Position numbers and translations under genes: made by a program. Source: Rhodoligotrophos defluvii (GTDB lineage: Bacteria; Pseudomonadota; Alphaproteobacteria; Rhizobiales; Im1). Taken from it: 64,000 nucleotides of DNA. Below are positions 1-64,000 of this stretch, in pieces. Location of the stretch: contig NZ_SZZM01000009.1 in the NCBI RefSeq assembly GCF_005281615.1, positions 1 through 64,000 on the forward strand. The letters run 5' to 3'. Below the pieces are notes generated by a model. It did not search any database and was not told the DNA's origin. It worked only from the letters and a program-made list of their open reading frames with translations. The first letter of the stretch is position 1; the number at the start of each line of letters is the position of its first letter.

Positions 1-493
1 CAGGCTCGCCTGACGCACCGGGCGCCGGGGCCGTGGGTGCCGCCGGCGTTGGCACGGTCGGCGTGGGCGCAACCGGCGCGGAAGCACCAGGTACGGCCGT
101 TCCCGGCGTGGGCGATGCCGGTGCCGGGGCTGCCGGTGCCGGCGGCGATGGCGCAGGTGTCGGCCCGCCTGGCAGCACCGGCAGGACCGAGCCCGACCCG
201 CCGCCTTCTCCCTGGCCGGAGGATTGCGCCGGCTGCTGGTCGCGTATCAATTCGTCGAACACCGACCCGGTGCCGCCGCGGCTGTGCATGAGGGTGAGCA
301 CGATGGAGGTCAGGAAGAAGATGCCGGCGAGAATCGCGGTCGCCCGGGTCAGCACATTGGCGGCGCCGCGGCTGGCGAACATCGAGCCGCCTCCACCGAT
401 GCCCAGCGCCCCGCCCTCCGAGCGCTGCAGCAGCACCACGGCAACCAGTGCGATTGCCACGATCAGGTGGATAACGAGAATGACTTCTTCCAT
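1..493 (-). CDS. secG: Preprotein translocase subunit SecG (C-terminus runs off the window)
   Basis: Small inner-membrane subunit of the SecYEG protein-export channel. The ATG at 493 opens a frame with two hydrophobic segments (about residues 3-22 and 50-68) separated by the Gly-rich SecG loop (QRSEGGALGIGGGG). A long Pro/Ala/Gly-rich tail follows and is still open at base 1, so at least 164 residues are seen. Extended Pro/Ala-rich tails are usual for alphaproteobacterial SecG. It lies downstream of tpiA on the same strand, the common alphaproteobacterial tpiA-secG order. The low-complexity tail explains the spurious open frames on the opposite strand here. Confidence 0.9.
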   Translation of the reverse strand, partial: MEEVILVIHLIVAIALVAVVLLQRSEGGALGIGGGGSMFASRGAANVLTRATAILAGIFFLTSIVLTLMHSRGGTGSVFDELIRDQQPAQSSGQGEGGGSGSVLPVLPGGPTPAPSPPAPAAPAPASPTPGTAVPGASAPVAPTPTVPTPAAPTAPAPGASGEP

Positions 494-641
494 CGTCCCA
501 ATCCAATGGGCGCCGACCGCACCGACGCCCTCATGCGGCGGCAGGCTTTAGCGCGAAACATACCCGAGTGCAAACGGCCATTTGGGAAGCCCCGTCGGCG
601 AATCAAGCGCCCGGTCGGGCACTCTGCCTCGGCTGCGCCGT

Positions 642-1409
642 TTAGCAGGGCGCGAACTGGCCGATAATGCCGAGAAAGTCCTTGGCCTTAAGGCTCGCCT
701 GGCCCACCAGGCTGCCGTCCACGTCGGGAATGGCGAAAATGTCGGCCGCGTTGGTGGACTTCACCGAGCCGCCATAGAGAATGCGCATAGCCCGCGCCGC
801 CTCGTCGCCCAGCCGCTCCGCCAGCCAGTGGCGCACGGCCCGGTGCACCTCGCCGATCTCGTCGGACGTGGGCGTCACCCCCGACCCGATGGCCCACACC
901 GGCTCGTAGGCGATGATGGTGTTCTCGGCCCCGGAACCCTTCGGCACCGATCCGGCGAGCTGGCGCGAGACCACGTCCAGCGTGTCGCCTGCCCCGCGCT
1001 CCAGTTCGGTCTCGCCGACGCAGATGATCGCCACGAGGCCCGCCCGATGGGCGGCTTCCGCCTTCCGGCGCACCAGAGCATCGCTTTCATCGTGATAGTG
1101 GCGGCGCTCCGAATGGCCGAGAATCACGTAACGGGCGCCGGCGTCGCGCAGCATTTCCGCCGATATGTCGCCGGTGAATGCGCCGTTCGGCTCCGGGTGG
1201 CAATCCTGGCCGCCGGTGCCGATCTTGCTCTCGCTGAGCATTTCGTGCACTTGGCGGATCAGGGTCGCCGGCGGGCAGACCACCACATCGCAGCCGAGTT
1301 CCACACCGTCGAGCATGCCGGTCATCAGGCGGATTTCGCCCAGCGACTCCGATGTACCATTCATCTTCCAGTTGCCGATGATGATCGGCCTGGGTCCATT
1401 CACCGCCAT
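642..1409 (-). CDS. tpiA: Triosephosphate isomerase
   Basis: Interconverts dihydroxyacetone phosphate and glyceraldehyde 3-phosphate in glycolysis, gluconeogenesis and the Calvin cycle; cytosolic. The 255 residues are of normal length for the family. Catalytic residues are in place: N13/K15 (GNWKMN), H99 (LGHSERR) and E169 (AYEPVWAIG), followed by mobile loop 6 and the phosphate-binding YGGSVKSTNA near the C-terminus. ATG start at 1409. It is transcribed toward secG with a 148-bp gap and diverges from ppiD. Confidence 0.97.
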   Translation of the reverse strand: MAVNGPRPIIIGNWKMNGTSESLGEIRLMTGMLDGVELGCDVVVCPPATLIRQVHEMLSESKIGTGGQDCHPEPNGAFTGDISAEMLRDAGARYVILGHSERRHYHDESDALVRRKAEAAHRAGLVAIICVGETELERGAGDTLDVVSRQLAGSVPKGSGAENTIIAYEPVWAIGSGVTPTSDEIGEVHRAVRHWLAERLGDEAARAMRILYGGSVKSTNAADIFAIPDVDGSLVGQASLKAKDFLGIIGQFAPC

Positions 1410-1714
1410 TCGTCATCCATGGGTATCGGGCCCGCCCTGGACGGCACCATCCATGCCGCCCGCTCATGGCGCTATAATGAACCCCGTGCGTCGCCGGGAC
1501 GCAAGCGTCCTGCAACGGATCGCTCGGCATTGCGGGGGGCTGGCAGGCTTGCCCCCGGGGCCCTGGCCGCCCATATCATGCCGTTGACCGCGGCAGGCTT
1601 GCGTCTGCCGCGGCATTGGTGTTTATGCGCGGATAGCGCAGAATGGGCGATAGCGGCCAAGATGCCGGCGAGTGCCAGTTGAAACGAGCTCTTAGACGTC
1701 GGGACTGACGAGAT
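1410..1714. promoter_or_regulatory. Divergent tpiA / ppiD promoter region
   Basis: 305 bp without a credible gene between two divergent genes, so it must hold both promoters. A perfect TATAAT hexamer lies at 1473-1478 on the plus strand but has no good -35 partner at 16-18 bp spacing. An 8-bp inverted repeat (CCGCGGCA at 1588-1595 and TGCCGCGG at 1606-1613) forms a possible hairpin in the ppiD leader. Assignment of either promoter is inference. Confidence 0.35.
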
Positions 1715-3610
1715 ATGCTCACAACAATGCGAAGCAAAGTGGCCGGATGGGTGGCCAAGGCATTCATTGGTCTGATCGCCATGAGCTTCGCCGTCTGGGG
1801 CGTGGCCGACATGTTCACGGGTCCGCGCAACCGCGCGCTTGCCACCGTCGGCGACCGCGAGATCAGCCAGGAGCAGTTCCAGGACACCATGCAGCAGCGG
1901 CTTCGCATGATGTCCCAGCGTCTCGGCCGGCCGATCTCCGTCCAGGAGGCGCGGCAATCCGGCTTCGACCTGCAGGTCCTGAATGATCTCATCCGGCAGA
2001 CCGCGCTGGAGGTGCAGGCCCGCAATCTCGGGCTCGAGGTCCCGGATCTGGCAGTCGCGCAGCGTGTGGCGCAGATCCCTGCCTTCCGCAACGCCCAAGG
2101 CCAGTTCGACCGCAGCACATTCCTGCAGGTGCTGAGGGCCAACAACCTGACCGAGCAGCAGTTCATCGCCATCGAGCGCGCCGACCTGCTGAGGGAGGCG
2201 GTCGCCAGCACCATCGATCGCAACTTCAAGGTGCCAGAGACCTTGGTCCGGGCGGCTCACGAATTCCAGAACACCGAGCGTTCCGGCAAATATCTCACCC
2301 TGCCACTGGCCATGGCCGGCGACGTTCCGCCGCCCACCGATCAGGAGATCCAGGCCTATTACGAGGACCACAAGCGCACCTTCACCGCACCCGAGTTCCG
2401 CACCCTGACGGTGGTGAGGCTCGAGCCGGCCGACATCGCCGATCAAGTCACCATTTCCGACGCGCAGCTGGAGCAGGCTTACAAGCAGCGTATCGCCGAG
2501 TTCACCACGCCGGAGCGGCGCACCGTTCTGCAGATCCCGTTCAAGGACGAGGCCGAGGCCAAGGCGGCGCGCGCCCAGCTGCAGACCGGCGCCGATTTCG
2601 AGACCTTCGCCAGGGAGCGCGGCCTCACGGAAGCGGACTATAGTCTCGGCACCGTCACCAAGAACCAGATCCCGGACGAGTCCCTGGCCGATGCGGCCTT
2701 CTCCCTGCAGCCGGGCCAGATCAGCCAGCCGGTGGAGGGCCGCCTCGCGGTGGTGCTACTGAAGGTCACCAATGTCGAGCCCAGCGTGGTGAAGCCGCTC
2801 GCCGAGGTGCGCGACCAGCTTCTCCAAACCCTGAAGCTGGAGCACGCGCGCGAGGAGATCGCCGCCATGTATGACCGCTTCGAGGACGAGCGGGCGAGCG
2901 GGCTGAGCTTGCGCGAAGCGGCGGAGAAGCTGGACTTGCCCGTCCTCCAGGTGGATGCGATCGACCGCTCCGGCAATGGCCCGGACGGCAAGCCGGTGGC
3001 CAATGTGCCGGTGCGCGACAAGCTGGTTGCCGCCGCCTTCGACAGTGACGTCGGCGTCGAGAACGACGCGATAGCCACCGATGACGAGGGCTATGTCTGG
3101 TTCGAGGTGGTCGAGGTGACGCCCGAGGCGGTGAAGCCGCTGGACGAGGTGCGCACCGAGATCATCGGCCTGATCAGCGCCGAGCGCCGCCGCGAAGCAC
3201 TGGAGCAGAAGGCGCGCGACCTCGCGGCGGAACTGCGCGACGGCACCAAAACCATGGAGCAGCTGGCGCAGGAACTCTCCGTGCCCGTTGCGACGACGCC
3301 GCTGCTGAAGCGCACGGGCGAGGTGCCAAATTTCGGCAAGCCTGCCGTGGCGTCCCTCTTCTCGACCCCGATCGGTGGCGCCGGCGTGGCCTTTGACCCC
3401 GCCAGCAACGTTGCGCAGATCATCCGACCGACCGAGGCCAAGCTGCCGGAATTCGATCCCGACGGCGCCCAGGCCAAGGCCTTCGCGCAGGCTTTGAGAG
3501 GCAGCATGGCCGAGGACCTGTTCGGCCAATATGTGAGCAGCCTCGAACGGGAGATCGGCGTCACGGTCAATAACGAGCTTTGGTCGAGCATCACCGCACC
3601 GCAATCGTGA
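1715..3610 (+). CDS. ppiD: Periplasmic folding chaperone / peptidyl-prolyl isomerase PpiD
   Basis: Membrane-anchored periplasmic foldase that helps newly exported proteins fold. The 631 residues match PpiD in size and layout: a short cytoplasmic N-terminus (MRSKVAGWVAKAF), one membrane anchor at about residues 14-32, a SurA-N-like chaperone region (about 35-190), a parvulin-type PPIase domain around 255-365, and a long C-terminal chaperone part. The ATG at 1715 is used; Met5 (1727) is an alternative. The position between tpiA and trpE is conserved in many alphaproteobacteria, where it is annotated SurA N-terminal domain protein or PpiD. Confidence 0.9.
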   Translation: MLTTMRSKVAGWVAKAFIGLIAMSFAVWGVADMFTGPRNRALATVGDREISQEQFQDTMQQRLRMMSQRLGRPISVQEARQSGFDLQVLNDLIRQTALEVQARNLGLEVPDLAVAQRVAQIPAFRNAQGQFDRSTFLQVLRANNLTEQQFIAIERADLLREAVASTIDRNFKVPETLVRAAHEFQNTERSGKYLTLPLAMAGDVPPPTDQEIQAYYEDHKRTFTAPEFRTLTVVRLEPADIADQVTISDAQLEQAYKQRIAEFTTPERRTVLQIPFKDEAEAKAARAQLQTGADFETFARERGLTEADYSLGTVTKNQIPDESLADAAFSLQPGQISQPVEGRLAVVLLKVTNVEPSVVKPLAEVRDQLLQTLKLEHAREEIAAMYDRFEDERASGLSLREAAEKLDLPVLQVDAIDRSGNGPDGKPVANVPVRDKLVAAAFDSDVGVENDAIATDDEGYVWFEVVEVTPEAVKPLDEVRTEIIGLISAERRREALEQKARDLAAELRDGTKTMEQLAQELSVPVATTPLLKRTGEVPNFGKPAVASLFSTPIGGAGVAFDPASNVAQIIRPTEAKLPEFDPDGAQAKAFAQALRGSMAEDLFGQYVSSLEREIGVTVNNELWSSITAPQS

Positions 3611-3646
3611 CCGCTCGTTCCAACCTCATTTCGAAGACGTGACATC

Positions 3647-5167
3647 ATGCCGACCGAAGCCGAATTCGAAAACTTCGCGCGCCTTTATGACCAGGGCGCC
3701 GCGCAGGTCGTATCCACCCGCCTGGTCGCCGATCTCGAAACCCCCGTCGCGGCCATGCTCAAGCTGGCCCGCGACGAGCGCTACAGCCTCCTGCTCGAGT
3801 CCGTCGAGGGCGGTGCCGTGCGCGGCCGCTACTCGATCATTGGCCTGAGGCCCGACATCGTCTGGCGGGTGCGCGACGGCAAGGCGGAGATCAATCGCCA
3901 GGCCCTGGCCAAACCGGACGGCCCGTTCACACCGCTGGACGAGGAGCCGCTGACCGCGCTCCGCAGCCTCATGACGGAATCGCGCATCGACTTGCCCCGT
4001 GATCTGCCGCCCATGTCCGCCGGCGTGTTCGGCTATATGGGCTATGACATGGTGCGCCTGATGGAGCGCCTGCCCGAGCCCGGTCCCGACGTGCTCGGCG
4101 TGCCTGACGCCATCCTGGTGCGGCCGACGGTGATGGCCATCTTCGATGCCGTCAAGGACGAGGTCACCATCGTCACCCCCGTCTTCCCCAAGCCCGGCCT
4201 TTCGGCCAAGGCGGCCTATGCCCAGGCCGCCGAGCGGCTGGCGGAGGTGACCGCCTCCCTCGACCGGCACTTGGACCATGGCATGCGCGAGCGCTGCGAT
4301 GCGGCCGCCATTGCTGCGCCGGTGTCAAACACGCCGCCGGAAGAGTTCAAGGCCATGGTGCGCCGCGCCCAGGACTACATCCTCGCCGGCGACATCTTCC
4401 AGGTGGTGCTGAGCCAGCGGTTTGAGACCGCGTTCTCGCTCAGCCCCTTCTCGCTCTACCGCGCCCTGCGTCGGGTCAACCCCTCGCCCTTCCTCTATTT
4501 CCTCAATTTCGAGGATTTCTCCCTGATCGGCTCGAGCCCCGAGATCCTGGTCAGGGTTCGCGACGGCAAGGTGACCATCCGTCCGCTGGCCGGGACTCGG
4601 CCGCGTGGCGCCACCCCTGCGGAAGACGACGCGCGGGCGAAGGAGCTGCTGGCCGATCCGAAGGAACGCGCCGAGCACCTCATGCTCCTTGACCTCGGGC
4701 GCAACGACGTAGGCCGCGTCGCCAAGATCGGCTCCGTCACGGTCACCGACCAGTTTGCCCTCGAATTCTATAGCCAGGTGATGCATATCGTCTCCAATGT
4801 CGAAGGCCGGCTCGACGAGCGCTATGATGCGATCGCCGCCCTGGTCGCCGGCTTTCCCGCCGGCACGGTATCGGGCGCACCGAAAGTGAGAGCCATGGAG
4901 ATCATTGCCGAGCTCGAGCGCGACAAGCGCGGCCCCTACGCCGGCTGCGTCGGCTATTTCTCGGCCAATGGCGACATGGACACTTGCATCGTGCTGCGCA
5001 CGGCCCTGGTCAAGGATGGCAAGATGTATGTGCAGGCCGGTGCCGGCGTCGTGGCCGACAGCGACCCCGAGGCCGAGCTGCAGGAATGCGTGAACAAGGC
5101 GAAGGCGCTGTTCCGCGCCGCCGAGGAGGCGGTCCGTTTCGCCGGAGAGGCGAGGATGGGACAATGA
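3647..5167 (+). CDS. trpE: Anthranilate synthase component I
   Basis: Converts chorismate and ammonia or glutamine nitrogen to anthranilate, the first step of tryptophan synthesis. 506 residues. The N-terminal LLES motif (Trp feedback site) and the C-terminal chorismate-binding signature are present: SSPEILVR, IRPLAGTRPRG, LDLGRNDVGRV, GTVSGAPKVRAMEII. It is a separate subunit from TrpG, unlike the fused TrpE(G) of Rhizobiaceae. The 36-bp gap after ppiD leaves no room for a classical leader-peptide attenuator. Its stop overlaps the trpG start (ATGA), which points to translational coupling. Confidence 0.97.
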   Translation: MPTEAEFENFARLYDQGAAQVVSTRLVADLETPVAAMLKLARDERYSLLLESVEGGAVRGRYSIIGLRPDIVWRVRDGKAEINRQALAKPDGPFTPLDEEPLTALRSLMTESRIDLPRDLPPMSAGVFGYMGYDMVRLMERLPEPGPDVLGVPDAILVRPTVMAIFDAVKDEVTIVTPVFPKPGLSAKAAYAQAAERLAEVTASLDRHLDHGMRERCDAAAIAAPVSNTPPEEFKAMVRRAQDYILAGDIFQVVLSQRFETAFSLSPFSLYRALRRVNPSPFLYFLNFEDFSLIGSSPEILVRVRDGKVTIRPLAGTRPRGATPAEDDARAKELLADPKERAEHLMLLDLGRNDVGRVAKIGSVTVTDQFALEFYSQVMHIVSNVEGRLDERYDAIAALVAGFPAGTVSGAPKVRAMEIIAELERDKRGPYAGCVGYFSANGDMDTCIVLRTALVKDGKMYVQAGAGVVADSDPEAELQECVNKAKALFRAAEEAVRFAGEARMGQ

Positions 5168-5748
5168 TCATTCTCATCGATAACTACGACAGCTTCACCT
5201 ATAACCTCGTGCACTATCTCGGCGAGCTCGGCGCCGAGGTGCGCGTCTTTCGCAACGACGCGATCACCGTGCCCGAAGTGATCCAGGCGGCCCCGGATGC
5301 CATCGTGCTCTCTCCTGGGCCCTGCACGCCCAACGAGGCCGGCATCTCCGTCGAGCTCATCGAGAAGGCCGGTGCCAGTATACCGGTCCTCGGGGTGTGC
5401 CTCGGCCACCAGGCCATCGGCCAGGTCTATGGCGGCAGGGTAGTACGCGCGCCGAAGGTGATGCACGGCAAGCTGTCCACCATCCACCATTCCGGACGTG
5501 GCGTGTTCCGCGGCATCAACGATAACTTTCAGGCGACCCGCTATCACTCCCTCATCGTCGAGCGGGACACCCTGCCCGACAGCCTTGAGGTCACTGCCGA
5601 GACCGACGACGGCGTCGTCATGGGGCTGCAGCACAGGCAGCACCCCGTCTATGGCGTGCAGTTCCACCCGGAAAGCATCGCCTCGGAATATGGCCATCAG
5701 CTGCTGCGCAACTTCCTCGACCTTGCGCAGCGTGCCAAAGCGGCCTGA
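5164..5748 (+). CDS. trpG: Anthranilate synthase glutamine amidotransferase subunit
   Basis: Supplies ammonia from glutamine to TrpE. 194 residues form a class I glutamine amidotransferase with the nucleophile elbow GVCLGHQ (Cys near residue 79) and the His-Glu pair in FHPES. The start is taken at the ATG at 5164 because the protein then begins [14 protein letters not shown], the canonical N-terminus, and the ATGA overlap with trpE is typical. The open frame extends upstream, but that part is a shadow of trpE. A role shared with folate synthesis (PabA) is possible in bacteria with one copy. Confidence 0.96.
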
Positions 5749-5756
5749 GCGGCGTC

Positions 5757-6773
5757 ATGGCGGATCTCAAACCCTTGATCGCCAGGGTCGCTGAAGGCCG
5801 CTCCCTCACCCGCGAGGAGGCCAAGCAGGCCTTCGACATCATGATGTCCGGCGAGGCGACGCCCACCCAGATCGGCGGCCTGCTCATGGCCCTCAGGGTG
5901 CGCGGCGAGACGGTGGACGAGATCACCGGCGCAGTCGAAACCATGCGCGCCAAGATGACCCGGGTGGCCGCGCCGGCTGACGCCATCGACATCGTCGGCA
6001 CCGGTGGCGACGGCGCCCGCACCTACAACATCTCCACCTGCGCGGCTCTCGTCACCGCCGGCTGCGGGGTCAAGGTCGCCAAGCACGGCAACCGGGCCCT
6101 GTCCTCGAAATCCGGCGCCGCCGATGCCTTGGCCGCGCTCGGGGTGAATATCGAGGCCTCGCCCGAGACCATCGCCCGCTGCATCGAGGAAGCCGGCGTC
6201 GGCTTCATGTTCGCCCCGTCCCATCACGCCGCCATGCGCCATGTGGGCCCGAGCCGGGTCGAGCTCGGCACCCGCACCATTTTCAACCTGCTCGGTCCCC
6301 TGTCCAACCCGGCCGGGGTGCGCCGTCAGGTGGTCGGCGTCTTCGCCCGGGAGTGGCTGGAGCCCCTCGCCCAAGTGCTGCGCAATCTCGGCACGGAGCG
6401 GGTCTGGGTCACCCATGGCGCCGATGGGCTCGACGAGGTCACCACCACCGGGCCAACCTATGTGGCCGAGCTCAAGGACGGCGCCGTCCGCACCTTCGAG
6501 ATCACCCCCGAAGACGCTGGCCTCCCCCGTGCGAGCTTGGATGCCTTGCGCGGCGGCGAAGGCGCCGAGAATGCGCGCGCCATCCGCGACGTCCTCGCCG
6601 GACATCCCGGCCCGTTCCGTGATATCGTGCTTTTGACCAGCGCGGTCGCGCTGCTGGTGGCCGATGAGGTGTCCTCGCTGGGCGAAGGTGTCGAGCGGGC
6701 AGCGGCCTCCATCGACAGAGGTGCCGCTGCCGCCGTGCTGGAACGGCTGGTTTTCGTATCGAACGGACGATAG
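5757..6773 (+). CDS. trpD: Anthranilate phosphoribosyltransferase
   Basis: Transfers phosphoribose from PRPP to anthranilate, the second step of tryptophan synthesis. 338 residues with the family signatures [14 protein letters not shown] (PRPP/phosphate loop), [15 protein letters not shown], and NLLGPLSNP with the following Arg residues that bind anthranilate. ATG at 5757, eight bases after the trpG stop, in the same operon. Confidence 0.97.
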
Positions 6774-6777
6774 CGCC

Positions 6778-7599
6778 ATGGCCACCATCCTCGACGAGAT
6801 CGCAGCCTACAAGCGCGAGGAAGTCGCCGCAGCGAAACGGGCAAGGAGTTTCGCCGACCTCGATCGCGAGGCCCGTGCTTGCCCCACACCCCGCGGTTTT
6901 GCCACCGCCCTGCGCGAGAAGCTCGCGGCGGATGCTTACGGTCTCGTCGCCGAGATCAAGAAGGCCAGCCCGTCCAAGGGCCTCATCCGCGCCGATTTCG
7001 ACCCGCCCAGCCTTGCCCGCGCCTACGAGGCGGGCGGTGCCGCCTGCCTCTCCGTGCTCACCGACACACCGTCCTTCCAAGGCCATCCGCGCTTCCTTAC
7101 CGAGGCGCGCAACGCGACTGCCCTGCCCGCCCTGCGCAAGGACTTCATGCTCGATCCCTATCAGGTGGCGGAGGCCCGTGCTTGGGGCGCCGACTGCATC
7201 CTGATCATCATGGCCATGGTGGATAATGCGCTTGCCGCGGAGCTCGAACAGGCCGCCCTAAGCTACGGAATGGATTCACTCATCGAGGTTCATGACGAGG
7301 CCGAGCTCGACCGCGCTCTCGAGCTCTCCTCGACCCTGATCGGCATCAACAACCGCAACCTCAAGACCTTCGACGTGTCGCTCGCCACCACCGAGCGCCT
7401 CACGCCCCGCATCCCCGGCGACCGCCTCGTCATTGCCGAAAGCGGCTTGAGCACGACAGTCGATCTCGCGCGCCTCGCCCGCATTGGCGCCCGCTGCTTC
7501 CTCGTGGGCGAAAGCCTCATGCGCCATGGCGATGTGGCGGCCGCCACCCGGCAGCTTCTCGGCCTTGCACCGGCCCAATCGACCGTGGCTGTGCCATGA
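6778..7599 (+). CDS. trpC: Indole-3-glycerol phosphate synthase
   Basis: Closes the indole ring, converting CdRP to indole-3-glycerol phosphate. 273 residues from the ATG at 6778; the open frame continues upstream inside trpD but has no reason to start there. A TIM-barrel protein with [12 protein letters not shown] (catalytic Lys), [22 protein letters not shown] and VIAESGLS. There is no fused TrpF domain. It starts four bases after the trpD stop and overlaps moaC by 4 bp. Confidence 0.97.
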
Positions 7600-8078
7600 G
7601 CAACCCCCGCCTCACCCATCTCGATGAAAAGGGCGAGGCGCGCATGGTGGACGTGTCCGACAAGGCCGTCACCACCCGTGTTGCGACTGCCGCCGGCAGC
7701 GTGTGGATGAAGCCCGAGACCCTGGACCTGATCCTGTCGGGCGAGATCCAGAAGGGCGATGTGCTCGCCACCGCCCGTATCGCCGGCATCATGGCCGCCA
7801 AGCGCACCCATGAATTGATCCCGCTCTGCCATCCCCTGGCCATCACCAAGGCCGAAGTCACTCTCACGCCCGATAGCAACGCCTCGCGCATCGATGTGAC
7901 TGCCACCGTCAAGGTCGACGGCAAGACAGGCGTGGAAATGGAAGCGCTCACAGCCGTCTCCGTCGCCTGTCTCACCCTTTACGACATGTGCAAGGCGGTG
8001 GACCGCGCCATGCGCATCGGCGACATAAGGGTGGTCGAGAAGACCGGCGGCAAATCCGGCCCCTATCGGGAGGCCTGA
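7596..8078 (+). CDS. moaC: Cyclic pyranopterin monophosphate synthase
   Basis: Completes the first step of molybdenum cofactor synthesis, turning the MoaA product into cPMP. The 160 residues carry the conserved [36 protein letters not shown] and KTGGKSG segments. ATG at 7596 overlaps the trpC stop (ATGA). The trpDC-moaC-moeA order is widespread in alphaproteobacteria and probably reflects one transcript, although the pathways are unrelated. Confidence 0.96.
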
Positions 8079-8080
8079 CC

Positions 8081-9289
8081 ATGGCCGGGCCGCTGCTGCC
8101 GGTTGAGGAAGCGCTCGCCCGGGTGCTGGACGGGGTTGCGCCCATGCCCGCCGAGCAGGTGCCCCTCGATGAGGCCTGGCAGCGCACCTTGGCGGACGAT
8201 GTCATCGCCACCCGCGACCAGCCGCCCTTCGATGCCTCGGCCATGGATGGCTATGCGGTGCGCGGCGATGATGTCGACCAAAAGACCCCCCGCCTTTCCG
8301 TCATCGGCACCGCGCAGGCCGGCCACGCCTTTCGCGATACGCTCGGCCCGGGCCAGGCGGTGCGCATCTTCACTGGCGCGCCACTGCCCGATGGCGCCGA
8401 TACGGTCGTCATTCAGGAAAACACCCGCCGCGAGGGCGACGCGGTCGTCCTCACCGAGCCCGGCCAGCGCGGCCGACACGTGCGCCGCCGCGGGCTCGAT
8501 TTTCGTGCCGGTGATGTGCTGATCCCCGCCGGTGTCCGGCTCAATGCCCGCCATATCGGCCTTGCCGCAGCAGCAAATCATGGGATGCTTGCGGTGAGGC
8601 GGCGCCCGCGCATCGCCATCCTGTCGACCGGCGATGAGCTCGTTCCACCCGGCGGCAATCCGCGCGCCGATCAGATCATTTCCTCCAATGATCGCGCCCT
8701 GGCGGCTTTCGCGCGTGCCATGGGCGCTGAACCCATCGATCTCGGCATTGCCGGAGACAGCCTGCAAGCCCTGGACGAGGCCATCGGCCGCGGGCTCCAT
8801 GCGGACGTGCTCGTGACCATCGGCGGCGCGTCCGTCGGCGAGCGCGACCTGGTACAGCAGGCGCTGACGGCGCGGGGCCTCGCCCTCGATTTCTGGCGAA
8901 TCGCCATGCGCCCCGGCAAGCCGCTGATGTTCGGCCGCCTTCCCTCGACACGCGTCCTGGGCCTGCCCGGCAATCCCGTATCTGCCCTGGTCTGCGCCCG
9001 CATCTTCCTGAGACCGCTGATCGCCGCCCTGCTCGGCCGCCCCCATCGGGACGAGCTGGAAATGCTGCCGCTCGCCAAGTCGCTTCCCGAAAACGATCAG
9101 CGGCAGGACTATCTCCGGGCCCGCTTCGTGCACCGGCCGGACGGCAGCCTCGCCGTCGAGCCGTTCAGTCTCCAGGACAGTTCGCTGCAGCAGAGCTTTG
9201 CCGCCGCCGATTGCCTCGTCATCCGCCGCCCCTTCGCGCCCGCCGCCCCCGCGGGCAGCCTGGCGGAGATCCTCCGGCTGGATTTTTGA
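8081..9289 (+). CDS. moeA: Molybdopterin molybdenumtransferase
   Basis: Inserts molybdate into adenylated molybdopterin, the last step of cofactor synthesis. 402 residues from the ATG at 8081, two bases after the moaC stop; the upstream extension of the open frame is a moaC shadow. Motifs: SAMDGYAVRGDD, IFTGAPLPDGADTVV, ILSTGDELVPPG, TIGGASVGERDLV, MRPGKPLMFG and LPGNPVSALV. It ends the tryptophan/Moco operon. The lexA gene that often follows in relatives is absent. Confidence 0.96.
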   Translation: MAGPLLPVEEALARVLDGVAPMPAEQVPLDEAWQRTLADDVIATRDQPPFDASAMDGYAVRGDDVDQKTPRLSVIGTAQAGHAFRDTLGPGQAVRIFTGAPLPDGADTVVIQENTRREGDAVVLTEPGQRGRHVRRRGLDFRAGDVLIPAGVRLNARHIGLAAAANHGMLAVRRRPRIAILSTGDELVPPGGNPRADQIISSNDRALAAFARAMGAEPIDLGIAGDSLQALDEAIGRGLHADVLVTIGGASVGERDLVQQALTARGLALDFWRIAMRPGKPLMFGRLPSTRVLGLPGNPVSALVCARIFLRPLIAALLGRPHRDELEMLPLAKSLPENDQRQDYLRARFVHRPDGSLAVEPFSLQDSSLQQSFAAADCLVIRRPFAPAAPAGSLAEILRLDF

Positions 9290-9496
9290 GCCAGCCCCGG
9301 CTTCCTCCCCGGGCCACCAACAAGCCTACAACCTCATACCAACGTCGAATCGCATTAACAGTTTGTAATGTTATTATGATGCTTGGGCCCGTCGAAGAAA
9401 TCGGCCGGCTACCGGATTGCTGTTGCCAGTTCCAGAACAATAAAGTCGTTCGGTCAACCGGGCGATTAACGGGTGGATACCGGAAGGAGTGTCTTC
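9290..9496 (+). promoter_or_regulatory. Leader/promoter region of the MHS transporter gene
   Basis: 207 bp between moeA and the transporter. It has an AT-rich patch (9353-9380) with TATTAT/TATGAT hexamers that stands out from the GC-rich surroundings and is a plausible -10 region. No -35 box at proper spacing is convincing. A strong ribosome binding site, AAGGAG at about 9483-9488, precedes the ATG at 9497. No coding sequence seen. Confidence 0.35.
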
Positions 9497-11179
9497 ATGA
9501 CTGTCGACTCCTCATATGTTGGCGGACAATCTGCCGGCACGCAAAAGATGAGCGCCGAAGACAAGAAGGTTATCTTCGCCTCTTCACTTGGCACAGTCTT
9601 CGAGTGGTATGACTTCTACCTTTACGGATCGCTATCCGCGATCATCGCGGCGCAGTTCTTCTCTGGCGTCAATCCGACGGCAGCCTTCATCTTCGCCCTG
9701 CTGGCCTTTGCCGCCGGCTTCGCGGTGCGTCCATTCGGCGCCATCTTCTTCGGCCGGCTGGGCGATCTGGTCGGCCGCAAGCACACCTTCCTGATCACCA
9801 TCGTGATCATGGGCCTGTCCACCTTCTTGGTGGGCATCCTGCCGACCTATGCCTCCTGGGGCGTGCTCGCGCCGGTGATCCTCATCGTCCTGCGGCTGCT
9901 GCAGGGCCTGGCGCTGGGCGGCGAATACGGCGGTGCCGCCACCTACGTGGCGGAGCATGCACCCCGCAACCGCCGCGGCTTCTACACGAGCTGGATCCAG
10001 ACCACGGCCACGCTGGGCTTGTTCCTGTCATTGCTGGTCATTCTCGGCATCCGCACCTCCATCGGCGAGGAGGCATTCCGGGACTGGGGATGGCGTATTC
10101 CCTTCCTGCTGTCCATCATCCTGCTCGGCATCTCCGTCTGGATAAGGTTGCAGCTCAACGAGAGCCCGGCCTTCCAGCGCATGAAGGCTGATGGCAAGGG
10201 GTCCAAGGCGCCGCTCAAGGAAAGCTTCGGCCAGTGGTCGAACCTGAAGATCGTCATCCTTGCCTTGCTCGGCCTCACCGCCGGCCAGGCGGTGGTCTGG
10301 TACGCCGGCCAGTTCTACGCCCTGTTCTTCCTTACACAGATCCTCAAGGTCGACGGCGCCAGCGCCAACATCATGATCGCCATCGCGCTGGCCATCGGCA
10401 CGCCGTTCTTCATCCTGTTTGGCTGGCTCTCCGACAAGATCGGCCGCAAGCCGATCATCATGGCCGGGTGCCTTCTGGCGGCGTTGACCTATTTCCCGAT
10501 CTTCAAGGGCCTCACCCATTTCGTGAACCCGGCGCTTGAGGCGGCCCAGGCCTCCGCTCCCGTGACCGTCGTCGCCAATCCCGACGAATGCTCGTTCCAG
10601 TTCAATCCGGTCGGCACGGCAAGCTTCACCAGCTCCTGCGATATCGCCAAGTCGGTGTTGGCGGCGTCATCCGTGAACTATGAGAACGTCTCGGCCCCCG
10701 CGGGCACCGTGGCCTCGATCAAGATCGGCGACCAGGAGATCCCGAGCTTCAACGGCACCGGCCTGCCGGCGGATCAGCTGAAGGCGCAGCAGGACGCGTT
10801 CAAGAAGACGGTGACGGAGGCGATCACGGCCGCCGGCTACCCGACCAAGGCCGATCCGGCCCAGATCAATCGCGTGATGACCGTGATCCTCCTGACCATT
10901 CTGGTCATCTACGTCACCATGGTCTACGGTCCGATCGCGGCAGCCCTGGTCGAACTGTTCCCGACCCGCATCCGCTACACCTCCATGTCGCTGCCCTATC
11001 ACATCGGCAATGGCTGGTTCGGCGGGTTCCTCCCTCCCACGGCCTTCGCCATCGTGGCCGCGACCGGCAATATCTATTCCGGCCTGTGGTACCCGATCGC
11101 CGTTGCGGTGATGACCCTGGTGATCGGCATGCTGTTCCTGCCGGAAACCAAGGACCGCGACATCTACGCCAACGACTGA
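9497..11179 (+). CDS. MHS-family major facilitator transporter (metabolite:H+ symporter)
   Basis: Proton-coupled inner-membrane importer, probably of an organic acid or osmolyte. 560 residues with twelve predicted membrane segments. Family signatures: GTVFEWYDFYLYGSL near the N-terminus, GRLGDLVGRKHTF in loop 2-3, LRLLQGLALGGEYGGAATYVAEHAP and GWLSDKIGRKPIIM. A roughly 120-residue hydrophilic insert (about residues 345-465) precedes the last membrane segments; long loops here occur in a subset of MHS transporters. The ATG at 9497 follows AAGGAG; the in-frame GTG at 9473 upstream is less likely. Substrate unknown. Confidence 0.88.
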   Translation: MTVDSSYVGGQSAGTQKMSAEDKKVIFASSLGTVFEWYDFYLYGSLSAIIAAQFFSGVNPTAAFIFALLAFAAGFAVRPFGAIFFGRLGDLVGRKHTFLITIVIMGLSTFLVGILPTYASWGVLAPVILIVLRLLQGLALGGEYGGAATYVAEHAPRNRRGFYTSWIQTTATLGLFLSLLVILGIRTSIGEEAFRDWGWRIPFLLSIILLGISVWIRLQLNESPAFQRMKADGKGSKAPLKESFGQWSNLKIVILALLGLTAGQAVVWYAGQFYALFFLTQILKVDGASANIMIAIALAIGTPFFILFGWLSDKIGRKPIIMAGCLLAALTYFPIFKGLTHFVNPALEAAQASAPVTVVANPDECSFQFNPVGTASFTSSCDIAKSVLAASSVNYENVSAPAGTVASIKIGDQEIPSFNGTGLPADQLKAQQDAFKKTVTEAITAAGYPTKADPAQINRVMTVILLTILVIYVTMVYGPIAAALVELFPTRIRYTSMSLPYHIGNGWFGGFLPPTAFAIVAATGNIYSGLWYPIAVAVMTLVIGMLFLPETKDRDIYAND

Positions 11180-11201
11180 GCGCTCTCTCGCGTCGGCACC
11201 C

Positions 11202-11234
11202 GCGCCCCGCCCTCCACGGCGGGGCGCTTCGTTT
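11202..11234 (+). terminator. Rho-independent terminator after the MHS transporter
   Basis: A perfect 10-bp GC stem (GCGCCCCGCC at 11202-11211, GGCGGGGCGC at 11218-11227) with a 6-nt loop is followed by a T-rich run (TTCGTTT). It begins 22 bp after the transporter stop. Confidence 0.8.
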
Positions 11235-11347
11235 CCCGCCCCTCCGCACGCCCGGTGGCGCGGAACTTTCTACGCCGCTTGCCCGTTTTCCCAGCCGGAC
11301 AGCCCCCGACCAAGCCGCTCTCGGGGGCGAGTTCCGGGAGATACCAC

Positions 11348-11506
11348 ATGGAAATCGGCACCATCCTGCTCATTATCTTGATTCTTTTGCTGATCGGCGC
11401 TGTGCCGGCCTGGCCCTACAGCCGCGGCTGGGGCTATGCACCCGGAGGGGTCATCGGGGTCATCCTCATCATCGTCCTGATTCTGGTCCTCCTGGGGCGG
11501 ATCTAG
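11348..11506 (+). CDS. DUF3309 family membrane micro-protein
   Basis: 52-residue protein of unknown function, made of two hydrophobic segments around a conserved PAWPYSRGWGYAPGG turn, which is the DUF3309 pattern. The start is placed at the ATG at 11348, where the hydrophobic family N-terminus (MEIGTILLIILILLLIG) begins. A GGGAGA ribosome site precedes it. The open frame upstream lacks family character. Such proteins are common in alpha- and betaproteobacteria and are sometimes linked to stress, but no function is established. Confidence 0.8.
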   Translation: MEIGTILLIILILLLIGAVPAWPYSRGWGYAPGGVIGVILIIVLILVLLGRI

Positions 11507-11540
11507 CGCCTTCCCGCGACCGGCATAGCCGGTTCGCGGA

Positions 11541-11990
11541 CTATTCCTCGCGCAACTCGAAGCGGTCGCCGAACTGCGCAGGCGGTCTGATCGACTGGCG
11601 CTCCGCGGCCGGCGCGGCCTCGATGCTCGCGAGCAGCGCATTCTGCAGCAGCGCCTGGACTGTGCTGATCCTGTCCCTGACCTCCGCCATGGTCCGCGCG
11701 AGAACCGCCCTGTCGAGCGGATCGGCGCGCATCTGTGCAAACATGGCTTGCCGCGCCTGGCGCAACTCGGCCACGGCCTCCATGAGTTCGGCGCGTTCCG
11801 CAATGAGCCGGCGCATCACATCCCGGCGAATGGCCGGGGGATAGGCTTCGAGCACCCTGCCGGCGGCCACCGCGACCCGACGTTCGGTCAGGTGGCCACC
11901 CAGCATGGCGCCGGCGGCGAACAGATTGAAGCAGATCGACACGAGCAGCGCCGCCGCCAGAGCCATGGTCGATCGGGACGTCCTGGTCAC
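11541..11990 (-). CDS. Periplasmic metal-sensor-like protein (Metal_resist / CpxP-Spy type)
   Basis: 149 residues: an N-terminal membrane anchor or signal (about residues 8-31) followed by a helical, Arg/Glu/Gln/Met-rich domain (PAIRRDVMRRLIAERAELMEA and similar). This is the layout of CnrX/Spy-like proteins that sense metal or envelope stress in the periplasm. The GTG start at 11990 is chosen because it overlaps the stop of the upstream anti-sigma-like gene (GTGA); an ATG at 11966 is the alternative. Third gene of the ECF-sigma cassette, so it is probably the periplasmic input. No His-rich metal site is evident. Confidence 0.7.
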   Translation of the reverse strand: MTRTSRSTMALAAALLVSICFNLFAAGAMLGGHLTERRVAVAAGRVLEAYPPAIRRDVMRRLIAERAELMEAVAELRQARQAMFAQMRADPLDRAVLARTMAEVRDRISTVQALLQNALLASIEAAPAAERQSIRPPAQFGDRFELREE

Positions 11991-12394
11991 AGCAGCCCTC
12001 CAATGTCGCCTTGACCCGCGGCGAGCGCAATGAAGGACAAGGGCACGCCGAGCACGTCTTCCGGCGCCAGCGTCTGCAGCATCAGTACGACGCCCGCCAC
12101 GAAGGAGAGCGCCGACAAGCTCGCGCCGGCGATCCAGAAGCTCTTGCCCGGGCGCCAGCCCGCTTCCGCCGCGTCAACGGCCGACAAGACCCGGCCAATG
12201 TCCGCCGCACCGAACGGCTGCGGCTGGACCGCCGCACGAAGCTGCCGCTCCCAGGCCCGAAAATCAGCCAGGAGCGCTGCACAAGCCGGGTCTTCGCTCA
12301 CCAAGGCCTGCGCCTGTGATCGCAATTCATCGGGCCATAGAGCGAAATTGGCACCCAACCGTAAAAGCGCTGCCTCGAACTCATCTCTGCTCAT
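11987..12394 (-). CDS. Putative membrane anti-sigma factor
   Basis: 135 residues: a cytosolic helical N-terminus with the LGANFALWPDELR motif often seen in short alphaproteobacterial anti-sigma-like proteins, then two hydrophobic segments (about 86-106 and 111-128). The ATG at 12394 overlaps the sigma factor stop (ATGA) and its own stop overlaps the next start (GTGA), so the three genes are translationally coupled. Position and topology argue for an anti-sigma factor holding the ECF sigma at the membrane. There is no ZAS zinc motif, so this rests mainly on context. Confidence 0.6.
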   Translation of the reverse strand: MSRDEFEAALLRLGANFALWPDELRSQAQALVSEDPACAALLADFRAWERQLRAAVQPQPFGAADIGRVLSAVDAAEAGWRPGKSFWIAGASLSALSFVAGVVLMLQTLAPEDVLGVPLSFIALAAGQGDIGGLL

Positions 12395-12981
12395 AGCGCC
12401 GTCTCCCTGCTCATCCTGCTGCGCAGTGTGCGGCGGGCCCGCACCAGCAACTGCTCCGCTGCGCCCTCGCTGATGCCGAGAATCCCGCCAATTTCCGCAT
12501 TGCTTCGCTCGCCCTGAATGGCCAGCAGGAGGGCGAGCCGCTGTTTTTGCGGCAAGCTGCGGATGAGGCGGGCGGTCGCCGCCAGATCCTCGCGGCCGCC
12601 GAGCGCATCGAGCGCGCTCGGCCGTTCGTCCGGTGGCTCCACCGCGGCGCCGAAGGGCAGCCATCGGCGGAGGCGCTGCCGGCGGGCGAGGTCGAGGCAG
12701 CGGTTCACCACCACGCGATACAGCCAAGTCGTGAAGCTGGCTGGGCCCGGCCGCCACGCGTCGGGCCGGCGCCAGAGCAGCAGGAACACGTCCTGGGTAA
12801 TGTCGTCCGCGTCCGCTGCCCGGCCACTGAACGCGAGCGCCAGTCCGCGGACGCGCCCGCCATGCCGCTGCATCAGCATGGTGAAGGCCCGCCGGTCGCC
12901 AGCCGCAACCTTGGCGAGAAGCGCCTCGTCCGAAGCTGAGTCATCGGCCGGCCCAGCCACGTCGTTTGCCGCCTCCCGCAT
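12391..12981 (-). CDS. ECF-type RNA polymerase sigma factor
   Basis: 196 residues with only sigma2 and sigma4 regions, as in extracytoplasmic-function sigma factors. Region 2 contains ADADDITQDVFLLLWRR and the -10-recognition helix FTTWLYRVVVNRCLDLARR. Region 4 contains LPQKQRLALLLAIQGE and the helix-turn-helix SNAEIGGILGISEGAAEQLL. ATG at 12981, 19 bp downstream of the repeat-protein gene. Coupled to a putative anti-sigma gene and a periplasmic sensor-like gene, a CnrYXH-like arrangement. Probably autoregulated from the promoter upstream of the EF-hand gene. Confidence 0.9.
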   Translation of the reverse strand: MREAANDVAGPADDSASDEALLAKVAAGDRRAFTMLMQRHGGRVRGLALAFSGRAADADDITQDVFLLLWRRPDAWRPGPASFTTWLYRVVVNRCLDLARRQRLRRWLPFGAAVEPPDERPSALDALGGREDLAATARLIRSLPQKQRLALLLAIQGERSNAEIGGILGISEGAAEQLLVRARRTLRSRMSRETAL

Positions 12982-13000
12982 CTCGCCGCCGCCCTGGCCA

Positions 13001-13372
13001 TCACCAGTGGCGCCAGACCCGCCGGGTCACATAGGTGTTTCCTGCCGGGCCGGTCACCCTCGAGTACCGATAGCTGCGGTATGGCCCATGGACAACACGG
13101 CTTGACCGCGACCACGTGGCGCCGCCCGGCCCGGTGGTGGTGACGTGGCGGCTGCAGCCATAGGGCCCACAGCGGGAGGTCTTGCTGCGGCTCGCTCCAT
13201 CCGGACCCACGCTGTGGACGTGCCGGTCGCATACGCCCCCTGAGCAATGGCCGCTGACCGACCGGCTTGCCCCGTTCGGACCGATCCAGCTCCGCGACCA
13301 GCTGTCCGCCTGGGCGGTGCTTGCCGTGAGGAGCAGGGCCACCGCTCCAGCGAATATCACGGAATATTTCAT
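13001..13372 (-). CDS. Secreted repeat protein with GPxGASRS motifs, function unknown
   Basis: 123 residues with a clear signal peptide (about 1-22, cleavage after TAQA). The mature part alternates two units: GPNGASRS (31-38), CSGGVCDRHV (43-52), GPDGASRS (56-63), CGPYGCSRHV (68-77), then degenerate GPGGATWS (81-88) and GPAGNTYV (108-115). Four Cys in two CxxxxC pairs suggest disulfides or metal binding. The Arg/Ser/Tyr-rich C-terminus is basic. It starts just after the EF-hand gene and directly precedes the sigma factor gene, so it is probably part of the same stress operon. Family not recognised. Confidence 0.7.
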   Translation of the reverse strand: MKYSVIFAGAVALLLTASTAQADSWSRSWIGPNGASRSVSGHCSGGVCDRHVHSVGPDGASRSKTSRCGPYGCSRHVTTTGPGGATWSRSSRVVHGPYRSYRYSRVTGPAGNTYVTRRVWRHW

Positions 13373-13385
13373 GTGCTTCCCTCCT

Positions 13386-13404
13386 GTTGGAAATGCATTT
13401 CAAC
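13386..13404. repeat. 19-bp near-perfect palindrome between the EF-hand and repeat-protein genes
   Basis: GTTG-GAAATGCATTTC-AAC, with a perfect 12-bp GAAATGCATTTC core, overlaps the EF-hand stop codon (minus strand). Fifteen of its bases recur, in opposite orientation, at 46752-46766 upstream of another minus-strand gene. It may be an operator. No regulator can be assigned. Confidence 0.35.
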
Positions 13405-13867
13405 GGGCGCCGCCGAGCAGCGCGCCCAGGCTTTCGCGTGAGATGCCGCGGCCACCCTGATCGAGGCGATCGAACCAGGGGGCCGGCGCACCGACATATT
13501 CCTCGCGGGAGACCCTGCCGTCGCGATTGCCATCCATGCTCGCCAGCCGCTCGGCCGGCGTGGGCATCTCGTTGCCAAGCTCCGCCACCCGGGCCAACCG
13601 CTTGGCAAAATGCTCCCGCGCCCGGCCCTTGCCCGCTTCCACTTCCGCGATGGTGAGCGCGCCGTCGCGATTGCTGTCCAGCCGGTCGAAACGCTGGGCG
13701 CGTGCTGCACGCAGCTCCTCACGGCTGATGAAGCCGTCCTTGTTCCCATCGAGCTGGTTGAAGACCGCTCGCCCGGCAAAGCCCAGTTCCTGGGCTTCGG
13801 CCAAGCTTGCGCCGGTCAGCATCACCGCGGCGGCCACCGCGGTAACGAGAGAAGGGCGATTCGCCAT
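13400..13867 (-). CDS. Secreted EF-hand calcium-binding protein
   Basis: 155 residues with a signal peptide (about 1-25, ending AEA). Three canonical EF-hand loops follow: DGNKDGFISREE (40-51), DSNRDGALTIAE (64-75) and DGNRDGRVSREE (112-123). A fourth, degenerate loop is DQGGRGISRE (136-145). The ATG at 13867 is preceded by GGAG at good spacing; the in-frame codon at 13897 is less likely. Probably a periplasmic Ca-binding protein and the first gene of the minus-strand stress cassette. EF-hand proteins often accompany this type of ECF sigma locus, but the functional link is inferred. Confidence 0.8.
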   Translation of the reverse strand: MANRPSLVTAVAAAVMLTGASLAEAQELGFAGRAVFNQLDGNKDGFISREELRAARAQRFDRLDSNRDGALTIAEVEAGKGRAREHFAKRLARVAELGNEMPTPAERLASMDGNRDGRVSREEYVGAPAPWFDRLDQGGRGISRESLGALLGGAR

Positions 13868-13936
13868 GTCCAAGTCTCCTTCGTCTATCGGCCGCATCCT
13901 GTTTGCTGCCGTTCAACGAAGCTCGGGCCTCCTCCC

Positions 13937-13959
13937 TACGGTCGGAGCGAAATTTTTCC
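13937..13959 (-). promoter_or_regulatory. Candidate ECF-sigma promoter for the EF-hand/sigma operon
   Basis: Reading the minus strand, GGAA (13959-13956) and CGTA (13940-13937) are separated by 15 bp, like many ECF promoters (GGAA...CGT). It lies 70 bp upstream of the EF-hand start and would give a leader of about 60 nt. The rest of the 13868-14209 gap shows no gene. Motifs this short occur by chance, so confidence is low. Confidence 0.3.
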
Positions 13960-14209
13960 GCCCGGCGCGGGGGCCATGGCCCTTCGTATGCAGAAGCGAA
14001 CGCAAGAAGCCATGCTGCCGGCCAGGGCTCACCCGCTTGAATCCGCATCGAGCCTTGACAACAGCCCTGGCTCACCGCTAACTGCTTCTGTTCGTTATTT
14101 CGAACGATCCGCGGGATTTGAGGAGCAGCTTGCGCCCGCGTTACCAATCGCTAAAGCGCCACGGACAGCGGTCCGTGACACGCAATCGGCCTTTGCGGAG
14201 ATCGAACCC

Positions 14210-14443
14210 ATGTCCCTCCACCACCCTTTCCTTGATGCAGGCACGGAACTCGCCAAGCCTCTGTTCGTTGATGAGGTGCTTGCGGGATTCCTCGTTGCAC
14301 ATGAGCGCGCGTTTCGGTTTCACGCGGCCAATGCGGCATTCGCGCTCCTGGACGGCAGCCGCTTCGTCTCGCGCGAACGGGCCGAGCAGGCAGCCTCGCG
14401 CCTGAAGCGCGCGATGGAGCAACGACCGCGCCCGCGGGCCTGA
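14210..14443 (+). CDS. Hypothetical small protein
   Basis: 77-residue frame from an ATG preceded by GGAG at about 9 bp. The sequence is soluble, with no signal peptide or known motif. The middle (FLVAHERAFRFHAANAAFALLDGSRFVSRERAEQA) looks like a folded helical protein, and the C-terminus is Arg-rich. The frame is open further upstream without a better start. It lies alone between divergent units. Family not recognised, and it could be spurious. Confidence 0.4.
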   Translation: MSLHHPFLDAGTELAKPLFVDEVLAGFLVAHERAFRFHAANAAFALLDGSRFVSRERAEQAASRLKRAMEQRPRPRA

Positions 14444-14507
14444 CCACCTTTCGTCCGTGGTTAGCTGTCTGTTTGGGTTCCTGTCACCGCGCCGCGGTGG
14501 CAGCGTT

Positions 14508-14544
14508 GAGGCCCGGCATCTTCCCTCCCCTGGTGCCGGGCCTC
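14508..14544 (+). terminator. GC-rich hairpin with a C/T-rich loop, probable terminator
   Basis: A perfect 11-bp stem (GAGGCCCGGCA at 14508-14518, TGCCGGGCCTC at 14534-14544) encloses the 15-nt loop TCTTCCCTCCCCTGG and is followed by CTTTCTCT. On the plus strand it could end transcription from the small gene upstream. The CTTCCCTCCCC loop resembles the anti-Shine-Dalgarno loops of alphaproteobacterial sRNAs. The 14444-14638 gap holds no other clear gene. Confidence 0.5.
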
Positions 14545-14638
14545 CTTTCTCTAGAGAGCGAAACTTTCCGCGCACCGACATTGCCTGTCCTCGCCCGGTC
14601 TGCTCTATTGGCGCGGGCTAGACGGAAGGGCAAGCCGC

Positions 14639-15637
14639 GTGAACTCGCAACCATCAGCCACGTCATCAGCCGGTCGTGCCCGAGCCGCCCAGGCCATCGC
14701 CGATGCACCCGTTATGCTCGCCGACGGCGGCGTCGAAACCAGGCTGATCTACGAGTTTCACCGGGCGCTGCCGGACTTCGCGTCCTTCCTGCCCCTGTTC
14801 GATGAGGCTGGTCGCCGCGACCTGACCGCTCTTTACCGCAGCTATCTCGCCATCGCCACGGAGTTCCGGCTGCCCATGCAGGTGGGCACGCCCACCTGGC
14901 GCGCCCATCCCGAGGGCCTTGCACGCCAGGGCTTCACCGCGCCGGACGACCTCGCCCGGGTGAACGGCGAGGCGGTACGCTTCCTGATCGACATGCGCCG
15001 TGAGATGGGCCTCGATGATCTGGTGGTGATTGCCGGCGTGATCGGTCCGCGCCGCGACGGCTACGATCCCCATGGCGCCCCTCAGGCCGGTGCGGCGCAG
15101 GCCTATCATGCAGCTCAGGCCGCAGTGCTCGCACAGGCAGGGGTAGACCTGCTCTATGCTCCGACCTTCGCCAGTGTGGAAGAGCTGCTCGGCGTGGCCC
15201 GCGCCATGGCCGCAACCGGCTTGCCCTACGCGCTGGCGCCGGTGGTGGATGATCAGGGGCTGATGCCCGATGGCACGCCGCTCAACGAGGCGGTGCCGCG
15301 GATCGATGCGCAAGCCTCGCCTGCCCCCGTCCATTGGCTCATCGGTTGCGTGCACCCGACCCGGTTGCGGACCGCCCATGAAAGCCCCGCCTGGCCTGCC
15401 GCCAGCAGCCCGCGCGTCGTCGGTCTCAAGGCCAATGCTTCGAGCCTGCCGCCCGAGGAGCTCGACAAGCTCGACCATCTGGAGGAAGGCAATCCAGGCC
15501 GCTTTGCCCAGGAGATGCTTCGTCTCCACCGCGATTTCGGCCTCAAGGTGCTTGGCGGCTGCTGCGGCACCGACCACCGCCACATCCGCGCCATCGCTGA
15601 AGGCCTGACCGCCCGGATGACAGAGGAGATGACCTAA
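14639..15637 (+). CDS. Homocysteine S-methyltransferase family protein
   Basis: 332 residues, a zinc-dependent thiol methyltransferase-type TIM barrel (Pfam S-methyl_trans). Visible features are the N-terminal MLADGGVETRLIY, the first zinc-ligand region LIGCVHP, and the C-terminal GGCCGTDHRHI carrying the Cys pair. Related enzymes move a methyl group from S-methylmethionine, betaine or other donors to homocysteine; the donor here cannot be read from sequence. The GTG start at 14639 follows a GGAAGGG ribosome site. The stop overlaps the cupin gene start (TAATG), implying co-translation. Confidence 0.8.
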   Translation: MNSQPSATSSAGRARAAQAIADAPVMLADGGVETRLIYEFHRALPDFASFLPLFDEAGRRDLTALYRSYLAIATEFRLPMQVGTPTWRAHPEGLARQGFTAPDDLARVNGEAVRFLIDMRREMGLDDLVVIAGVIGPRRDGYDPHGAPQAGAAQAYHAAQAAVLAQAGVDLLYAPTFASVEELLGVARAMAATGLPYALAPVVDDQGLMPDGTPLNEAVPRIDAQASPAPVHWLIGCVHPTRLRTAHESPAWPAASSPRVVGLKANASSLPPEELDKLDHLEEGNPGRFAQEMLRLHRDFGLKVLGGCCGTDHRHIRAIAEGLTARMTEEMT

Positions 15638-15924
15638 TGGCCAACAGACCCGCCGCCGTGCCCACCACCCTGCTCGATGACGAGGTCGTCCGGATCACCC
15701 GATGGGACTTCGCGCCGGGGGCCGAAACCGGCCATCACGTCCACGCCTACGGCTACGTGGTGGTGACCATGACCGACTGCGCCTTCGCGCTGGAGGAGGC
15801 CTCCGGCACCCGCCGGGTCGATATGCCTGCAGGCTCCGCCTACCACCGCGAAGCTGGCGTTTCGCACAATGTCATCAATGCTGGCGCGGCACCCATGGCC
15901 TTCATCGAGATCGAATACAAATAG
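15637..15924 (+). CDS. Small single-domain cupin protein
   Basis: 95 residues forming one cupin barrel. Motif 1 (GAETGHHVHAYGYVVVT) retains His residues, and motif 2 contains the PAGSAYHREAGVSHNVIN segment with further His. The His set implies a bound metal. The start overlaps the methyltransferase stop by one base. It may act as a small dioxygenase, an isomerase or a sensor; the substrate is unknown. The link with the methyltransferase is inferred from coupling only. Confidence 0.75.
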   Translation: MANRPAAVPTTLLDDEVVRITRWDFAPGAETGHHVHAYGYVVVTMTDCAFALEEASGTRRVDMPAGSAYHREAGVSHNVINAGAAPMAFIEIEYK

Positions 15925-15931
15925 CCCGTCG

Positions 15932-16765
15932 CTAACCTTCCCCCGAACCAAACCCCAGCCGGCCACGGATGACCTCCGCTGCGGCGAGCAGCCTGTCCAG
16001 ATGCTTCGGCTTGTTGCGCTCGACCATCTGCGGCGCCAGGGTCGAGAGGCTCACCGCGCAGATCACCTTGCCGTCCGGGTCGAGAACGGGCACGGCGAGT
16101 GCCCCCAGCCCCAGGGCCACGTCGTCGACCGCGAACTCGTAGCCCTGCTGGCGGATCTTGTTGAGCCTGGCGCGCAGCTTGTCGCCATCGGTGATCGATT
16201 TCGGCGTCAGCGCCGCCAGCGGCCCCGACAGGACCCGCTCGATCTCCTCCTCCGACTGATAAGCCAACAGCACCTTGGGGGCGCCGCCGCAATTGAGCGC
16301 CATCGAGCCGCCCACCGGCCACCAGCGCAGTTCCATGCCGCCCGCCCCGTGGATCCGCTCCAGACAGATGGCGGCGCCGTTCTGGTAGATCGACAGAAAG
16401 GCCGTCATGTCGAAAGCCGTGGCGAGTTCCTCGAGCAGCGGGGTCGCAGCCGCGCGCAGATCGAAATTGTCGATGACGTTCTCCGCCAGCCTGCGGATCA
16501 TCCGGCCCAGCCCATAACGCTGCGTGGCCGGGTCCTGGGCGATGAAGCCACTGTTCATCAGCGTCACCAGCAGGCGCCGGGTGGTGCCCTTGTCGAGCCC
16601 CGTCTGCGCCGCGATCTCGGCCAGCCCCTGCAGGCTCTTCCCCTCGAACGACTTCAGAATGGCGATCGCCCGGGTGACCGCGCGCACATTCATCGAGCTC
16701 CTGTCCTCGCCGGCTGACGGTATTCCCGCGCCCTCGGACGGCCTGGCATTGTCCCTCACGTCCAC
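15932..16765 (-). CDS. IclR-family transcriptional regulator
   Basis: 277 residues. The N-terminal winged helix-turn-helix (AVTRAIAILKSFEGKSLQGL ... GLDKGTTRRLLVTLMNSGF) is followed by the IclR effector domain (FDMTAFLSIYQNGAAICLER ... GLGALAVPVLDPDGKVICAVSLS). The GTG at 16765 has GGGAGG just upstream; Met25 (16693), which begins MNVRAVTRAI, is a plausible alternative. It diverges from the catabolic operon beginning at 16960 and is its likely regulator, with the 16871-16891 palindrome as candidate operator. Confidence 0.88.
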   Translation of the reverse strand: MDVRDNARPSEGAGIPSAGEDRSSMNVRAVTRAIAILKSFEGKSLQGLAEIAAQTGLDKGTTRRLLVTLMNSGFIAQDPATQRYGLGRMIRRLAENVIDNFDLRAAATPLLEELATAFDMTAFLSIYQNGAAICLERIHGAGGMELRWWPVGGSMALNCGGAPKVLLAYQSEEEIERVLSGPLAALTPKSITDGDKLRARLNKIRQQGYEFAVDDVALGLGALAVPVLDPDGKVICAVSLSTLAPQMVERNKPKHLDRLLAAAEVIRGRLGFGSGEG

Positions 16766-16870
16766 ATCGCCTCCCCTGACCTACCCCTTGCGCAACCGTG
16801 AATAGCGGAGTTCCCGCACCCGTGCACCCGGTCTGATTCACCCGTTCGCCACGCCGAGATCATCGCACAA

Positions 16871-16891
16871 TCATTTCGTATCATGAAATGA
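16871..16891. promoter_or_regulatory. 21-bp palindrome, candidate IclR operator
   Basis: TCATTTC (16871-16877) and GAAATGA (16885-16891) are perfect 7-bp arms around a 7-bp centre, GTATCAT. This matches the ATTTC...GAAAT style of IclR-family sites. It sits in an AT-rich island between the divergent iclR-type gene and the catabolic operon, just upstream of a TTGACA hexamer. Confidence 0.6.
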
Positions 16892-16901
16892 ATTTTGTAT
16901 A

Positions 16902-16930
16902 TTGACACGACCAGGCCGCGGTGCTTGTTT
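16902..16930 (+). promoter_or_regulatory. Candidate sigma70 promoter of the catabolic operon
   Basis: A perfect TTGACA (-35) at 16902-16907 has a weak -10 (TTGTTT, 16925-16930) at 17-bp spacing. A weak -10 fits an activated promoter with the palindrome just upstream. Transcription starting near 16937 would exclude the GTG at 16921 as a start codon and favour the TTG at 16960. Confidence 0.45.
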
Positions 16931-16959
16931 TGACCCAATCAAAAGAACCGGAGGATCCC

Positions 16960-17859
16960 TTGGCGGGCAGCGTGAGAATTGGCGAGGTCAGTGTTGCGCG
17001 CATCGAAGAGATGCTGACGCCCGGCTTCGATCCGGCCTTCCTGTTCCCGGCCTACAGCCCGGCGCTGCTCGAGGCGTTCCCGATCCTCAAGAGCCCGAAT
17101 TTCCTCGACCCGGCGTCTGGCAAGCTCATGTCCAGCATGCACAGCTGGCTGTTGCGCGTGGGCGATGATGTCGTCCTGATCGATACCGGCTGCGGCAACC
17201 ACAAGCACCGCGCGCCGGCCGCCTTCCAGCGCTTCCACATGCTGAACCTGCCCTATCTCGACCGGCTCGCCGCGGCAGGAGTGGCTCCGGAAGACGTGAC
17301 CTACGTCATCAACACCCATCTCCACGTCGATCACGTGGGCTGGAACACCGTGCTCATAGATGGCCGCTGGGTGCCCACCTTCCCCAAGGCGCGCTACATC
17401 TTCGGCGCCCGGGAATATGCCAACTGGACCAGCGACGGCCGCAGCCTGCGCGCCCAGCCCGAGGGCGGGCCGGTCATCACCGACAGCGTCATGCCGGTGG
17501 TGGAGGCCGGCCTCGTGGATTTTGTCGAGCCGGGCGACAGGCTGCTGGGCGTCATCACCTTCGATGCAGCCCCTGGCCACACGGACGGCCAGCTCAACAT
17601 CCGCGTCGAATCCAACGGCGAAATGGGCATCTTCACCGCCGACGTGCTGCACCAGCCCATGCAGATCGTCTGCCCCACCCTCAATTCCCGCTTCTGCGAG
17701 GACAATGAGCGGGCACCCGCCACCCGTGCCCGTCTCCTGAACATGGCCGCCGAAGCCAATGCCATTCTGTTTCCCCAGCACTTCGGCGCGCCGCACGCGG
17801 GCTATGCCCGGCGCGAGGGCGCAGGCTTCGCCTTCGAGCCGGTCGTCTGGACGAATTGA
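16960..17859 (+). CDS. Metallo-beta-lactamase-fold hydrolase
   Basis: 299 residues from the TTG at 16960, which has GGAGG five bases upstream; an in-frame GTG at 16921 exists but probably lies before the transcript. The di-zinc motif HTHLHVDHVG is complete. Later ligand regions are APGHTDGQ, FTADVLHQP and FPQHFGAPHAG. Related enzymes hydrolyse lactones, thioesters or phosphoesters. First gene of the operon, followed 15 bp later by the FAD oxidase. In context it may open a lactone or hydrolyse a thioester in the pathway; the substrate is not known. Confidence 0.85.
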   Translation: MAGSVRIGEVSVARIEEMLTPGFDPAFLFPAYSPALLEAFPILKSPNFLDPASGKLMSSMHSWLLRVGDDVVLIDTGCGNHKHRAPAAFQRFHMLNLPYLDRLAAAGVAPEDVTYVINTHLHVDHVGWNTVLIDGRWVPTFPKARYIFGAREYANWTSDGRSLRAQPEGGPVITDSVMPVVEAGLVDFVEPGDRLLGVITFDAAPGHTDGQLNIRVESNGEMGIFTADVLHQPMQIVCPTLNSRFCEDNERAPATRARLLNMAAEANAILFPQHFGAPHAGYARREGAGFAFEPVVWTN

Positions 17860-17874
17860 GGAGAAAAGCTGCCG

Positions 17875-19470
17875 ATGTCCCTGGCCGAGAACATTGCCGC
17901 CGGCACCCATCCGGTCATCGACCGCCTGACCCAGGATCTCGGTCCCGACACCGTGCTCGCCGATGATGCGACGAGGACCTACTACGCCAACGACATCTTC
18001 TGGCAGCCGGGTATTCTGCCGCTCGCCTTGGTCCTGCCGAAGACGGCCGAAGAGGCGGCTCATGCAGTGGCGACCGCAACCCGCGCCGGCATCGCCGTGG
18101 TGCCGCGGGGCGGCGGCATGTCCTATACCAAAGGGTACCTGCCCGCCTTGCCCGACTCGATCGTCATCGATGCCCGCCGCCTGGACCGGATTATCGAGCT
18201 CAACACCGACGACATGTATGTGACCGTCGAGGCCGGATGCACTTGGGCCAAGCTCAACGAGGCCCTGGAAGGCACCGGCCTGCGCAGCGCCTATTGGGGG
18301 CCGCTCTCCGGCATCAACGCCACCGTGGGCGGTGCCCTCTCCCAGAACAGCGCCTTCTTCGGCTCGACCACCCATGGCACGGTGGCCGAAAGCGTCATCG
18401 GCGTCACCGTGGCGCTGGCCGATGGTCGCATCGTCACCACCGGCTCCGGCGGCCGTAAGGATGCCAAGCCCTTCACCCGCGAAGGCGGGCCGGACCTCAC
18501 CGGCCTGTTCCTCGGCGACAACGGCGCCATGGGCCTGAAGCTCGCCGCCACCATTCGCCTCCACCCGAAGCCCGCCGAAATCGGCTTTCTCTCCTTCGGC
18601 TTCGAAACCATGCCCATCATGGCCCAGGCCCAGGTGGAGATGGCCCGCACCCGCGCCATTTCCGAAGGCTTCGGCATCGACCGCACCAAGGCGGAGCATT
18701 CCGCCTCCGTGAACAAGCTGATGGACGGGGTGAAGACCCTCGGCAACCTGGTCGCCGGCGGCAAGACCATGCTCGGCGGCCTCAAGGACGCGGTCAGCGC
18801 CGCCACCGGCGGCACCGCCTTCCTCAAGGCCCACAACTACACCCTTCACCTCGTGCTCGAAGCCCGCACGCCGGGCGAGCTTGCCGAATCCATGCAGCGC
18901 GTGCGCGACATCGGCAACCGCTATGGCAAGGAGATCGAGAACACGGTGCCGAAGGTCATGCGCTCGAAGCCCTTCGGCCCCACCCGCGGCATGCTGGGGC
19001 TCGACGGCCAGCGCTGGGTGCCCATCCACGCGGTCTTCCCCTTGAGCAGCGGCCGCAAGGTGGCCGAGGCGAACGATGCTTTTTTCGCCTCCAAGCGCGA
19101 TTTTATGAGCAAGCACGGCATCGTCTATTCCGTCATGTCCATGACCGTGGGCAACGAGTTCTTCCTCGAGCCGGCCTTCTACTGGATGGACGAGATCACC
19201 CCGCTTCACGCCAAGAGCCTGGGCGACGACGTGGTGAGGCCCTGGCGCGACCGCCCCGCCAATGTGGAGGCACGCAACGCGGTGGCCGAGCTGAGGCGTG
19301 CCACGCAGGAGCTCTATGTCAGCCTGGGCGGCGTCAGCTGGCAGGTGGCTCGCGATTATCCCTTCAAGGACGTTCTCGCGCCCGAGACCTGGTCGCTGCT
19401 CGAAGGCATCAAGCGCGCGGTCGACCCGCAGGGGCTGATGAATCCGGGTTCGCTGGGCCTGGCTCAATAG
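17875..19470 (+). CDS. FAD-linked oxidase (GlcD / D-lactate dehydrogenase type)
   Basis: 531 residues with the PCMH-type FAD-binding domain: VVPRGGGMSYTKGYLP, the pyrophosphate region GPLSGINATVGGALSQNSAF, then TTHGTVAESVIGVTVAL. It ends with the family C-terminal DPQGLMNPGSLG. Such enzymes oxidise 2-hydroxy acids to 2-oxo acids or related alcohols. It has no iron-sulfur partner in the operon. The ATG at 17875 follows GAGGAG. It sits between the MBL hydrolase and the LeuC-like gene, so it probably oxidises a hydroxy-acid intermediate of the pathway. Confidence 0.85.
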   Translation: MSLAENIAAGTHPVIDRLTQDLGPDTVLADDATRTYYANDIFWQPGILPLALVLPKTAEEAAHAVATATRAGIAVVPRGGGMSYTKGYLPALPDSIVIDARRLDRIIELNTDDMYVTVEAGCTWAKLNEALEGTGLRSAYWGPLSGINATVGGALSQNSAFFGSTTHGTVAESVIGVTVALADGRIVTTGSGGRKDAKPFTREGGPDLTGLFLGDNGAMGLKLAATIRLHPKPAEIGFLSFGFETMPIMAQAQVEMARTRAISEGFGIDRTKAEHSASVNKLMDGVKTLGNLVAGGKTMLGGLKDAVSAATGGTAFLKAHNYTLHLVLEARTPGELAESMQRVRDIGNRYGKEIENTVPKVMRSKPFGPTRGMLGLDGQRWVPIHAVFPLSSGRKVAEANDAFFASKRDFMSKHGIVYSVMSMTVGNEFFLEPAFYWMDEITPLHAKSLGDDVVRPWRDRPANVEARNAVAELRRATQELYVSLGGVSWQVARDYPFKDVLAPETWSLLEGIKRAVDPQGLMNPGSLGLAQ

Positions 19471-19483
19471 GAGAGGAACGACG

Positions 19484-20740
19484 ATGGGTTTCACCATCAC
19501 CGAAAAAATCCTGGCCCGCGCCGCCGGCGTGCCCTCCGCGAAGGCGGGCGACGAGCTGATGGCCAAGCCCGATTTCGTGCTCGCCTATGACTTCCCCGGC
19601 TATACCGATGTCTATTTCAAGAGCATGAAGGAGGATTTCGGCATCGAGCGCGTGGCAGAGCCCGAGCGCTTCGCCATCTTCATCGACCACATGGTGCCGG
19701 CCACCACGCCCAAGGAAGAAGAGCTGCACATCGGCACCCGCACCTGGTGCAAGGAGAACAACGTCCCCCTGTTCGAGCGCAAGGGCATCGGCCACCAGGT
19801 GGCCGCGGAAGTGGGCTATGCCACGCCCGGCGCCTTCGTCGTGCATTTCGACGGCCATATCAGCCAGCTCGGAACCTTCGGCACCCTCGCCATCGGCATG
19901 CGCCGCAACGTGCTCGAAGCCTTCGTGCGCGAGAAGGTTTCGATCCGCGTGCCCCACACGGTGCGCGTCAACCTGTCGGGCGAGCTCACCCCCGGCGTCA
20001 TGGCCCGCGACGTCTTCCACCACCTGGTGCGCACCATGGGCCCGGCCTCCTGCCGCTTCCAGGTGTTGGAGATCGGCGGGCCGGCGCTCAAGTCCCTGAC
20101 CACCGAGGGCCTGCAGACCATCACTGGCCTCGCTATGTTCACCGGCGCCATCACCGCCATCGTCAATCCGGACGAGGAACGCCTCGCCTATGCCCTGCCG
20201 CGCGCCCGCAAAAAGCTGGAGCCGGTATTCAGCGACGCGGACGCGGACTATGCGGCGGTCTATGACATCGACTTGACCGGCCTCGAGCCCGTGGTCGTGA
20301 TCCCGCCCACCCCGTCCAACACCCGCAACCTCTCCGACTATCTCGGCCTGGAGATCAATGCCGGCTATCTCGGCTCCTGCGCCTCCGGCCGGCTGGAGGA
20401 TTTGCGCATCGCCGCGCAGATCCTCAAAGGCCGCCAGGTGAAGGAAGGCTTCATGCTGAACGTCATCCCCACCAGCCAGGAAATCATGGCCGCCGCCGGC
20501 CGCGAGGGCCTGATCTCGACCCTCGCCGAAGCGGGCGCCTTCGTCTCCTCGCCCAGCTGCGACTACTGCTTCGGCCGCATCGCCACCATGACCGAGAAGC
20601 AGCGGGCGGTTTCCACCGGCACCCTCAACGTCCGCGGCCGCATGGGCAGCCCGGATTCCGAGATCTATCTGTGCAACGCGGCCACCGTCGCCGCCACCGC
20701 GATCGAGGGCAAGATCGCCGACCCCCGCAAATATCTGTGA
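19484..20740 (+). CDS. Aconitase-superfamily hydratase, large subunit (LeuC-like)
   Basis: 418 residues of the 3-isopropylmalate dehydratase/homoaconitase/dimethylmaleate hydratase class. The three [4Fe-4S] cysteines are seen at C299 (GSCASGR) and C359/C362 (PSCDYC). The usual DSHT substrate motif reads DGHI (123-126). The true leucine-pathway enzyme keeps DSHT, so another hydroxy-diacid is likely the substrate. The ATG at 19484 follows GAGAGG. Small subunit next. With an isocitrate-lyase-family gene two genes on, it resembles the DmdAB plus dimethylmalate lyase logic of nicotinate fermentation. Confidence 0.85.
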   Translation: MGFTITEKILARAAGVPSAKAGDELMAKPDFVLAYDFPGYTDVYFKSMKEDFGIERVAEPERFAIFIDHMVPATTPKEEELHIGTRTWCKENNVPLFERKGIGHQVAAEVGYATPGAFVVHFDGHISQLGTFGTLAIGMRRNVLEAFVREKVSIRVPHTVRVNLSGELTPGVMARDVFHHLVRTMGPASCRFQVLEIGGPALKSLTTEGLQTITGLAMFTGAITAIVNPDEERLAYALPRARKKLEPVFSDADADYAAVYDIDLTGLEPVVVIPPTPSNTRNLSDYLGLEINAGYLGSCASGRLEDLRIAAQILKGRQVKEGFMLNVIPTSQEIMAAAGREGLISTLAEAGAFVSSPSCDYCFGRIATMTEKQRAVSTGTLNVRGRMGSPDSEIYLCNAATVAATAIEGKIADPRKYL

Positions 20741-20750
20741 GGCTCGAGCC

Positions 20751-21290
20751 ATGCCGTTGAACAACCTGCGTGGGCGTGTCGCCTTCATCTTCGAGGAAGA
20801 GGACTTCGACGTCGACCAGATCGTCGGCGTGAAGAACATCAAGATCACCGACGTGAACGAGCTGGCATCCCTCGCCATGTCGTCCTACGACCCGGATTTC
20901 GCCAAGAAGGTCCAGCCGGGCGACCTCCTGGTCGGCGCCGGCAATTTCGGCTACGGCCACCCGCATTACCCGCCCATGCGCGCCATGCGCCATCTCGGCA
21001 TCGCCGGGGTCATCGCCGAAAGCTTCTCGCCCGGCTACTGGCGCGGCGAGATCAGCATGGGGTTCCCGCAGGTGAGCTGCCCGGGCATCCTGAAGCTCGT
21101 CGAGCGCTGGGACGAGGTCGAGGTCGACTGGCAGGCCGGCCTCGTGCGCAATCTCACCAAGGGCACCGAGCTTCCCTTCGAGCCGCTCTCCAAGAGCGAC
21201 GAGCAGATGCTCTTGGCTGGCGGCCTCGTGCCCTACCTCAAGCAGACGACGCCTCCCAGCGAACTGACCGCCGAAAGAAAGGGCCACTGA
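20751..21290 (+). CDS. Aconitase-superfamily hydratase, small subunit (LeuD-like)
   Basis: 179 residues, the swivel domain paired with the preceding large subunit. The LeuD core GAGNFGYGHPHYPPMRAMRH and IAGVIAESFSPGYW aligns with the canonical NFGxGSSREHA...AVIA.SF, but the substrate-binding GSSRE segment is replaced by GHPHY. It is therefore unlikely to be an isopropylmalate isomerase. ATG at 20751, ten bases after the large subunit, and one base before the lyase gene. Confidence 0.83.
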   Translation: MPLNNLRGRVAFIFEEEDFDVDQIVGVKNIKITDVNELASLAMSSYDPDFAKKVQPGDLLVGAGNFGYGHPHYPPMRAMRHLGIAGVIAESFSPGYWRGEISMGFPQVSCPGILKLVERWDEVEVDWQAGLVRNLTKGTELPFEPLSKSDEQMLLAGGLVPYLKQTTPPSELTAERKGH

Positions 21291-21291
21291 C

Positions 21292-22152
21292 ATGGCGAGG
21301 ACCAGCGAGTTCCGCGACCGCGTGCTGAACCAGAAGACCGTTTGGGCCGCCGGCGCCTATGACGCCCTGTCCGCCAAGCTGATCGAGGACACGGGCTTCG
21401 ATGCGGTCATGACCTCGGGCTTCGGCGTCTCCGCCTCCCATCTCGGCCTGCCCGATGCCGAGCTCTACACCATGTCGGAAAACCTCAGCGTCGTGCGCAA
21501 TGTCATCAACGTGGTGAACGTGCCGGTCATTGCCGACATCGACACCGGCTATGGCAATGCCATCAACGTCATGCGCACCGTGCGCGAGTTCGAGGCCGCC
21601 GGCTGTTCGGCCGTCATCCTTGAAGACCAGGTCGCGCCCAAGCGCTGCCCCATCTGCGTCGGCGGGGTCGAGGTGATCGACAAGGACGAGGCCGTCTCCA
21701 AGATCGCCGCCGCTGCAGCCGCCCGGCGCGACCCGAACATGCTGATCATCGCCCGCACGGACGTGGTGGACGAGCAGGAGGCGATGGAGCGCGGCAAGGC
21801 CTATGTGGCCGCTGGCGCCGACATCATTCAGCCTATCAGCCGCTGCTTCAAGTCCATCGAAGGCTTGCGCGCCCTGCGCCAGGCGGTGGGCGTGCCGCTG
21901 TCGCTGCAGCTGCTTGGTTGGCTCGAAGGCTTGGCGCCGAAGGAGGTCGAGGAGGTCGCCGGCATGGCCACCTTCGCGCTGGTGCCGCTGATGACCGCCG
22001 CCGCCGCCCTGCGCGAGAACCTTTCCGCGCTCGCCAAGTCCAAGACCACCAAGGACCTGCCGCGGCCGCGCACCGACCACAATGATTTCATCGACTTCAT
22101 CGGCTTCAAGAAGGTCGAGGAGCTGCAGCTCAAATATCTGCGTGCGAGCTGA
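21292..22152 (+). CDS. Isocitrate lyase / PEP mutase superfamily lyase
   Basis: 286 residues of the ICL/PEPM TIM barrel, which cleaves 2-substituted malates or citrates at a C-C bond. Metal and substrate motifs: GFGVSASHLGLPDA, VIADIDTGYGN, VILEDQVAPKRCPICVGG, LIIARTDV and QPISRC. The KRCPI loop occupies the place of KKCG/KRCGH of isocitrate and methylisocitrate lyases. Candidates from the family are methylisocitrate, dimethylmalate or citramalate-type lyase, oxaloacetase or carboxy-PEP mutase; context favours a malate-derivative lyase giving pyruvate or glyoxylate plus an acid. ATG at 21292. Confidence 0.85.
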   Translation: MARTSEFRDRVLNQKTVWAAGAYDALSAKLIEDTGFDAVMTSGFGVSASHLGLPDAELYTMSENLSVVRNVINVVNVPVIADIDTGYGNAINVMRTVREFEAAGCSAVILEDQVAPKRCPICVGGVEVIDKDEAVSKIAAAAAARRDPNMLIIARTDVVDEQEAMERGKAYVAAGADIIQPISRCFKSIEGLRALRQAVGVPLSLQLLGWLEGLAPKEVEEVAGMATFALVPLMTAAAALRENLSALAKSKTTKDLPRPRTDHNDFIDFIGFKKVEELQLKYLRAS

Positions 22153-22193
22153 TGAGAGGACGCAAGGATCTCAGACTGGGGAGGACCAGACCA

Positions 22194-23330
22194 ATGTTGA
22201 CCCGTAGATTTATCCTGGCCGCGACGGGCGCGGCTCTCATGGCCGGCAGCTTGGCGGCGGGCGTTCACGCCCAGGACAAGCCGCCGGTGCGGATCGGCGC
22301 CATTCTGCCCCTGAGCGGCGCCGGCGCCTTCGACGGCCAGCTCGCCGCCGAAGGCATGGAGGCCATGGCCGCCCTCATCAACGACAAGGGCGGCATCCTC
22401 GGCGGCCGCAAGATCGAGCTCGTCAAATATGACGACAAGGGCACGCCGGAGGAAGGCGTGAGCGCCGCCAAGCGCGCCATCGAGCAGGACAATGTGGACG
22501 TGCTCGTCGGCGGCTGGTTCAGCGCCGTCGCCTTGAGCCTGAAGGAAGAGACCCGCGACAAGATCATCACCGTGATGACCTCGTCCCAGCACCCGAAGGT
22601 CACCGAGGAAGGCCACAAATACCTGTTCCGGCTGAACGCCACCTCGACCATGAACTCGCAGACCTACTCCAAGTTCATCTGCGACAAGATGGGGCTGAAG
22701 TCGGTGGCCTTCATCACCATCAATGACGACTACGGCCGCCTCGAAGCGCAGAACTACGAAAAGCTGCTCGGCGAATGCGGCATCAAGACCCTCGGCAACG
22801 AGTATTACAACCGCAACGACACGGACTTCACCACCGCGCTGACCAAGCTGCGCGCCCTTAAGCCGGATGCGATCTACGTCTCCGCCATCAACACCTCGCA
22901 AGGCGCCACCATCTACCGGCAGATTCGCCAGACCGGCTACAAGGGCACCATCATCGCCTCCGCCGGCAATATGAACCCGAAGCTGGTTGAACTCTCCGGC
23001 CCGGCGCTGGAAGGGGTCTATTCCGCCTCGCTCTATGCCCCCGACAGCGACAACCCGACCCTCAAGGCCTGGGTCGCCAAGTACAAGAGCATGTTCAAGA
23101 ACGAGCCTGCCTTCATCGGCTCGCTCGGCGCGCAGGCGGTGGAGCTTCTGGCCGGCGCCATCGACGAGGCGGGCGACCCGCGCGCCTATGACAAGATCGC
23201 CGCGGCCCTCAAGGGCCATCCCTGGGATACGCTGCTCGGCACCATGAAGTTCGACGAAAAGGGCCAGGCGCTGCAGAACACCTACCTGGTCCAGGTCGTC
23301 GACGGCAAGATCACCTCGGTCAAGAACTGA
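22194..23330 (+). CDS. Liv-type ABC transporter substrate-binding protein
   Basis: 378 residues, periplasmic type I binding protein (Peripla_BP_6, the LivK/amide/urea group). The signal peptide contains a twin-arginine-like TRRFIL followed by a hydrophobic stretch, with cleavage after VHAQ or nearby. The mature part begins PPVRIGAILPLSGAGAFDG, the typical first strand. The ATG at 22194 follows GGGGAGG; the ATG at 22152 overlapping the lyase stop would add 14 residues and spoil the signal peptide. A terminator-like hairpin lies directly downstream. Confidence 0.9.
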   Translation: MLTRRFILAATGAALMAGSLAAGVHAQDKPPVRIGAILPLSGAGAFDGQLAAEGMEAMAALINDKGGILGGRKIELVKYDDKGTPEEGVSAAKRAIEQDNVDVLVGGWFSAVALSLKEETRDKIITVMTSSQHPKVTEEGHKYLFRLNATSTMNSQTYSKFICDKMGLKSVAFITINDDYGRLEAQNYEKLLGECGIKTLGNEYYNRNDTDFTTALTKLRALKPDAIYVSAINTSQGATIYRQIRQTGYKGTIIASAGNMNPKLVELSGPALEGVYSASLYAPDSDNPTLKAWVAKYKSMFKNEPAFIGSLGAQAVELLAGAIDEAGDPRAYDKIAAALKGHPWDTLLGTMKFDEKGQALQNTYLVQVVDGKITSVKN

Positions 23331-23346
23331 CCTGAAAACACCTGGC

Positions 23347-23384
23347 GGGAGGGTGCCCGGACACCGTGGCCCCTCCCCCTTTTT
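23347..23384 (+). terminator. Intra-operon terminator/attenuator between binding protein and permease
   Basis: GGGAGGG (23347-23353) and GCC pair, with one bulge, with GGC-CCCTCCC (23368-23377), giving about 10 bp. The loop is about 10 nt and is followed by CCTTTTT. It lies 16 bp after the binding-protein stop and 19 bp before livH. A partial terminator here would let the binding protein be made in excess over the permease genes. Confidence 0.75.
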
Positions 23385-23402
23385 GGTTTGCGAGCGCGCC
23401 CC

Positions 23403-24278
23403 ATGGAATTCGTCGTCTTCGCCCAGCAGGTCGTGAACGGCCTCGTCAACGGCATGGCCTATGTGCTGATCGCGACCGGCCTCACCCTCATCTTCGGGGT
23501 GCTGCGGATCGTGAATTTCGCCCATGGCGAATTCTACATGCTCGGCGCCTTCTTCACCTACTACGTGGTCTCGCTCGCCGGGCTCGACTATGTCTCGGCG
23601 ACCATCATCGCGACCGCGGTGGTCGCCGCCGTCGGCATTCTCGCCAACCGGCTGTTCTTCTGGCCGCTCAGGCGCGAGCACGAATTCACCATCCTGCTGT
23701 CGAGCCTCGGCCTCGCCCTGCTGCTCACCAATGGCGGCGAGGTGGTGTTCGGCGCCGACCCGAAATATGTGTCGAGCCCGTTCTCCGATGAGATCGTCGA
23801 GATGGGCAACCTGATCGTCACCCAGCAGCGGGTGGTGATCTTCGCCGTCGGCGTCATCGTGCTCATCGCCCTTTACCTGTTCATCAAGAACTCCCGCATG
23901 GGCAAGATGATGCGGGCCACAGCCCAGAACCCGGAGGGTGCCGCCCTCACCGGCATCAATATCCGCCAGGTCCACACCTACACCTTCGCCCTCGCCTGCG
24001 GCCTGGCCGCGCTGGCCGGCGCCCTGGTCGGCCCCACCGCCATGATCTACCCCACCGTGGGCGGCTGGGCCGTGCTCAAGGGCTTCATCGTCGTCATCAT
24101 GGGCGGGCTCGGCAGCATCCCCGGCGCCCTGGTCGGCGGCCTCGCCCTCGGTGTCATCGAGTCCTTGGGCGGCGGCTATATCTCGCTGGGGTTCGCCGAG
24201 GCCATCGGCTACGCCATCATCATCATCGTCCTGCTCTGGCGCCCGCAAGGCCTGTTCGGCACCGCGCGGAGGGCTTGA
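23403..24278 (+). CDS. livH: Branched-chain-amino-acid-type ABC permease LivH
   Basis: 291 residues and about eight membrane segments, first permease of the Liv-type importer. It opens with GLVNGMAYVLIATGLTLIFGVLRIVNFAHGEF, the LivH signature, and carries the coupling segment MMRATAQNPEGAALTGI. ATG at 23403. The gene name denotes the family; the substrate is probably the compound degraded by this operon, not necessarily an amino acid. Confidence 0.9.
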   Translation: MEFVVFAQQVVNGLVNGMAYVLIATGLTLIFGVLRIVNFAHGEFYMLGAFFTYYVVSLAGLDYVSATIIATAVVAAVGILANRLFFWPLRREHEFTILLSSLGLALLLTNGGEVVFGADPKYVSSPFSDEIVEMGNLIVTQQRVVIFAVGVIVLIALYLFIKNSRMGKMMRATAQNPEGAALTGINIRQVHTYTFALACGLAALAGALVGPTAMIYPTVGGWAVLKGFIVVIMGGLGSIPGALVGGLALGVIESLGGGYISLGFAEAIGYAIIIIVLLWRPQGLFGTARRA

Positions 24279-24281
24279 TCC

Positions 24282-25268
24282 ATGGCCAGCAAGCTCCTCC
24301 CCCTCATCGCCCTCGTCGCGGCCGCGCTGCTGCCGCTCCTGACCGGCTCGACCTATTTTCATCACCTCATGGTGTTGTGGCTGCTCTATGCCCTGCTCGC
24401 CCTCAGCCTCAACATCATCATCGGCTATCTCGGCGAGCTCACCTTCGGCCATGCCGCCTTCTTCGGCATCGGCGCCTATGCGGCCGCCATTCTCGGCATG
24501 GATTACGGCCTTGCCGGCATTCCCGGCATCCTCGCGGCAGGGCTCGTCGCCGGCCTGTTCGGCCTGGTCATCGGCTATGTGGCCCTGCGCATTGTCGGGC
24601 CGCAATTCGCGATCCTCACCCTCGGCTTCGGCTCGATCATCTACACCATCACCAATTACTGGGTGGATGTCACCCGCGGCCCCATGGGCATTTCCAACAT
24701 CCCGCCGCTGACCTTCTTCGGCGGTGCCCTCACCTTGGAAAGCGCGCAGCAATATTATTACGTGGCGCTGATCTGCGTCGTGGCCTTCGCCTATGCCTGC
24801 TATGCCCTCGTCCACAGCCGCACCGGGCGCGCCTTCATCGCAACCCGCGAGAACCCGCAGCTCGCCGCTTCCATCGGCATCGACATCTTCCATATGAAGC
24901 TACTTGGCTTCGTGGTCGCCACCGCCATTGCCGGGATCGGCGGCGCGCTCTATGCCCACTATGTCAAGGTGATCACCCCGGAGCTGATGGGCCTGCAATA
25001 CATGTCGGCCCTCATCATCATGGTCATCGTCGGCGGCCGCGGCACCATCGCCGGGCCCATCATCGGCGCCCTGATCTATGTCGGCCTGTTGGAGCTGCTG
25101 CGGCCGCTCGGCGCCATGCGCCTCGTCATCTTCGCCGCCCTGCTCATCGCCTCGGTCATCTTCCTGCCCGGCGGCATCGTCAGCCTGTGGCGGCGCTATG
25201 TGGAGCAGCCCGTGCTCCGCAAGACCGCCACACCCCAGCCCAGCGCCACCGTGGAGGCGGCGGAATGA
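24282..25268 (+). CDS. livM: Branched-chain-amino-acid-type ABC permease LivM
   Basis: 328 residues, second permease subunit. Membrane segments begin near residue 5; the LivM motifs ALLALSLNIIIGYLGELTFGHAAFFGIGAY and FIATRENPQLAASIGIDI are clear. ATG at 24282, three bases after livH. The stop overlaps the livG start (ATGA), so the genes are translationally coupled. Confidence 0.92.
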   Translation: MASKLLPLIALVAAALLPLLTGSTYFHHLMVLWLLYALLALSLNIIIGYLGELTFGHAAFFGIGAYAAAILGMDYGLAGIPGILAAGLVAGLFGLVIGYVALRIVGPQFAILTLGFGSIIYTITNYWVDVTRGPMGISNIPPLTFFGGALTLESAQQYYYVALICVVAFAYACYALVHSRTGRAFIATRENPQLAASIGIDIFHMKLLGFVVATAIAGIGGALYAHYVKVITPELMGLQYMSALIIMVIVGGRGTIAGPIIGALIYVGLLELLRPLGAMRLVIFAALLIASVIFLPGGIVSLWRRYVEQPVLRKTATPQPSATVEAAE

Positions 25269-26038
25269 GTCCTATTCTCGAAACCCACAGGCTCACCCGC
25301 AAGTTCGGCGGCCTCACCGCGGTCAGTGACATCGATCTCACGGTCAATCCCAACGAGATCGTCGGCCTCATCGGCCCCAATGGCGCCGGCAAGACAACCC
25401 TGTTCAACTGCATCGCCGGCTCGACCACGCCCACCAGCGGCACCGTCGCCTTCGAAGGCCGCGACTGCACCGGTTTCAAGGCGCACAAGATGGCGCGGCT
25501 GGGCGTCACCCGCACCTTCCAGATCACCAGCATCTTCCCGGCCATGTCCACCTTCGACAATGTGCGGGCCGCCACCTTCCGCACGACGTCCAAGGGCTGG
25601 GTCCCCGCCATGTTCCGCACGTCAGCCTATCGCGCCCAGGAAGCGGCCGTTGTGGACAAGGTGCATGAGATCCTCGATTTCGTTCGCTTGAGCGAGCGCG
25701 CCCATTTCCCGGCCGATGCCCTGTCCTATGGCGAGCACCGCCGGTTGGAGATCGCCATCGCGCTGGCCGCCGACCCCAAGCTCCTGCTGCTCGACGAGCC
25801 CGCCGCCGGCATGAACCCGGAAGAGGGCCAGAAGCTCGTCGGTATGATCAACGAGATCCGCGGCCGCGGCATCGCCGTGCTGCTGGTCGAGCATCACATG
25901 CGCGTGGTCATGGGCGTCTGCGACCGGGTGGTGGTGATCGATCACGGGGTGAAGATCGCGGAAGGGCCGCCGCGCGAGGTCGCCGACAATCCAGACGTGA
26001 TCCGGGTCTATCTCGGACGGGAGCAGGTCAGTGCTTGA
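25265..26038 (+). CDS. livG: Liv-type ABC transporter ATPase LivG
   Basis: 257 residues. Walker A GPNGAGKTT, a variant signature LSYGEHRRLEIA, Walker B LLLLDEPAAGMNPEE, and the H-loop VEHHM are intact. The ATG at 25265 is chosen because the LivG N-terminus (ILETHRLTRKFGGLTAV) begins there; the long upstream open frame is a livM shadow. It overlaps livM by 4 bp and livF by 8 bp. Confidence 0.93.
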   Translation: MSPILETHRLTRKFGGLTAVSDIDLTVNPNEIVGLIGPNGAGKTTLFNCIAGSTTPTSGTVAFEGRDCTGFKAHKMARLGVTRTFQITSIFPAMSTFDNVRAATFRTTSKGWVPAMFRTSAYRAQEAAVVDKVHEILDFVRLSERAHFPADALSYGEHRRLEIAIALAADPKLLLLDEPAAGMNPEEGQKLVGMINEIRGRGIAVLLVEHHMRVVMGVCDRVVVIDHGVKIAEGPPREVADNPDVIRVYLGREQVSA

Positions 26039-26738
26039 GGTCCACGGCATTACCGTGCGCTACGGCCGCCGGGAGGTCATCCACGGCATCAGCCTCAACG
26101 TCGCCGAGAAGGAGGTGGTGACCCTGGTCGGCTCCAACGGCGCCGGTAAGACCACCGCGCTCAAGACCATTTCCGGCCTCTTGCGCCCCACTGCCGGCAG
26201 CATCTCCTTCGACGGCAGGCGCATCGACACCATGGAGCCGCACGAGATCATCGCCCATGGCGTGGTGCAGGTGCCGGAAGGCCGCCTGCTCTTCGCCGAT
26301 ATGACCGTCTACGAGCATATCGAGCTTGGCGCCCTGCGTGCCCGCAACGCCACCCGCAGCTTCGCCGACCGGCTGGAGTGGATCTATGCCATGTTCCCCA
26401 TCCTCAAGGAGCGCCGCGACCAGAAGGCCGGCACCTTGAGCGGCGGCCAGCAGCAGATGCTGGCGATCGCCCGCGGGCTCATGGCCGAGCCCCGCTGCCT
26501 GATGCTGGACGAACCCTCGCTTGGCCTCGCCCCCATCATGGTCGACCAGCTGGCCGATGCGATCCGCAGCCTGCACGAGGCCGGCCTCACCATCCTGCTG
26601 GTCGAGCAGCGGGTCGACCTCGCCCTGCGCCTGGCCCAGCGCGGCTATGTGCTAGAGACCGGCAATATCGTGCTGGAAGATACCGCCGAGAACCTGCTGA
26701 ACGACACGCGGGTCAAATCAGCCTATCTCGGGACCTGA
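26031..26738 (+). CDS. livF: Liv-type ABC transporter ATPase LivF
   Basis: 235 residues. Walker A GSNGAGKTT, the Q-loop region VVQVPEGRLLFADMTV (LivF-specific), signature TLSGGQQQMLAIARGL and Walker B LMLDEPSLGLAP. The GTG start at 26031 overlaps the end of livG by 8 bp, typical of coupled ATPase pairs. Confidence 0.93.
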   Translation: MLEVHGITVRYGRREVIHGISLNVAEKEVVTLVGSNGAGKTTALKTISGLLRPTAGSISFDGRRIDTMEPHEIIAHGVVQVPEGRLLFADMTVYEHIELGALRARNATRSFADRLEWIYAMFPILKERRDQKAGTLSGGQQQMLAIARGLMAEPRCLMLDEPSLGLAPIMVDQLADAIRSLHEAGLTILLVEQRVDLALRLAQRGYVLETGNIVLEDTAENLLNDTRVKSAYLGT

Positions 26739-26742
26739 CCCA

Positions 26743-28362
26743 GTGCTGGGACGAGCGACCGTAAAGCCCGCCTATGTGGCGACGCCCTTCGGCCAGCTAC
26801 GTTACTGGCATGCGGGTTCCGGTCTGCCCCTTGTGGTTCTGCCCGGCCTGATCCTCGGTGCCTCGGTGCGCGCCAGGCAATGCGCTGCGGAATTCGGTGA
26901 CCGCACCGTCATCACCCCCGAGCTGCCGGGTATCGGCGGCTCGGCGGATACGTCCGGCGATGGCATGGAAGGCGCGGCGCAAACCCTTGCCGCCGCATGG
27001 CAAGCGCTCGCCCTGGATGACGCGCCGATTCTCGCCTATGACCTTGCCGCACCGCTTGCCCTCGCCCTGCACAAGGCCCTGGAAGGCCGCCCTTGCGCCC
27101 TGTTCGCCGCCGACCTGGAACTGGCCCGCGGCTGGGCAGCGAGTGGCTGCCGGACACCCGACCTGACACCCCGCCCCGACGGCACCCATCTCACCGCCCT
27201 CTGGGCGCATCTGCGCGATCGCCACTTGCTCGACCCGCGGCACCCGACCCTCCCCGCCGCCATCGGGGCGCCGCTGCCCACCGACGCGGAGCTGGACGAG
27301 ACCCTGGTCGCCGCCGCGACCCGCCCGGAACGCTACGCCGCGCTATGGAATGATTGTCTCGCGGCCATGGCTGACCTGGGCGATGCCGACTCCAGCACCG
27401 TGCTCGAAGACATCCCCATGCCGGCCATGATCGACAAGCGCTTGGCCGAGTTGGCAGTCAAAGCCCAGCCGCCCCGTGAGCTACGCCATGCCGCCCGGCC
27501 GGCGCGCACCGACGAGGTCTGGTGCGACTATGTCGAGACGCCGGCGGGCCATATCCATGTCCGCCGCGCCGGCGACGCCCCCCGGGCGCTGCTCATGTTT
27601 CAATCGGCGCCCGGCTCGACCGCACCGCTCACGCCGATCATCGAGGGGCTGGGCACCATTCGCTCCGTCTATGCGCCCGACTTCCTCGGCAATGGCCGTT
27701 CCGACAAGCCCAAATACCCGAAGACCGATATCCCGGCGCTCGCCCGCGATGCGCTCACCCTGGCCGATACCTTGGGCCTCGAAACGTTCGACCTGTGGGG
27801 CACCCATACCGGCGCCTGCGTCGCCCTGGAGCTCGCCATTCTCGCCCCGGAGCGCACCGGCCGCGTGGTTCTGGAAGCACCGCCCCTGCTGCCGCCCGGC
27901 TTCACCGCCGACATCCTCGCCAATTACCTGCCGCCGCTGAAGCCCGACCGCTGGGGCCTCCATCTGCAGCAGGCCTGGAACATGCGCCGCGACATGTTCC
28001 TGTTCTGGCCGTGGTACCGCCAGGACCGCGCTGCCGTCCGCAAGCTGGGCGTGCCCGACGCCCAGCTCCTGCATGACTGGACCATCGGCCTTCTCTCCAG
28101 CGGTGCGACTTACGACCGTTCCTACCGCGCCGCCTTCGAATACGACACTCAGGCGCGCCTTCCACTGCTCACCCGCCCGGCCATGATCTGCGCTGGCCCC
28201 GCCGACATGCTTGTGGAAGGCCTGAAACTGGCGGAGCGCATCGCCCCGCCCGGCACTGTCGTCACCCCCACGCCGGCCACCATCTGGTACCCCGGCCAGA
28301 TGCCCACGGCCGTTGCGGAAACGCTCACCCTTTACCGCGACTTCCTCGGCGGCCGCACATAG
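26743..28362 (+). CDS. Two-domain alpha/beta-hydrolase-fold protein with altered nucleophile positions
   Basis: 539 residues, two alpha/beta-hydrolase-like halves (about 1-230 and 258-539). The second half has the oxyanion region MFQSAPGSTAPL, the YAPDFLGNGRSDKP segment and the nucleophile elbow LWGTHTGACVALEL, where His355 stands in the GxSxG serine position. In the first half the equivalent elbow reads ILAYDLAAPLAL, with Asp100 at that position. A haloalkane-dehalogenase-like Asp nucleophile or a non-catalytic role are both possible. GTG start at 26743, five bases after livF, last gene of the operon. Confidence 0.75.
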   Translation: MLGRATVKPAYVATPFGQLRYWHAGSGLPLVVLPGLILGASVRARQCAAEFGDRTVITPELPGIGGSADTSGDGMEGAAQTLAAAWQALALDDAPILAYDLAAPLALALHKALEGRPCALFAADLELARGWAASGCRTPDLTPRPDGTHLTALWAHLRDRHLLDPRHPTLPAAIGAPLPTDAELDETLVAAATRPERYAALWNDCLAAMADLGDADSSTVLEDIPMPAMIDKRLAELAVKAQPPRELRHAARPARTDEVWCDYVETPAGHIHVRRAGDAPRALLMFQSAPGSTAPLTPIIEGLGTIRSVYAPDFLGNGRSDKPKYPKTDIPALARDALTLADTLGLETFDLWGTHTGACVALELAILAPERTGRVVLEAPPLLPPGFTADILANYLPPLKPDRWGLHLQQAWNMRRDMFLFWPWYRQDRAAVRKLGVPDAQLLHDWTIGLLSSGATYDRSYRAAFEYDTQARLPLLTRPAMICAGPADMLVEGLKLAERIAPPGTVVTPTPATIWYPGQMPTAVAETLTLYRDFLGGRT

Positions 28363-28601
28363 CCACAGGCGACTAGACCCGTTCTGGCGTCGCAGGCCCC
28401 TCCACTCGTTGCGACGACCGGGCACAGCGCCGCCAGCTCTTTATTCTCCTTCGATGGCATGATGCGCCTAATAAGGCGCAAGAAGCTGCTGCTGTCGCCT
28501 CTGATCGCTGGCACGTCGGTAACGCCACGCCGAAGAAACATTCGCTTCGCCTATTAGACGAGCGTAGAATAGGGCTCGTAATGGGGGGAGGTGAGGTTGG
28601 T

Positions 28602-29444
28602 ATGCGCTGTCTGAGATTGGCTTCAAGTCGAAAGGAACGTTCTGGCGACCGGACCGTTCTGCGCCGGCTTGCTCCGCTGCGGCAGGTTTTCATCTTGCTC
28701 TTGGCATGCCTGATCCCGGCGGGCGCGACGGTGGCGGACGAAACCGCCGGCACCGTGACCGGCGCGGCGAGCGAGACGGAGGACACCGCCATTGCCATGC
28801 GGCTTGCTCAGCTGCTGCAATCGGCGCGGGCCGTCGTATCCCAGCACCAGGACCTGATCAACAACCCGGATCTGGGCGAGAAGGGCCTCACCCCCGAGCG
28901 GGTGCTCGCCGAGACCGTCGCCCTCTACCAAAAGCAGACCGGCCACGACCTGAGCACCATCGACCCAAGCTCCAAGGAAGGCCGTCTGCTGCATGCCCAG
29001 ATGGAGGCGATCAAGGAGGTTGTCGCCGAGAACCAGGAAACCATCAACAAGCCGGGCCTGGCCTTCAAAGGCTTCATTCCCGCCGTGTTCGGGCGGCTGG
29101 TGAACGAGGCCTTCGCCGAGCGCGTCGGAGAGGAGGCCCGCGTGAAGGTGACGGCGCCGGAAAAACTCATCCGTAACCGGAAGGCGCGGCCGGATGACTG
29201 GGAAGTGTCCATCATCAGCAAGAAACTCGGGCAGGCCGACTGGCCGAAGGGCGCGCCTTACCTGGAGAGGACCAGCGCGGACGGCCGCCCGGCCTTCCGG
29301 CTGATCGTCCCGGAATATTACACCCGCTCCTGCCTGACCTGCCATGGCGAGCCGGCCGGCAAGATGGACATCACGGGCTACCCGATGGAAGGCGGCAAGG
29401 AGGGCGACCTCGGCGCCGCCATCAGCGTCATCATATTCGAATGA
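28602..29444 (+). CDS. Exported c-type heme sensor protein (DUF3365 / Tll0287-like)
   Basis: 280 residues: a basic n-region then a hydrophobic signal or anchor (about 28-45, [17 protein letters not shown]), a helical domain with [19 protein letters not shown] and [14 protein letters not shown], and one c-heme site CLTCH (244-248). This is the DUF3365 pattern of PAS-like periplasmic heme proteins proposed to sense redox state or gas. The ATG at 28602 has AGGTGAGG upstream; the ATG at 28581 is an alternative. The stop overlaps the next start (ATGA), so sensor and kinase are coupled. The 28363-28580 gap shows no gene. Confidence 0.85.
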
Positions 29445-32266
29445 CCGTCGCAAGCACGACACGGGGCGACCTCTCTCCCGCGGTCGCACAGGATATGGCC
29501 CAGCAGCGCGACAGCTCGCCGGAAGACGGCCTGCCGGCGCCGGCCGGTTCCCGGTTGGAAGGGCTCGCCGCCCTGCTCCGCCGGACCTCGATCCCGCTGC
29601 GGGTGGCGGCGATCGCCCTGCTGCTGCTGGCGGGAATGATCGCAACCAACCTCATCATGATCAGGGAGCTCGACAACAACTCCCGGCAGATCACCCGTGC
29701 GACCGACCTTTTCAGTCAGCTGGAGGCTGCAAACGGCGCCGCGACGGCTTTCGGCAACGTCCGGTATTGGCTGACCGACCTGGCGGTAAGCCTGTTGACC
29801 ATATCCGAACGCAACGCCGAGGCGGCCCGCGCCGATCTGCAGCGCTATCTGAACCAGCTCAGCGTCACGCACCCCGAGATCGCCGCCGAAATCGCGCGCG
29901 AGACCGACGCCTATATCGAAAGCGCCCTTCAGGCCGTCGAGGCCTATACCAACGATCAGCGCGTGATCGGCAATACGCTGCTTGCCCAGGGCCGCACCCA
30001 CAGCCAGCAGGTGGAGCAGCGCCTGGCCGAGCTCACGCAAAGCCTGCATACCGATGCCTGGGACGCCCGGGATATGGCGACCAGCAGCGCGGCATCCGCC
30101 ATCCGCATCGCCATCATCGTGCTGGCCAGCGTGGTCTTGCTGGGGGGCCTGCTCACCCTGCTCGTGCTCCATTCCATCGTGGTGCCGCTGCGCCGCCTCA
30201 ACCGGGCCATGGGCTCCATGATCGAGGGCCGCTACGACGTCCCCTTGCCGCCGGTCGGCCGCGACGAGATCGGCATCATGGCGCGCACCCTGCGGCTCTT
30301 CCGCGACAGCATTACCGAGCGCGAACGGCTGCAGTCCATCGCGCAGGAGCAGCGCCGCACCATCGAGACGGCGATCGAGACCATTTCCGAAGGCTTTGCC
30401 CTGTTCGATGCGGATGATCGCCTGGTGATGGCAAACTCGCGCTACCGGGCGATCTATCCCGGCGTGGCGGACCTCATCGTGCCGGGAACCCGTTTCGCCG
30501 ACCTCATTCGCGCGGGAGCCGAGCGGGACCTGGCCGATTTCGGCGACCTCTCGAAGGAGGCCTGGATCGAGCAGCGCCTGAGCCGCCATCGCGACGCCGA
30601 GGGGGTGATGGAGCAGCGCTATGCCGATGGCCGCTGGGTGCGCATCAGCGAGCGCAAGACCCCTGACCACGGCACCGTCACCGTCTATACCGACATTACC
30701 GAGCTCAAGCAGCGCCAGGCCGAGCTGCAGCGGGCCAAGGAGGACGCCGACGCCGCCAACCAGGCCAAGAGTCAGTTTCTGGCCAGCATGAGCCACGAGC
30801 TGCGCACGCCTTTGAACGCGATCATCGGCTATAGCGAAATGCTCATCGAGGAGGCCGAGGAACTTGGCCAAAACGACTTCGTTCCCGACCTCGGCAAGAT
30901 CAAGAAGGCGGGCAAGCACCTGCTGAGCCTGATCAACGACATCCTCGACCTCTCCAAGATCGAGGCGGGCAAGACCGAGCTCTATTTCGAGACCTTCGAG
31001 ATCGACGAGCTGATCTCGCAGGTCAAGGCGACCATCGCCCCGCTGGTGGCCAGGAACGACAACCGGCTGACCGTCGAGGTCGATCCCCATGCCGGCATCA
31101 TGCAATCCGACCAGACGAAGCTGCGCCAGAACCTCCTCAACCTCCTGAGCAACGCCTCCAAGTTCACCTCGAACGGCACCATCGCGCTCAAGGTTCGCCG
31201 CTGTCCGGTCGAGGACGGTGGCGACTGGATGGAGTTCGAGATCGCCGATACCGGCATCGGCATGACGGCCCAGCAGAAGGCGAAGCTGTTCCAGGCCTTC
31301 ACCCAGGCGGATTCATCCACCGCCCGCAATTATGGCGGCACCGGGCTTGGGCTGGCCATCACGAAGCAGTTCTGCCTGATGCTGGGCGGCGACATCACGG
31401 TGGAAACGGAATATGGCAAGGGCTCGTCCTTCACCATGCGCCTTCCCGCCGTGCACCCTCAGATCGAGGCGGCGGCAAGTCCCGAGGATGCATCGGCCAT
31501 CAAGGCCACCATCCTGGTCATCGACGACGAGCGGGCCAGCCGCGACAGCCTGAGTGCCGCGCTGACCAAGGAGGGCTATCGGGTGGTCACCGCGGCCGGC
31601 GGGCGCGACGGCCTGCGGCTGGCGAAGCAGGAGAAGCCCGACGCCGTCATCCTCGACGTGATCATGCCGGAGGTGGACGGCTGGACCGTGTTGCGCTGGC
31701 TCAAGAGCGACCCGGAGCTGAGCCCCATCCCGGTGATCCTCGTGACCGTGCTGGGCGATCAGGACATGGGCGTTGCCCTCGGCGCGGCCGAGCATCTCAC
31801 CAAGCCGATCGATCCGGCAGAGCTCCTGGAGGTGCTCGATCGCGTGCGCCGTTCCGGCGATCGCCCGGATGTGCTCGTCATCGATGACGACGAGACCACC
31901 CGGGACATGCTCCGCCGCACCCTCATGCGTGAGGGCTGGACCGTGCGCGAGGCCGTCAACGGAGCGGCGGGTCTGGCCGAGGCGGCCGCCGCCAAGCCGA
32001 GCGTCATTCTGCTCGATCTGATGATGCCGGAGGTGGACGGCTTCGAGGTGCTCGCCAAGCTGCGCCAGGATCCGCATCTGCGCGATATTCCCGTCATAGT
32101 GGTCACCGCCAAGGAATTGACCGCCCAAGAGCGTGAATGGCTGCGCAGCAATGCCTTGGAGATTTTCCAAAAGGGTGCTTATGGTCGCGCGGAATTGGTG
32201 GCGTCCCTGCGCAGCATGATCGAGGTGGCGCGCGGGGCCGCTGCGACGTCGTTGAAGGCCAATTGA
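29441..32266 (+). CDS. Hybrid sensor histidine kinase with two receiver domains
   Basis: 941 residues. TM1 (about 51-74), a periplasmic helical domain, TM2 (about 221-246), HAMP (247-300), PAS (about 310-425), HisKA with phospho-acceptor His452 in [20 protein letters not shown], HATPase (N box [17 protein letters not shown]). Two tandem receivers have acceptor Asp in [12 protein letters not shown] and [13 protein letters not shown]. In REC2 the switch-lysine region reads FQKGAYG. ATG at 29441 overlaps the heme-protein stop, so its input is probably the c-heme sensor. The two receivers imply an internal phosphorelay. Confidence 0.92.
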
Positions 32267-32299
32267 AGCTGGGGAGGCTGAGAGGCGGACGAGGTAACA

Positions 32300-32683
32300 A
32301 TGATGGCCAAGATCCTGCTCGTCGAAGACAACGAAATGAACCGCGATATGCTGTCGCGTCGGCTCAATCGGCATGGCTTCACCGTGGTGATCGCCCCCGA
32401 CGGGGAGAGCGGCGTCGCCATGGCGGCCAGCGAGGTGCCCGATATCGTGCTCATGGACATGAGCCTGCCCGTGGTCGACGGCTGGGAGGCGACGCGGCGC
32501 ATCAAGGCCGATCCGCGCACCAGCGCCATTCCGGTGATCGCCCTCACCGCCCACGCCATGGCCTCTGACGAGCAGCGGGCGCGCGAGGTCGGCTGCGACG
32601 ACTATGATACCAAGCCGATCGAGCTGCCGAGGCTGCTTGAGAAGATCCAGCGCTTGCTGCCGGCGGCGCCTGGCCTTCGCTAG
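32300..32683 (+). CDS. Single-domain response regulator (DivK/CheY-like)
   Basis: 127 residues, only a receiver domain: VEDNEMNRDML acidic pocket, phospho-acceptor Asp in IVLMDMSLPVVDGWEATRRIK, Thr/Ser switch ALTAHAMASDE and Lys in DTKPIELPRLLEKI. ATG at 32300, or a second ATG at 32303, with GAGG upstream. No output domain, so it acts by protein contact or as a phosphate shuttle between the kinase and the receiver-cyclase downstream. Confidence 0.9.
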   Translation: MMAKILLVEDNEMNRDMLSRRLNRHGFTVVIAPDGESGVAMAASEVPDIVLMDMSLPVVDGWEATRRIKADPRTSAIPVIALTAHAMASDEQRAREVGCDDYDTKPIELPRLLEKIQRLLPAAPGLR

Positions 32684-32775
32684 CCGGGCGCGGCACGAAG
32701 CGCACTGGACGGGAGCGGGAGGGAAGAGACGCCCCTGGCTGCCGTGAGGCAGCGGATATTGCGGGAGCAGGCGGG

Positions 32776-34365
32776 ATGATGTCCGACGCCGAATTCCAGA
32801 GATGGACGAGGCTGGTTACGGTCCAGCAGGATCTCGTCACGCCCATACGCACGATCCTCGATTACCTGGAGATCCTGTGCGACGATGTGCGGCGGCTGGC
32901 GTTGCCGGACGTTCTGGAGCATCTGGACAAGGCCACCGCTGCGGCCCGCTGCTTGGACGAGATCGTCGGCCGACTGCTGGATTCGGACGGGCCCCTCGAC
33001 ATGGACGCGCAACGGGAGTTCGGTGGATCTCAGGCCAAGCTCCGGCACGAGCTCAGGACGCCTCTCAACGCCATTATCGGCTATGGCGAGCTGGCATTAG
33101 AGGATCTGCCGCCGGCCCCCGCTGCGGAAAAGCTGCGGCCCGAGCTGGAGAAGCTGCTGGGCGAGGCGCGCCGGCTCATCGCCTGCATCAACGCGCTGGG
33201 AAAGTTCGGCACCGGTGCCGAGCCAGGCGCGGATGACCCCGCCCAGACCGTCATAGCCGATCTCTTTCGCACGCTGCATCCCGACCGGCCGGAGACGCGC
33301 GGCTGCGAGGTCGGCCGGATTCTCGTCGTCGACGACAACGAGGCCAACCGCGATCTGCTGCGGCGGCGGCTGCTCCAGGAGGGCCACCAGGTGGAGCTGG
33401 CCCAATCCGGGCGGCAGGCGCTCCAAATGCTGGAAAAGGAGGAATTCGACCTCATCCTGCTCGACCTGATCATGCCGGGCATGAATGGCATCGAGGTGCT
33501 GGAACGCCTCAAGTCGGATCAGCGCCTCTACCAGGTCCCGGTGGTGATGATCTCCGGCTTGAGCGAAACCGATGCGGTGATCCGCTGCATCGAGGCAGGC
33601 GCCGAGGACTATCTGCCCAAGCCCTTCAACCTGGTGCTGCTGCGTGCCCGCATCAATGCCTGCCTGGAGCGCCGGCGCTGGCGCGGCCGCGAGCAGGAAT
33701 ATCTTGCCAAGCTGAAGATCGCCAAGGATCGGTCCGAGGCCCTGCTGCGCAATATCCTGCCGGACCCGATCGTGCTGCGCCTCAACGAGGGCGAAACCAT
33801 CATTGCCGACCGCTTCGAGCAGGCGACCATCCTGTTCGCCGACATCGTGGACTTCACGCCCGCCGCCGCCAAGATGGCGCCGGCCCATCTCGTGGGAGAG
33901 CTCGCGGAGATCTTCTCCGCCTTCGACGATCTCGCCCTGCGGCTCGGCGTGGAGAAGATCAAGACCATCGGCGATGCCTACATGGCGGCCACCGGCCTGC
34001 CCTCCCCGCGGGCCGATCATGTCGAGGTCATGGCGGAATTCGCGCTCGGCGCCCTCGACGTGCTGGGCAGCATCAACCGCGACGGCGGGACGGACTACCG
34101 CATTCGCATCGGCATCCACACGGGCCCGGTCGTGGCCGGCATCATCGGCCGCCATAAATTCATCTACGATGTGTGGGGCGATACGGTGAATATTGCCAGC
34201 CGGCTTGAATCCCATGGCGCGCCCAACCGTATCCAGGTGTCGGAGCCGGTGCGCAATGCGCTCGCCCATCGCTACGAGTTCGAGCCTCAGGGTGCTCTCA
34301 CCCTTAAAGGACGAGGCCAGGCCTGCGCCTTCTTGCTGGTGCCGCGGCAGCACGTGCGCTGCTGA
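32776..34365 (+). CDS. Response-regulator class III adenylate cyclase with an N-terminal H-box
   Basis: 529 residues: a helical region with a HisKA-like H-box ([20 protein letters not shown], His91) but no ATPase domain; a receiver (181-295, acceptor Asp230); and a class III cyclase domain (about 345-520). Metal Asp356 and Asp400, transition-state Asn472 and Arg476 are present. Lys396 and Asp465 are the ATP-type specificity pair (guanylate cyclases have Glu and Cys), so cAMP is the expected product. ATG at 32776. Fourth gene of the heme-sensor module and probably its output. Confidence 0.9.
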   Translation: MMSDAEFQRWTRLVTVQQDLVTPIRTILDYLEILCDDVRRLALPDVLEHLDKATAAARCLDEIVGRLLDSDGPLDMDAQREFGGSQAKLRHELRTPLNAIIGYGELALEDLPPAPAAEKLRPELEKLLGEARRLIACINALGKFGTGAEPGADDPAQTVIADLFRTLHPDRPETRGCEVGRILVVDDNEANRDLLRRRLLQEGHQVELAQSGRQALQMLEKEEFDLILLDLIMPGMNGIEVLERLKSDQRLYQVPVVMISGLSETDAVIRCIEAGAEDYLPKPFNLVLLRARINACLERRRWRGREQEYLAKLKIAKDRSEALLRNILPDPIVLRLNEGETIIADRFEQATILFADIVDFTPAAAKMAPAHLVGELAEIFSAFDDLALRLGVEKIKTIGDAYMAATGLPSPRADHVEVMAEFALGALDVLGSINRDGGTDYRIRIGIHTGPVVAGIIGRHKFIYDVWGDTVNIASRLESHGAPNRIQVSEPVRNALAHRYEFEPQGALTLKGRGQACAFLLVPRQHVRC

Positions 34366-34747
34366 TCGCATCCCGAAATGGCTTGATCCTTGCATCGGAC
34401 GACGCAGGCGGGGATCGATATGGATCATATCGAGACATCCCCATCGATCAGCCAGCTTACGAACGGGTCTCAACCTGCCCGCTCGTAGGGGAGGCTGGCT
34501 GGTTGAAGGTGGCGGCCTGTCTTTTCCTGCGTTCAGGCAGGCCGCCACTGCTCCAGCAGGGCCGCCAAGGCCTCAGGGCCTCATAAGGAGGCTTGGGGCC
34601 ACTTCCCCGCCAAATCTCTCATGCGCGAAGGACTTGATGATGTGGCTGCAGCTGCGGGATGTTGCTAGACGACGCATCGGTTAGGGAGCATGATCCCGGC
34701 GTTGGCTTGGAAATGCTTCCAATCGCGTTACCCGGGAGATCGCTGCC
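34366..34747 (+). promoter_or_regulatory. Intergenic region with hairpin and palindrome before the amidohydrolase
   Basis: 382 bp without a credible gene. An 11-bp perfect inverted repeat (GTGGCGGCCTG at 34509-34519, CAGGCCGCCAC at 34538-34548) could end the cyclase transcript but lacks a T-tract. A second palindrome, TTGGAA-ATGC-TTCCAA (34707-34722), lies 25 bp before the amidohydrolase ATG and may be an operator. No promoter boxes are convincing. Confidence 0.4.
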
Positions 34748-35797
34748 ATGGAGCCTCAGAATAGGGGCAGGCGCAAACTTCTGGCCGGTGCCGGGGCAGC
34801 AGCGCTGGTCACGGGTATCCCCGCCCGGGCGGCTTCCGGCGCCACCAATACGAGCGGCGCTTTAGAGGTCATCGATTTCCACAGCCATTTCGTCGGCTCT
34901 GCGTTCACCTCCAACGCTGGCGCAGCCGCACCCGCCGCCCAGAAAGCACGCTGGCAGCAGGTCAACCGCAATCTCTCTGATGTGCAGGCGCTGCTGTCGT
35001 CGATTGAAACGGCAGGCGTCGCCGCCCGTGTCGTGAGCACGCCCTTGGAGTTCATTCGCGGTGCAGATGGTGAGATACCGCCGGACGCAGAAAGGCGTGC
35101 CAACGACCAGCTCGCCGAGCTTGTGGGACGTAACCCCGGACGTCTCTACGGGTTGGCCACGGTGGACGCCTATAACGGAGATGCGGGCGCGCAAGAACTG
35201 ACCCGTGCCGTGCGCGAGTTGGGGCTGCGCGGCGTCTTTCTAGAGGCGGCCAAGAAAGACCTTCTGCTCGACGCACCAGAAGCACGCCCAACACTCACCG
35301 CGGCCGCCACGCTGGGTGTACCGGTTTTCGTTCATCCGATCTCAGACCCGCAGCTGAGCAGGCGCCTTGCGCGCTATGGACGACTGGGAACGACCTTGAA
35401 TCGGGGGACCATCAATTCGGCAGCGCTCGTCGCGCTCATCGAAAGTGGCACCTTCGATGAGCTGCCGGGCCTGCGCATTGTGGTTACGACCCTTGCGATC
35501 GGCACGGTTCTGCTCGCGGGCGGGTTCGGAGACGGTCTCGGCCTCCGGAGCGACACGCCGGAGCTAAGCCGCCGGCACGTCTATATCGATACAATGGGGC
35601 TCAGCCCGGTGCTGATCCGCAGCGCCGTGGATCTGTTGGGCGCAGACCATGTTCTTGCCGGTACGGACTGGCCGATCTTTGTCGAGAGGTCGGTACCGGA
35701 ACGCCTGCAGGCGGCAATGGCGTTCTCCGGTCTCAACCCGGTCGAGCAGCAATGGATTGCCGGGGCCAATGCGCAGAAACTGCTGGGCATCGCCTAG
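34748..35797 (+). CDS. Tat-exported amidohydrolase (amidohydro_2 family)
   Basis: 349 residues. A twin-arginine signal (NRGRRKLLAGAGAAALVTG, cleavage near ARA) precedes a metal-dependent TIM-barrel hydrolase. Ligands visible: HSH in IDFHSHF, His in VPVFVHPI and Asp in LAGTDWPIF. The family includes ACMSD-like decarboxylases and lactone hydrolases. Tat export fits a folded, metal-loaded enzyme. The substrate is not evident. ATG at 34748. It stands alone; the intergenic repeat follows directly. Confidence 0.82.
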   Translation: MEPQNRGRRKLLAGAGAAALVTGIPARAASGATNTSGALEVIDFHSHFVGSAFTSNAGAAAPAAQKARWQQVNRNLSDVQALLSSIETAGVAARVVSTPLEFIRGADGEIPPDAERRANDQLAELVGRNPGRLYGLATVDAYNGDAGAQELTRAVRELGLRGVFLEAAKKDLLLDAPEARPTLTAAATLGVPVFVHPISDPQLSRRLARYGRLGTTLNRGTINSAALVALIESGTFDELPGLRIVVTTLAIGTVLLAGGFGDGLGLRSDTPELSRRHVYIDTMGLSPVLIRSAVDLLGADHVLAGTDWPIFVERSVPERLQAAMAFSGLNPVEQQWIAGANAQKLLGIA

Positions 35798-35880
35798 AGC
35801 ATTTTTCGAGCGGAGTGGATGCCGGTTCCCGTGAAGAAAACGCGGCCAAGCAGGAACTTGGAGCGGAAACCCTTTTGAGG
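35798..35880. repeat. Dispersed Rhizobiales-type intergenic repeat, copy 1 (truncated)
   Basis: Starts GAGCATTTTTCGAGCGGAG right after the amidohydrolase stop and continues through GTGGAT.CC.GTTC.CGTGA to GAGCGGAAAC. It aligns over about 70 bp with copy 2 at 55345-55446 (roughly three quarters identical by eye). It lacks the left arm and loop of the terminal hairpin seen in copy 2. Repeats with this head sequence are common between genes in Rhizobiales. Confidence 0.7.
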
Positions 35881-35882
35881 CT

Positions 35883-38800
35883 CTACATCCAGAATGCTTG
35901 GCGCGAGCCGTCGGCCGTCATCGAGGGCTCCGGTTCCACAATCGCATCCACCGACATGGCGGCTTGGCCGCCTGGGCCGGAAGACGCGGCGCTCGACTGC
36001 CCACCCTGGCCACCCGGCTTGAAATGGGCTGTGTTGTCGCCCGGGGAAAGCTCGGCAGCAAGCGCCTCCGGACCAACCGGCGCGGCGTCCGCAATGGCAA
36101 CCTCTGTATGCACCTCTGCCAGGATTGCGGGGCTCACCGGTTTGGTGAGGACTGCAACCGAGCCGTCGTTCCACAGCACCTTGACCACCGCTTTGCTGCC
36201 GGCAGCCTCTGCAAAGGTCCGGTCCCACGCGCGCGCGAATTCCACCGCATGGACATAGCGCTCGCCCACATCCAGTCCGCTCTGGAACGTCCAATACTCT
36301 GCCCCATACCAATACACGTTTCCTTGAAGACGATGGCCGCCGGCTTCGATCACCGCCCTGTCGGCGACGTCGCCGGTCGTGGGCGAAGGGAGCAAGATGA
36401 GTTCATCCGCATCGATCAGGTTGGCGGCCCCGCTCAGTGGCGGCTCTCCGTAGGAGCCTTGCGGCGTGTTCCGCGCGCGAGAGACGCCTTCCACCACGGG
36501 AATCGGCGGCGTGCTCAGGGCATATTCCCCGTCACTCAGCTCATATGCTTCCGCGGAGCCGAATCCATACTTCTGATAGGTCCTGTTCCAGGCGTCCGCC
36601 GCCGCTCGTGCGCGATAGCTCCGCATTTCCTCGACCGGTCCGGGAATGATCGACCAATATCGGCCCTCGTATTGATAAGTCGGGCCTATGGACTTGAATC
36701 CGGCATAGATGCCCTGTTGCCTCAGCGTTTCCGGGCTGGGCCCGTTGATGGCCAACGGCTGCTCCGTTTCGAGTGGACGGGCGGCAGGGTCGTCCCAACC
36801 AGCGGGCAAGCGGTTCAGGCCGGCGAAGTCGTTGAGGAACGCGGAACGCTCGGGTGCCAAGGCGTCCGACTTCCCGACAGCCGCGAGGACAGGTTGTGCC
36901 TTCTCGACCAACGGCCTCATTCTTTCGGGAAACGGGGGCAAACGGCCTTCGCCGAACCGCGATGGCGCCACGGCGGCGGTAGAGCAGCATATTCCGCCAC
37001 CTTTCAGCCCGCCGCCCTTCTCGATCAGCCCGCTTTGCGGATCCATATGATAGGCCTTGAGCTCCGATCCCCGCTGCGCCTCGCCGTTGATCCAGTCCAC
37101 GGCCTGGTAGGTTCGCTGCTGGCCGGGCACGCTCCGCAGCGCAACGATCTCTCCCGTGCTCTTGATCCTCGTAACCGTCAACGTCTCGCCCGTGACCGGA
37201 TGATCCCACGTCCTGCGCTCGCCGTGCGACAGGGAGAGAAACCGGCGAGGAATATCCGAAAACGGCTGGCCCGGCTGCGCCTCGCTGAACTGCCCCTCCA
37301 CGGAGGTGATGTCCAGTGAGGGCGAGCTCAGGTCGCCCGGTGCGGACGGCATGCTCCCCCCGGCTTCTGCTTCGGACGTGACCTCGAAGGCCATGCCGCC
37401 GCGCCGCGCCACCATGGCGACGGCGGCCTCGCCGGTAAGCGCCAACGCCCCACCGATGATCTGCTTGATGTCGTCGTGGCGGATCCCCTCCTCGATGTTG
37501 TAGATGCCGCCGACAATGGGGATCTGGCTGATATACCAGTTCTTCAGGAACTCGAGCCCGCGGATGAGGTCCCGATGGCCCTCGGTCTCCGCTTCATAGT
37601 CGGCAACGATGCGCCCGGCCTCGGCACTGATGTCATCAGGCGTCGGCATCTTGCCCCCCAGCCGCAGATTTTCCTTCGCGCGGGCCATGACCCAGGCCTG
37701 TTGCGGCAGGGAAGCATTGAACGTTTCCTCGGCGCGTTGCAGGTCGGCGCGCGGATTGATCACGTGATGATGATGGTGTTCATCATGCTCGCAGCGGAGA
37801 GCGAGCACGTGCCCCACCCCCGGCCGATCGGCGAGTTCGAGAAACCGCGCGAGCGGTGTCACGCGGACGGTTTCGGTCACCCCGAAAGCGTGGAGCGCGG
37901 AAAAATCCGTCTCCTCATATTCGAGATCGTCCCGTGATTGCCCCGTTTCTCGTTGCAGGATGTCGAGCGCGGCCGCTGCACGGTCGAAGCTTGGTGGCTT
38001 TCCGAAATTGGCGTTCCATCGCTCGGCGAAGCTCGACACCGCCTGCTTCAGCGATGCCTTTGGATCCTTTCGGTTGGGCGGCTCACCGCTTGAGCTTGCC
38101 AAATGAAATGCGGCCTGCACCAAAGGGTTGAAGCTGTCCCGCGGATGCTCCTGCCAGCGGATGATCTCGTCCTGGAAAGCCTTGAGCAGGCTTTCGCGGT
38201 CCACGAGCACCTCCGGCGGCGCCTCGCCGCGGCTGATCGCCCTTTGCGCAAGAACAGAGGCGAGCGAGAATTCGATCGTGCCGATGGTATGGTGAACATC
38301 GAGGCCGTTGTCCCGGGCCCACTCCGCGAGCAAGTCCCGGCGGTCTTCGTCGCTCAGTCCGTCCAGTCCCGGGGTATGCACGAGGCTCGCATCGTCGGCG
38401 AGTTCCGCGATCGTCTTGCCGGCCGCATTGAGGATCGTTGCATGCTTGAAAAGCGGGGGAGCGGCAGGATCTCCTTCCAGCTCATCGAAGCTGAAGATCT
38501 GCGTTTTCCGCCATTCCCGTGCGAGCGCCTCGAGGAAGGTCTTGCGGAGAACCGATAACCTGCTGGGGGAGCTGAGATCGAACGATATCTCCTGCGGCTT
38601 GACATTGTTGTACAGCAGCGCTGCCTGATCGATGGAGTGGCCGTCCCGGGTTGAGAAGATCTGCGCGATCCCTGCGCTGCCCAATGCGACACGGGCACCT
38701 AGGACGCGCGGATCGATCCGGACATGAGGATCGCTGTCATTGATCTCGGTCAGCGCGGCTGTGGCTGACATCGCCTGGCTGCGCGGGACCTCCCAGTCCA

Positions 38801-38948
38801 CCCAACTGAGAGCGCGGCTGAGATCGCCGACCAGCGCGTCGCGCCATTCGGATCTTGAACCGCCCTCCGGTCCCTTCTCGTGGTGGGATTGTGCCTCGCT
38901 GTTCAACGGCGGGGAAGCCTGCGCAGGATCGCTCATGTCGTCCATCAT
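35883..38948 (-). CDS. Large effector/toxin-like protein of unknown function
   Basis: 1021 residues, family not recognised. There is no signal peptide. The N-terminal part is acidic and helical; a HHHHH run lies at 391-395 (CEHDEHHHHHVINP). A hydrophobic stretch at about 475-513 (IPIVGGIYNIEEGI ... IIGGALALTGEAAVAMVA) recalls the membrane-inserting region of large bacterial effectors. The C-terminus has a duplicated domain of about 65 residues (about 755-820 and 876-940) sharing Y.Y...YW, AWxRT and DG..A..T.P. Start at the double ATG at 38948/38945 has no good ribosome site. Isolated, with no secretion genes nearby. Toxin or effector role is only a guess. Confidence 0.7.
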   Translation of the reverse strand: MMDDMSDPAQASPPLNSEAQSHHEKGPEGGSRSEWRDALVGDLSRALSWVDWEVPRSQAMSATAALTEINDSDPHVRIDPRVLGARVALGSAGIAQIFSTRDGHSIDQAALLYNNVKPQEISFDLSSPSRLSVLRKTFLEALAREWRKTQIFSFDELEGDPAAPPLFKHATILNAAGKTIAELADDASLVHTPGLDGLSDEDRRDLLAEWARDNGLDVHHTIGTIEFSLASVLAQRAISRGEAPPEVLVDRESLLKAFQDEIIRWQEHPRDSFNPLVQAAFHLASSSGEPPNRKDPKASLKQAVSSFAERWNANFGKPPSFDRAAAALDILQRETGQSRDDLEYEETDFSALHAFGVTETVRVTPLARFLELADRPGVGHVLALRCEHDEHHHHHVINPRADLQRAEETFNASLPQQAWVMARAKENLRLGGKMPTPDDISAEAGRIVADYEAETEGHRDLIRGLEFLKNWYISQIPIVGGIYNIEEGIRHDDIKQIIGGALALTGEAAVAMVARRGGMAFEVTSEAEAGGSMPSAPGDLSSPSLDITSVEGQFSEAQPGQPFSDIPRRFLSLSHGERRTWDHPVTGETLTVTRIKSTGEIVALRSVPGQQRTYQAVDWINGEAQRGSELKAYHMDPQSGLIEKGGGLKGGGICCSTAAVAPSRFGEGRLPPFPERMRPLVEKAQPVLAAVGKSDALAPERSAFLNDFAGLNRLPAGWDDPAARPLETEQPLAINGPSPETLRQQGIYAGFKSIGPTYQYEGRYWSIIPGPVEEMRSYRARAAADAWNRTYQKYGFGSAEAYELSDGEYALSTPPIPVVEGVSRARNTPQGSYGEPPLSGAANLIDADELILLPSPTTGDVADRAVIEAGGHRLQGNVYWYGAEYWTFQSGLDVGERYVHAVEFARAWDRTFAEAAGSKAVVKVLWNDGSVAVLTKPVSPAILAEVHTEVAIADAAPVGPEALAAELSPGDNTAHFKPGGQGGQSSAASSGPGGQAAMSVDAIVEPEPSMTADGSRQAFWM

Positions 38949-39148
38949 GTTGCAATACGCATGTGCAACATTCGGAAAGCCTGGAAGAGGGTAAGGCGAT
39001 TTTCCGGCTAAAGCCGGGCTTGGCAGCTTATGTGACGATCAGCCACGCAAGTGACCATGGTTTCCAACCGGGAGCCAAAGCATGCTGGCCGTGGCAAACA
39101 CCCCAGTGGCACGAAGGTCGTGCTCTAAATCGTTGATTTCCAAGGGAA

Positions 39149-39225
39149 TGGTGGGCCCGGAGGGACTCGAACCCCCAACCAAGCGGTTATGAGCCGCCGG
39201 CTCTGACCAATTGAGCTACAGGCCC
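39149..39225 (-). tRNA. tRNA-Ile2 (anticodon CAU, lysidine-type)
   Basis: 77-nt cloverleaf with encoded CCA. The acceptor stem GGGCCTG pairs with CGGGCCC (one G-U), with a TAGCTCA D-arm start, anticodon stem GGCGGCT-CAT-AACCGC and T-loop GGTTCGAGTCC. The anticodon CAU could mean Met, but the anticodon arm (GGCTCATAACCGCTTGGT) matches the isoleucine tRNA whose C34 is changed to lysidine by TilS, and not the elongator or initiator Met tRNAs. Confidence 0.9.
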
Positions 39226-39421
39226 CCGGGCGGGTGCGCGCATGCCGCGACCCGGCCGAAGCATTTCCCCTGGCTACACCAAAACGGCCGCGGCGGAAAG
39301 GTCTGCATCGCGAAGGAGCCAGCAGGTCCTGCCCTTCCTTGCGCCCCGCCCTCGGATGCCGCAGAATGGACTTATTCCGCCGCAATTCTCCCCGTCCCGT
39401 ATTTCTATTGAGAGTGTTGCC

Positions 39422-40174
39422 ATGTCTTCCCTGTTTCAAGGTGGTCGCGGGCTGTTGCCCTTGGTTTTGACAGCCGGTCTGCTCATGGGCGTGGTTGCCG
39501 CCGTCCCCGCTCGGGCCCAGGATACCCAATCCGAGGATCAGATCCGGACCCTGAGCCTCGTCGGCACCGGCGAGGTGCGCGCCGCGCCGGATGAAGCCAC
39601 CATCACCATCGGCGTCGTCCACCAGGCCAAGACCGCCGCCGAAGCCGTCAAGGCCAACAATGCCGCCATGGCCGAAGTCTTCTCGTCCCTGAAGGCCGAG
39701 GGCATCGCCGAAAAGGACATCCAGACCTCCAATTTCTCGGTCAATCCGCGCTACGTTTATCCCAAGGACAACAGCGGTCCGCCGACCATCGACGGCTACG
39801 AGGTGTCGAACCAGGTCTCCGTCCGCATCCACGATCTCGGCAAGCTGGGCGCGGTTCTGGACAAGGTCGTCGCGTCCGGCTCGAACCAGATCAACGGCAT
39901 CAGCTTCGGCCTGTCGGAACCCGAGAAGCTGGAGAACGAGGCGCGCAAGCTGGCCATTGCCGATGCCCGGGCCAAGGCCGAGCTTTACGCTCAGGCCGGC
40001 GGCTTCCAGTTGGGGCCGATCCACGCGGTGGTCGAGGGCGGCCGCAGTTTTCCGCCGGTACCTATGATGCGGCGCGAGGCGTTCGACATGAAGGCAGCCG
40101 CGCAAGCCGTGCCGATCGCCCAGGGCGAGCAGGTCGTGTCCATCCAGGTGAATGTCACCTGGGAGATTAGATAA
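39422..40174 (+). CDS. SIMPL-domain (DUF541) periplasmic protein
   Basis: 250 residues: signal peptide (about 1-33, cleavage after ARAQ or nearby) and one SIMPL/DUF541 domain, with the characteristic LSLVGTGEVRAAPDEATITIG start, GIAEKDIQTSNFSVNPRY, YEVSNQVSV and a C-terminal QVVSIQVNVTWEIR strand. Bacterial members are linked to oxidative or envelope stress, with no defined reaction. The ATG at 39422 is chosen for its signal peptide; the upstream open frame covers the tRNA-side gap and is not expected to be coding. Confidence 0.88.
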   Translation: MSSLFQGGRGLLPLVLTAGLLMGVVAAVPARAQDTQSEDQIRTLSLVGTGEVRAAPDEATITIGVVHQAKTAAEAVKANNAAMAEVFSSLKAEGIAEKDIQTSNFSVNPRYVYPKDNSGPPTIDGYEVSNQVSVRIHDLGKLGAVLDKVVASGSNQINGISFGLSEPEKLENEARKLAIADARAKAELYAQAGGFQLGPIHAVVEGGRSFPPVPMMRREAFDMKAAAQAVPIAQGEQVVSIQVNVTWEIR

Positions 40175-40270
40175 ACGCTAAGATTGCATCAGAAAGAAAT
40201 GCAGTAACTGGTTGTTACCCCGCGGCGCTTATCCTGACCAGGTCTCCACACTGCTCAGGAGGGCGCCGGT

Positions 40271-40828
40271 ATGGGCACGCCGGTCGCGACCAAGGCTCAG
40301 CATTTCTTGCGCCGCTATACCGAGGCCAAGATCAACACCTTTCGGCAGTTGTTCACGATCGAGAGGCTGGTAAGGGTTAGCGGAACGGAAAACCCTCACT
40401 TCGAACAAGAGGTGCGCCTGGCGATAGCGGCCGGGCGCGAGCAGCGCCACGCGCTGCGCTGCGCGCTTCTCGATGCCATCGCGGAGAGCGGCGAGGCCGC
40501 CCATTTCTGGCTGCGCAGGCTCGATGCCGCAGATCGGGCAGCCCGGCCGAACGAAGCCACGTTCGACCGCCTGCTCAGCCTTGATCGGATCGCCGATATC
40601 CGCAGGGATGCCGCGCACGCCCAGGACTTTTTCACCACGTTGCGCGTCGTGGCGAACCAGATCTTCCGGCCCTATTCCCAGCTGCTCACCGATATCGTCT
40701 TCAACCAGTCCAACCAGAAGGCGCCGCGGCCGCTGGCGCAAGCCATCGCCGCCGGCCTGGCCGCGCAATCCCTCGAGAGCGCAACGCAGGCAGCCTCAAG
40801 TCATGGCGCCGCGCGTTCCCAGAACTGA
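40271..40828 (+). CDS. Hypothetical helical protein
   Basis: 185 residues, mostly amphipathic helix, no signal or membrane segment, no motif recognised. The ATG at 40271 has GGAGGG at 8-bp spacing, which supports it over the overlapping antisense frame. It ends with a Ser/Ala-rich tail overlapping the 3' end of the convergent acetyltransferase gene by 28 bp. Confidence 0.6.
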   Translation: MGTPVATKAQHFLRRYTEAKINTFRQLFTIERLVRVSGTENPHFEQEVRLAIAAGREQRHALRCALLDAIAESGEAAHFWLRRLDAADRAARPNEATFDRLLSLDRIADIRRDAAHAQDFFTTLRVVANQIFRPYSQLLTDIVFNQSNQKAPRPLAQAIAAGLAAQSLESATQAASSHGAARSQN

Positions 40829-41406
40829 AGTTCCTTCACGGTCTCGGCTTCGCAGTTGAGATCCTTCCACGCGAGCCGCGCCACAACGCCCGGCAGCTCC
40901 ACATACCCGCGCTTGCGCCAGAACGGGTCGAGCGGCCGGTAACCGGCTGGCCGCAACGGATGATCAGCCGGCCTGATCACCGCACAGAACATGGTGATGG
41001 GCAGGCCCAAGGCGCGGGCATGCGCCTCCCGCCCGTCAAAGAACATGTGGCCGATCCCGCGGCCGCGATAGGCCGGATCGAGCACTGATTCCCCGAAATA
41101 GCAGACCTGCGATATGTCGATGCCGGCGGCTGCAACCGGCGCGCGGAACGTATCGGGCTCGTCCACCAGCGGCACGCAGGTGGCGGCGCCCACCAGCTGC
41201 TGTTCTTCAGGCAATGCATCGTCGCTCACGGTGACGACGGCCGCATTGGGCGACTTGGCATAGTTGGCGAGATAGCGCTCCTCGTAGGCCAAGTCGCCGT
41301 CATAGAGGTAAGGGAACTCGCGGAACACCTGAATCCGCAGCCGCGCCAGCCCCTCGATCACCGACAGCACCTCGGTGCCGGTCAGTGTCCTCACCGAGAG
41401 GCTCAC
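40801..41406 (-). CDS. GNAT-family N-acetyltransferase
   Basis: 201 residues. The acetyl-CoA pyrophosphate loop reads YRGRGIG (in VLDPAYRGRGIGHMFFDGRE), preceded by the strand VCYFGESVLDP, as in GNAT enzymes. The acceptor is unknown. The GTG start at 41406 overlaps the stop of the upstream SnoaL-like gene (GTGA), so the two are co-translated. Confidence 0.8.
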   Translation of the reverse strand: MSLSVRTLTGTEVLSVIEGLARLRIQVFREFPYLYDGDLAYEERYLANYAKSPNAAVVTVSDDALPEEQQLVGAATCVPLVDEPDTFRAPVAAAGIDISQVCYFGESVLDPAYRGRGIGHMFFDGREAHARALGLPITMFCAVIRPADHPLRPAGYRPLDPFWRKRGYVELPGVVARLAWKDLNCEAETVKELQFWERAAP

Positions 41407-41825
41407 CCTCGGCCCTCCACCTGGGCGATCCAGTCATTGAGGTTGTAATGGGTGGCGATCCGGGTGATCGCCCCGTCGGCGATCTCCAGCAATCCGCCCG
41501 CCGGCAGCCGATAGGTCTGCCCGCGCGCCGGCGGCAGGCCCTCGTCGGTGGCCAGGTACTGGCCGTTCACGGTGAACGAGGCGGCGGCATGGCGGCCGTC
41601 ATCGCTGGCCATCACCACGAGATCATCCAGGTGCTCTTTGTAGCACCGGGCCATGTGCTCGCAGAATTCCCGGAACAGGGCCTTGCCCTGGCGCTGGCCG
41701 CCCTGGTTCACGTCATGGACCACATCGTCGGCGAGGCATGCAAGCATGCCTTCTATGTCGCCGCGATTGAAGGCGTCGTAGTAGCGGGTGACCAGCTGGA
41801 TTGATTTGATGCGTGCGTCAGTCAT
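41403..41825 (-). CDS. SnoaL-like / ketosteroid-isomerase-fold protein
   Basis: 140 residues of the NTF2-like fold: LVTRYYDAFNRGDIEGMLACLADDVVHDVNQG at the start, then a central HMARCYKEHLDDL, and a closing ITRIATHYNLNDWIAQV. Such proteins are small isomerases, hydrolases or binding proteins. The ATG at 41825 gives the usual family N-terminus; the frame extends to a GTG at 41852. Coupled to the acetyltransferase gene, which suggests a shared pathway. Confidence 0.78.
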   Translation of the reverse strand: MTDARIKSIQLVTRYYDAFNRGDIEGMLACLADDVVHDVNQGGQRQGKALFREFCEHMARCYKEHLDDLVVMASDDGRHAAASFTVNGQYLATDEGLPPARGQTYRLPAGGLLEIADGAITRIATHYNLNDWIAQVEGRG

Positions 41826-41910
41826 GACCGCCATCTGACGGAAAGGACGCACTTGGTCAAGAGCTGGGGGATTGCTTTCCCCAGTCTCGACCGCCGGCCG
41901 CAGCTGTCCA

Positions 41911-43908
<1,998 letters not shown>

Positions 43909-44095
43909 CCGTTCGTCTCCGCCGACCTATGCTCGCCTGCCCGCCAAGGGGAAGACGCCCACTGTTTCCATCGCGATTGGCGCCCCGCGCGGGGGCACAC
44001 TTGCCTAAACACAACAGCTACCGCGGCCTCGCTCCGGCCACCCGTCGCCCAGCCCTGCCATTTGCATCATGGGGCCGCAATCCCGCCATTGCGGT

Positions 44096-46078
44096 CTAAA
44101 CGGCAGATCCCCCTTGCCGACCCGAAGCCTCCCCGAACCCCTCGATCGCGGCCTCCTCGCCGAATGTCGATCGGAATTGGGCGCTGGCTTCGTTCAACCG
44201 CAGTTCTGTCTCCTCCGTAGGGTTCTCCGCAAAGGCCCGTTCTGCATCCGCTAGCTCTCGACGCAATATACCGGCCTTCCTGTGCAACGCGACCATATGG
44301 AGCCAAGCAACGGACGTATCCTCAGCGGCAGCATCTGGAAACGCAAACCAATCGCTACGATGCGTGAATCCGGACTCGAGCCTTGCGAGGACCTCCGCGT
44401 AACCTCTCGCCGTGAGGTGGTTCCGCAATTCTGTCCTGTCAAGGCCTTCCACCAAAGCGGCGATATCTAGGATTTCGCGGCGCAGCCTGTCAAGAACCGG
44501 GCTTGACAGCTCCAGCTCTGCCACAGCCTCGGGATTCGGCTCGATCAGATACGGGTGGTTGAGAAGCGTGAGCATGATCAGCCGCTCGCGCCGGTCACCG
44601 GCCGCGGCGTCCCCTCCGGTGGCCGCGACACGGGCCCGCAAGGCGGGCGTTGGGCTTGAGGGCAGCAACCAGTGCGGCAGCGGCGCCCGGCCGCGCCGCC
44701 ACTGGTCCACATTGCCCCCGGGATAACGCGCGAGGCTCGAAGGGGCCCCTGCCCCCCGGTAGCCTCGTCCCCGCGGCACGAACGGCTGGCGCCGCCCTCC
44801 CCAAAGGCCGGCTAGCCGTTCGCGGAAATGGCTGCGGTAATGTGCCTTGATTCGCGCATCGCTGATTCGCTCGACCGCCTCGTCCAGCTTCGCCTCGAAG
44901 GCGGCGCGGCGCTCCGGCGTCGTCAGGTCGGCCGCCTCGCTCTCCCGCCGCCACAGCACGTCGGCCATCGGCACCGCCGCCTCGAGCGCGCCCAGCATGG
45001 CCGCGGGGCCGCCATGCCGCACCAGGTCGTCGGGATCCTGCCCCTCCGGCAGGAAGGCAAACCGCAGGGAATAGCCGGGCCGCAGCTCCGGCAGCGCCGT
45101 GTCGAGGGCCCGGTAGGCTGCCTTGAGGCCTGCCTCGTCGCCATCGAAGCACAGCACCGGCTCGGCTGCGGCCTTCCACAGCAGCTTCAGCTGTTCGGCC
45201 GTGAGCGCCGTGCCCATGGGCGCAACCACATGGTCGATGCCGACGCCATCCAGAGCGATGACGTCCATATAGCCCTCGACCACCACGATCGCGCCCGCCT
45301 CGTAGGCGGGCTTCCGTGCCCGGTCGAGATTGTAGAGCATCGCGCTCTTGTGGAAGAGCTCCGTCTCCGGCGAGTTGAGATATTTCGCCTGCGCCGTGGG
45401 CGAAAGCGCGCGGCCGCCGAACGCCACCACCCTGCCCCGCGCATCATTGATGGGAAACATGACGCGGTTGCGGAACCGGTCATAGGGCACGGGGATGTCG
45501 TCGCCGGCAATCAGCAGCCCGGCCTCCACCATCTGCTGGGTCGTGACACCCTTCTCGGCGAGATGGGTCTTGAGTGCATAGCGGTCGTCCGGGGCGAAGC
45601 CCAGGCGGAAGCGCCGCCGCAGGTCCTCCCGCATGCCGCGGCTATCGAGATAGCGGCGGGCCCCCTCGCCGCCCCGCCCGGCCAGCTGCCCCTCGAAGAA
45701 GCGGGCCGCCAGCTCCATCACCTCGATGAGGCTCGTGCGCTTCTCCTCCCGCTGCCGCATCTCGGGCGAGGGTTCGGGCATCGGCAAGCCGGCTTCCGCC
45801 GCCAGCCGCTCGACCGCCTCGGGAAAGCTCAGGCCTTCCTTCTCGGTCAAGAAGGTGAAGATGTCGCCTGAGGCCTTGCAACCGAAGCAGTGGTAGCGAC
45901 CCTTCCGGTCATCCGCATGGAAAGAAGGAGATTTCTCCTGGTGGAAAGGACAGCAGGCCCAATAGTCGCCCCTCTGCGGCATGGACTTGCGCCGGTCCCA
46001 AACGACCTTGCGCCCCACCACCTGGGAAATCGGCACACGCTGGCGGATCTCGTCGAGGAAACTGTCTGAAAACCGCAT
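44096..46078 (-). CDS. dnaG: DNA primase
   Basis: Makes RNA primers for replication. 660 residues from the ATG at 46078 (MRFSDSFLDEIRQRVPIS, the canonical N-terminus). The CHC2 zinc finger has the CPFHxEKSPSF and YHCFGC motifs. The TOPRIM core contains VVVEGYMDVIALD and CFDGDEAGLKAA. The C-terminal helicase-binding region is Arg/Glu-rich and divergent. It lies 187 bp upstream of rpoD on the same strand. Confidence 0.96.
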   Translation of the reverse strand: MRFSDSFLDEIRQRVPISQVVGRKVVWDRRKSMPQRGDYWACCPFHQEKSPSFHADDRKGRYHCFGCKASGDIFTFLTEKEGLSFPEAVERLAAEAGLPMPEPSPEMRQREEKRTSLIEVMELAARFFEGQLAGRGGEGARRYLDSRGMREDLRRRFRLGFAPDDRYALKTHLAEKGVTTQQMVEAGLLIAGDDIPVPYDRFRNRVMFPINDARGRVVAFGGRALSPTAQAKYLNSPETELFHKSAMLYNLDRARKPAYEAGAIVVVEGYMDVIALDGVGIDHVVAPMGTALTAEQLKLLWKAAAEPVLCFDGDEAGLKAAYRALDTALPELRPGYSLRFAFLPEGQDPDDLVRHGGPAAMLGALEAAVPMADVLWRRESEAADLTTPERRAAFEAKLDEAVERISDARIKAHYRSHFRERLAGLWGGRRQPFVPRGRGYRGAGAPSSLARYPGGNVDQWRRGRAPLPHWLLPSSPTPALRARVAATGGDAAAGDRRERLIMLTLLNHPYLIEPNPEAVAELELSSPVLDRLRREILDIAALVEGLDRTELRNHLTARGYAEVLARLESGFTHRSDWFAFPDAAAEDTSVAWLHMVALHRKAGILRRELADAERAFAENPTEETELRLNEASAQFRSTFGEEAAIEGFGEASGRQGGSAV

Positions 46079-46197
46079 GGCACCCGTCCGTCGATCGGCC
46101 AGACTAGCGCAAGCACGCGCCTGTGTCCGGCGCAATCTGGTTAATCGACGGCGAGTGTCGGATCAACGTCCAAGCCCATCTAAGTAGGCCAGCCGTC

Positions 46198-46737
46198 TCA
46201 ATGCATCGAATGAAAGTCCGTAGCTCCCGAAGCATCGGCATGACCGGGATCCGGCGGCCTGTGGAACGGATCTTCCACCGGCACATTCTCGGCCGCCAGC
46301 TTCTCGATCGCCTCGAGCCTGCTCATCGCCGTGCTCACCGCCCCATGGTAGTGATGAAGGCCTTGCACCTGATCGGCACTCTTCCCCTGCAAGAGCGCGG
46401 TCAGCTCGCCGCGAAGCTTCGCGTCAGTATCCTTGATGCTTTCGGTGAGTTGGCGCACTTCGCTGATGGCTTGCCGCTTCACCTCTGCGGCAACCTGTGC
46501 ACCATAAAGCGACATCTCCAGGTCCGGAGCTCGCACCGCCAATGGCTTGGTCGTCTCTTTGAGCTTGCCGACCGTTTCGCTGATGAGCACCCCGCTGGGC
46601 CTGACCCCCATCTCCAATTGCCTGTTGAGAATGGCAATATTGCTGCTCAATTCGTCGAGACGGACGAGATTGGCGGGAAGAATTTCCTTAATCGGCGTTG
46701 AAACCACCTCGCGCGGACCCTCTGGCAATCTTCTCAT
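46198..46737 (-). CDS. Unknown protein with C-terminal DF..MH domain (A)
   Basis: 179 residues, soluble and helical, family not recognised. The ATG at 46737 has GAGG seven bases upstream. The last ~40 residues (from SRLEAIEKLAAENVP to TDFHSMH) align with the C-terminus of the protein at 48870-49406: LE.I...AA, E, H, (D/E)P and a final (S/T)DF(H/N)(S/A)MH. The N-terminal 140 residues differ. The gene interrupts the conserved yqeY-dnaG-rpoD order, which suggests later insertion. A C-terminal sorting or recognition tag is one reading; no function can be given. Confidence 0.7.
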   Translation of the reverse strand: MRRLPEGPREVVSTPIKEILPANLVRLDELSSNIAILNRQLEMGVRPSGVLISETVGKLKETTKPLAVRAPDLEMSLYGAQVAAEVKRQAISEVRQLTESIKDTDAKLRGELTALLQGKSADQVQGLHHYHGAVSTAMSRLEAIEKLAAENVPVEDPFHRPPDPGHADASGATDFHSMH

Positions 46738-46842
46738 CACAATTCCTCAAAAAATGCATTTCCAACAAATAACCTCCAGGCGATGTGGCCTCGATAGCTC
46801 AACTTGGCGGGTATTGCCACTGCCACAAGGCCGAGACGCTCA

Positions 46843-47307
46843 CTACTTCAGCTTCTCCTTGGCGATCGCTCCGGCCTTTGCCACGTCCAGCGCCCCGGCA
46901 TGCCGCGATTTCAGCTCCGCCATGACCCGGCCCATGTCCTTGAGGCCGCTCGCACCAAGCTCGGCGATGATGCCGTCGACGGCGGTCTGCACCTCCGCCT
47001 CGCTCAGTTGCCGCGGCATGAACTCGCGGATGACCGCGATTTCCTCCCGCTCCTGCTCCGCGAGCTCCAGCCGGCCGGCCTGCTCGTAGACCTGCTGTGA
47101 TTCCTCCCGTTGCTTGATCATGCGGGCGAGAATGTCCAGGAGCTCCGCGTCATCGAGCTCATCGCCCTTGCCGGCCCCGCGGTTGTGGATGATCCGGTCC
47201 TTCACCGCGGCATTGATCAGGCGCAGCGTCGATATGCGGCGCTTGTCCTGTGACTTCATCGCCGCCTTCAAGCCCTCATTGACCCGCTCGCGGATGGTCG
47301 CGCTCAT
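46843..47307 (-). CDS. GatB/YqeY domain protein
   Basis: 154 residues, YqeY family: helical protein related to the tail domain of the GatB amidotransferase. Recognised by STLRLINAAVKDR, LLDILARMIKQREES, FMPRQLSEAEV and MGRVMAELKSRHAGALD. The start is placed at the ATG at 47307 with GGAGAC upstream; the frame extends seven codons further. Precise role unknown, but its place beside dnaG/rpoD and carA is conserved in alphaproteobacteria. Confidence 0.9.
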   Translation of the reverse strand: MSATIRERVNEGLKAAMKSQDKRRISTLRLINAAVKDRIIHNRGAGKGDELDDAELLDILARMIKQREESQQVYEQAGRLELAEQEREEIAVIREFMPRQLSEAEVQTAVDGIIAELGASGLKDMGRVMAELKSRHAGALDVAKAGAIAKEKLK

Positions 47308-47518
47308 TGATCTCGTCTCCATTTGCAATGAGAGGCAATAGCCATGCCTATATCAGGCCCCGGGCGGCAGACGCCACCCCATTTGCCGCACCTCGCCTAT
47401 TGACCTCCGTTGTCCCGTCCCATACGTAACGCCCAATTACCCATGGCGCGACCCGCTCGCCGGCTTGCCCGGCCCCGAGCCCGCGCGTCGCCGCCAGGCC
47501 TCTCCGAGGGAGATACCC

Positions 47519-48784
47519 ATGTCGACCCCTTCCCAAACCGATCCGGCCCTGGGGCCGGAGGAATCGTCCACGGCTGCCGGCGAGCGGCTCCGTCGGGCAG
47601 GCGCTCTCGGCGGCTGGACCGTCCCGAAGCCGACAGCCCTCCTCGTCCTGGCTGACGGCACGGTCATCGAAGGGTTCGGCATCGGTGCTGAGGGCTCAGC
47701 GGTTGGCGAAGTATGCTTCAACACGGCCATCACCGGCTATCAGGAGATTCTCACCGATCCCTCCTATGCCGGCCAGATCATCGCTTTTACCTTTCCTCAT
47801 ATCGGCAATGTGGGGGCCAATGACGAGGATATCGAGACGGCCAATCTCGCGTCCTCCCATGTGCGCGGCTGCGTGCTGAAGACGGCGATCACCGAGCCTT
47901 CGAATTACCGGGCCCAGCGCCATTTCGACCATTGGCTCAAGGTGCGCGGCATCATCGGCATCAGCGGTGTCGACACCCGCGCGCTGACCGGCCTGATCCG
48001 CGACCGCGGCTTCGTCAATGCCGTGATCGCCCACAATGCCCGCGGCGCGTTCGACATCGATGCCTTGAAGCAGGAGGCGGCCGCGTGGCCCGGGCTCGAG
48101 GGCATGGACCTGGTGCCGGAGGTCTCGGCCACGCAGCGCTACGACTGGGACGAGACCCTCTGGCAGTGGCCCGAGGGCTTCGGCCGCCAGGAACAACCGC
48201 GCTACCACGTCGTTGCGGTCGACTACGGGCTGAAACGCAATATTCTGCGCTGCCTCGCGAGCCAGGGGTGCAAGGTCACGGTGGTGCCGGCCACCAGCGC
48301 CGCGGAAGACATCCTCGCCCTCGACCCCGACGGGGTCTTCCTCTCGAACGGCCCTGGCGATCCTGCCGCCACTGGCCAATATGCCGTCCCGGAGATCCGG
48401 AAGCTCATCTCGTCAGGCAAGCCGGTGTTCGGCATCTGCCTTGGCCACCAGATGCTGGCTTTGGCCGTCGGCGCGAAGACACGCAAGATGCACCAGGGCC
48501 ATCATGGCGCCAACCATCCGGTCAAGGATCACACCACCGGCAAGGTGGAGATCACCTCCATGAACCACGGCTTCACCGTGGATCGCGAGTCATTGCCGGA
48601 AGATGTTGAAGAGACTCACGTTTCCCTGTTCGACGGCACCAATTGCGGTATCGCCCTGAAGGACAAGCCGGTGTTTTCGGTGCAATACCATCCCGAGGCC
48701 TCCCCGGGGCCGCAGGACAGTCACTACCTCTTCAAGCGCTTCATCGACCTGATCGAGCGCAAGAAGCAGGGTGATACGACGTAA
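47519..48784 (+). CDS. carA: Carbamoyl-phosphate synthase small subunit
   Basis: Glutaminase subunit feeding ammonia to CarB for arginine and pyrimidine synthesis. 421 residues; the N-terminal CPSase domain (ALLVLADGTVIEGFGIG, CFNTAITGYQEILTDPSY, NVGANDEDIE) is followed by a class I amidotransferase domain with nucleophile Cys in GICLGHQM and the His-Glu pair in QYHPEASPGP. The ATG at 47519 follows GAGGGAGA. About 30 extra residues precede the usual start of the CPSase domain. It diverges from yqeY; the 47308-47518 gap holds both promoters. Confidence 0.96.
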   Translation: MSTPSQTDPALGPEESSTAAGERLRRAGALGGWTVPKPTALLVLADGTVIEGFGIGAEGSAVGEVCFNTAITGYQEILTDPSYAGQIIAFTFPHIGNVGANDEDIETANLASSHVRGCVLKTAITEPSNYRAQRHFDHWLKVRGIIGISGVDTRALTGLIRDRGFVNAVIAHNARGAFDIDALKQEAAAWPGLEGMDLVPEVSATQRYDWDETLWQWPEGFGRQEQPRYHVVAVDYGLKRNILRCLASQGCKVTVVPATSAAEDILALDPDGVFLSNGPGDPAATGQYAVPEIRKLISSGKPVFGICLGHQMLALAVGAKTRKMHQGHHGANHPVKDHTTGKVEITSMNHGFTVDRESLPEDVEETHVSLFDGTNCGIALKDKPVFSVQYHPEASPGPQDSHYLFKRFIDLIERKKQGDTT

Positions 48785-48869
48785 CCGTTTTCGGCAGGGC
48801 TTCTCCCTCGAAGCTGACCTTCACCGAACCGGCCTGCGGGAACCTTCGCGGAATCAATCTCGCAAGATT

Positions 48870-49406
48870 TCAGTGCATCGCATTGAAATCGCTTGGCTGC
48901 GGTCCGGCATGAGATGCCGGCTCAACGCCGAAATGATTTCCTCCAGCCTCTCCCCAATACCGGTCGGCGGCCTCGTAGCCGATCATTTCCAAATGCACCA
49001 ACCCTCGGTCCACGTGCTGTCGCAGCTCGGTTGCGAGGGCGTTGACGCGCTCGATCCAACCAGGCGCCCGATTATGCAGTTCGAGGTTCAGGGCATCGGC
49101 CAAGCCCAAACCTGCTTGCTTGATATTCCATATCTGGTTCAGCAGATGTGAGTTTGGGTCAGCATCATGGATGCTGTTGCCCAGATAGATTGCCGGCTTT
49201 GACCAGTGGCGTTTGAACTCACTTATCTCATTCGACAGATAGCTGAGATCTGAAGGTCTCAACGGGCCCGCAATTCGAGCGATGTCTTGATCTCTGAGCA
49301 GGCCGATGGCGTCCACGCCCGTCTCAATTCCAAACACGCTACCGTCAACAAACTTCCTGAACTCTCCCAAATCTTTTGAAAAATTTTCTATAAATCCAGA
49401 AGGCAT
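48870..49406 (-). CDS. Unknown protein with C-terminal DF..MH domain (B)
   Basis: 178 residues, soluble, family not recognised. The ATG at 49406 has GGGAG seven bases upstream; the ATG at 49424 lacks a ribosome site. The last ~40 residues (from HLEMIGYEAADRYW to SDFNAMH) match the C-terminus of the protein at 46198-46737, and the lengths are nearly equal. The codons for the shared end differ at silent sites, so this is not a recent copy. AT-rich upstream DNA and insertion between carA and carB suggest transfer. No signal peptide. Confidence 0.7.
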   Translation of the reverse strand: MPSGFIENFSKDLGEFRKFVDGSVFGIETGVDAIGLLRDQDIARIAGPLRPSDLSYLSNEISEFKRHWSKPAIYLGNSIHDADPNSHLLNQIWNIKQAGLGLADALNLELHNRAPGWIERVNALATELRQHVDRGLVHLEMIGYEAADRYWGEAGGNHFGVEPASHAGPQPSDFNAMH

Positions 49407-49443
49407 TTTAAGTCTCCCAAGCATATAAAAATAAACACGTTGG

Positions 49444-49472
49444 CTAATATAGAAAATATACTCTTACTTCAA
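49444..49472 (-). promoter_or_regulatory. Candidate sigma70 promoter of the DF..MH gene (B)
   Basis: On the minus strand, TTGAAG (49472-49467) and TATTAG (49449-49444) are 17 bp apart within an AT-rich patch. Transcription would start near 49437, about 31 nt before the ATG at 49406. The rest of 49473-49877 shows no convincing gene. Confidence 0.5.
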
Positions 49473-49877
49473 CCCCGCCGGTACTCTATACACGGGGAGA
49501 CACGCCAATCCTCACAGGCGTGCTCACGCGGGTTGGATTCACTCAATGACGATCTCCTTCAGGGTAAGCCTAGGGCCTCCATGGACCGAACCGTGGGCCC
49601 GCGTGCACGGGCCGCCTCCGATTCGCCCGTCTCGGGCCAAGTCAAGCGAAATCTCGTAAACGTGAGCAATTTTAGGGAACCGCTTCCAGATCGTCCACGT
49701 TCTGGGATTGAACAGCAAACCGGAAGCACAGGACGACGCGCTGCGAGAAGTCCTTGGTTTCCAAATGATGAACGCAAAATGAACGCACTATTCAGGCCAG
49801 GTTCCTCGAAGGCGTTTTACTTCTCCGCAATCTGAGCGGATAAGAGAGAGATACCGCCGAGGTGCGGGAGCAAGAAC

Positions 49878-50108
49878 ATGACGGGACGTTTTATCATGGC
49901 AATGCTGGTCGCTGCGGGGCTGGTTAGCGGCCTGGCAACGGCGGTGACACCGTCGGCGGTCGAATCTGCTCAGCCGAAGATCGCTGCGAGCCCAGTGGCA
50001 TCGGCTCACTCGGGCCGCAATGTCACGGCCATCAAGAATCAAGCATGGCCCCCGGCCGCAATGATCACGGTCGAGCCCTGCGCGATCGCGGAATGCCGCG
50101 ACGCCTAA
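49878..50108 (+). CDS. Small secreted protein, unknown
   Basis: 76 residues with a signal peptide (about 1-30: MTGRFIMAMLVAAGLVSGLATA). The mature part is short, with two Cys near the end (EPCAIAECRDA) that could form a disulfide. The ATG at 49878 follows GGGAG. A strong hairpin terminator lies 18 bp downstream, which supports a real transcription unit. Confidence 0.6.
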   Translation: MTGRFIMAMLVAAGLVSGLATAVTPSAVESAQPKIAASPVASAHSGRNVTAIKNQAWPPAAMITVEPCAIAECRDA

Positions 50109-50126
50109 AGCAGCAGTTTCCTTGCT

Positions 50127-50158
50127 AGCCCGCCAGATCCGTTTTGATCTGGCGGGCT
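50127..50158. terminator. Strong hairpin terminator after the small secreted protein gene
   Basis: A perfect 13-bp stem (AGCCCGCCAGATC at 50127-50139, GATCTGGCGGGCT at 50146-50158) with loop CGTTTT. The following T-run is weak (CGACTTGTTT). It stands between convergent genes and may serve both strands. Confidence 0.7.
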
Positions 50159-50177
50159 CGACTTGTTTAGCCCGCCG

Positions 50178-50837
50178 TTAGTAGATTCCCGGCACCAGCC
50201 GCCACGTCCGGCGGCTATAGGCGTCGTATTCGGCACCGAACTCATGCCGCAGGAAGCGTTCTTCCGCATTCATCCGCGCAACCAGCGGCACCAGCGTGAG
50301 CACCGCCAGCAGACCCCCCACCCCGGACCGGAACGCCAGCGCCCAGCCCAGAAGGTTGAGCAGCAGCCCGAGATAGCTGGGATGCCGTATGCGGCCATAA
50401 ATCCCGGTGGTGACCAGCTCGTGGCCGGGCTGAATGGCAACGAGGCCGCTGAACCTGCGCCCCAGCACATAGACCGGCCACAGCCGTAACACGCCGCCCA
50501 CCGCGAAGATCGCTACACCCAGCCAGCGCACCGCCTCTCCATCGATCGTCCAGAAGTCCTTGCGGTCGGTATAGGCCGGCAGGAATGCCGACAGGAGCCC
50601 GATCACCGCAAAGGCCACCAACACCCAGCGATTGGACCGGTCTTCCCGCTCGCCCGGGCTCAGATTGCCTTCGCTGAACAGCGCCGCCACCGTGAGCAGC
50701 ACCGTCACGATGGCCAGCGCCGTCAACGCCGGTTCTCCGAAAAACGCTGCAATCCCGCCGCGGCCGAGCACAGCCAGCGCGAGGTAGGCAAGCGTCCCCA
50801 AGATCGCGAACAGTGCATATCTGGGTTCCGGCGGCAT
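50178..50837 (-). CDS. Isoprenylcysteine-carboxyl-methyltransferase-like membrane protein
   Basis: 219 residues with about six membrane segments. The C-terminal SAM-binding signature of the ICMT/PEMT family is complete: GIYGRIRHPSYLGLLLNLLGWAL, then NAEERFLRHEFGAEYDAYSRRTWRLVP. In bacteria such enzymes methylate lipids or small molecules, and the acceptor is unknown. The ATG at 50837 has GGAGG upstream at good spacing; the ATG at 50849 is an alternative. Convergent with the small secreted protein gene. Confidence 0.8.
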   Translation of the reverse strand: MPPEPRYALFAILGTLAYLALAVLGRGGIAAFFGEPALTALAIVTVLLTVAALFSEGNLSPGEREDRSNRWVLVAFAVIGLLSAFLPAYTDRKDFWTIDGEAVRWLGVAIFAVGGVLRLWPVYVLGRRFSGLVAIQPGHELVTTGIYGRIRHPSYLGLLLNLLGWALAFRSGVGGLLAVLTLVPLVARMNAEERFLRHEFGAEYDAYSRRTWRLVPGIY

Positions 50838-50946
50838 CGGTTCCTCCATGCCCTGGATCCTAAATGGTTGATGAATGCGCCATTCAGCAACAGTTGCAAC
50901 AGCGCTCGCCAATGTGCTCGCAGGGGGCAAGGAGAGAGAGCCTATC

Positions 50947-51033
50947 ATGGGTACACTGGTCACAATGGCGATCTGGTCTTTGGTGGCCGTCGTCCTCATC
51001 TCGGCGATGGCGATCGCCGGCCTCCCCGGCTGA
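50947..51033 (+). CDS. Possible 28-residue membrane micro-protein
   Basis: An ATG at 50947 with AAGGAGAGAGAG upstream opens a 28-codon frame encoding one hydrophobic helix (LVTMAIWSLVAVVLISAMAI) ending AGLPG. It lies 108 bp upstream of carB. The ribosome site and single-TM composition are suggestive, but a frame this short may arise by chance. The remainder of 50838-51141 holds the divergent promoters. Confidence 0.35.
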   Translation: MGTLVTMAIWSLVAVVLISAMAIAGLPG

Positions 51034-51141
51034 CCCGACGAAAGGCCATTCCGGGGCGGCAGCGGAGATTCAAAACTGGTCAGGTCCGGATCGATGGTGT
51101 AGGAAGCGCGCGACTTTCGCCGACAAGGGCGCCCCAGCCGC

Positions 51142-54411
<3,270 letters not shown>

Positions 54412-54437
54412 GGCGGGCTGGAGAGCATATTGCGTCG

Positions 54438-54457
54438 CTATGCGAATTTGCGCATAG
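54438..54457. promoter_or_regulatory. Palindrome upstream of greA
   Basis: CTATGCG (54438-54444) and CGCATAG (54451-54457) are perfect 7-bp arms around AATTTG, about 100 bp before greA. It may be an operator or a short hairpin after carB; there is no T-tract. TGCGCATAG recurs at about 58603-58611, upstream of the candidate sRNA. Confidence 0.35.
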
Positions 54458-54555
54458 TCGCTGCATAAGCTCCTCATTTCCTCAAATGCAATGATTGAGA
54501 AGCTGGGTGCCGGCGATGTCGCACCAGATGGGTTCGAACTGACGGACGGATGACG

Positions 54556-55035
54556 ATGGAAAAGGTTCCAATGACTGCGAGCGGCCATGTAGCTCTGCTT
54601 GACGAGATCAAGCATCTCAAGACGGTAGAGCGCCCGCGCATCATCCAAGCCATTCAGGAAGCACGCGCCCACGGCGATCTTTCGGAGAACGCCGAATATC
54701 ATGCGGCCAAGGAACAGCAGAGCTATATGGAGGCCCGCGTCGCCGAGCTGGAAGACAAGCTGTCCCGCGCTGAGGTCATAGATGTCAGCAAGCTGTCCGG
54801 CGATACCGTCAAGTTCGGCGCCACCGTGACGCTTGTCGACGAGGACACCGATGAGGAGGCGGCCTATCAGATCGTGGGGGATTTCGAGGCCGACGTGAAG
54901 CAGGGGAAGATCTCGATCTCCTCGCCCATCGCCCGTGCGCTCATCGGCAAGAGCGTCGGCGACACCGTCGAGGTCAACACGCCGGGGGGCGGCAAGTCCT
55001 ACGAGATCCTCAAGATCAGCTTTCAGAATACCTGA
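54556..55035 (+). CDS. greA: Transcription elongation factor GreA
   Basis: Rescues backtracked RNA polymerase by stimulating transcript cleavage. 159 residues: an N-terminal antiparallel coiled coil with the acidic tip in [18 protein letters not shown], then an FKBP-like C-terminal domain ([21 protein letters not shown]). The ATG at 54556 gives the usual MEKVPMT start; the ATG at 54550 is two codons upstream. Gene order greA-lrp-trxB-lysR is conserved in Rhizobiales. Confidence 0.96.
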
Positions 55036-55344
55036 GGGATTCCGGCTGGCGCTGGGCCCATTGCGATGTCGGGTTTAGACGCGAGATAGCCGACCGCGCC
55101 GGCGATTTCGCGAGCCTTTTCACTCCGACATCAGCAATGCAAAAGCCTATGACATAGGCCACGACGGCAGCGTCATCCAATAGCACTGACGCCATCGACG
55201 CCCGTTCATGGTAGTAGGCGCACGAGTTGGTACTCAGGATCGGTGTCTCGGGCCTGCTTCCTGGCGACGAGGCATCCCGATCCCTATCAAAACACCCGTA
55301 TGTATCGAGAGTCGCCCTGGAGACGTTCATTCTTTCCGTTCTTG
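55036..55344. other. Intergenic region after greA, no feature supported
   Basis: About 310 bp. A minus-strand open frame (start near 55330) reads through it, but composition, lack of a ribosome site and lack of recognisable motifs speak against a gene. It could be a decayed gene. Confidence 0.4.
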
Positions 55345-55446
55345 GAGCATTTCGCGCGAAGTGGATTCCAGTTCACGTGAGAAAATGCGACCAGGCAAAG
55401 ACTCAGAGCGCTTCCGCGATTCGAAGAAAAGCGGAAACGCTCTGAG
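55345..55446. repeat. Dispersed Rhizobiales-type intergenic repeat, copy 2 with terminal hairpin
   Basis: Head GGAGCATTTCGCGCGAAGTG, then GATTCCAGTTCACGTGAGAA, matching copy 1 at 35798-35880. It ends in a 16-bp hairpin with one mismatch: CTCAGAGCGCTTCCGC (55402-55417) and GCGGAAACGCTCTGAG (55431-55446), loop 13 nt. Probably the intact form of the element. Confidence 0.75.
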
Positions 55447-55466
55447 TTCGCGAGGACGCCGCCTGC

Positions 55467-55670
55467 TTAGAGCAAGATGTCGGCGTTCCAGGCCACCTCG
55501 GCCGCAAGCGACGCACCCGCGTCAGCGAACTGCGTCAGCGTTGTACCTGCCTCGGCCAGTTGAGCGTCGGCATCCCGCTTCTCCCGGGGCAGCGCGGCGC
55601 TGCGGCAGTCGTCGCATCCCGAGGAAACCGGGAAGACGGCTGAGCGGCTGTCATCGTCGAATAGATACAT
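55467..55670 (-). CDS. Possible small Cys-containing protein
   Basis: 67-residue frame from the ATG at 55670 with GGAG at 6-bp spacing. It has one CxxC (SSGCDDCRSA) near residues 18-21 and an Ala-rich C-terminus. No signal peptide or known family. It sits between the repeat and the lrp gene. The ribosome site supports it modestly. Confidence 0.4.
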   Translation of the reverse strand: MYLFDDDSRSAVFPVSSGCDDCRSAALPREKRDADAQLAEAGTTLTQFADAGASLAAEVAWNADILL

Positions 55671-55818
55671 GACCAACTCCAATGGCTAGTGTGGGTAAGG
55701 CCCCGCGACCGCTTCACTCTAATCGCGGGCAGCAAGGCCAATCCTCCACCTATACGTGCGTAAAATATGGCGCAATCGGAACGTTTTTCCGCTGGGAGCT
55801 TTGCCGTCGTGGACTGGC

Positions 55819-56292
55819 TCAGGCCGTGTCGATCGGAAGGCCAGGCTCGTATTTCGAAACCCCGAGCACGAGTCGCGTTTTCACGCTGGCCACATTGGGC
55901 AATGCGGTGAGCTCGCTGATGAAATGCTGGACCTCGTTGATGTCCCGCGCCACGCATTTCAGCAGGAAATCGCTTTCGCCGGTCACCATATAAGCTTCAC
56001 GCACCAGGGGCTTCGCCAGCATGTGGTTTCCGAAGGCATGAAGATCCGCCTCCGCTTGGCTATGCAGGCCAACCGTCGCGAACATGGTCACCTCGAAGCC
56101 GAGTTCGCTGCCCGACAGCAGGGCGGTATAGCCCTTGATCAGCCCGGCCTCCTCCAAGGCCCGCACCCGCCTGAGGCAGGGCGGGGCCGAAATGCCGGCG
56201 CGCCGAGCCAGCTCGACATTGGTGATACGGGCATTCCTTTGCAACTCGCGCAGGATGACGCGATCAACTCTGTCGAGCTTTATGCGGCGCAT
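55819..56292 (-). CDS. Lrp/AsnC-family transcriptional regulator
   Basis: 157 residues. N-terminal AsnC-type helix-turn-helix (LDRVDRVILRELQRNARITNVELARRAGISAPPCLRRVRALEEAGLI, quoted in parts) and the C-terminal RAM ligand-binding domain (VTGESDFLLKCVARDINEVQHFI). ATG at 56292; further upstream only a TTG (56364) is in frame. It diverges from trxB, as in many Rhizobiales where this regulator sits between greA and trxB. Effector unknown, probably an amino acid. Confidence 0.9.
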   Translation of the reverse strand: MRRIKLDRVDRVILRELQRNARITNVELARRAGISAPPCLRRVRALEEAGLIKGYTALLSGSELGFEVTMFATVGLHSQAEADLHAFGNHMLAKPLVREAYMVTGESDFLLKCVARDINEVQHFISELTALPNVASVKTRLVLGVSKYEPGLPIDTA

Positions 56293-56444
56293 TCTATCAA
56301 CCGGCGATTCGCGAATTTGCCGAGCAGCACCATACAGGGGAAGCCGGTCGGCCGTCGCCTCCAATCTACGTCTGTCATAAGCCCGCCATGAGCCCCGCGT
56401 TTCCTGGCATGCTGGACAGGTCTGCCTTGTCAGCTTACATCTGA

Positions 56445-57434
<990 letters not shown>

Positions 57435-57449
57435 GTGCCCATCGTGACA

Positions 57450-58403
57450 ATGAACCGTACGCGACCGCATGAGCTGCACATGACCAGCGGCGAAGCCCCT
57501 GCTTCGCCACGGCCCATGGATTGGGACAAGCTGCGCATCTTCCACGCCGTCGCCGATGCGGGCAGCTTTACCCATGCTGGACGAGATCTCGGCCTGTCGC
57601 AATCGGCCGTCAGCCGCCAGATCAGCGCGCTCGAGGCGGATCTGCGCGTCCCGCTGTTCCACCGCCATGCGCGCGGCCTCATTCTCACCGAGCAGGGCGA
57701 GTTGCTCTACCGCACCGCCCACGAGGTGTTCACCAAGCTGGCAACGGCCCAGACCCGGCTGATGGATTCGAAGGACAAGCCGTCCGGCCACTTGCGCCTC
57801 ACCACCACCGTCGGCCTTGGCTCCGTCTGGCTGACGCCGCGCATCGGCGAGTTCATGGAGCTCTACCCGGAAATCAGCGTGGAGCTGATGCTGGACGACC
57901 GCGAGCTCGATCTTGGCATGCGAGAAGCCGATATCGCCGTGCGCATGCGCCGCCCGGTGCAGCCCGATCTGATTCAGCGTAAGCTATTCACCGTTCACTA
58001 TCATCTCTATGCGTCGCAGGAATATGTGCGCCGCCATGGTGCACCGCGAACAGTGAGCGAGCTCGATGACCACGTCATCCTCGCTTTCGGCCAGGCACCC
58101 ACCTATCTCGCGAACGTCAACTGGCTCGAGCACGCTGGCCGTCCGCCCGGGAGTCCGCGAGCCGCAACCCTGCGAATCAACAACGTCTATGGGCTGAGAA
58201 GAGCGGTCGAGGCTGGCGTGGGCATAGCCTCGCTGCCGGACTACGTGGTGGGCCGCGACAACAGCCTGGTGCAGGTTCTCCCAGAGGCTGAAGTGCCGGA
58301 ATTCGACACTTATCTCGTGTACCCGGAAGAGCTGAAGACCTCCAAGCGCGTGGCCGTTTTTCGCGATTTCATGGTCGCCAAATCCAAGGAATGGCAGTTC
58401 TGA
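57450..58403 (+). CDS. LysR-family regulator, LsrB/VtlR-like
   Basis: 317 residues from the ATG at 57450 (a GTG at 57435 directly after the trxB stop and a Met at 57516 are alternatives). N-terminal winged HTH (LRIFHAVADAGSFTHAGRDLGLSQSAVSRQISALE, in parts) and a LysR substrate-binding domain. Its place right after trxB is that of LsrB in Sinorhizobium and VtlR in Brucella, regulators of envelope functions and of AbcR-type sRNAs. No Cys is present, so the thiol-based sensing reported for some LsrB proteins cannot operate here. Confidence 0.88.
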   Translation: MNRTRPHELHMTSGEAPASPRPMDWDKLRIFHAVADAGSFTHAGRDLGLSQSAVSRQISALEADLRVPLFHRHARGLILTEQGELLYRTAHEVFTKLATAQTRLMDSKDKPSGHLRLTTTVGLGSVWLTPRIGEFMELYPEISVELMLDDRELDLGMREADIAVRMRRPVQPDLIQRKLFTVHYHLYASQEYVRRHGAPRTVSELDDHVILAFGQAPTYLANVNWLEHAGRPPGSPRAATLRINNVYGLRRAVEAGVGIASLPDYVVGRDNSLVQVLPEAEVPEFDTYLVYPEELKTSKRVAVFRDFMVAKSKEWQF

Positions 58404-58569
58404 CCGTTCATTTTGTCTGCACAATTTGCCGCTATACTCTTCACCCCATTGGGGATGGCCGCTGCTGAGTGGCTGTCGGCTACAGAGATGGCCTGCGCGG
58501 ATTTCGGGTGCTTATGGCCGCCTCTAGGCCATGTGCAATGCAGCAAAGCTCACCAGAGGAAGCTTACGT

Positions 58570-58590
58570 TTACGTCAATTTTGCGTAAAG
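58570..58590. promoter_or_regulatory. Palindrome upstream of the candidate sRNA, possible LysR site
   Basis: TTTACG (58570-58575) and CGTAAA (58585-58590) flank nine bases in an AT-rich patch. Interrupted dyads of this kind suit LysR-type regulators. It lies about 80-100 bp before the first sRNA hairpin, a sensible activator distance. Confidence 0.4.
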
Positions 58591-58673
58591 AGCCCTGCGG
58601 TCTGCGCATAGCTCCCATGTTTAAGCGCTGCTTGTTAATCGGGCAGGAATTGAGCAAATTGTTATCACGCGAT

Positions 58674-58820
58674 CGATGAGAGCGCGTGAAGCGGAAGTTA
58701 CTCCCTCCCCTTACTTTCCGCTTTGCTGGTCAACCGTTCCCCTCACCCCAGGTTGTCCAGCTTGCCCTGGCTAGGGCAAAGAGGAACTTGAGCCGGATCT
58801 TAACCAGATCCGGCTTTTTT
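58674..58820 (+). ncRNA. Candidate Hfq-type trans-acting sRNA with anti-Shine-Dalgarno loops (AbcR/alpha-r-like)
   Basis: No credible protein is encoded between the LysR gene and the EF-G-like gene. The plus strand can fold into four hairpins. HP1 (arms 58689-58698 and 58713-58723, one bulge) has loop TACTCCCTCCCCTT. HP2 (58726-58735 and 58751-58760, one mismatch) has loop GTTCCCCTCACCCCA. HP3 (58762-58768 and 58773-58779) has loop GGCT. The terminator hairpin follows. Two stems exposing CU-rich anti-SD loops are the hallmark of alphaproteobacterial sRNAs such as AbcR and alpha-r14. The 5' end is estimated from a TATCAC at 58663-58668. Confidence 0.6.
58791..58820 (+). terminator. Rho-independent terminator of the candidate sRNA
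   Basis: A perfect 10-bp stem (AGCCGGATCT at 58791-58800, AGATCCGGCT at 58806-58815), loop TAACC, followed by five further Ts and a CTTCT tail. It is oriented for plus-strand transcripts only, 388 bp after the LysR stop, too far to belong simply to that gene. Confidence 0.9.
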
Positions 58821-58932
58821 CTTCTCCGGAAGAGGACGGCTGCGCCTGGTGGGAGAGCGCCGCCGGTGCCTGCCCGGAAAATGGGCACGGGTCTCCGGCG
58901 GCCGGACTCCATCCACGACAAAGGCGCAATGC

Positions 58933-60996
58933 TCAAGCGGCCTCGGCCCTGGCCGTTGCCTTGGCCAATTCAGCTGCCCTGCCGGTCAGCTCCGCAAGGT
59001 GGTCCAGCCGATAGGTGAAGGTCCCCACGCCCGCGGTCACCGAGCGCAGTTCGATGATCAGCGTCTGCAACTCGGACTCCGGCATGTGGGCCTGCACCGT
59101 GTCCCATCCCGGCCAGCCCTCCCGCGCGTCATAGCCGAGCAGCTGCCCGCGGCGGCTGCTGACGATCTGGTTGATCCGCGCGGTGGTCTCCGACGGAACG
59201 TGCAGCTCGATGTGAACGATCGGTTCGAGCAGAACCGGTTCGCACTGCTCCATGGCCGTGGTCATCGCCAAGCGGGCGGCGGCCTTGAACGCCATTTCCG
59301 ACGAATCGACCGTGTGATAGGAGCCGTCCGACAGGTTCACCGCAATATCCACCACCGGAAAGCCGAGCGGGCCCCGGGTGAGATAGTCCCGCACGCCCGC
59401 TTCCACCGCCGGGATATATTGCTTCGGCACGACGCCGCCCGTGATCGTGTCGGTGAAGGCGAAGCCTGAGCCGCGGGGCCGCGGTGCAACCTCCAGCACG
59501 ACGTCGCCGAACTGGCCGTGCCCGCCGGACTGCTTCTTGTGCCGCCCGCGGGCATTCGCGCTCTTGCGGATGGTCTCGCAATAGGCGATCCGGCGCGGTT
59601 CGGCCCGCGCGGTCACCCCGAACTTGCTCGCCAGCCGCTCCAGCGCCACCCGCAGATGGACCTCGCCCTGCCCCCACAACACCATCTCCCGCGTGGTGCT
59701 GTTGTGGTCGAGCCGCAAGGCAGGATCCTCCGCCATCAGCTTCTGCAGCGAGGCGGTGAGCTTCACCTCGTCCTTGCGGTCCGCAACCGATACGGCAAGG
59801 CCATAGACAGGCTCGGAATGCCGCCCGTCCAAGAGCTGCTCGGGCGCTGTCTTGCCCTCGGCGATCGTCTCTCCGGAACCGATCGACTCGAGCCGGCCGA
59901 GGGCAACCGTCTCGCCCGTCATCCCCTTGGCAAGCTTCTTCTGCTCTTGCCCGACCAGTGCGAAAACGCCGGCAATGCGCTCGCCCTGGCCGCTGCGGCC
60001 GGTAACCGTATCGCCGTCCGAGAGCGCGCCTGCCAGAACCCGCACCAGCGACAGCTTGCCTCCATGGGCCGTGTGGATCGTTTTCACGACCTGCGCGAGA
60101 CCGCCGCTTCCGGCCACCGGCTTGGCGCCCAGCCTGCGCGCGGTTTCCGAAATATCCGGCGCCTCGTGCCGCAAGGCCTTGAGCAGCCGGAACACGCCGT
60201 TGCCCTTCTCCGCCGCGCCCATCAGCACCGGCGTGATCATGCCCTCCGCCAGCTCGCGTCTGAGGTCGTCGAACACCAGGTCGCGGGGCGGCTCCAAATC
60301 TTCGAGCAGCTGCTCCATCAGGCTGTCGTCGTAGTCGGCAAGCTTCTCCAGCATCTGGAAGCGCGCCTCCGCCTTGCGGGCGGCAAGGTCGCCGGGCACC
60401 TCCACCACCTCGCTGGGCGCGTGCTCGCGATAGAGGAACGCACGGTCGAGCGCGAGGTCAATGAACCCGGCGATGATGCCGTTCTGCCATATGGGTATCT
60501 GGCGCAACACCAGCGGTCGGGCGCTGGCGGGCTGCAGCATCTCGAGCACGTCGCGGATGCGGCCCTCGGCCTTGTCCACCTTGTTGATGAACAGGAACCG
60601 CGGGACGTGAAGCTCATCCAGCTGCTTCAGGATGAGCTGCAGCGCAGGCACTTTCTTGGCATCGGCCTCGCAGACCACCACAGCCGCGTCGCACACGCTC
60701 AGGGCCGCTTTCTGGTCCTCGGCAAATTCGATCGATCCCGGGCAATCGAGAAAAGTGAAGCTTTCGCCGAGGAAGCTGGTGGTGGCGATGTTCATTTCCA
60801 CGGTCATCGCGTGCGCGCGGGCTTCGGGCGAACTGTCGCCCACCGTGTTGCCTTGACCGACGCTACCCTGACGCGGGGTCGCGCCGCTACGGCAGAGCAG
60901 CGCTTCGAGCAAGCTCGTCTTGCCGGATTGATAGGGACCCACGATTGCGATGCACCGCGGTCCCTTCGCAGGTCTGCCGCCGCCAGCCTTCTCCAT
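58933..60996 (-). CDS. Elongation factor G-like GTPase
   Basis: 687 residues with EF-G domain order (G, II, III, IV, V) but divergent. The P-loop reads GPYQSGKTS (20-28) where EF-G has GHIDAGKTT. G3 reads DCPGS (84-88), with Ser88 in the place of the catalytic His of DTPGH. G4 is NKVD (138-141). Domain IV keeps GGHGQFGDVVLEV. Such EF-G-like paralogs are found beside true EF-G and are probably not the translocase; ribosome-associated roles are suspected. ATG at 60996 with GGAGGA upstream. Confidence 0.88.
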   Translation of the reverse strand: MEKAGGGRPAKGPRCIAIVGPYQSGKTSLLEALLCRSGATPRQGSVGQGNTVGDSSPEARAHAMTVEMNIATTSFLGESFTFLDCPGSIEFAEDQKAALSVCDAAVVVCEADAKKVPALQLILKQLDELHVPRFLFINKVDKAEGRIRDVLEMLQPASARPLVLRQIPIWQNGIIAGFIDLALDRAFLYREHAPSEVVEVPGDLAARKAEARFQMLEKLADYDDSLMEQLLEDLEPPRDLVFDDLRRELAEGMITPVLMGAAEKGNGVFRLLKALRHEAPDISETARRLGAKPVAGSGGLAQVVKTIHTAHGGKLSLVRVLAGALSDGDTVTGRSGQGERIAGVFALVGQEQKKLAKGMTGETVALGRLESIGSGETIAEGKTAPEQLLDGRHSEPVYGLAVSVADRKDEVKLTASLQKLMAEDPALRLDHNSTTREMVLWGQGEVHLRVALERLASKFGVTARAEPRRIAYCETIRKSANARGRHKKQSGGHGQFGDVVLEVAPRPRGSGFAFTDTITGGVVPKQYIPAVEAGVRDYLTRGPLGFPVVDIAVNLSDGSYHTVDSSEMAFKAAARLAMTTAMEQCEPVLLEPIVHIELHVPSETTARINQIVSSRRGQLLGYDAREGWPGWDTVQAHMPESELQTLIIELRSVTAGVGTFTYRLDHLAELTGRAAELAKATARAEAA

Positions 60997-61328
60997 GGTT
61001 CGTCCTCCGTGTCGGGGAGCACGAGCGGCGCGGGGCGCTAAGCGGAACGGGCCCAGCGCGTCGAGGCGCTCCCAATCCCAACCGATGCGCGCGATCGTCC
61101 GGCGGCCGCGACCCGCCGCCCGGCTCGCGCAGCCTCACCGGCAGCCTCATCGAGAGGTGCCGGCCGTTCGCTTCACGCGACTTCGTGTCGCTATGGTCCG
61201 CTTCATCGGCGCGAAGTGCAAGAGCGAAGTGGACCTGAGCACAAATACCGGTTACCGGGGATCGTCTCGATGGCACTTTGGTGCCATCATCGTGTTCACG
61301 CGACAACCGCTCGATTGGGACCGAGAAC
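60997..61328. promoter_or_regulatory. Divergent promoter region, EF-G-like / superoxide dismutase
   Basis: 332 bp between divergent genes with no credible coding frame. It must hold both promoters, but no -35/-10 pair stands out. A short GCGAAGTGGA stretch near 61226 resembles the head of the intergenic repeat; the match is too short to call a third copy. Confidence 0.3.
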
Positions 61329-62054
61329 ATGCACAAGCGAGAGTTCCTTCTTGGGATGTCGGCCGTCCTCGGCCTTGCGCCATTCGCTGTTTTCGCACGG
61401 CAAACGCCCTTGGCTGCCCAGGAGCAGGCCACCTTCTCTCTCGATCCCCTCCCCTATGCAGCCGACGCGCTGGAGCCGGTCATCGACCGCCAGACCATGG
61501 TGCTGCACCACGACAAGCACCACCAGGCCTATGTGGATGCACTCAACAAGGCAGTTGCCGAGGACTCGGAGCTGGCAGGTAGGTCGCTGGAGGAGCTTCT
61601 GGCCGACGCCGGCAACCTGCCCGACGTGGTGCGCAACAACGCCGGCGGACACTGGAACCACACGTTTTTCTGGCAGATCATGGCGCCTCCCGCCAATTCC
61701 GGCAGCCCATCGCCTGAATTGGCCGAGGCGATCGAGCAAAGCTTCGGCTCCATGGACGAGATGAAGGCGGCATTCGAAGCCGCGGGCAAGGGCCGTTTCG
61801 GCTCTGGCTGGGTGTGGCTCATCGTGCGTGAGGACGGCACCCTTGCCATCACCTCGACCCCCAACCAGGACAACCCGCTGATGGACGTGGCCGAGGAGCA
61901 GGGCACCCCCATCCTCGGCAACGACCTGTGGGAGCACGCCTATTACCTCAAGTATAACAACCGGCGGGCGGACTACCTGAAAGCGTGGTGGCAGGTTGTC
62001 AACTGGCCGGAAGTGTCCAAGCGTTACGACGCCGCCATCGAGGCTGCCGATTGA
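61329..62054 (+). CDS. Exported Mn-type superoxide dismutase
   Basis: 241 residues. An N-terminal Tat-like or Sec signal (MHKREFLLGMSAVLGLAPFAVFA) precedes a complete Fe/Mn-SOD. Metal ligands are H60 (LHHDKHH), H111 (HWNHTFFW), D199 and H203 (NDLWEHAYY). NNAGGHWN (Gly, not Gln, at the iron-type position) with TPNQDNPLM (Gln) is the Mn-type pattern. Alphaproteobacterial Fe/Mn-SODs are usually cytosolic; the signal implies a periplasmic enzyme. ATG at 61329; the frame extends upstream without a better start. Confidence 0.9.
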   Translation: MHKREFLLGMSAVLGLAPFAVFARQTPLAAQEQATFSLDPLPYAADALEPVIDRQTMVLHHDKHHQAYVDALNKAVAEDSELAGRSLEELLADAGNLPDVVRNNAGGHWNHTFFWQIMAPPANSGSPSPELAEAIEQSFGSMDEMKAAFEAAGKGRFGSGWVWLIVREDGTLAITSTPNQDNPLMDVAEEQGTPILGNDLWEHAYYLKYNNRRADYLKAWWQVVNWPEVSKRYDAAIEAAD

Positions 62055-62085
62055 CTTGGGTGTCCTGCCGGTCAATCCATCACCT

Positions 62086-63252
62086 ATGGAACGATCACAG
62101 CCGGTCATCGTCGGCGGCGGCATAGCCGGCCTCGCGGCAGCCTTGGCGCTCGCCCGCGCCGGCTGCCCGTCGCGGGTACTCGAGCAGGCGGCAAGCTTCG
62201 AGGAAATTGGGGCCGGCCTGCAGCTCGGCCCCAACGGCATGCGCGCTCTGGATGCGCTGGGACTGACCGAGATCATCACCCCGAAGCTGGTGGCGCCGCG
62301 CGCGATCGAGATCCGCGACGGGCTGACGGGTCGGCTGTTGACGGCCGTGCCCCTCGGCGATGCTGTCCTGCAGCGGTTCGGCGCGCCCTACCGCGTGGTG
62401 CACCGGGCCGATCTCCTCGGGGCTCTGCTTGCCGCCGCGCGCCAGGAGCCGCTGATCTCGCTTGAAACCGGAAGCCCCGTTGCCGCCATCGCTCCCGAAC
62501 AAGGGAGTGCACGCGTCACCCTCAGGAACGGCTCGACCCTGACTGCGCCGGCAGTCATCGGGGCCGACGGGGTAAGGTCGGCGGTTCGCGTCGCGCTGAT
62601 CGGCGATGGCGACCCCGTCTACGCCAACCACACGCTCTACCGCGCCCTCATCCTGCGCCGGAAGGCACCGCCCGTCGCCACCGATGATCTGGTCACCCTC
62701 TGGCTCTGCCCCGGTGGCCACGTCGTCCACTATCCGGTGAGCGGTGGTGAGCGGGTCAACATCGTGGCCGCCTTCGACAGTCATTGGCACGAGCCGGGCT
62801 GGGCGGCCCATGGCTCCAAGCGCGCCCTGCTCACGGCGTTCGGGGCCGTCGTGCCGGAGCTGCGCGCCGTTCTGGACGGCACGGACCGTTGGCTCAAATG
62901 GGCGGCGGTGGACCGTCTTCCGGCGCAACGTTGGGGCGTCGGCGCCGTCACTTTGATCGGCGATGCCGCCCATCCTGTGCTGCCCTATCTCGCGCAAGGC
63001 GCGAGCATGGCGCTCGAAGATGCGGTCGTGCTCGGGCGGAAGCTTGCCGCCGGCCGCGATTTTGCCAGTGCCTTCCGGGCCTACGAAGCCGAGCGGCAGC
63101 CGCGCACCGCCCGTATGCAGAGTCAATGCCGGCAGGTCGGCCGGGCCTATCATGCCCGTGGCCCGGTCAGGCTCGTCCGCAACGCGATGCTGCGGTTGAT
63201 GCGGCCCGCGCAATCCTACGCCCGCATGGCCTGGATCTATGATTGGGCCTGA
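62086..63252 (+). CDS. FAD-dependent aromatic-ring monooxygenase (PHBH/UbiH class)
   Basis: 388 residues. Group A flavoprotein hydroxylase with the dinucleotide motif PVIVGGGIAGLAAALALARAG, the DG motif VIGADGVRSAVR, and the GD motif TLIGDAAHPVLPYLAQGASM. Closest in style to 3-hydroxybenzoate 6-hydroxylase/salicylate hydroxylase-like enzymes; the substrate is not evident. The ATG at 62086 gives the usual short N-terminus but has a poor ribosome site. It follows the SOD gene by 31 bp and could be co-transcribed. Confidence 0.85.
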   Translation: MERSQPVIVGGGIAGLAAALALARAGCPSRVLEQAASFEEIGAGLQLGPNGMRALDALGLTEIITPKLVAPRAIEIRDGLTGRLLTAVPLGDAVLQRFGAPYRVVHRADLLGALLAAARQEPLISLETGSPVAAIAPEQGSARVTLRNGSTLTAPAVIGADGVRSAVRVALIGDGDPVYANHTLYRALILRRKAPPVATDDLVTLWLCPGGHVVHYPVSGGERVNIVAAFDSHWHEPGWAAHGSKRALLTAFGAVVPELRAVLDGTDRWLKWAAVDRLPAQRWGVGAVTLIGDAAHPVLPYLAQGASMALEDAVVLGRKLAAGRDFASAFRAYEAERQPRTARMQSQCRQVGRAYHARGPVRLVRNAMLRLMRPAQSYARMAWIYDWA

Positions 63253-63712
63253 ACGGGCCTTGCCCGGCGCGCCCCTGTTCCGGCAGCCGGGTCCAGTTTG
63301 CCTACTCGACAGGATGGCGTGCCGCGCCTATTGATGTCACGCTCGTGTCTCGGGCAGAATGCCCGTTCGGAGAAGCGTCGAGCTTTGCCCGCTGCGATGA
63401 GCGCATGATCCAGCGGAGGATCGTCCGGCTGGATCATGCGCCTGCCTCGCAATACAGGCATCTGGATTGAAAAGGGAGCCTTGAAGGCAACTGTCCGAGC
63501 GACGGGCACTTTCCACCATGACCGTCGATCAGCAGCCCGAAATACAGCGGGAACCGGAAAAGGCTTGGCCCTCGCTTGTGTCACCTCCGAAAATGGAAGC
63601 AGCTCCTGTTTACAACTCATAGACACATTAGTCAACAAAAGCGCGCAAAGGTAGTGTTTACATCGGCGGTTTTTGTTCGCGACCTTCGCGCGGACGGCGA
63701 GGCTCGAGCGGC
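63253..63712. other. Intergenic region with a long inverted repeat
   Basis: 460 bp between convergent genes. It contains a 13-bp perfect inverted repeat, GCGCATGATCCAG (63401-63413) and CTGGATCATGCGC (63429-63441), extended to 14 bp by an inner C-G pair. There is no T-tract. GCATGATCC/GGATCATGC arms recur in intergenic repeats of Rhizobiales. Frames through this stretch on either strand lack ribosome sites and motifs. Nothing else seen. Confidence 0.5.
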
Positions 63713-64000
63713 TCAATGGCCGGGATTGGGCCCGCGCGTGTTGCCCAGTGGCGCGCTGAAATCGCCCGGGCGGCGCACCGCGGCATAGCCGGTGGCGCAA
63801 ATGCCCGCCTGGCAGCGGAAATCACCGAGCTCACGGGTGTTGTTGCAGCCATAGCCCAGGCTGGTGGTCCAGAACTGCCCCGCACGCCTGACGCATTCAT
63901 CGCGCGCATCGCGAATTCCGGCCTGGAAGTCTGCCCGGGCCGCACTGGCGTCGAGCAGCACGAGCAGAAGGCAAAGCGCAGCCCACCCCCATGCAGCGAG
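63713..64000 (-). CDS. Secreted Cys-containing protein, N-terminus outside the window
   Basis: 95 codons remain, read from the window edge. They begin with the end of a signal peptide (LAAWGWAALCLLLVLLDASA, then cleavage near ARA). The mature part has four Cys (DECVRR, GYGCNN, FRCQAG, ICATGY) likely to form two disulfides, and ends NTRGPNPGH. Family not recognised. The start codon lies beyond base 64000. Confidence 0.6.
   Translation of the reverse strand, partial: LAAWGWAALCLLLVLLDASAARADFQAGIRDARDECVRRAGQFWTTSLGYGCNNTRELGDFRCQAGICATGYAAVRRPGDFSAPLGNTRGPNPGH

Follow-up and report, generated by a model that had tools for sequence, protein, structure and literature searches.

Genes A and B and their neighbors

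The window, a 64,000-nucleotide stretch of the Rhodoligotrophos defluvii genome (G000; 5.49 Mb in 20 contigs), contains two genes encoding small orphan proteins, designated A and B. The features of the region are:

44096-46099, minus strand: dnaG, conserved neighbor, 79% identity with the congener G001
46198-46737, minus strand: protein A, 179 aa, orphan, between yqeY and dnaG
46198-46221, minus strand: tail of A, TDFHSMH and stop codon
46843-47310, minus strand: yqeY, synteny anchor, identity 88-90% with G001, 73% with G002 and 60% with G003
47519-48784, plus strand: carA, conserved neighbor, 87% identity with G001
48870-49406, minus strand: protein B, 178 aa, orphan, between carA and carB
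48870-48893, minus strand: tail of B, SDFNAMH and stop codon

Both reading frames were found on the minus strand where the original prediction had placed them, each with a Shine-Dalgarno-like sequence on its 5' side, GAGGA in the case of A. The B frame, read from its first ATG, extends to 49424 (184 aa), and an inner ATG is preceded by the Shine-Dalgarno-like GGGAG. The start of B was placed at 49406 (178 aa) because this position matches the Shine-Dalgarno sequence and the start of the ortholog. The names of the neighboring genes came from the original prediction and from inspection by eye, while their conservation was computed; carA, yqeY, dnaG and rpoD were retained in G001, G002 and G003, and carB in G001 and G002.

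The original prediction regarded both genes as insertions in a normally conserved block. This description is true of the window, but the yqeY-dnaG gap proved to be variable in general. Among the best 80 of 329 YqeY relatives obtained from a genome-contig scan (453 pattern stretches), which were mostly from Hyphomicrobiales with 52-61% identity, both genes could be located in 69 loci, and the gap there ranged from 5 to 3706 bp. It was 135 bp in G003. The distance between yqeY and carA was 159-392 bp in 78 of 79 of these loci and 643 bp in one. Since the length of the yqeY-dnaG gap is variable, whereas the yqeY-carA distance is tight, the former looks prone to insertion.

Relatives of A and B

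Besides the genome itself, only G001, one of two congeners, had relatives of A and B, both in a set of 61 genomes and in one of 397 from the order, each of which included the own genome. There was no homolog of either protein in viral contigs or, at the protein level, in plasmids and phages. An alignment scan of genome contigs for B gave 235 pattern stretches, none of which was confirmed, in a set from which the own and very near genomes may be absent.

The G001 ortholog of A (A1; 36% identity, E = 4e-20) ends in GDFLDMR and that of B (B1; 40% identity, E = 2e-33) ends in SDLGGMH, and both occupy the equivalent syntenic places. In the comparison of A and B with these orthologs, the annotated frame was the best conserved of the six and codon position 3 was the least conserved; sense-frame coding is thereby supported, and A and B are genuine genes. 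The two proteins diverge far faster than their neighbors, for which the identity with G001 was 79% (DnaG), 87% (CarA), 88-90% (YqeY), 93% (CarB) and 96% (RpoD). In G001 the gap occupied by A1 also contains a third gene, C1, located between yqeY and A1 and ending in GDFHVTR. In a search of four genomes, the three other than G001 gave no relative of C1 with an E-value better than 0.2, the best being 0.24. The yqeY-dnaG gap of G002 held two other orphans, E and F, both lacking the tail, and the ORF listing of G002 showed no B beside carA.

None of these proteins could be assigned to a family. A, B and six congener proteins gave nothing above the curated cut-offs of Pfam (the best E-value of A, 0.23, was below its cut-off), A and B had no NCBIfam match above cut-off, and all eight orphans lacked a significant match in PHROGs, which has no curated cut-off (best E = 0.012). 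Across the two genomes, GC3 was 0.57-0.69 for A, B and C versus 0.72-0.87 for the five neighboring genes measured. The single-sequence model of A had a mean pLDDT of 62.8, falling below 50 for residues 159-179, and that of B had a pLDDT of 40.7. In these low-confidence models A and B look mostly helical, A probably with a disordered C-terminal linker. The linker preceding the tail was poorly conserved and, in A and B, rich in Gly, Ser, Pro and His. Cysteine was absent from all 1572 residues of the eight orphans of these loci (nominal probability 8e-6), as against 39 in the 5225 residues of ten other, hand-picked window proteins, two of which also lacked it. With A and B taken by themselves, the probability of finding no cysteine was 0.07, and the further G001 orphans X and Y had one each, so the absence is a hint only.

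The shared C-terminal tail

A ends in ATDFHSMH and B in PSDFNAMH, with D, F, M and H in common at the same distances from the C-terminus. The match had a score of 28 and was better than that of shuffled sequences (p = 1.6e-5 by column shuffle). The column-shuffle set was obtained by reducing 748 C-termini to 218, discarding tails with at least 4 common positions; the shuffle remains valid with this set, but a count of real pairs from these 218 tails is an unfair control, since tails sharing at least 4 positions had already been discarded. Another control, with 570 C-termini, was dropped because homologous C-termini recurred across loci. The background consisted of C-termini of proteins unrelated by BLASTP: 796 ORFs formed 249 clusters, of which 247 were used after removal of the two that held tested tails. 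The A-B score was reached by 1 of the 30,381 background pairs, and at least 4 of the last 6 residues were common in 15 of them.

The original prediction had described a shared domain of about 40 residues. BLASTP aligned A and B with 29% identity over 52 columns containing 12 gaps (E = 0.051), a profile comparison of the two found nothing (probability 0.2%), and the proposed element LE.I...AA was missing from the ortholog of A and kept in part in that of B. Thus the shared ending stood for the last 6-8 residues, where the DF..MH match lies, and the larger domain did not; for these residues the observation holds mainly through the congener.

Taken alone, the A-B match is only suggestive, because the pair was chosen from approximately 55 window genes, or about 1,500 pairs, among which about 0.05-0.1 chance tail matches are expected. 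This expectation leaves some room for an accident, either pure chance or a DNA-level event such as gene conversion of the 3' ends or a repeat element. The 21-bp ends of the genes have 16 bases in common, the end of B lies inside a palindrome with 7-bp arms (48866-48890), and a pattern derived from the ends occurred twice in the window versus 0.02 expected, a figure that is circular in that the pattern was built from both ends. However, a search allowing up to 3 mismatches revealed no third copy in the window, and the A, B and C ends of the congener hold the peptide pattern with other codons, the x positions being variable. Within the window, D, F and H, three of the four residues in common, are encoded by different synonymous codons, in agreement with the silent differences originally reported, and the fourth is Met. 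The peptide, rather than the DNA, is what is kept, and an accident is considered very unlikely.

The A-B match becomes convincing through the tails of G001. With 0 and 1 denoting the own genome and G001, the column-shuffle p-values were 3e-4 for A0-B1, 4e-4 for A1-C1, 0.001 for A1-B1 and 0.0016 for A0-C1, and 13, 20, 32 and 47 of the 30,381 background pairs, respectively, scored as high. The ortholog pairs B0-B1 and A0-A1 were equaled by 8 and 157 background pairs, the weak pairs B0-A1 and B0-C1 by 327 each, and the tails of B1 and C1 had no match beyond chance (5796 pairs as high). The tail is retained while the bodies have diverged; three of the last six residues were identical in each ortholog pair, A and B, a conservation only moderately better than that of the bodies. 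The sample comprises five tails from two genomes. A fourth G001 orphan, D1, ends in DFAHLWGSH, which falls outside the pattern; the score of B1 with D1 was matched by only 109 of the 30,381 background pairs.

The His content of the tails could also be read as a metal-binding function, for example in nickel or copper handling, on cytoplasmic proteins. There are 3-5 His within the last 30 residues of A, B and their orthologs, and three of the five tails end in Met-His. Most of the His in this region are not conserved between the orthologs, however, and both A1 and C1 end in Arg, so that this reading is extremely improbable.

Search for further carriers of the tail

The tail, always at the C-terminus and retained in the orthologs and in a third gene, was rare elsewhere. 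The strict pattern DFxxMH gave six matches in 61 genomes: A, B, three that end in TGG, which is not a stop, and one in G023, which is followed by a TAG stop but ends no ORF of at least 20 aa. A relaxed pattern, D[FL]xx[M/T]-[H/R/Q], gave 21 matches in the four genomes G000-G003. The five in G000 were A, B and three ending in TGG. Five of the seven in G001 had a real stop, and these were A1, B1, the orphan X (L027; 163 aa), whose best match in G000 had E = 0.42, and two ORFs, 54 and 144 aa long, judged by eye not to be genes. A real stop followed two of the seven matches in G002, one on a 38-aa ORF and one outside any ORF, and one of the two in G003, again without an ORF.

The pattern DFxxx[H/R] followed by a TRA stop gave 22 matches in three genomes. 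In G000 there were five: A, B, the reverse reading of the palindrome of B, and two without an ORF of at least 20 aa. One of the eight matches in G001 was A1, and three others terminated ORFs 22, 41 and 254 aa long; by eye, the longest of these resembled an enoyl-CoA hydratase. Codon coverage of the searches was partial, with TAG stops and some codons outside it, and C1 was missed by both relaxed patterns; since the patterns miss even C1, tails of the own genome with other codons or residues could have been missed as well. Among the 4993 mechanical six-frame ORFs of at least 60 aa from the 80 YqeY loci, none ended in D[FLYIMVW]..[MT][HRK].

A genome scan without further carriers was what the original prediction had named as refuting it; with the patterns tried, A and B were the only carriers seen in the own genome, and a genome-wide tail family does not stand. 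A tail-like string 'dfxxm' did not occur in the open-licence papers listed for it, and an earlier description may exist elsewhere.

Possible common ancestry of A, B and C

If A, B and C were ancient tandem paralogs, the tail would be the most constrained remnant of a single fold and not a separable tag. Several observations favor this explanation, 1) the genes are close together, 2) A and B are of similar length and both are free of cysteine, 3) both are modeled as helical, albeit with low confidence, and their GC3 is lower than that of the measured neighbors and 4) in local alignments only 3 of 300 shuffles scored as high as A0-B0 and 1 of 300 as high as A0-C1, a weak excess. When the last ten residues were removed, however, the counts rose to 8 and 7 of 300, which is unremarkable among 45 pairs. 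Profile comparisons of A-B, A-C and B-C likewise found nothing (probability 0.1-0.3%). Both the shuffle and the profile tests are weak for sequences so short and fast-evolving. Old paralogy with one constrained end is a serious rival and a distinct possibility.

Discussion

The reading that we favor, with a probability of about 0.42, is that A, B and C are small, fast-evolving orphans carrying a C-terminal tag that docks to one common partner. A docking tag is suggested because a short free C-terminus is kept on a poorly conserved linker, behind bodies without detectable similarity. The three proteins would act as a set using this one tag. Each would consist of a body, probably a helical bundle, a flexible linker and the terminal [STG]-D-[FL]-x-x-[MT]-[HR]-COOH, and a single shared partner would bind the free C-terminus and so sort or assemble the different bodies together, in the manner of the hexapeptide of CagH, CagI and CagL or of encapsulin cargo peptides. 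We infer the docking, the common partner and any extracytoplasmic location of the proteins.

The original prediction took the tail to be a targeting, secretion or partner-recognition module. A partner or targeting tail remains the best reading, in the form of a linear motif of 6-8 residues and not a 40-residue domain, and it rests on the G001 orthologs and the third gene, which were not visible when the prediction was made. Nothing in the results singles out secretion or polar localization. Against a tag stand the small sample of five tails, the orphans E and F of G002, which occupy the same gap without the tail, the failure of the patterns used to reveal more carriers in the own genome, and the three tail pairs that were weak or at chance.

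The C-terminal pentapeptide of chemoreceptors, a terminal docking peptide at the end of a flexible linker, is comparable; A and B have no match to any chemoreceptor family in Pfam or NCBIfam.

The best published parallel seen, likened by description of the motifs, is the cag system of Helicobacter pylori. CagH, CagI and CagL are reported to have a common terminal hexapeptide that is encoded by divergent DNA and is confined to these three among the proteins of the strain; the system needs it in order to function, and CagH and CagI need it to localize fully to the membrane (PMC3164655). As in the Cag proteins so described, the tail is a terminal hexapeptide on few proteins per strain, two in the own genome and three in G001, with divergent DNA. 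The Cag proteins belong to a type IV secretion island, with predicted signal peptides in CagI and CagL and a wider C-terminal similarity between CagH and CagL (PMC3164655). In contrast, the neighbors of A and B are housekeeping genes with no secretion genes beside them by eye, and A and B have no apparent signal peptide by eye.

In encapsulin systems, different cargo proteins carry a short C-terminal peptide through which they bind a single partner, and the genes for cargo and shell are grouped in a putative operon (PMC7355545). The tails of A and B are similar in being short C-terminal peptides on different proteins, but no shell gene was recognized by eye in the ORF list of the window.

A type I export signal at the C-terminus, by which A, B and C would be exported, would account for the C-terminal position of the tail, the absence of an N-terminal signal by eye and the lack of cysteine, and the RTX signal is itself C-terminal and uncleaved. 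The last two residues of RTX substrates are enriched in [FLI][VAI], with E, K, R and P depleted (PMC8861453), an enrichment and not an absolute rule. The five tails end in MH, MH, MR, MH and TR, and [FLI][VAI] is absent. RTX repeats (GGxGxD) gave no Pfam match in A, B or the A, B and C proteins of G001 and were not seen by eye, and no type I exporter was recognized by eye in the ORF list of the window. Type I secretion is less likely because the typical ending is lacking, and we consider it quite unlikely.

The docking tag can be extended to a genus-specific system, in which a putative, undescribed export or assembly machine would collect fast-changing helical proteins, inserted between housekeeping genes, by means of [STG]D[FL]xx[MT][HR], and a different tag would be used at the same site by further congeners, E and F of G002 being an example. 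This wider scheme is doubtful. The orphan set is unusual but small, and any function assigned to it is putative.

When a short C-terminal tag recruits different proteins to one machine, the tag can be used to find that machine. If the tail of A, B and C is a recruitment signal, it would be a direct bait for its partner and would account for one class of lineage-restricted orphan genes without recognizable domains.

Features near B and in the carA-carB interval

A palindrome at 48866-48890, with perfect 7-bp arms (GATTTCA/TGAAATC), covered the stop codon and 3' end of the gene for orphan protein B, which ends in the tail SDFNAMH. The following small protein was also encoded in the window, and the carA-carB interval of both congener genomes, G001 and G002, held small proteins similar to it.

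49878-50108, plus: small protein, 76 aa, signal-peptide-like start, end WPPAAMITVEPCAIAECRDA

Further orphans in G001

Three additional orphan ORFs were found in G001.

L011 12982-13332, plus: D1, 116 aa, flanked by C1 (a third tail-ending orphan) and A1 (the orthologue of A)
L027 720-1097, plus: Y, helical-looking
L027 1030-1521, plus: X, helical-looking, end NDLLNMQ

D1 was rich in glycine, histidine and aromatic residues and terminated in YDFAHLWGSH. Y and X overlapped and, by eye, were adjoined by ATP synthase b-subunit-like genes. The sequence of the X terminus is possibly a loose form of the tail. The score of Y against B was oddly high, being equalled in none of 300 shuffles.

The yqeY-dnaG gap

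Over the 80 named loci with yqeY relatives (L038-L117), the yqeY-dnaG gap varied from 5 to 3706 bp (both genes found in 69), whereas the yqeY-carA interval was nearly constant. In G002, two cysteine-free orphan proteins, E and F, occupied the gap.

L016 6167-6943, minus: first ORF of the pair, 258 aa, cysteine-free, end EFVG
L016 7078-7881, minus: second ORF, 267 aa, cysteine-free, end MIMG

Their alignment score was equalled in 0 of 300 shuffles and, when the last ten residues were removed, reached in 2 of 300; on this sequence comparison, the two proteins may be related to one another.
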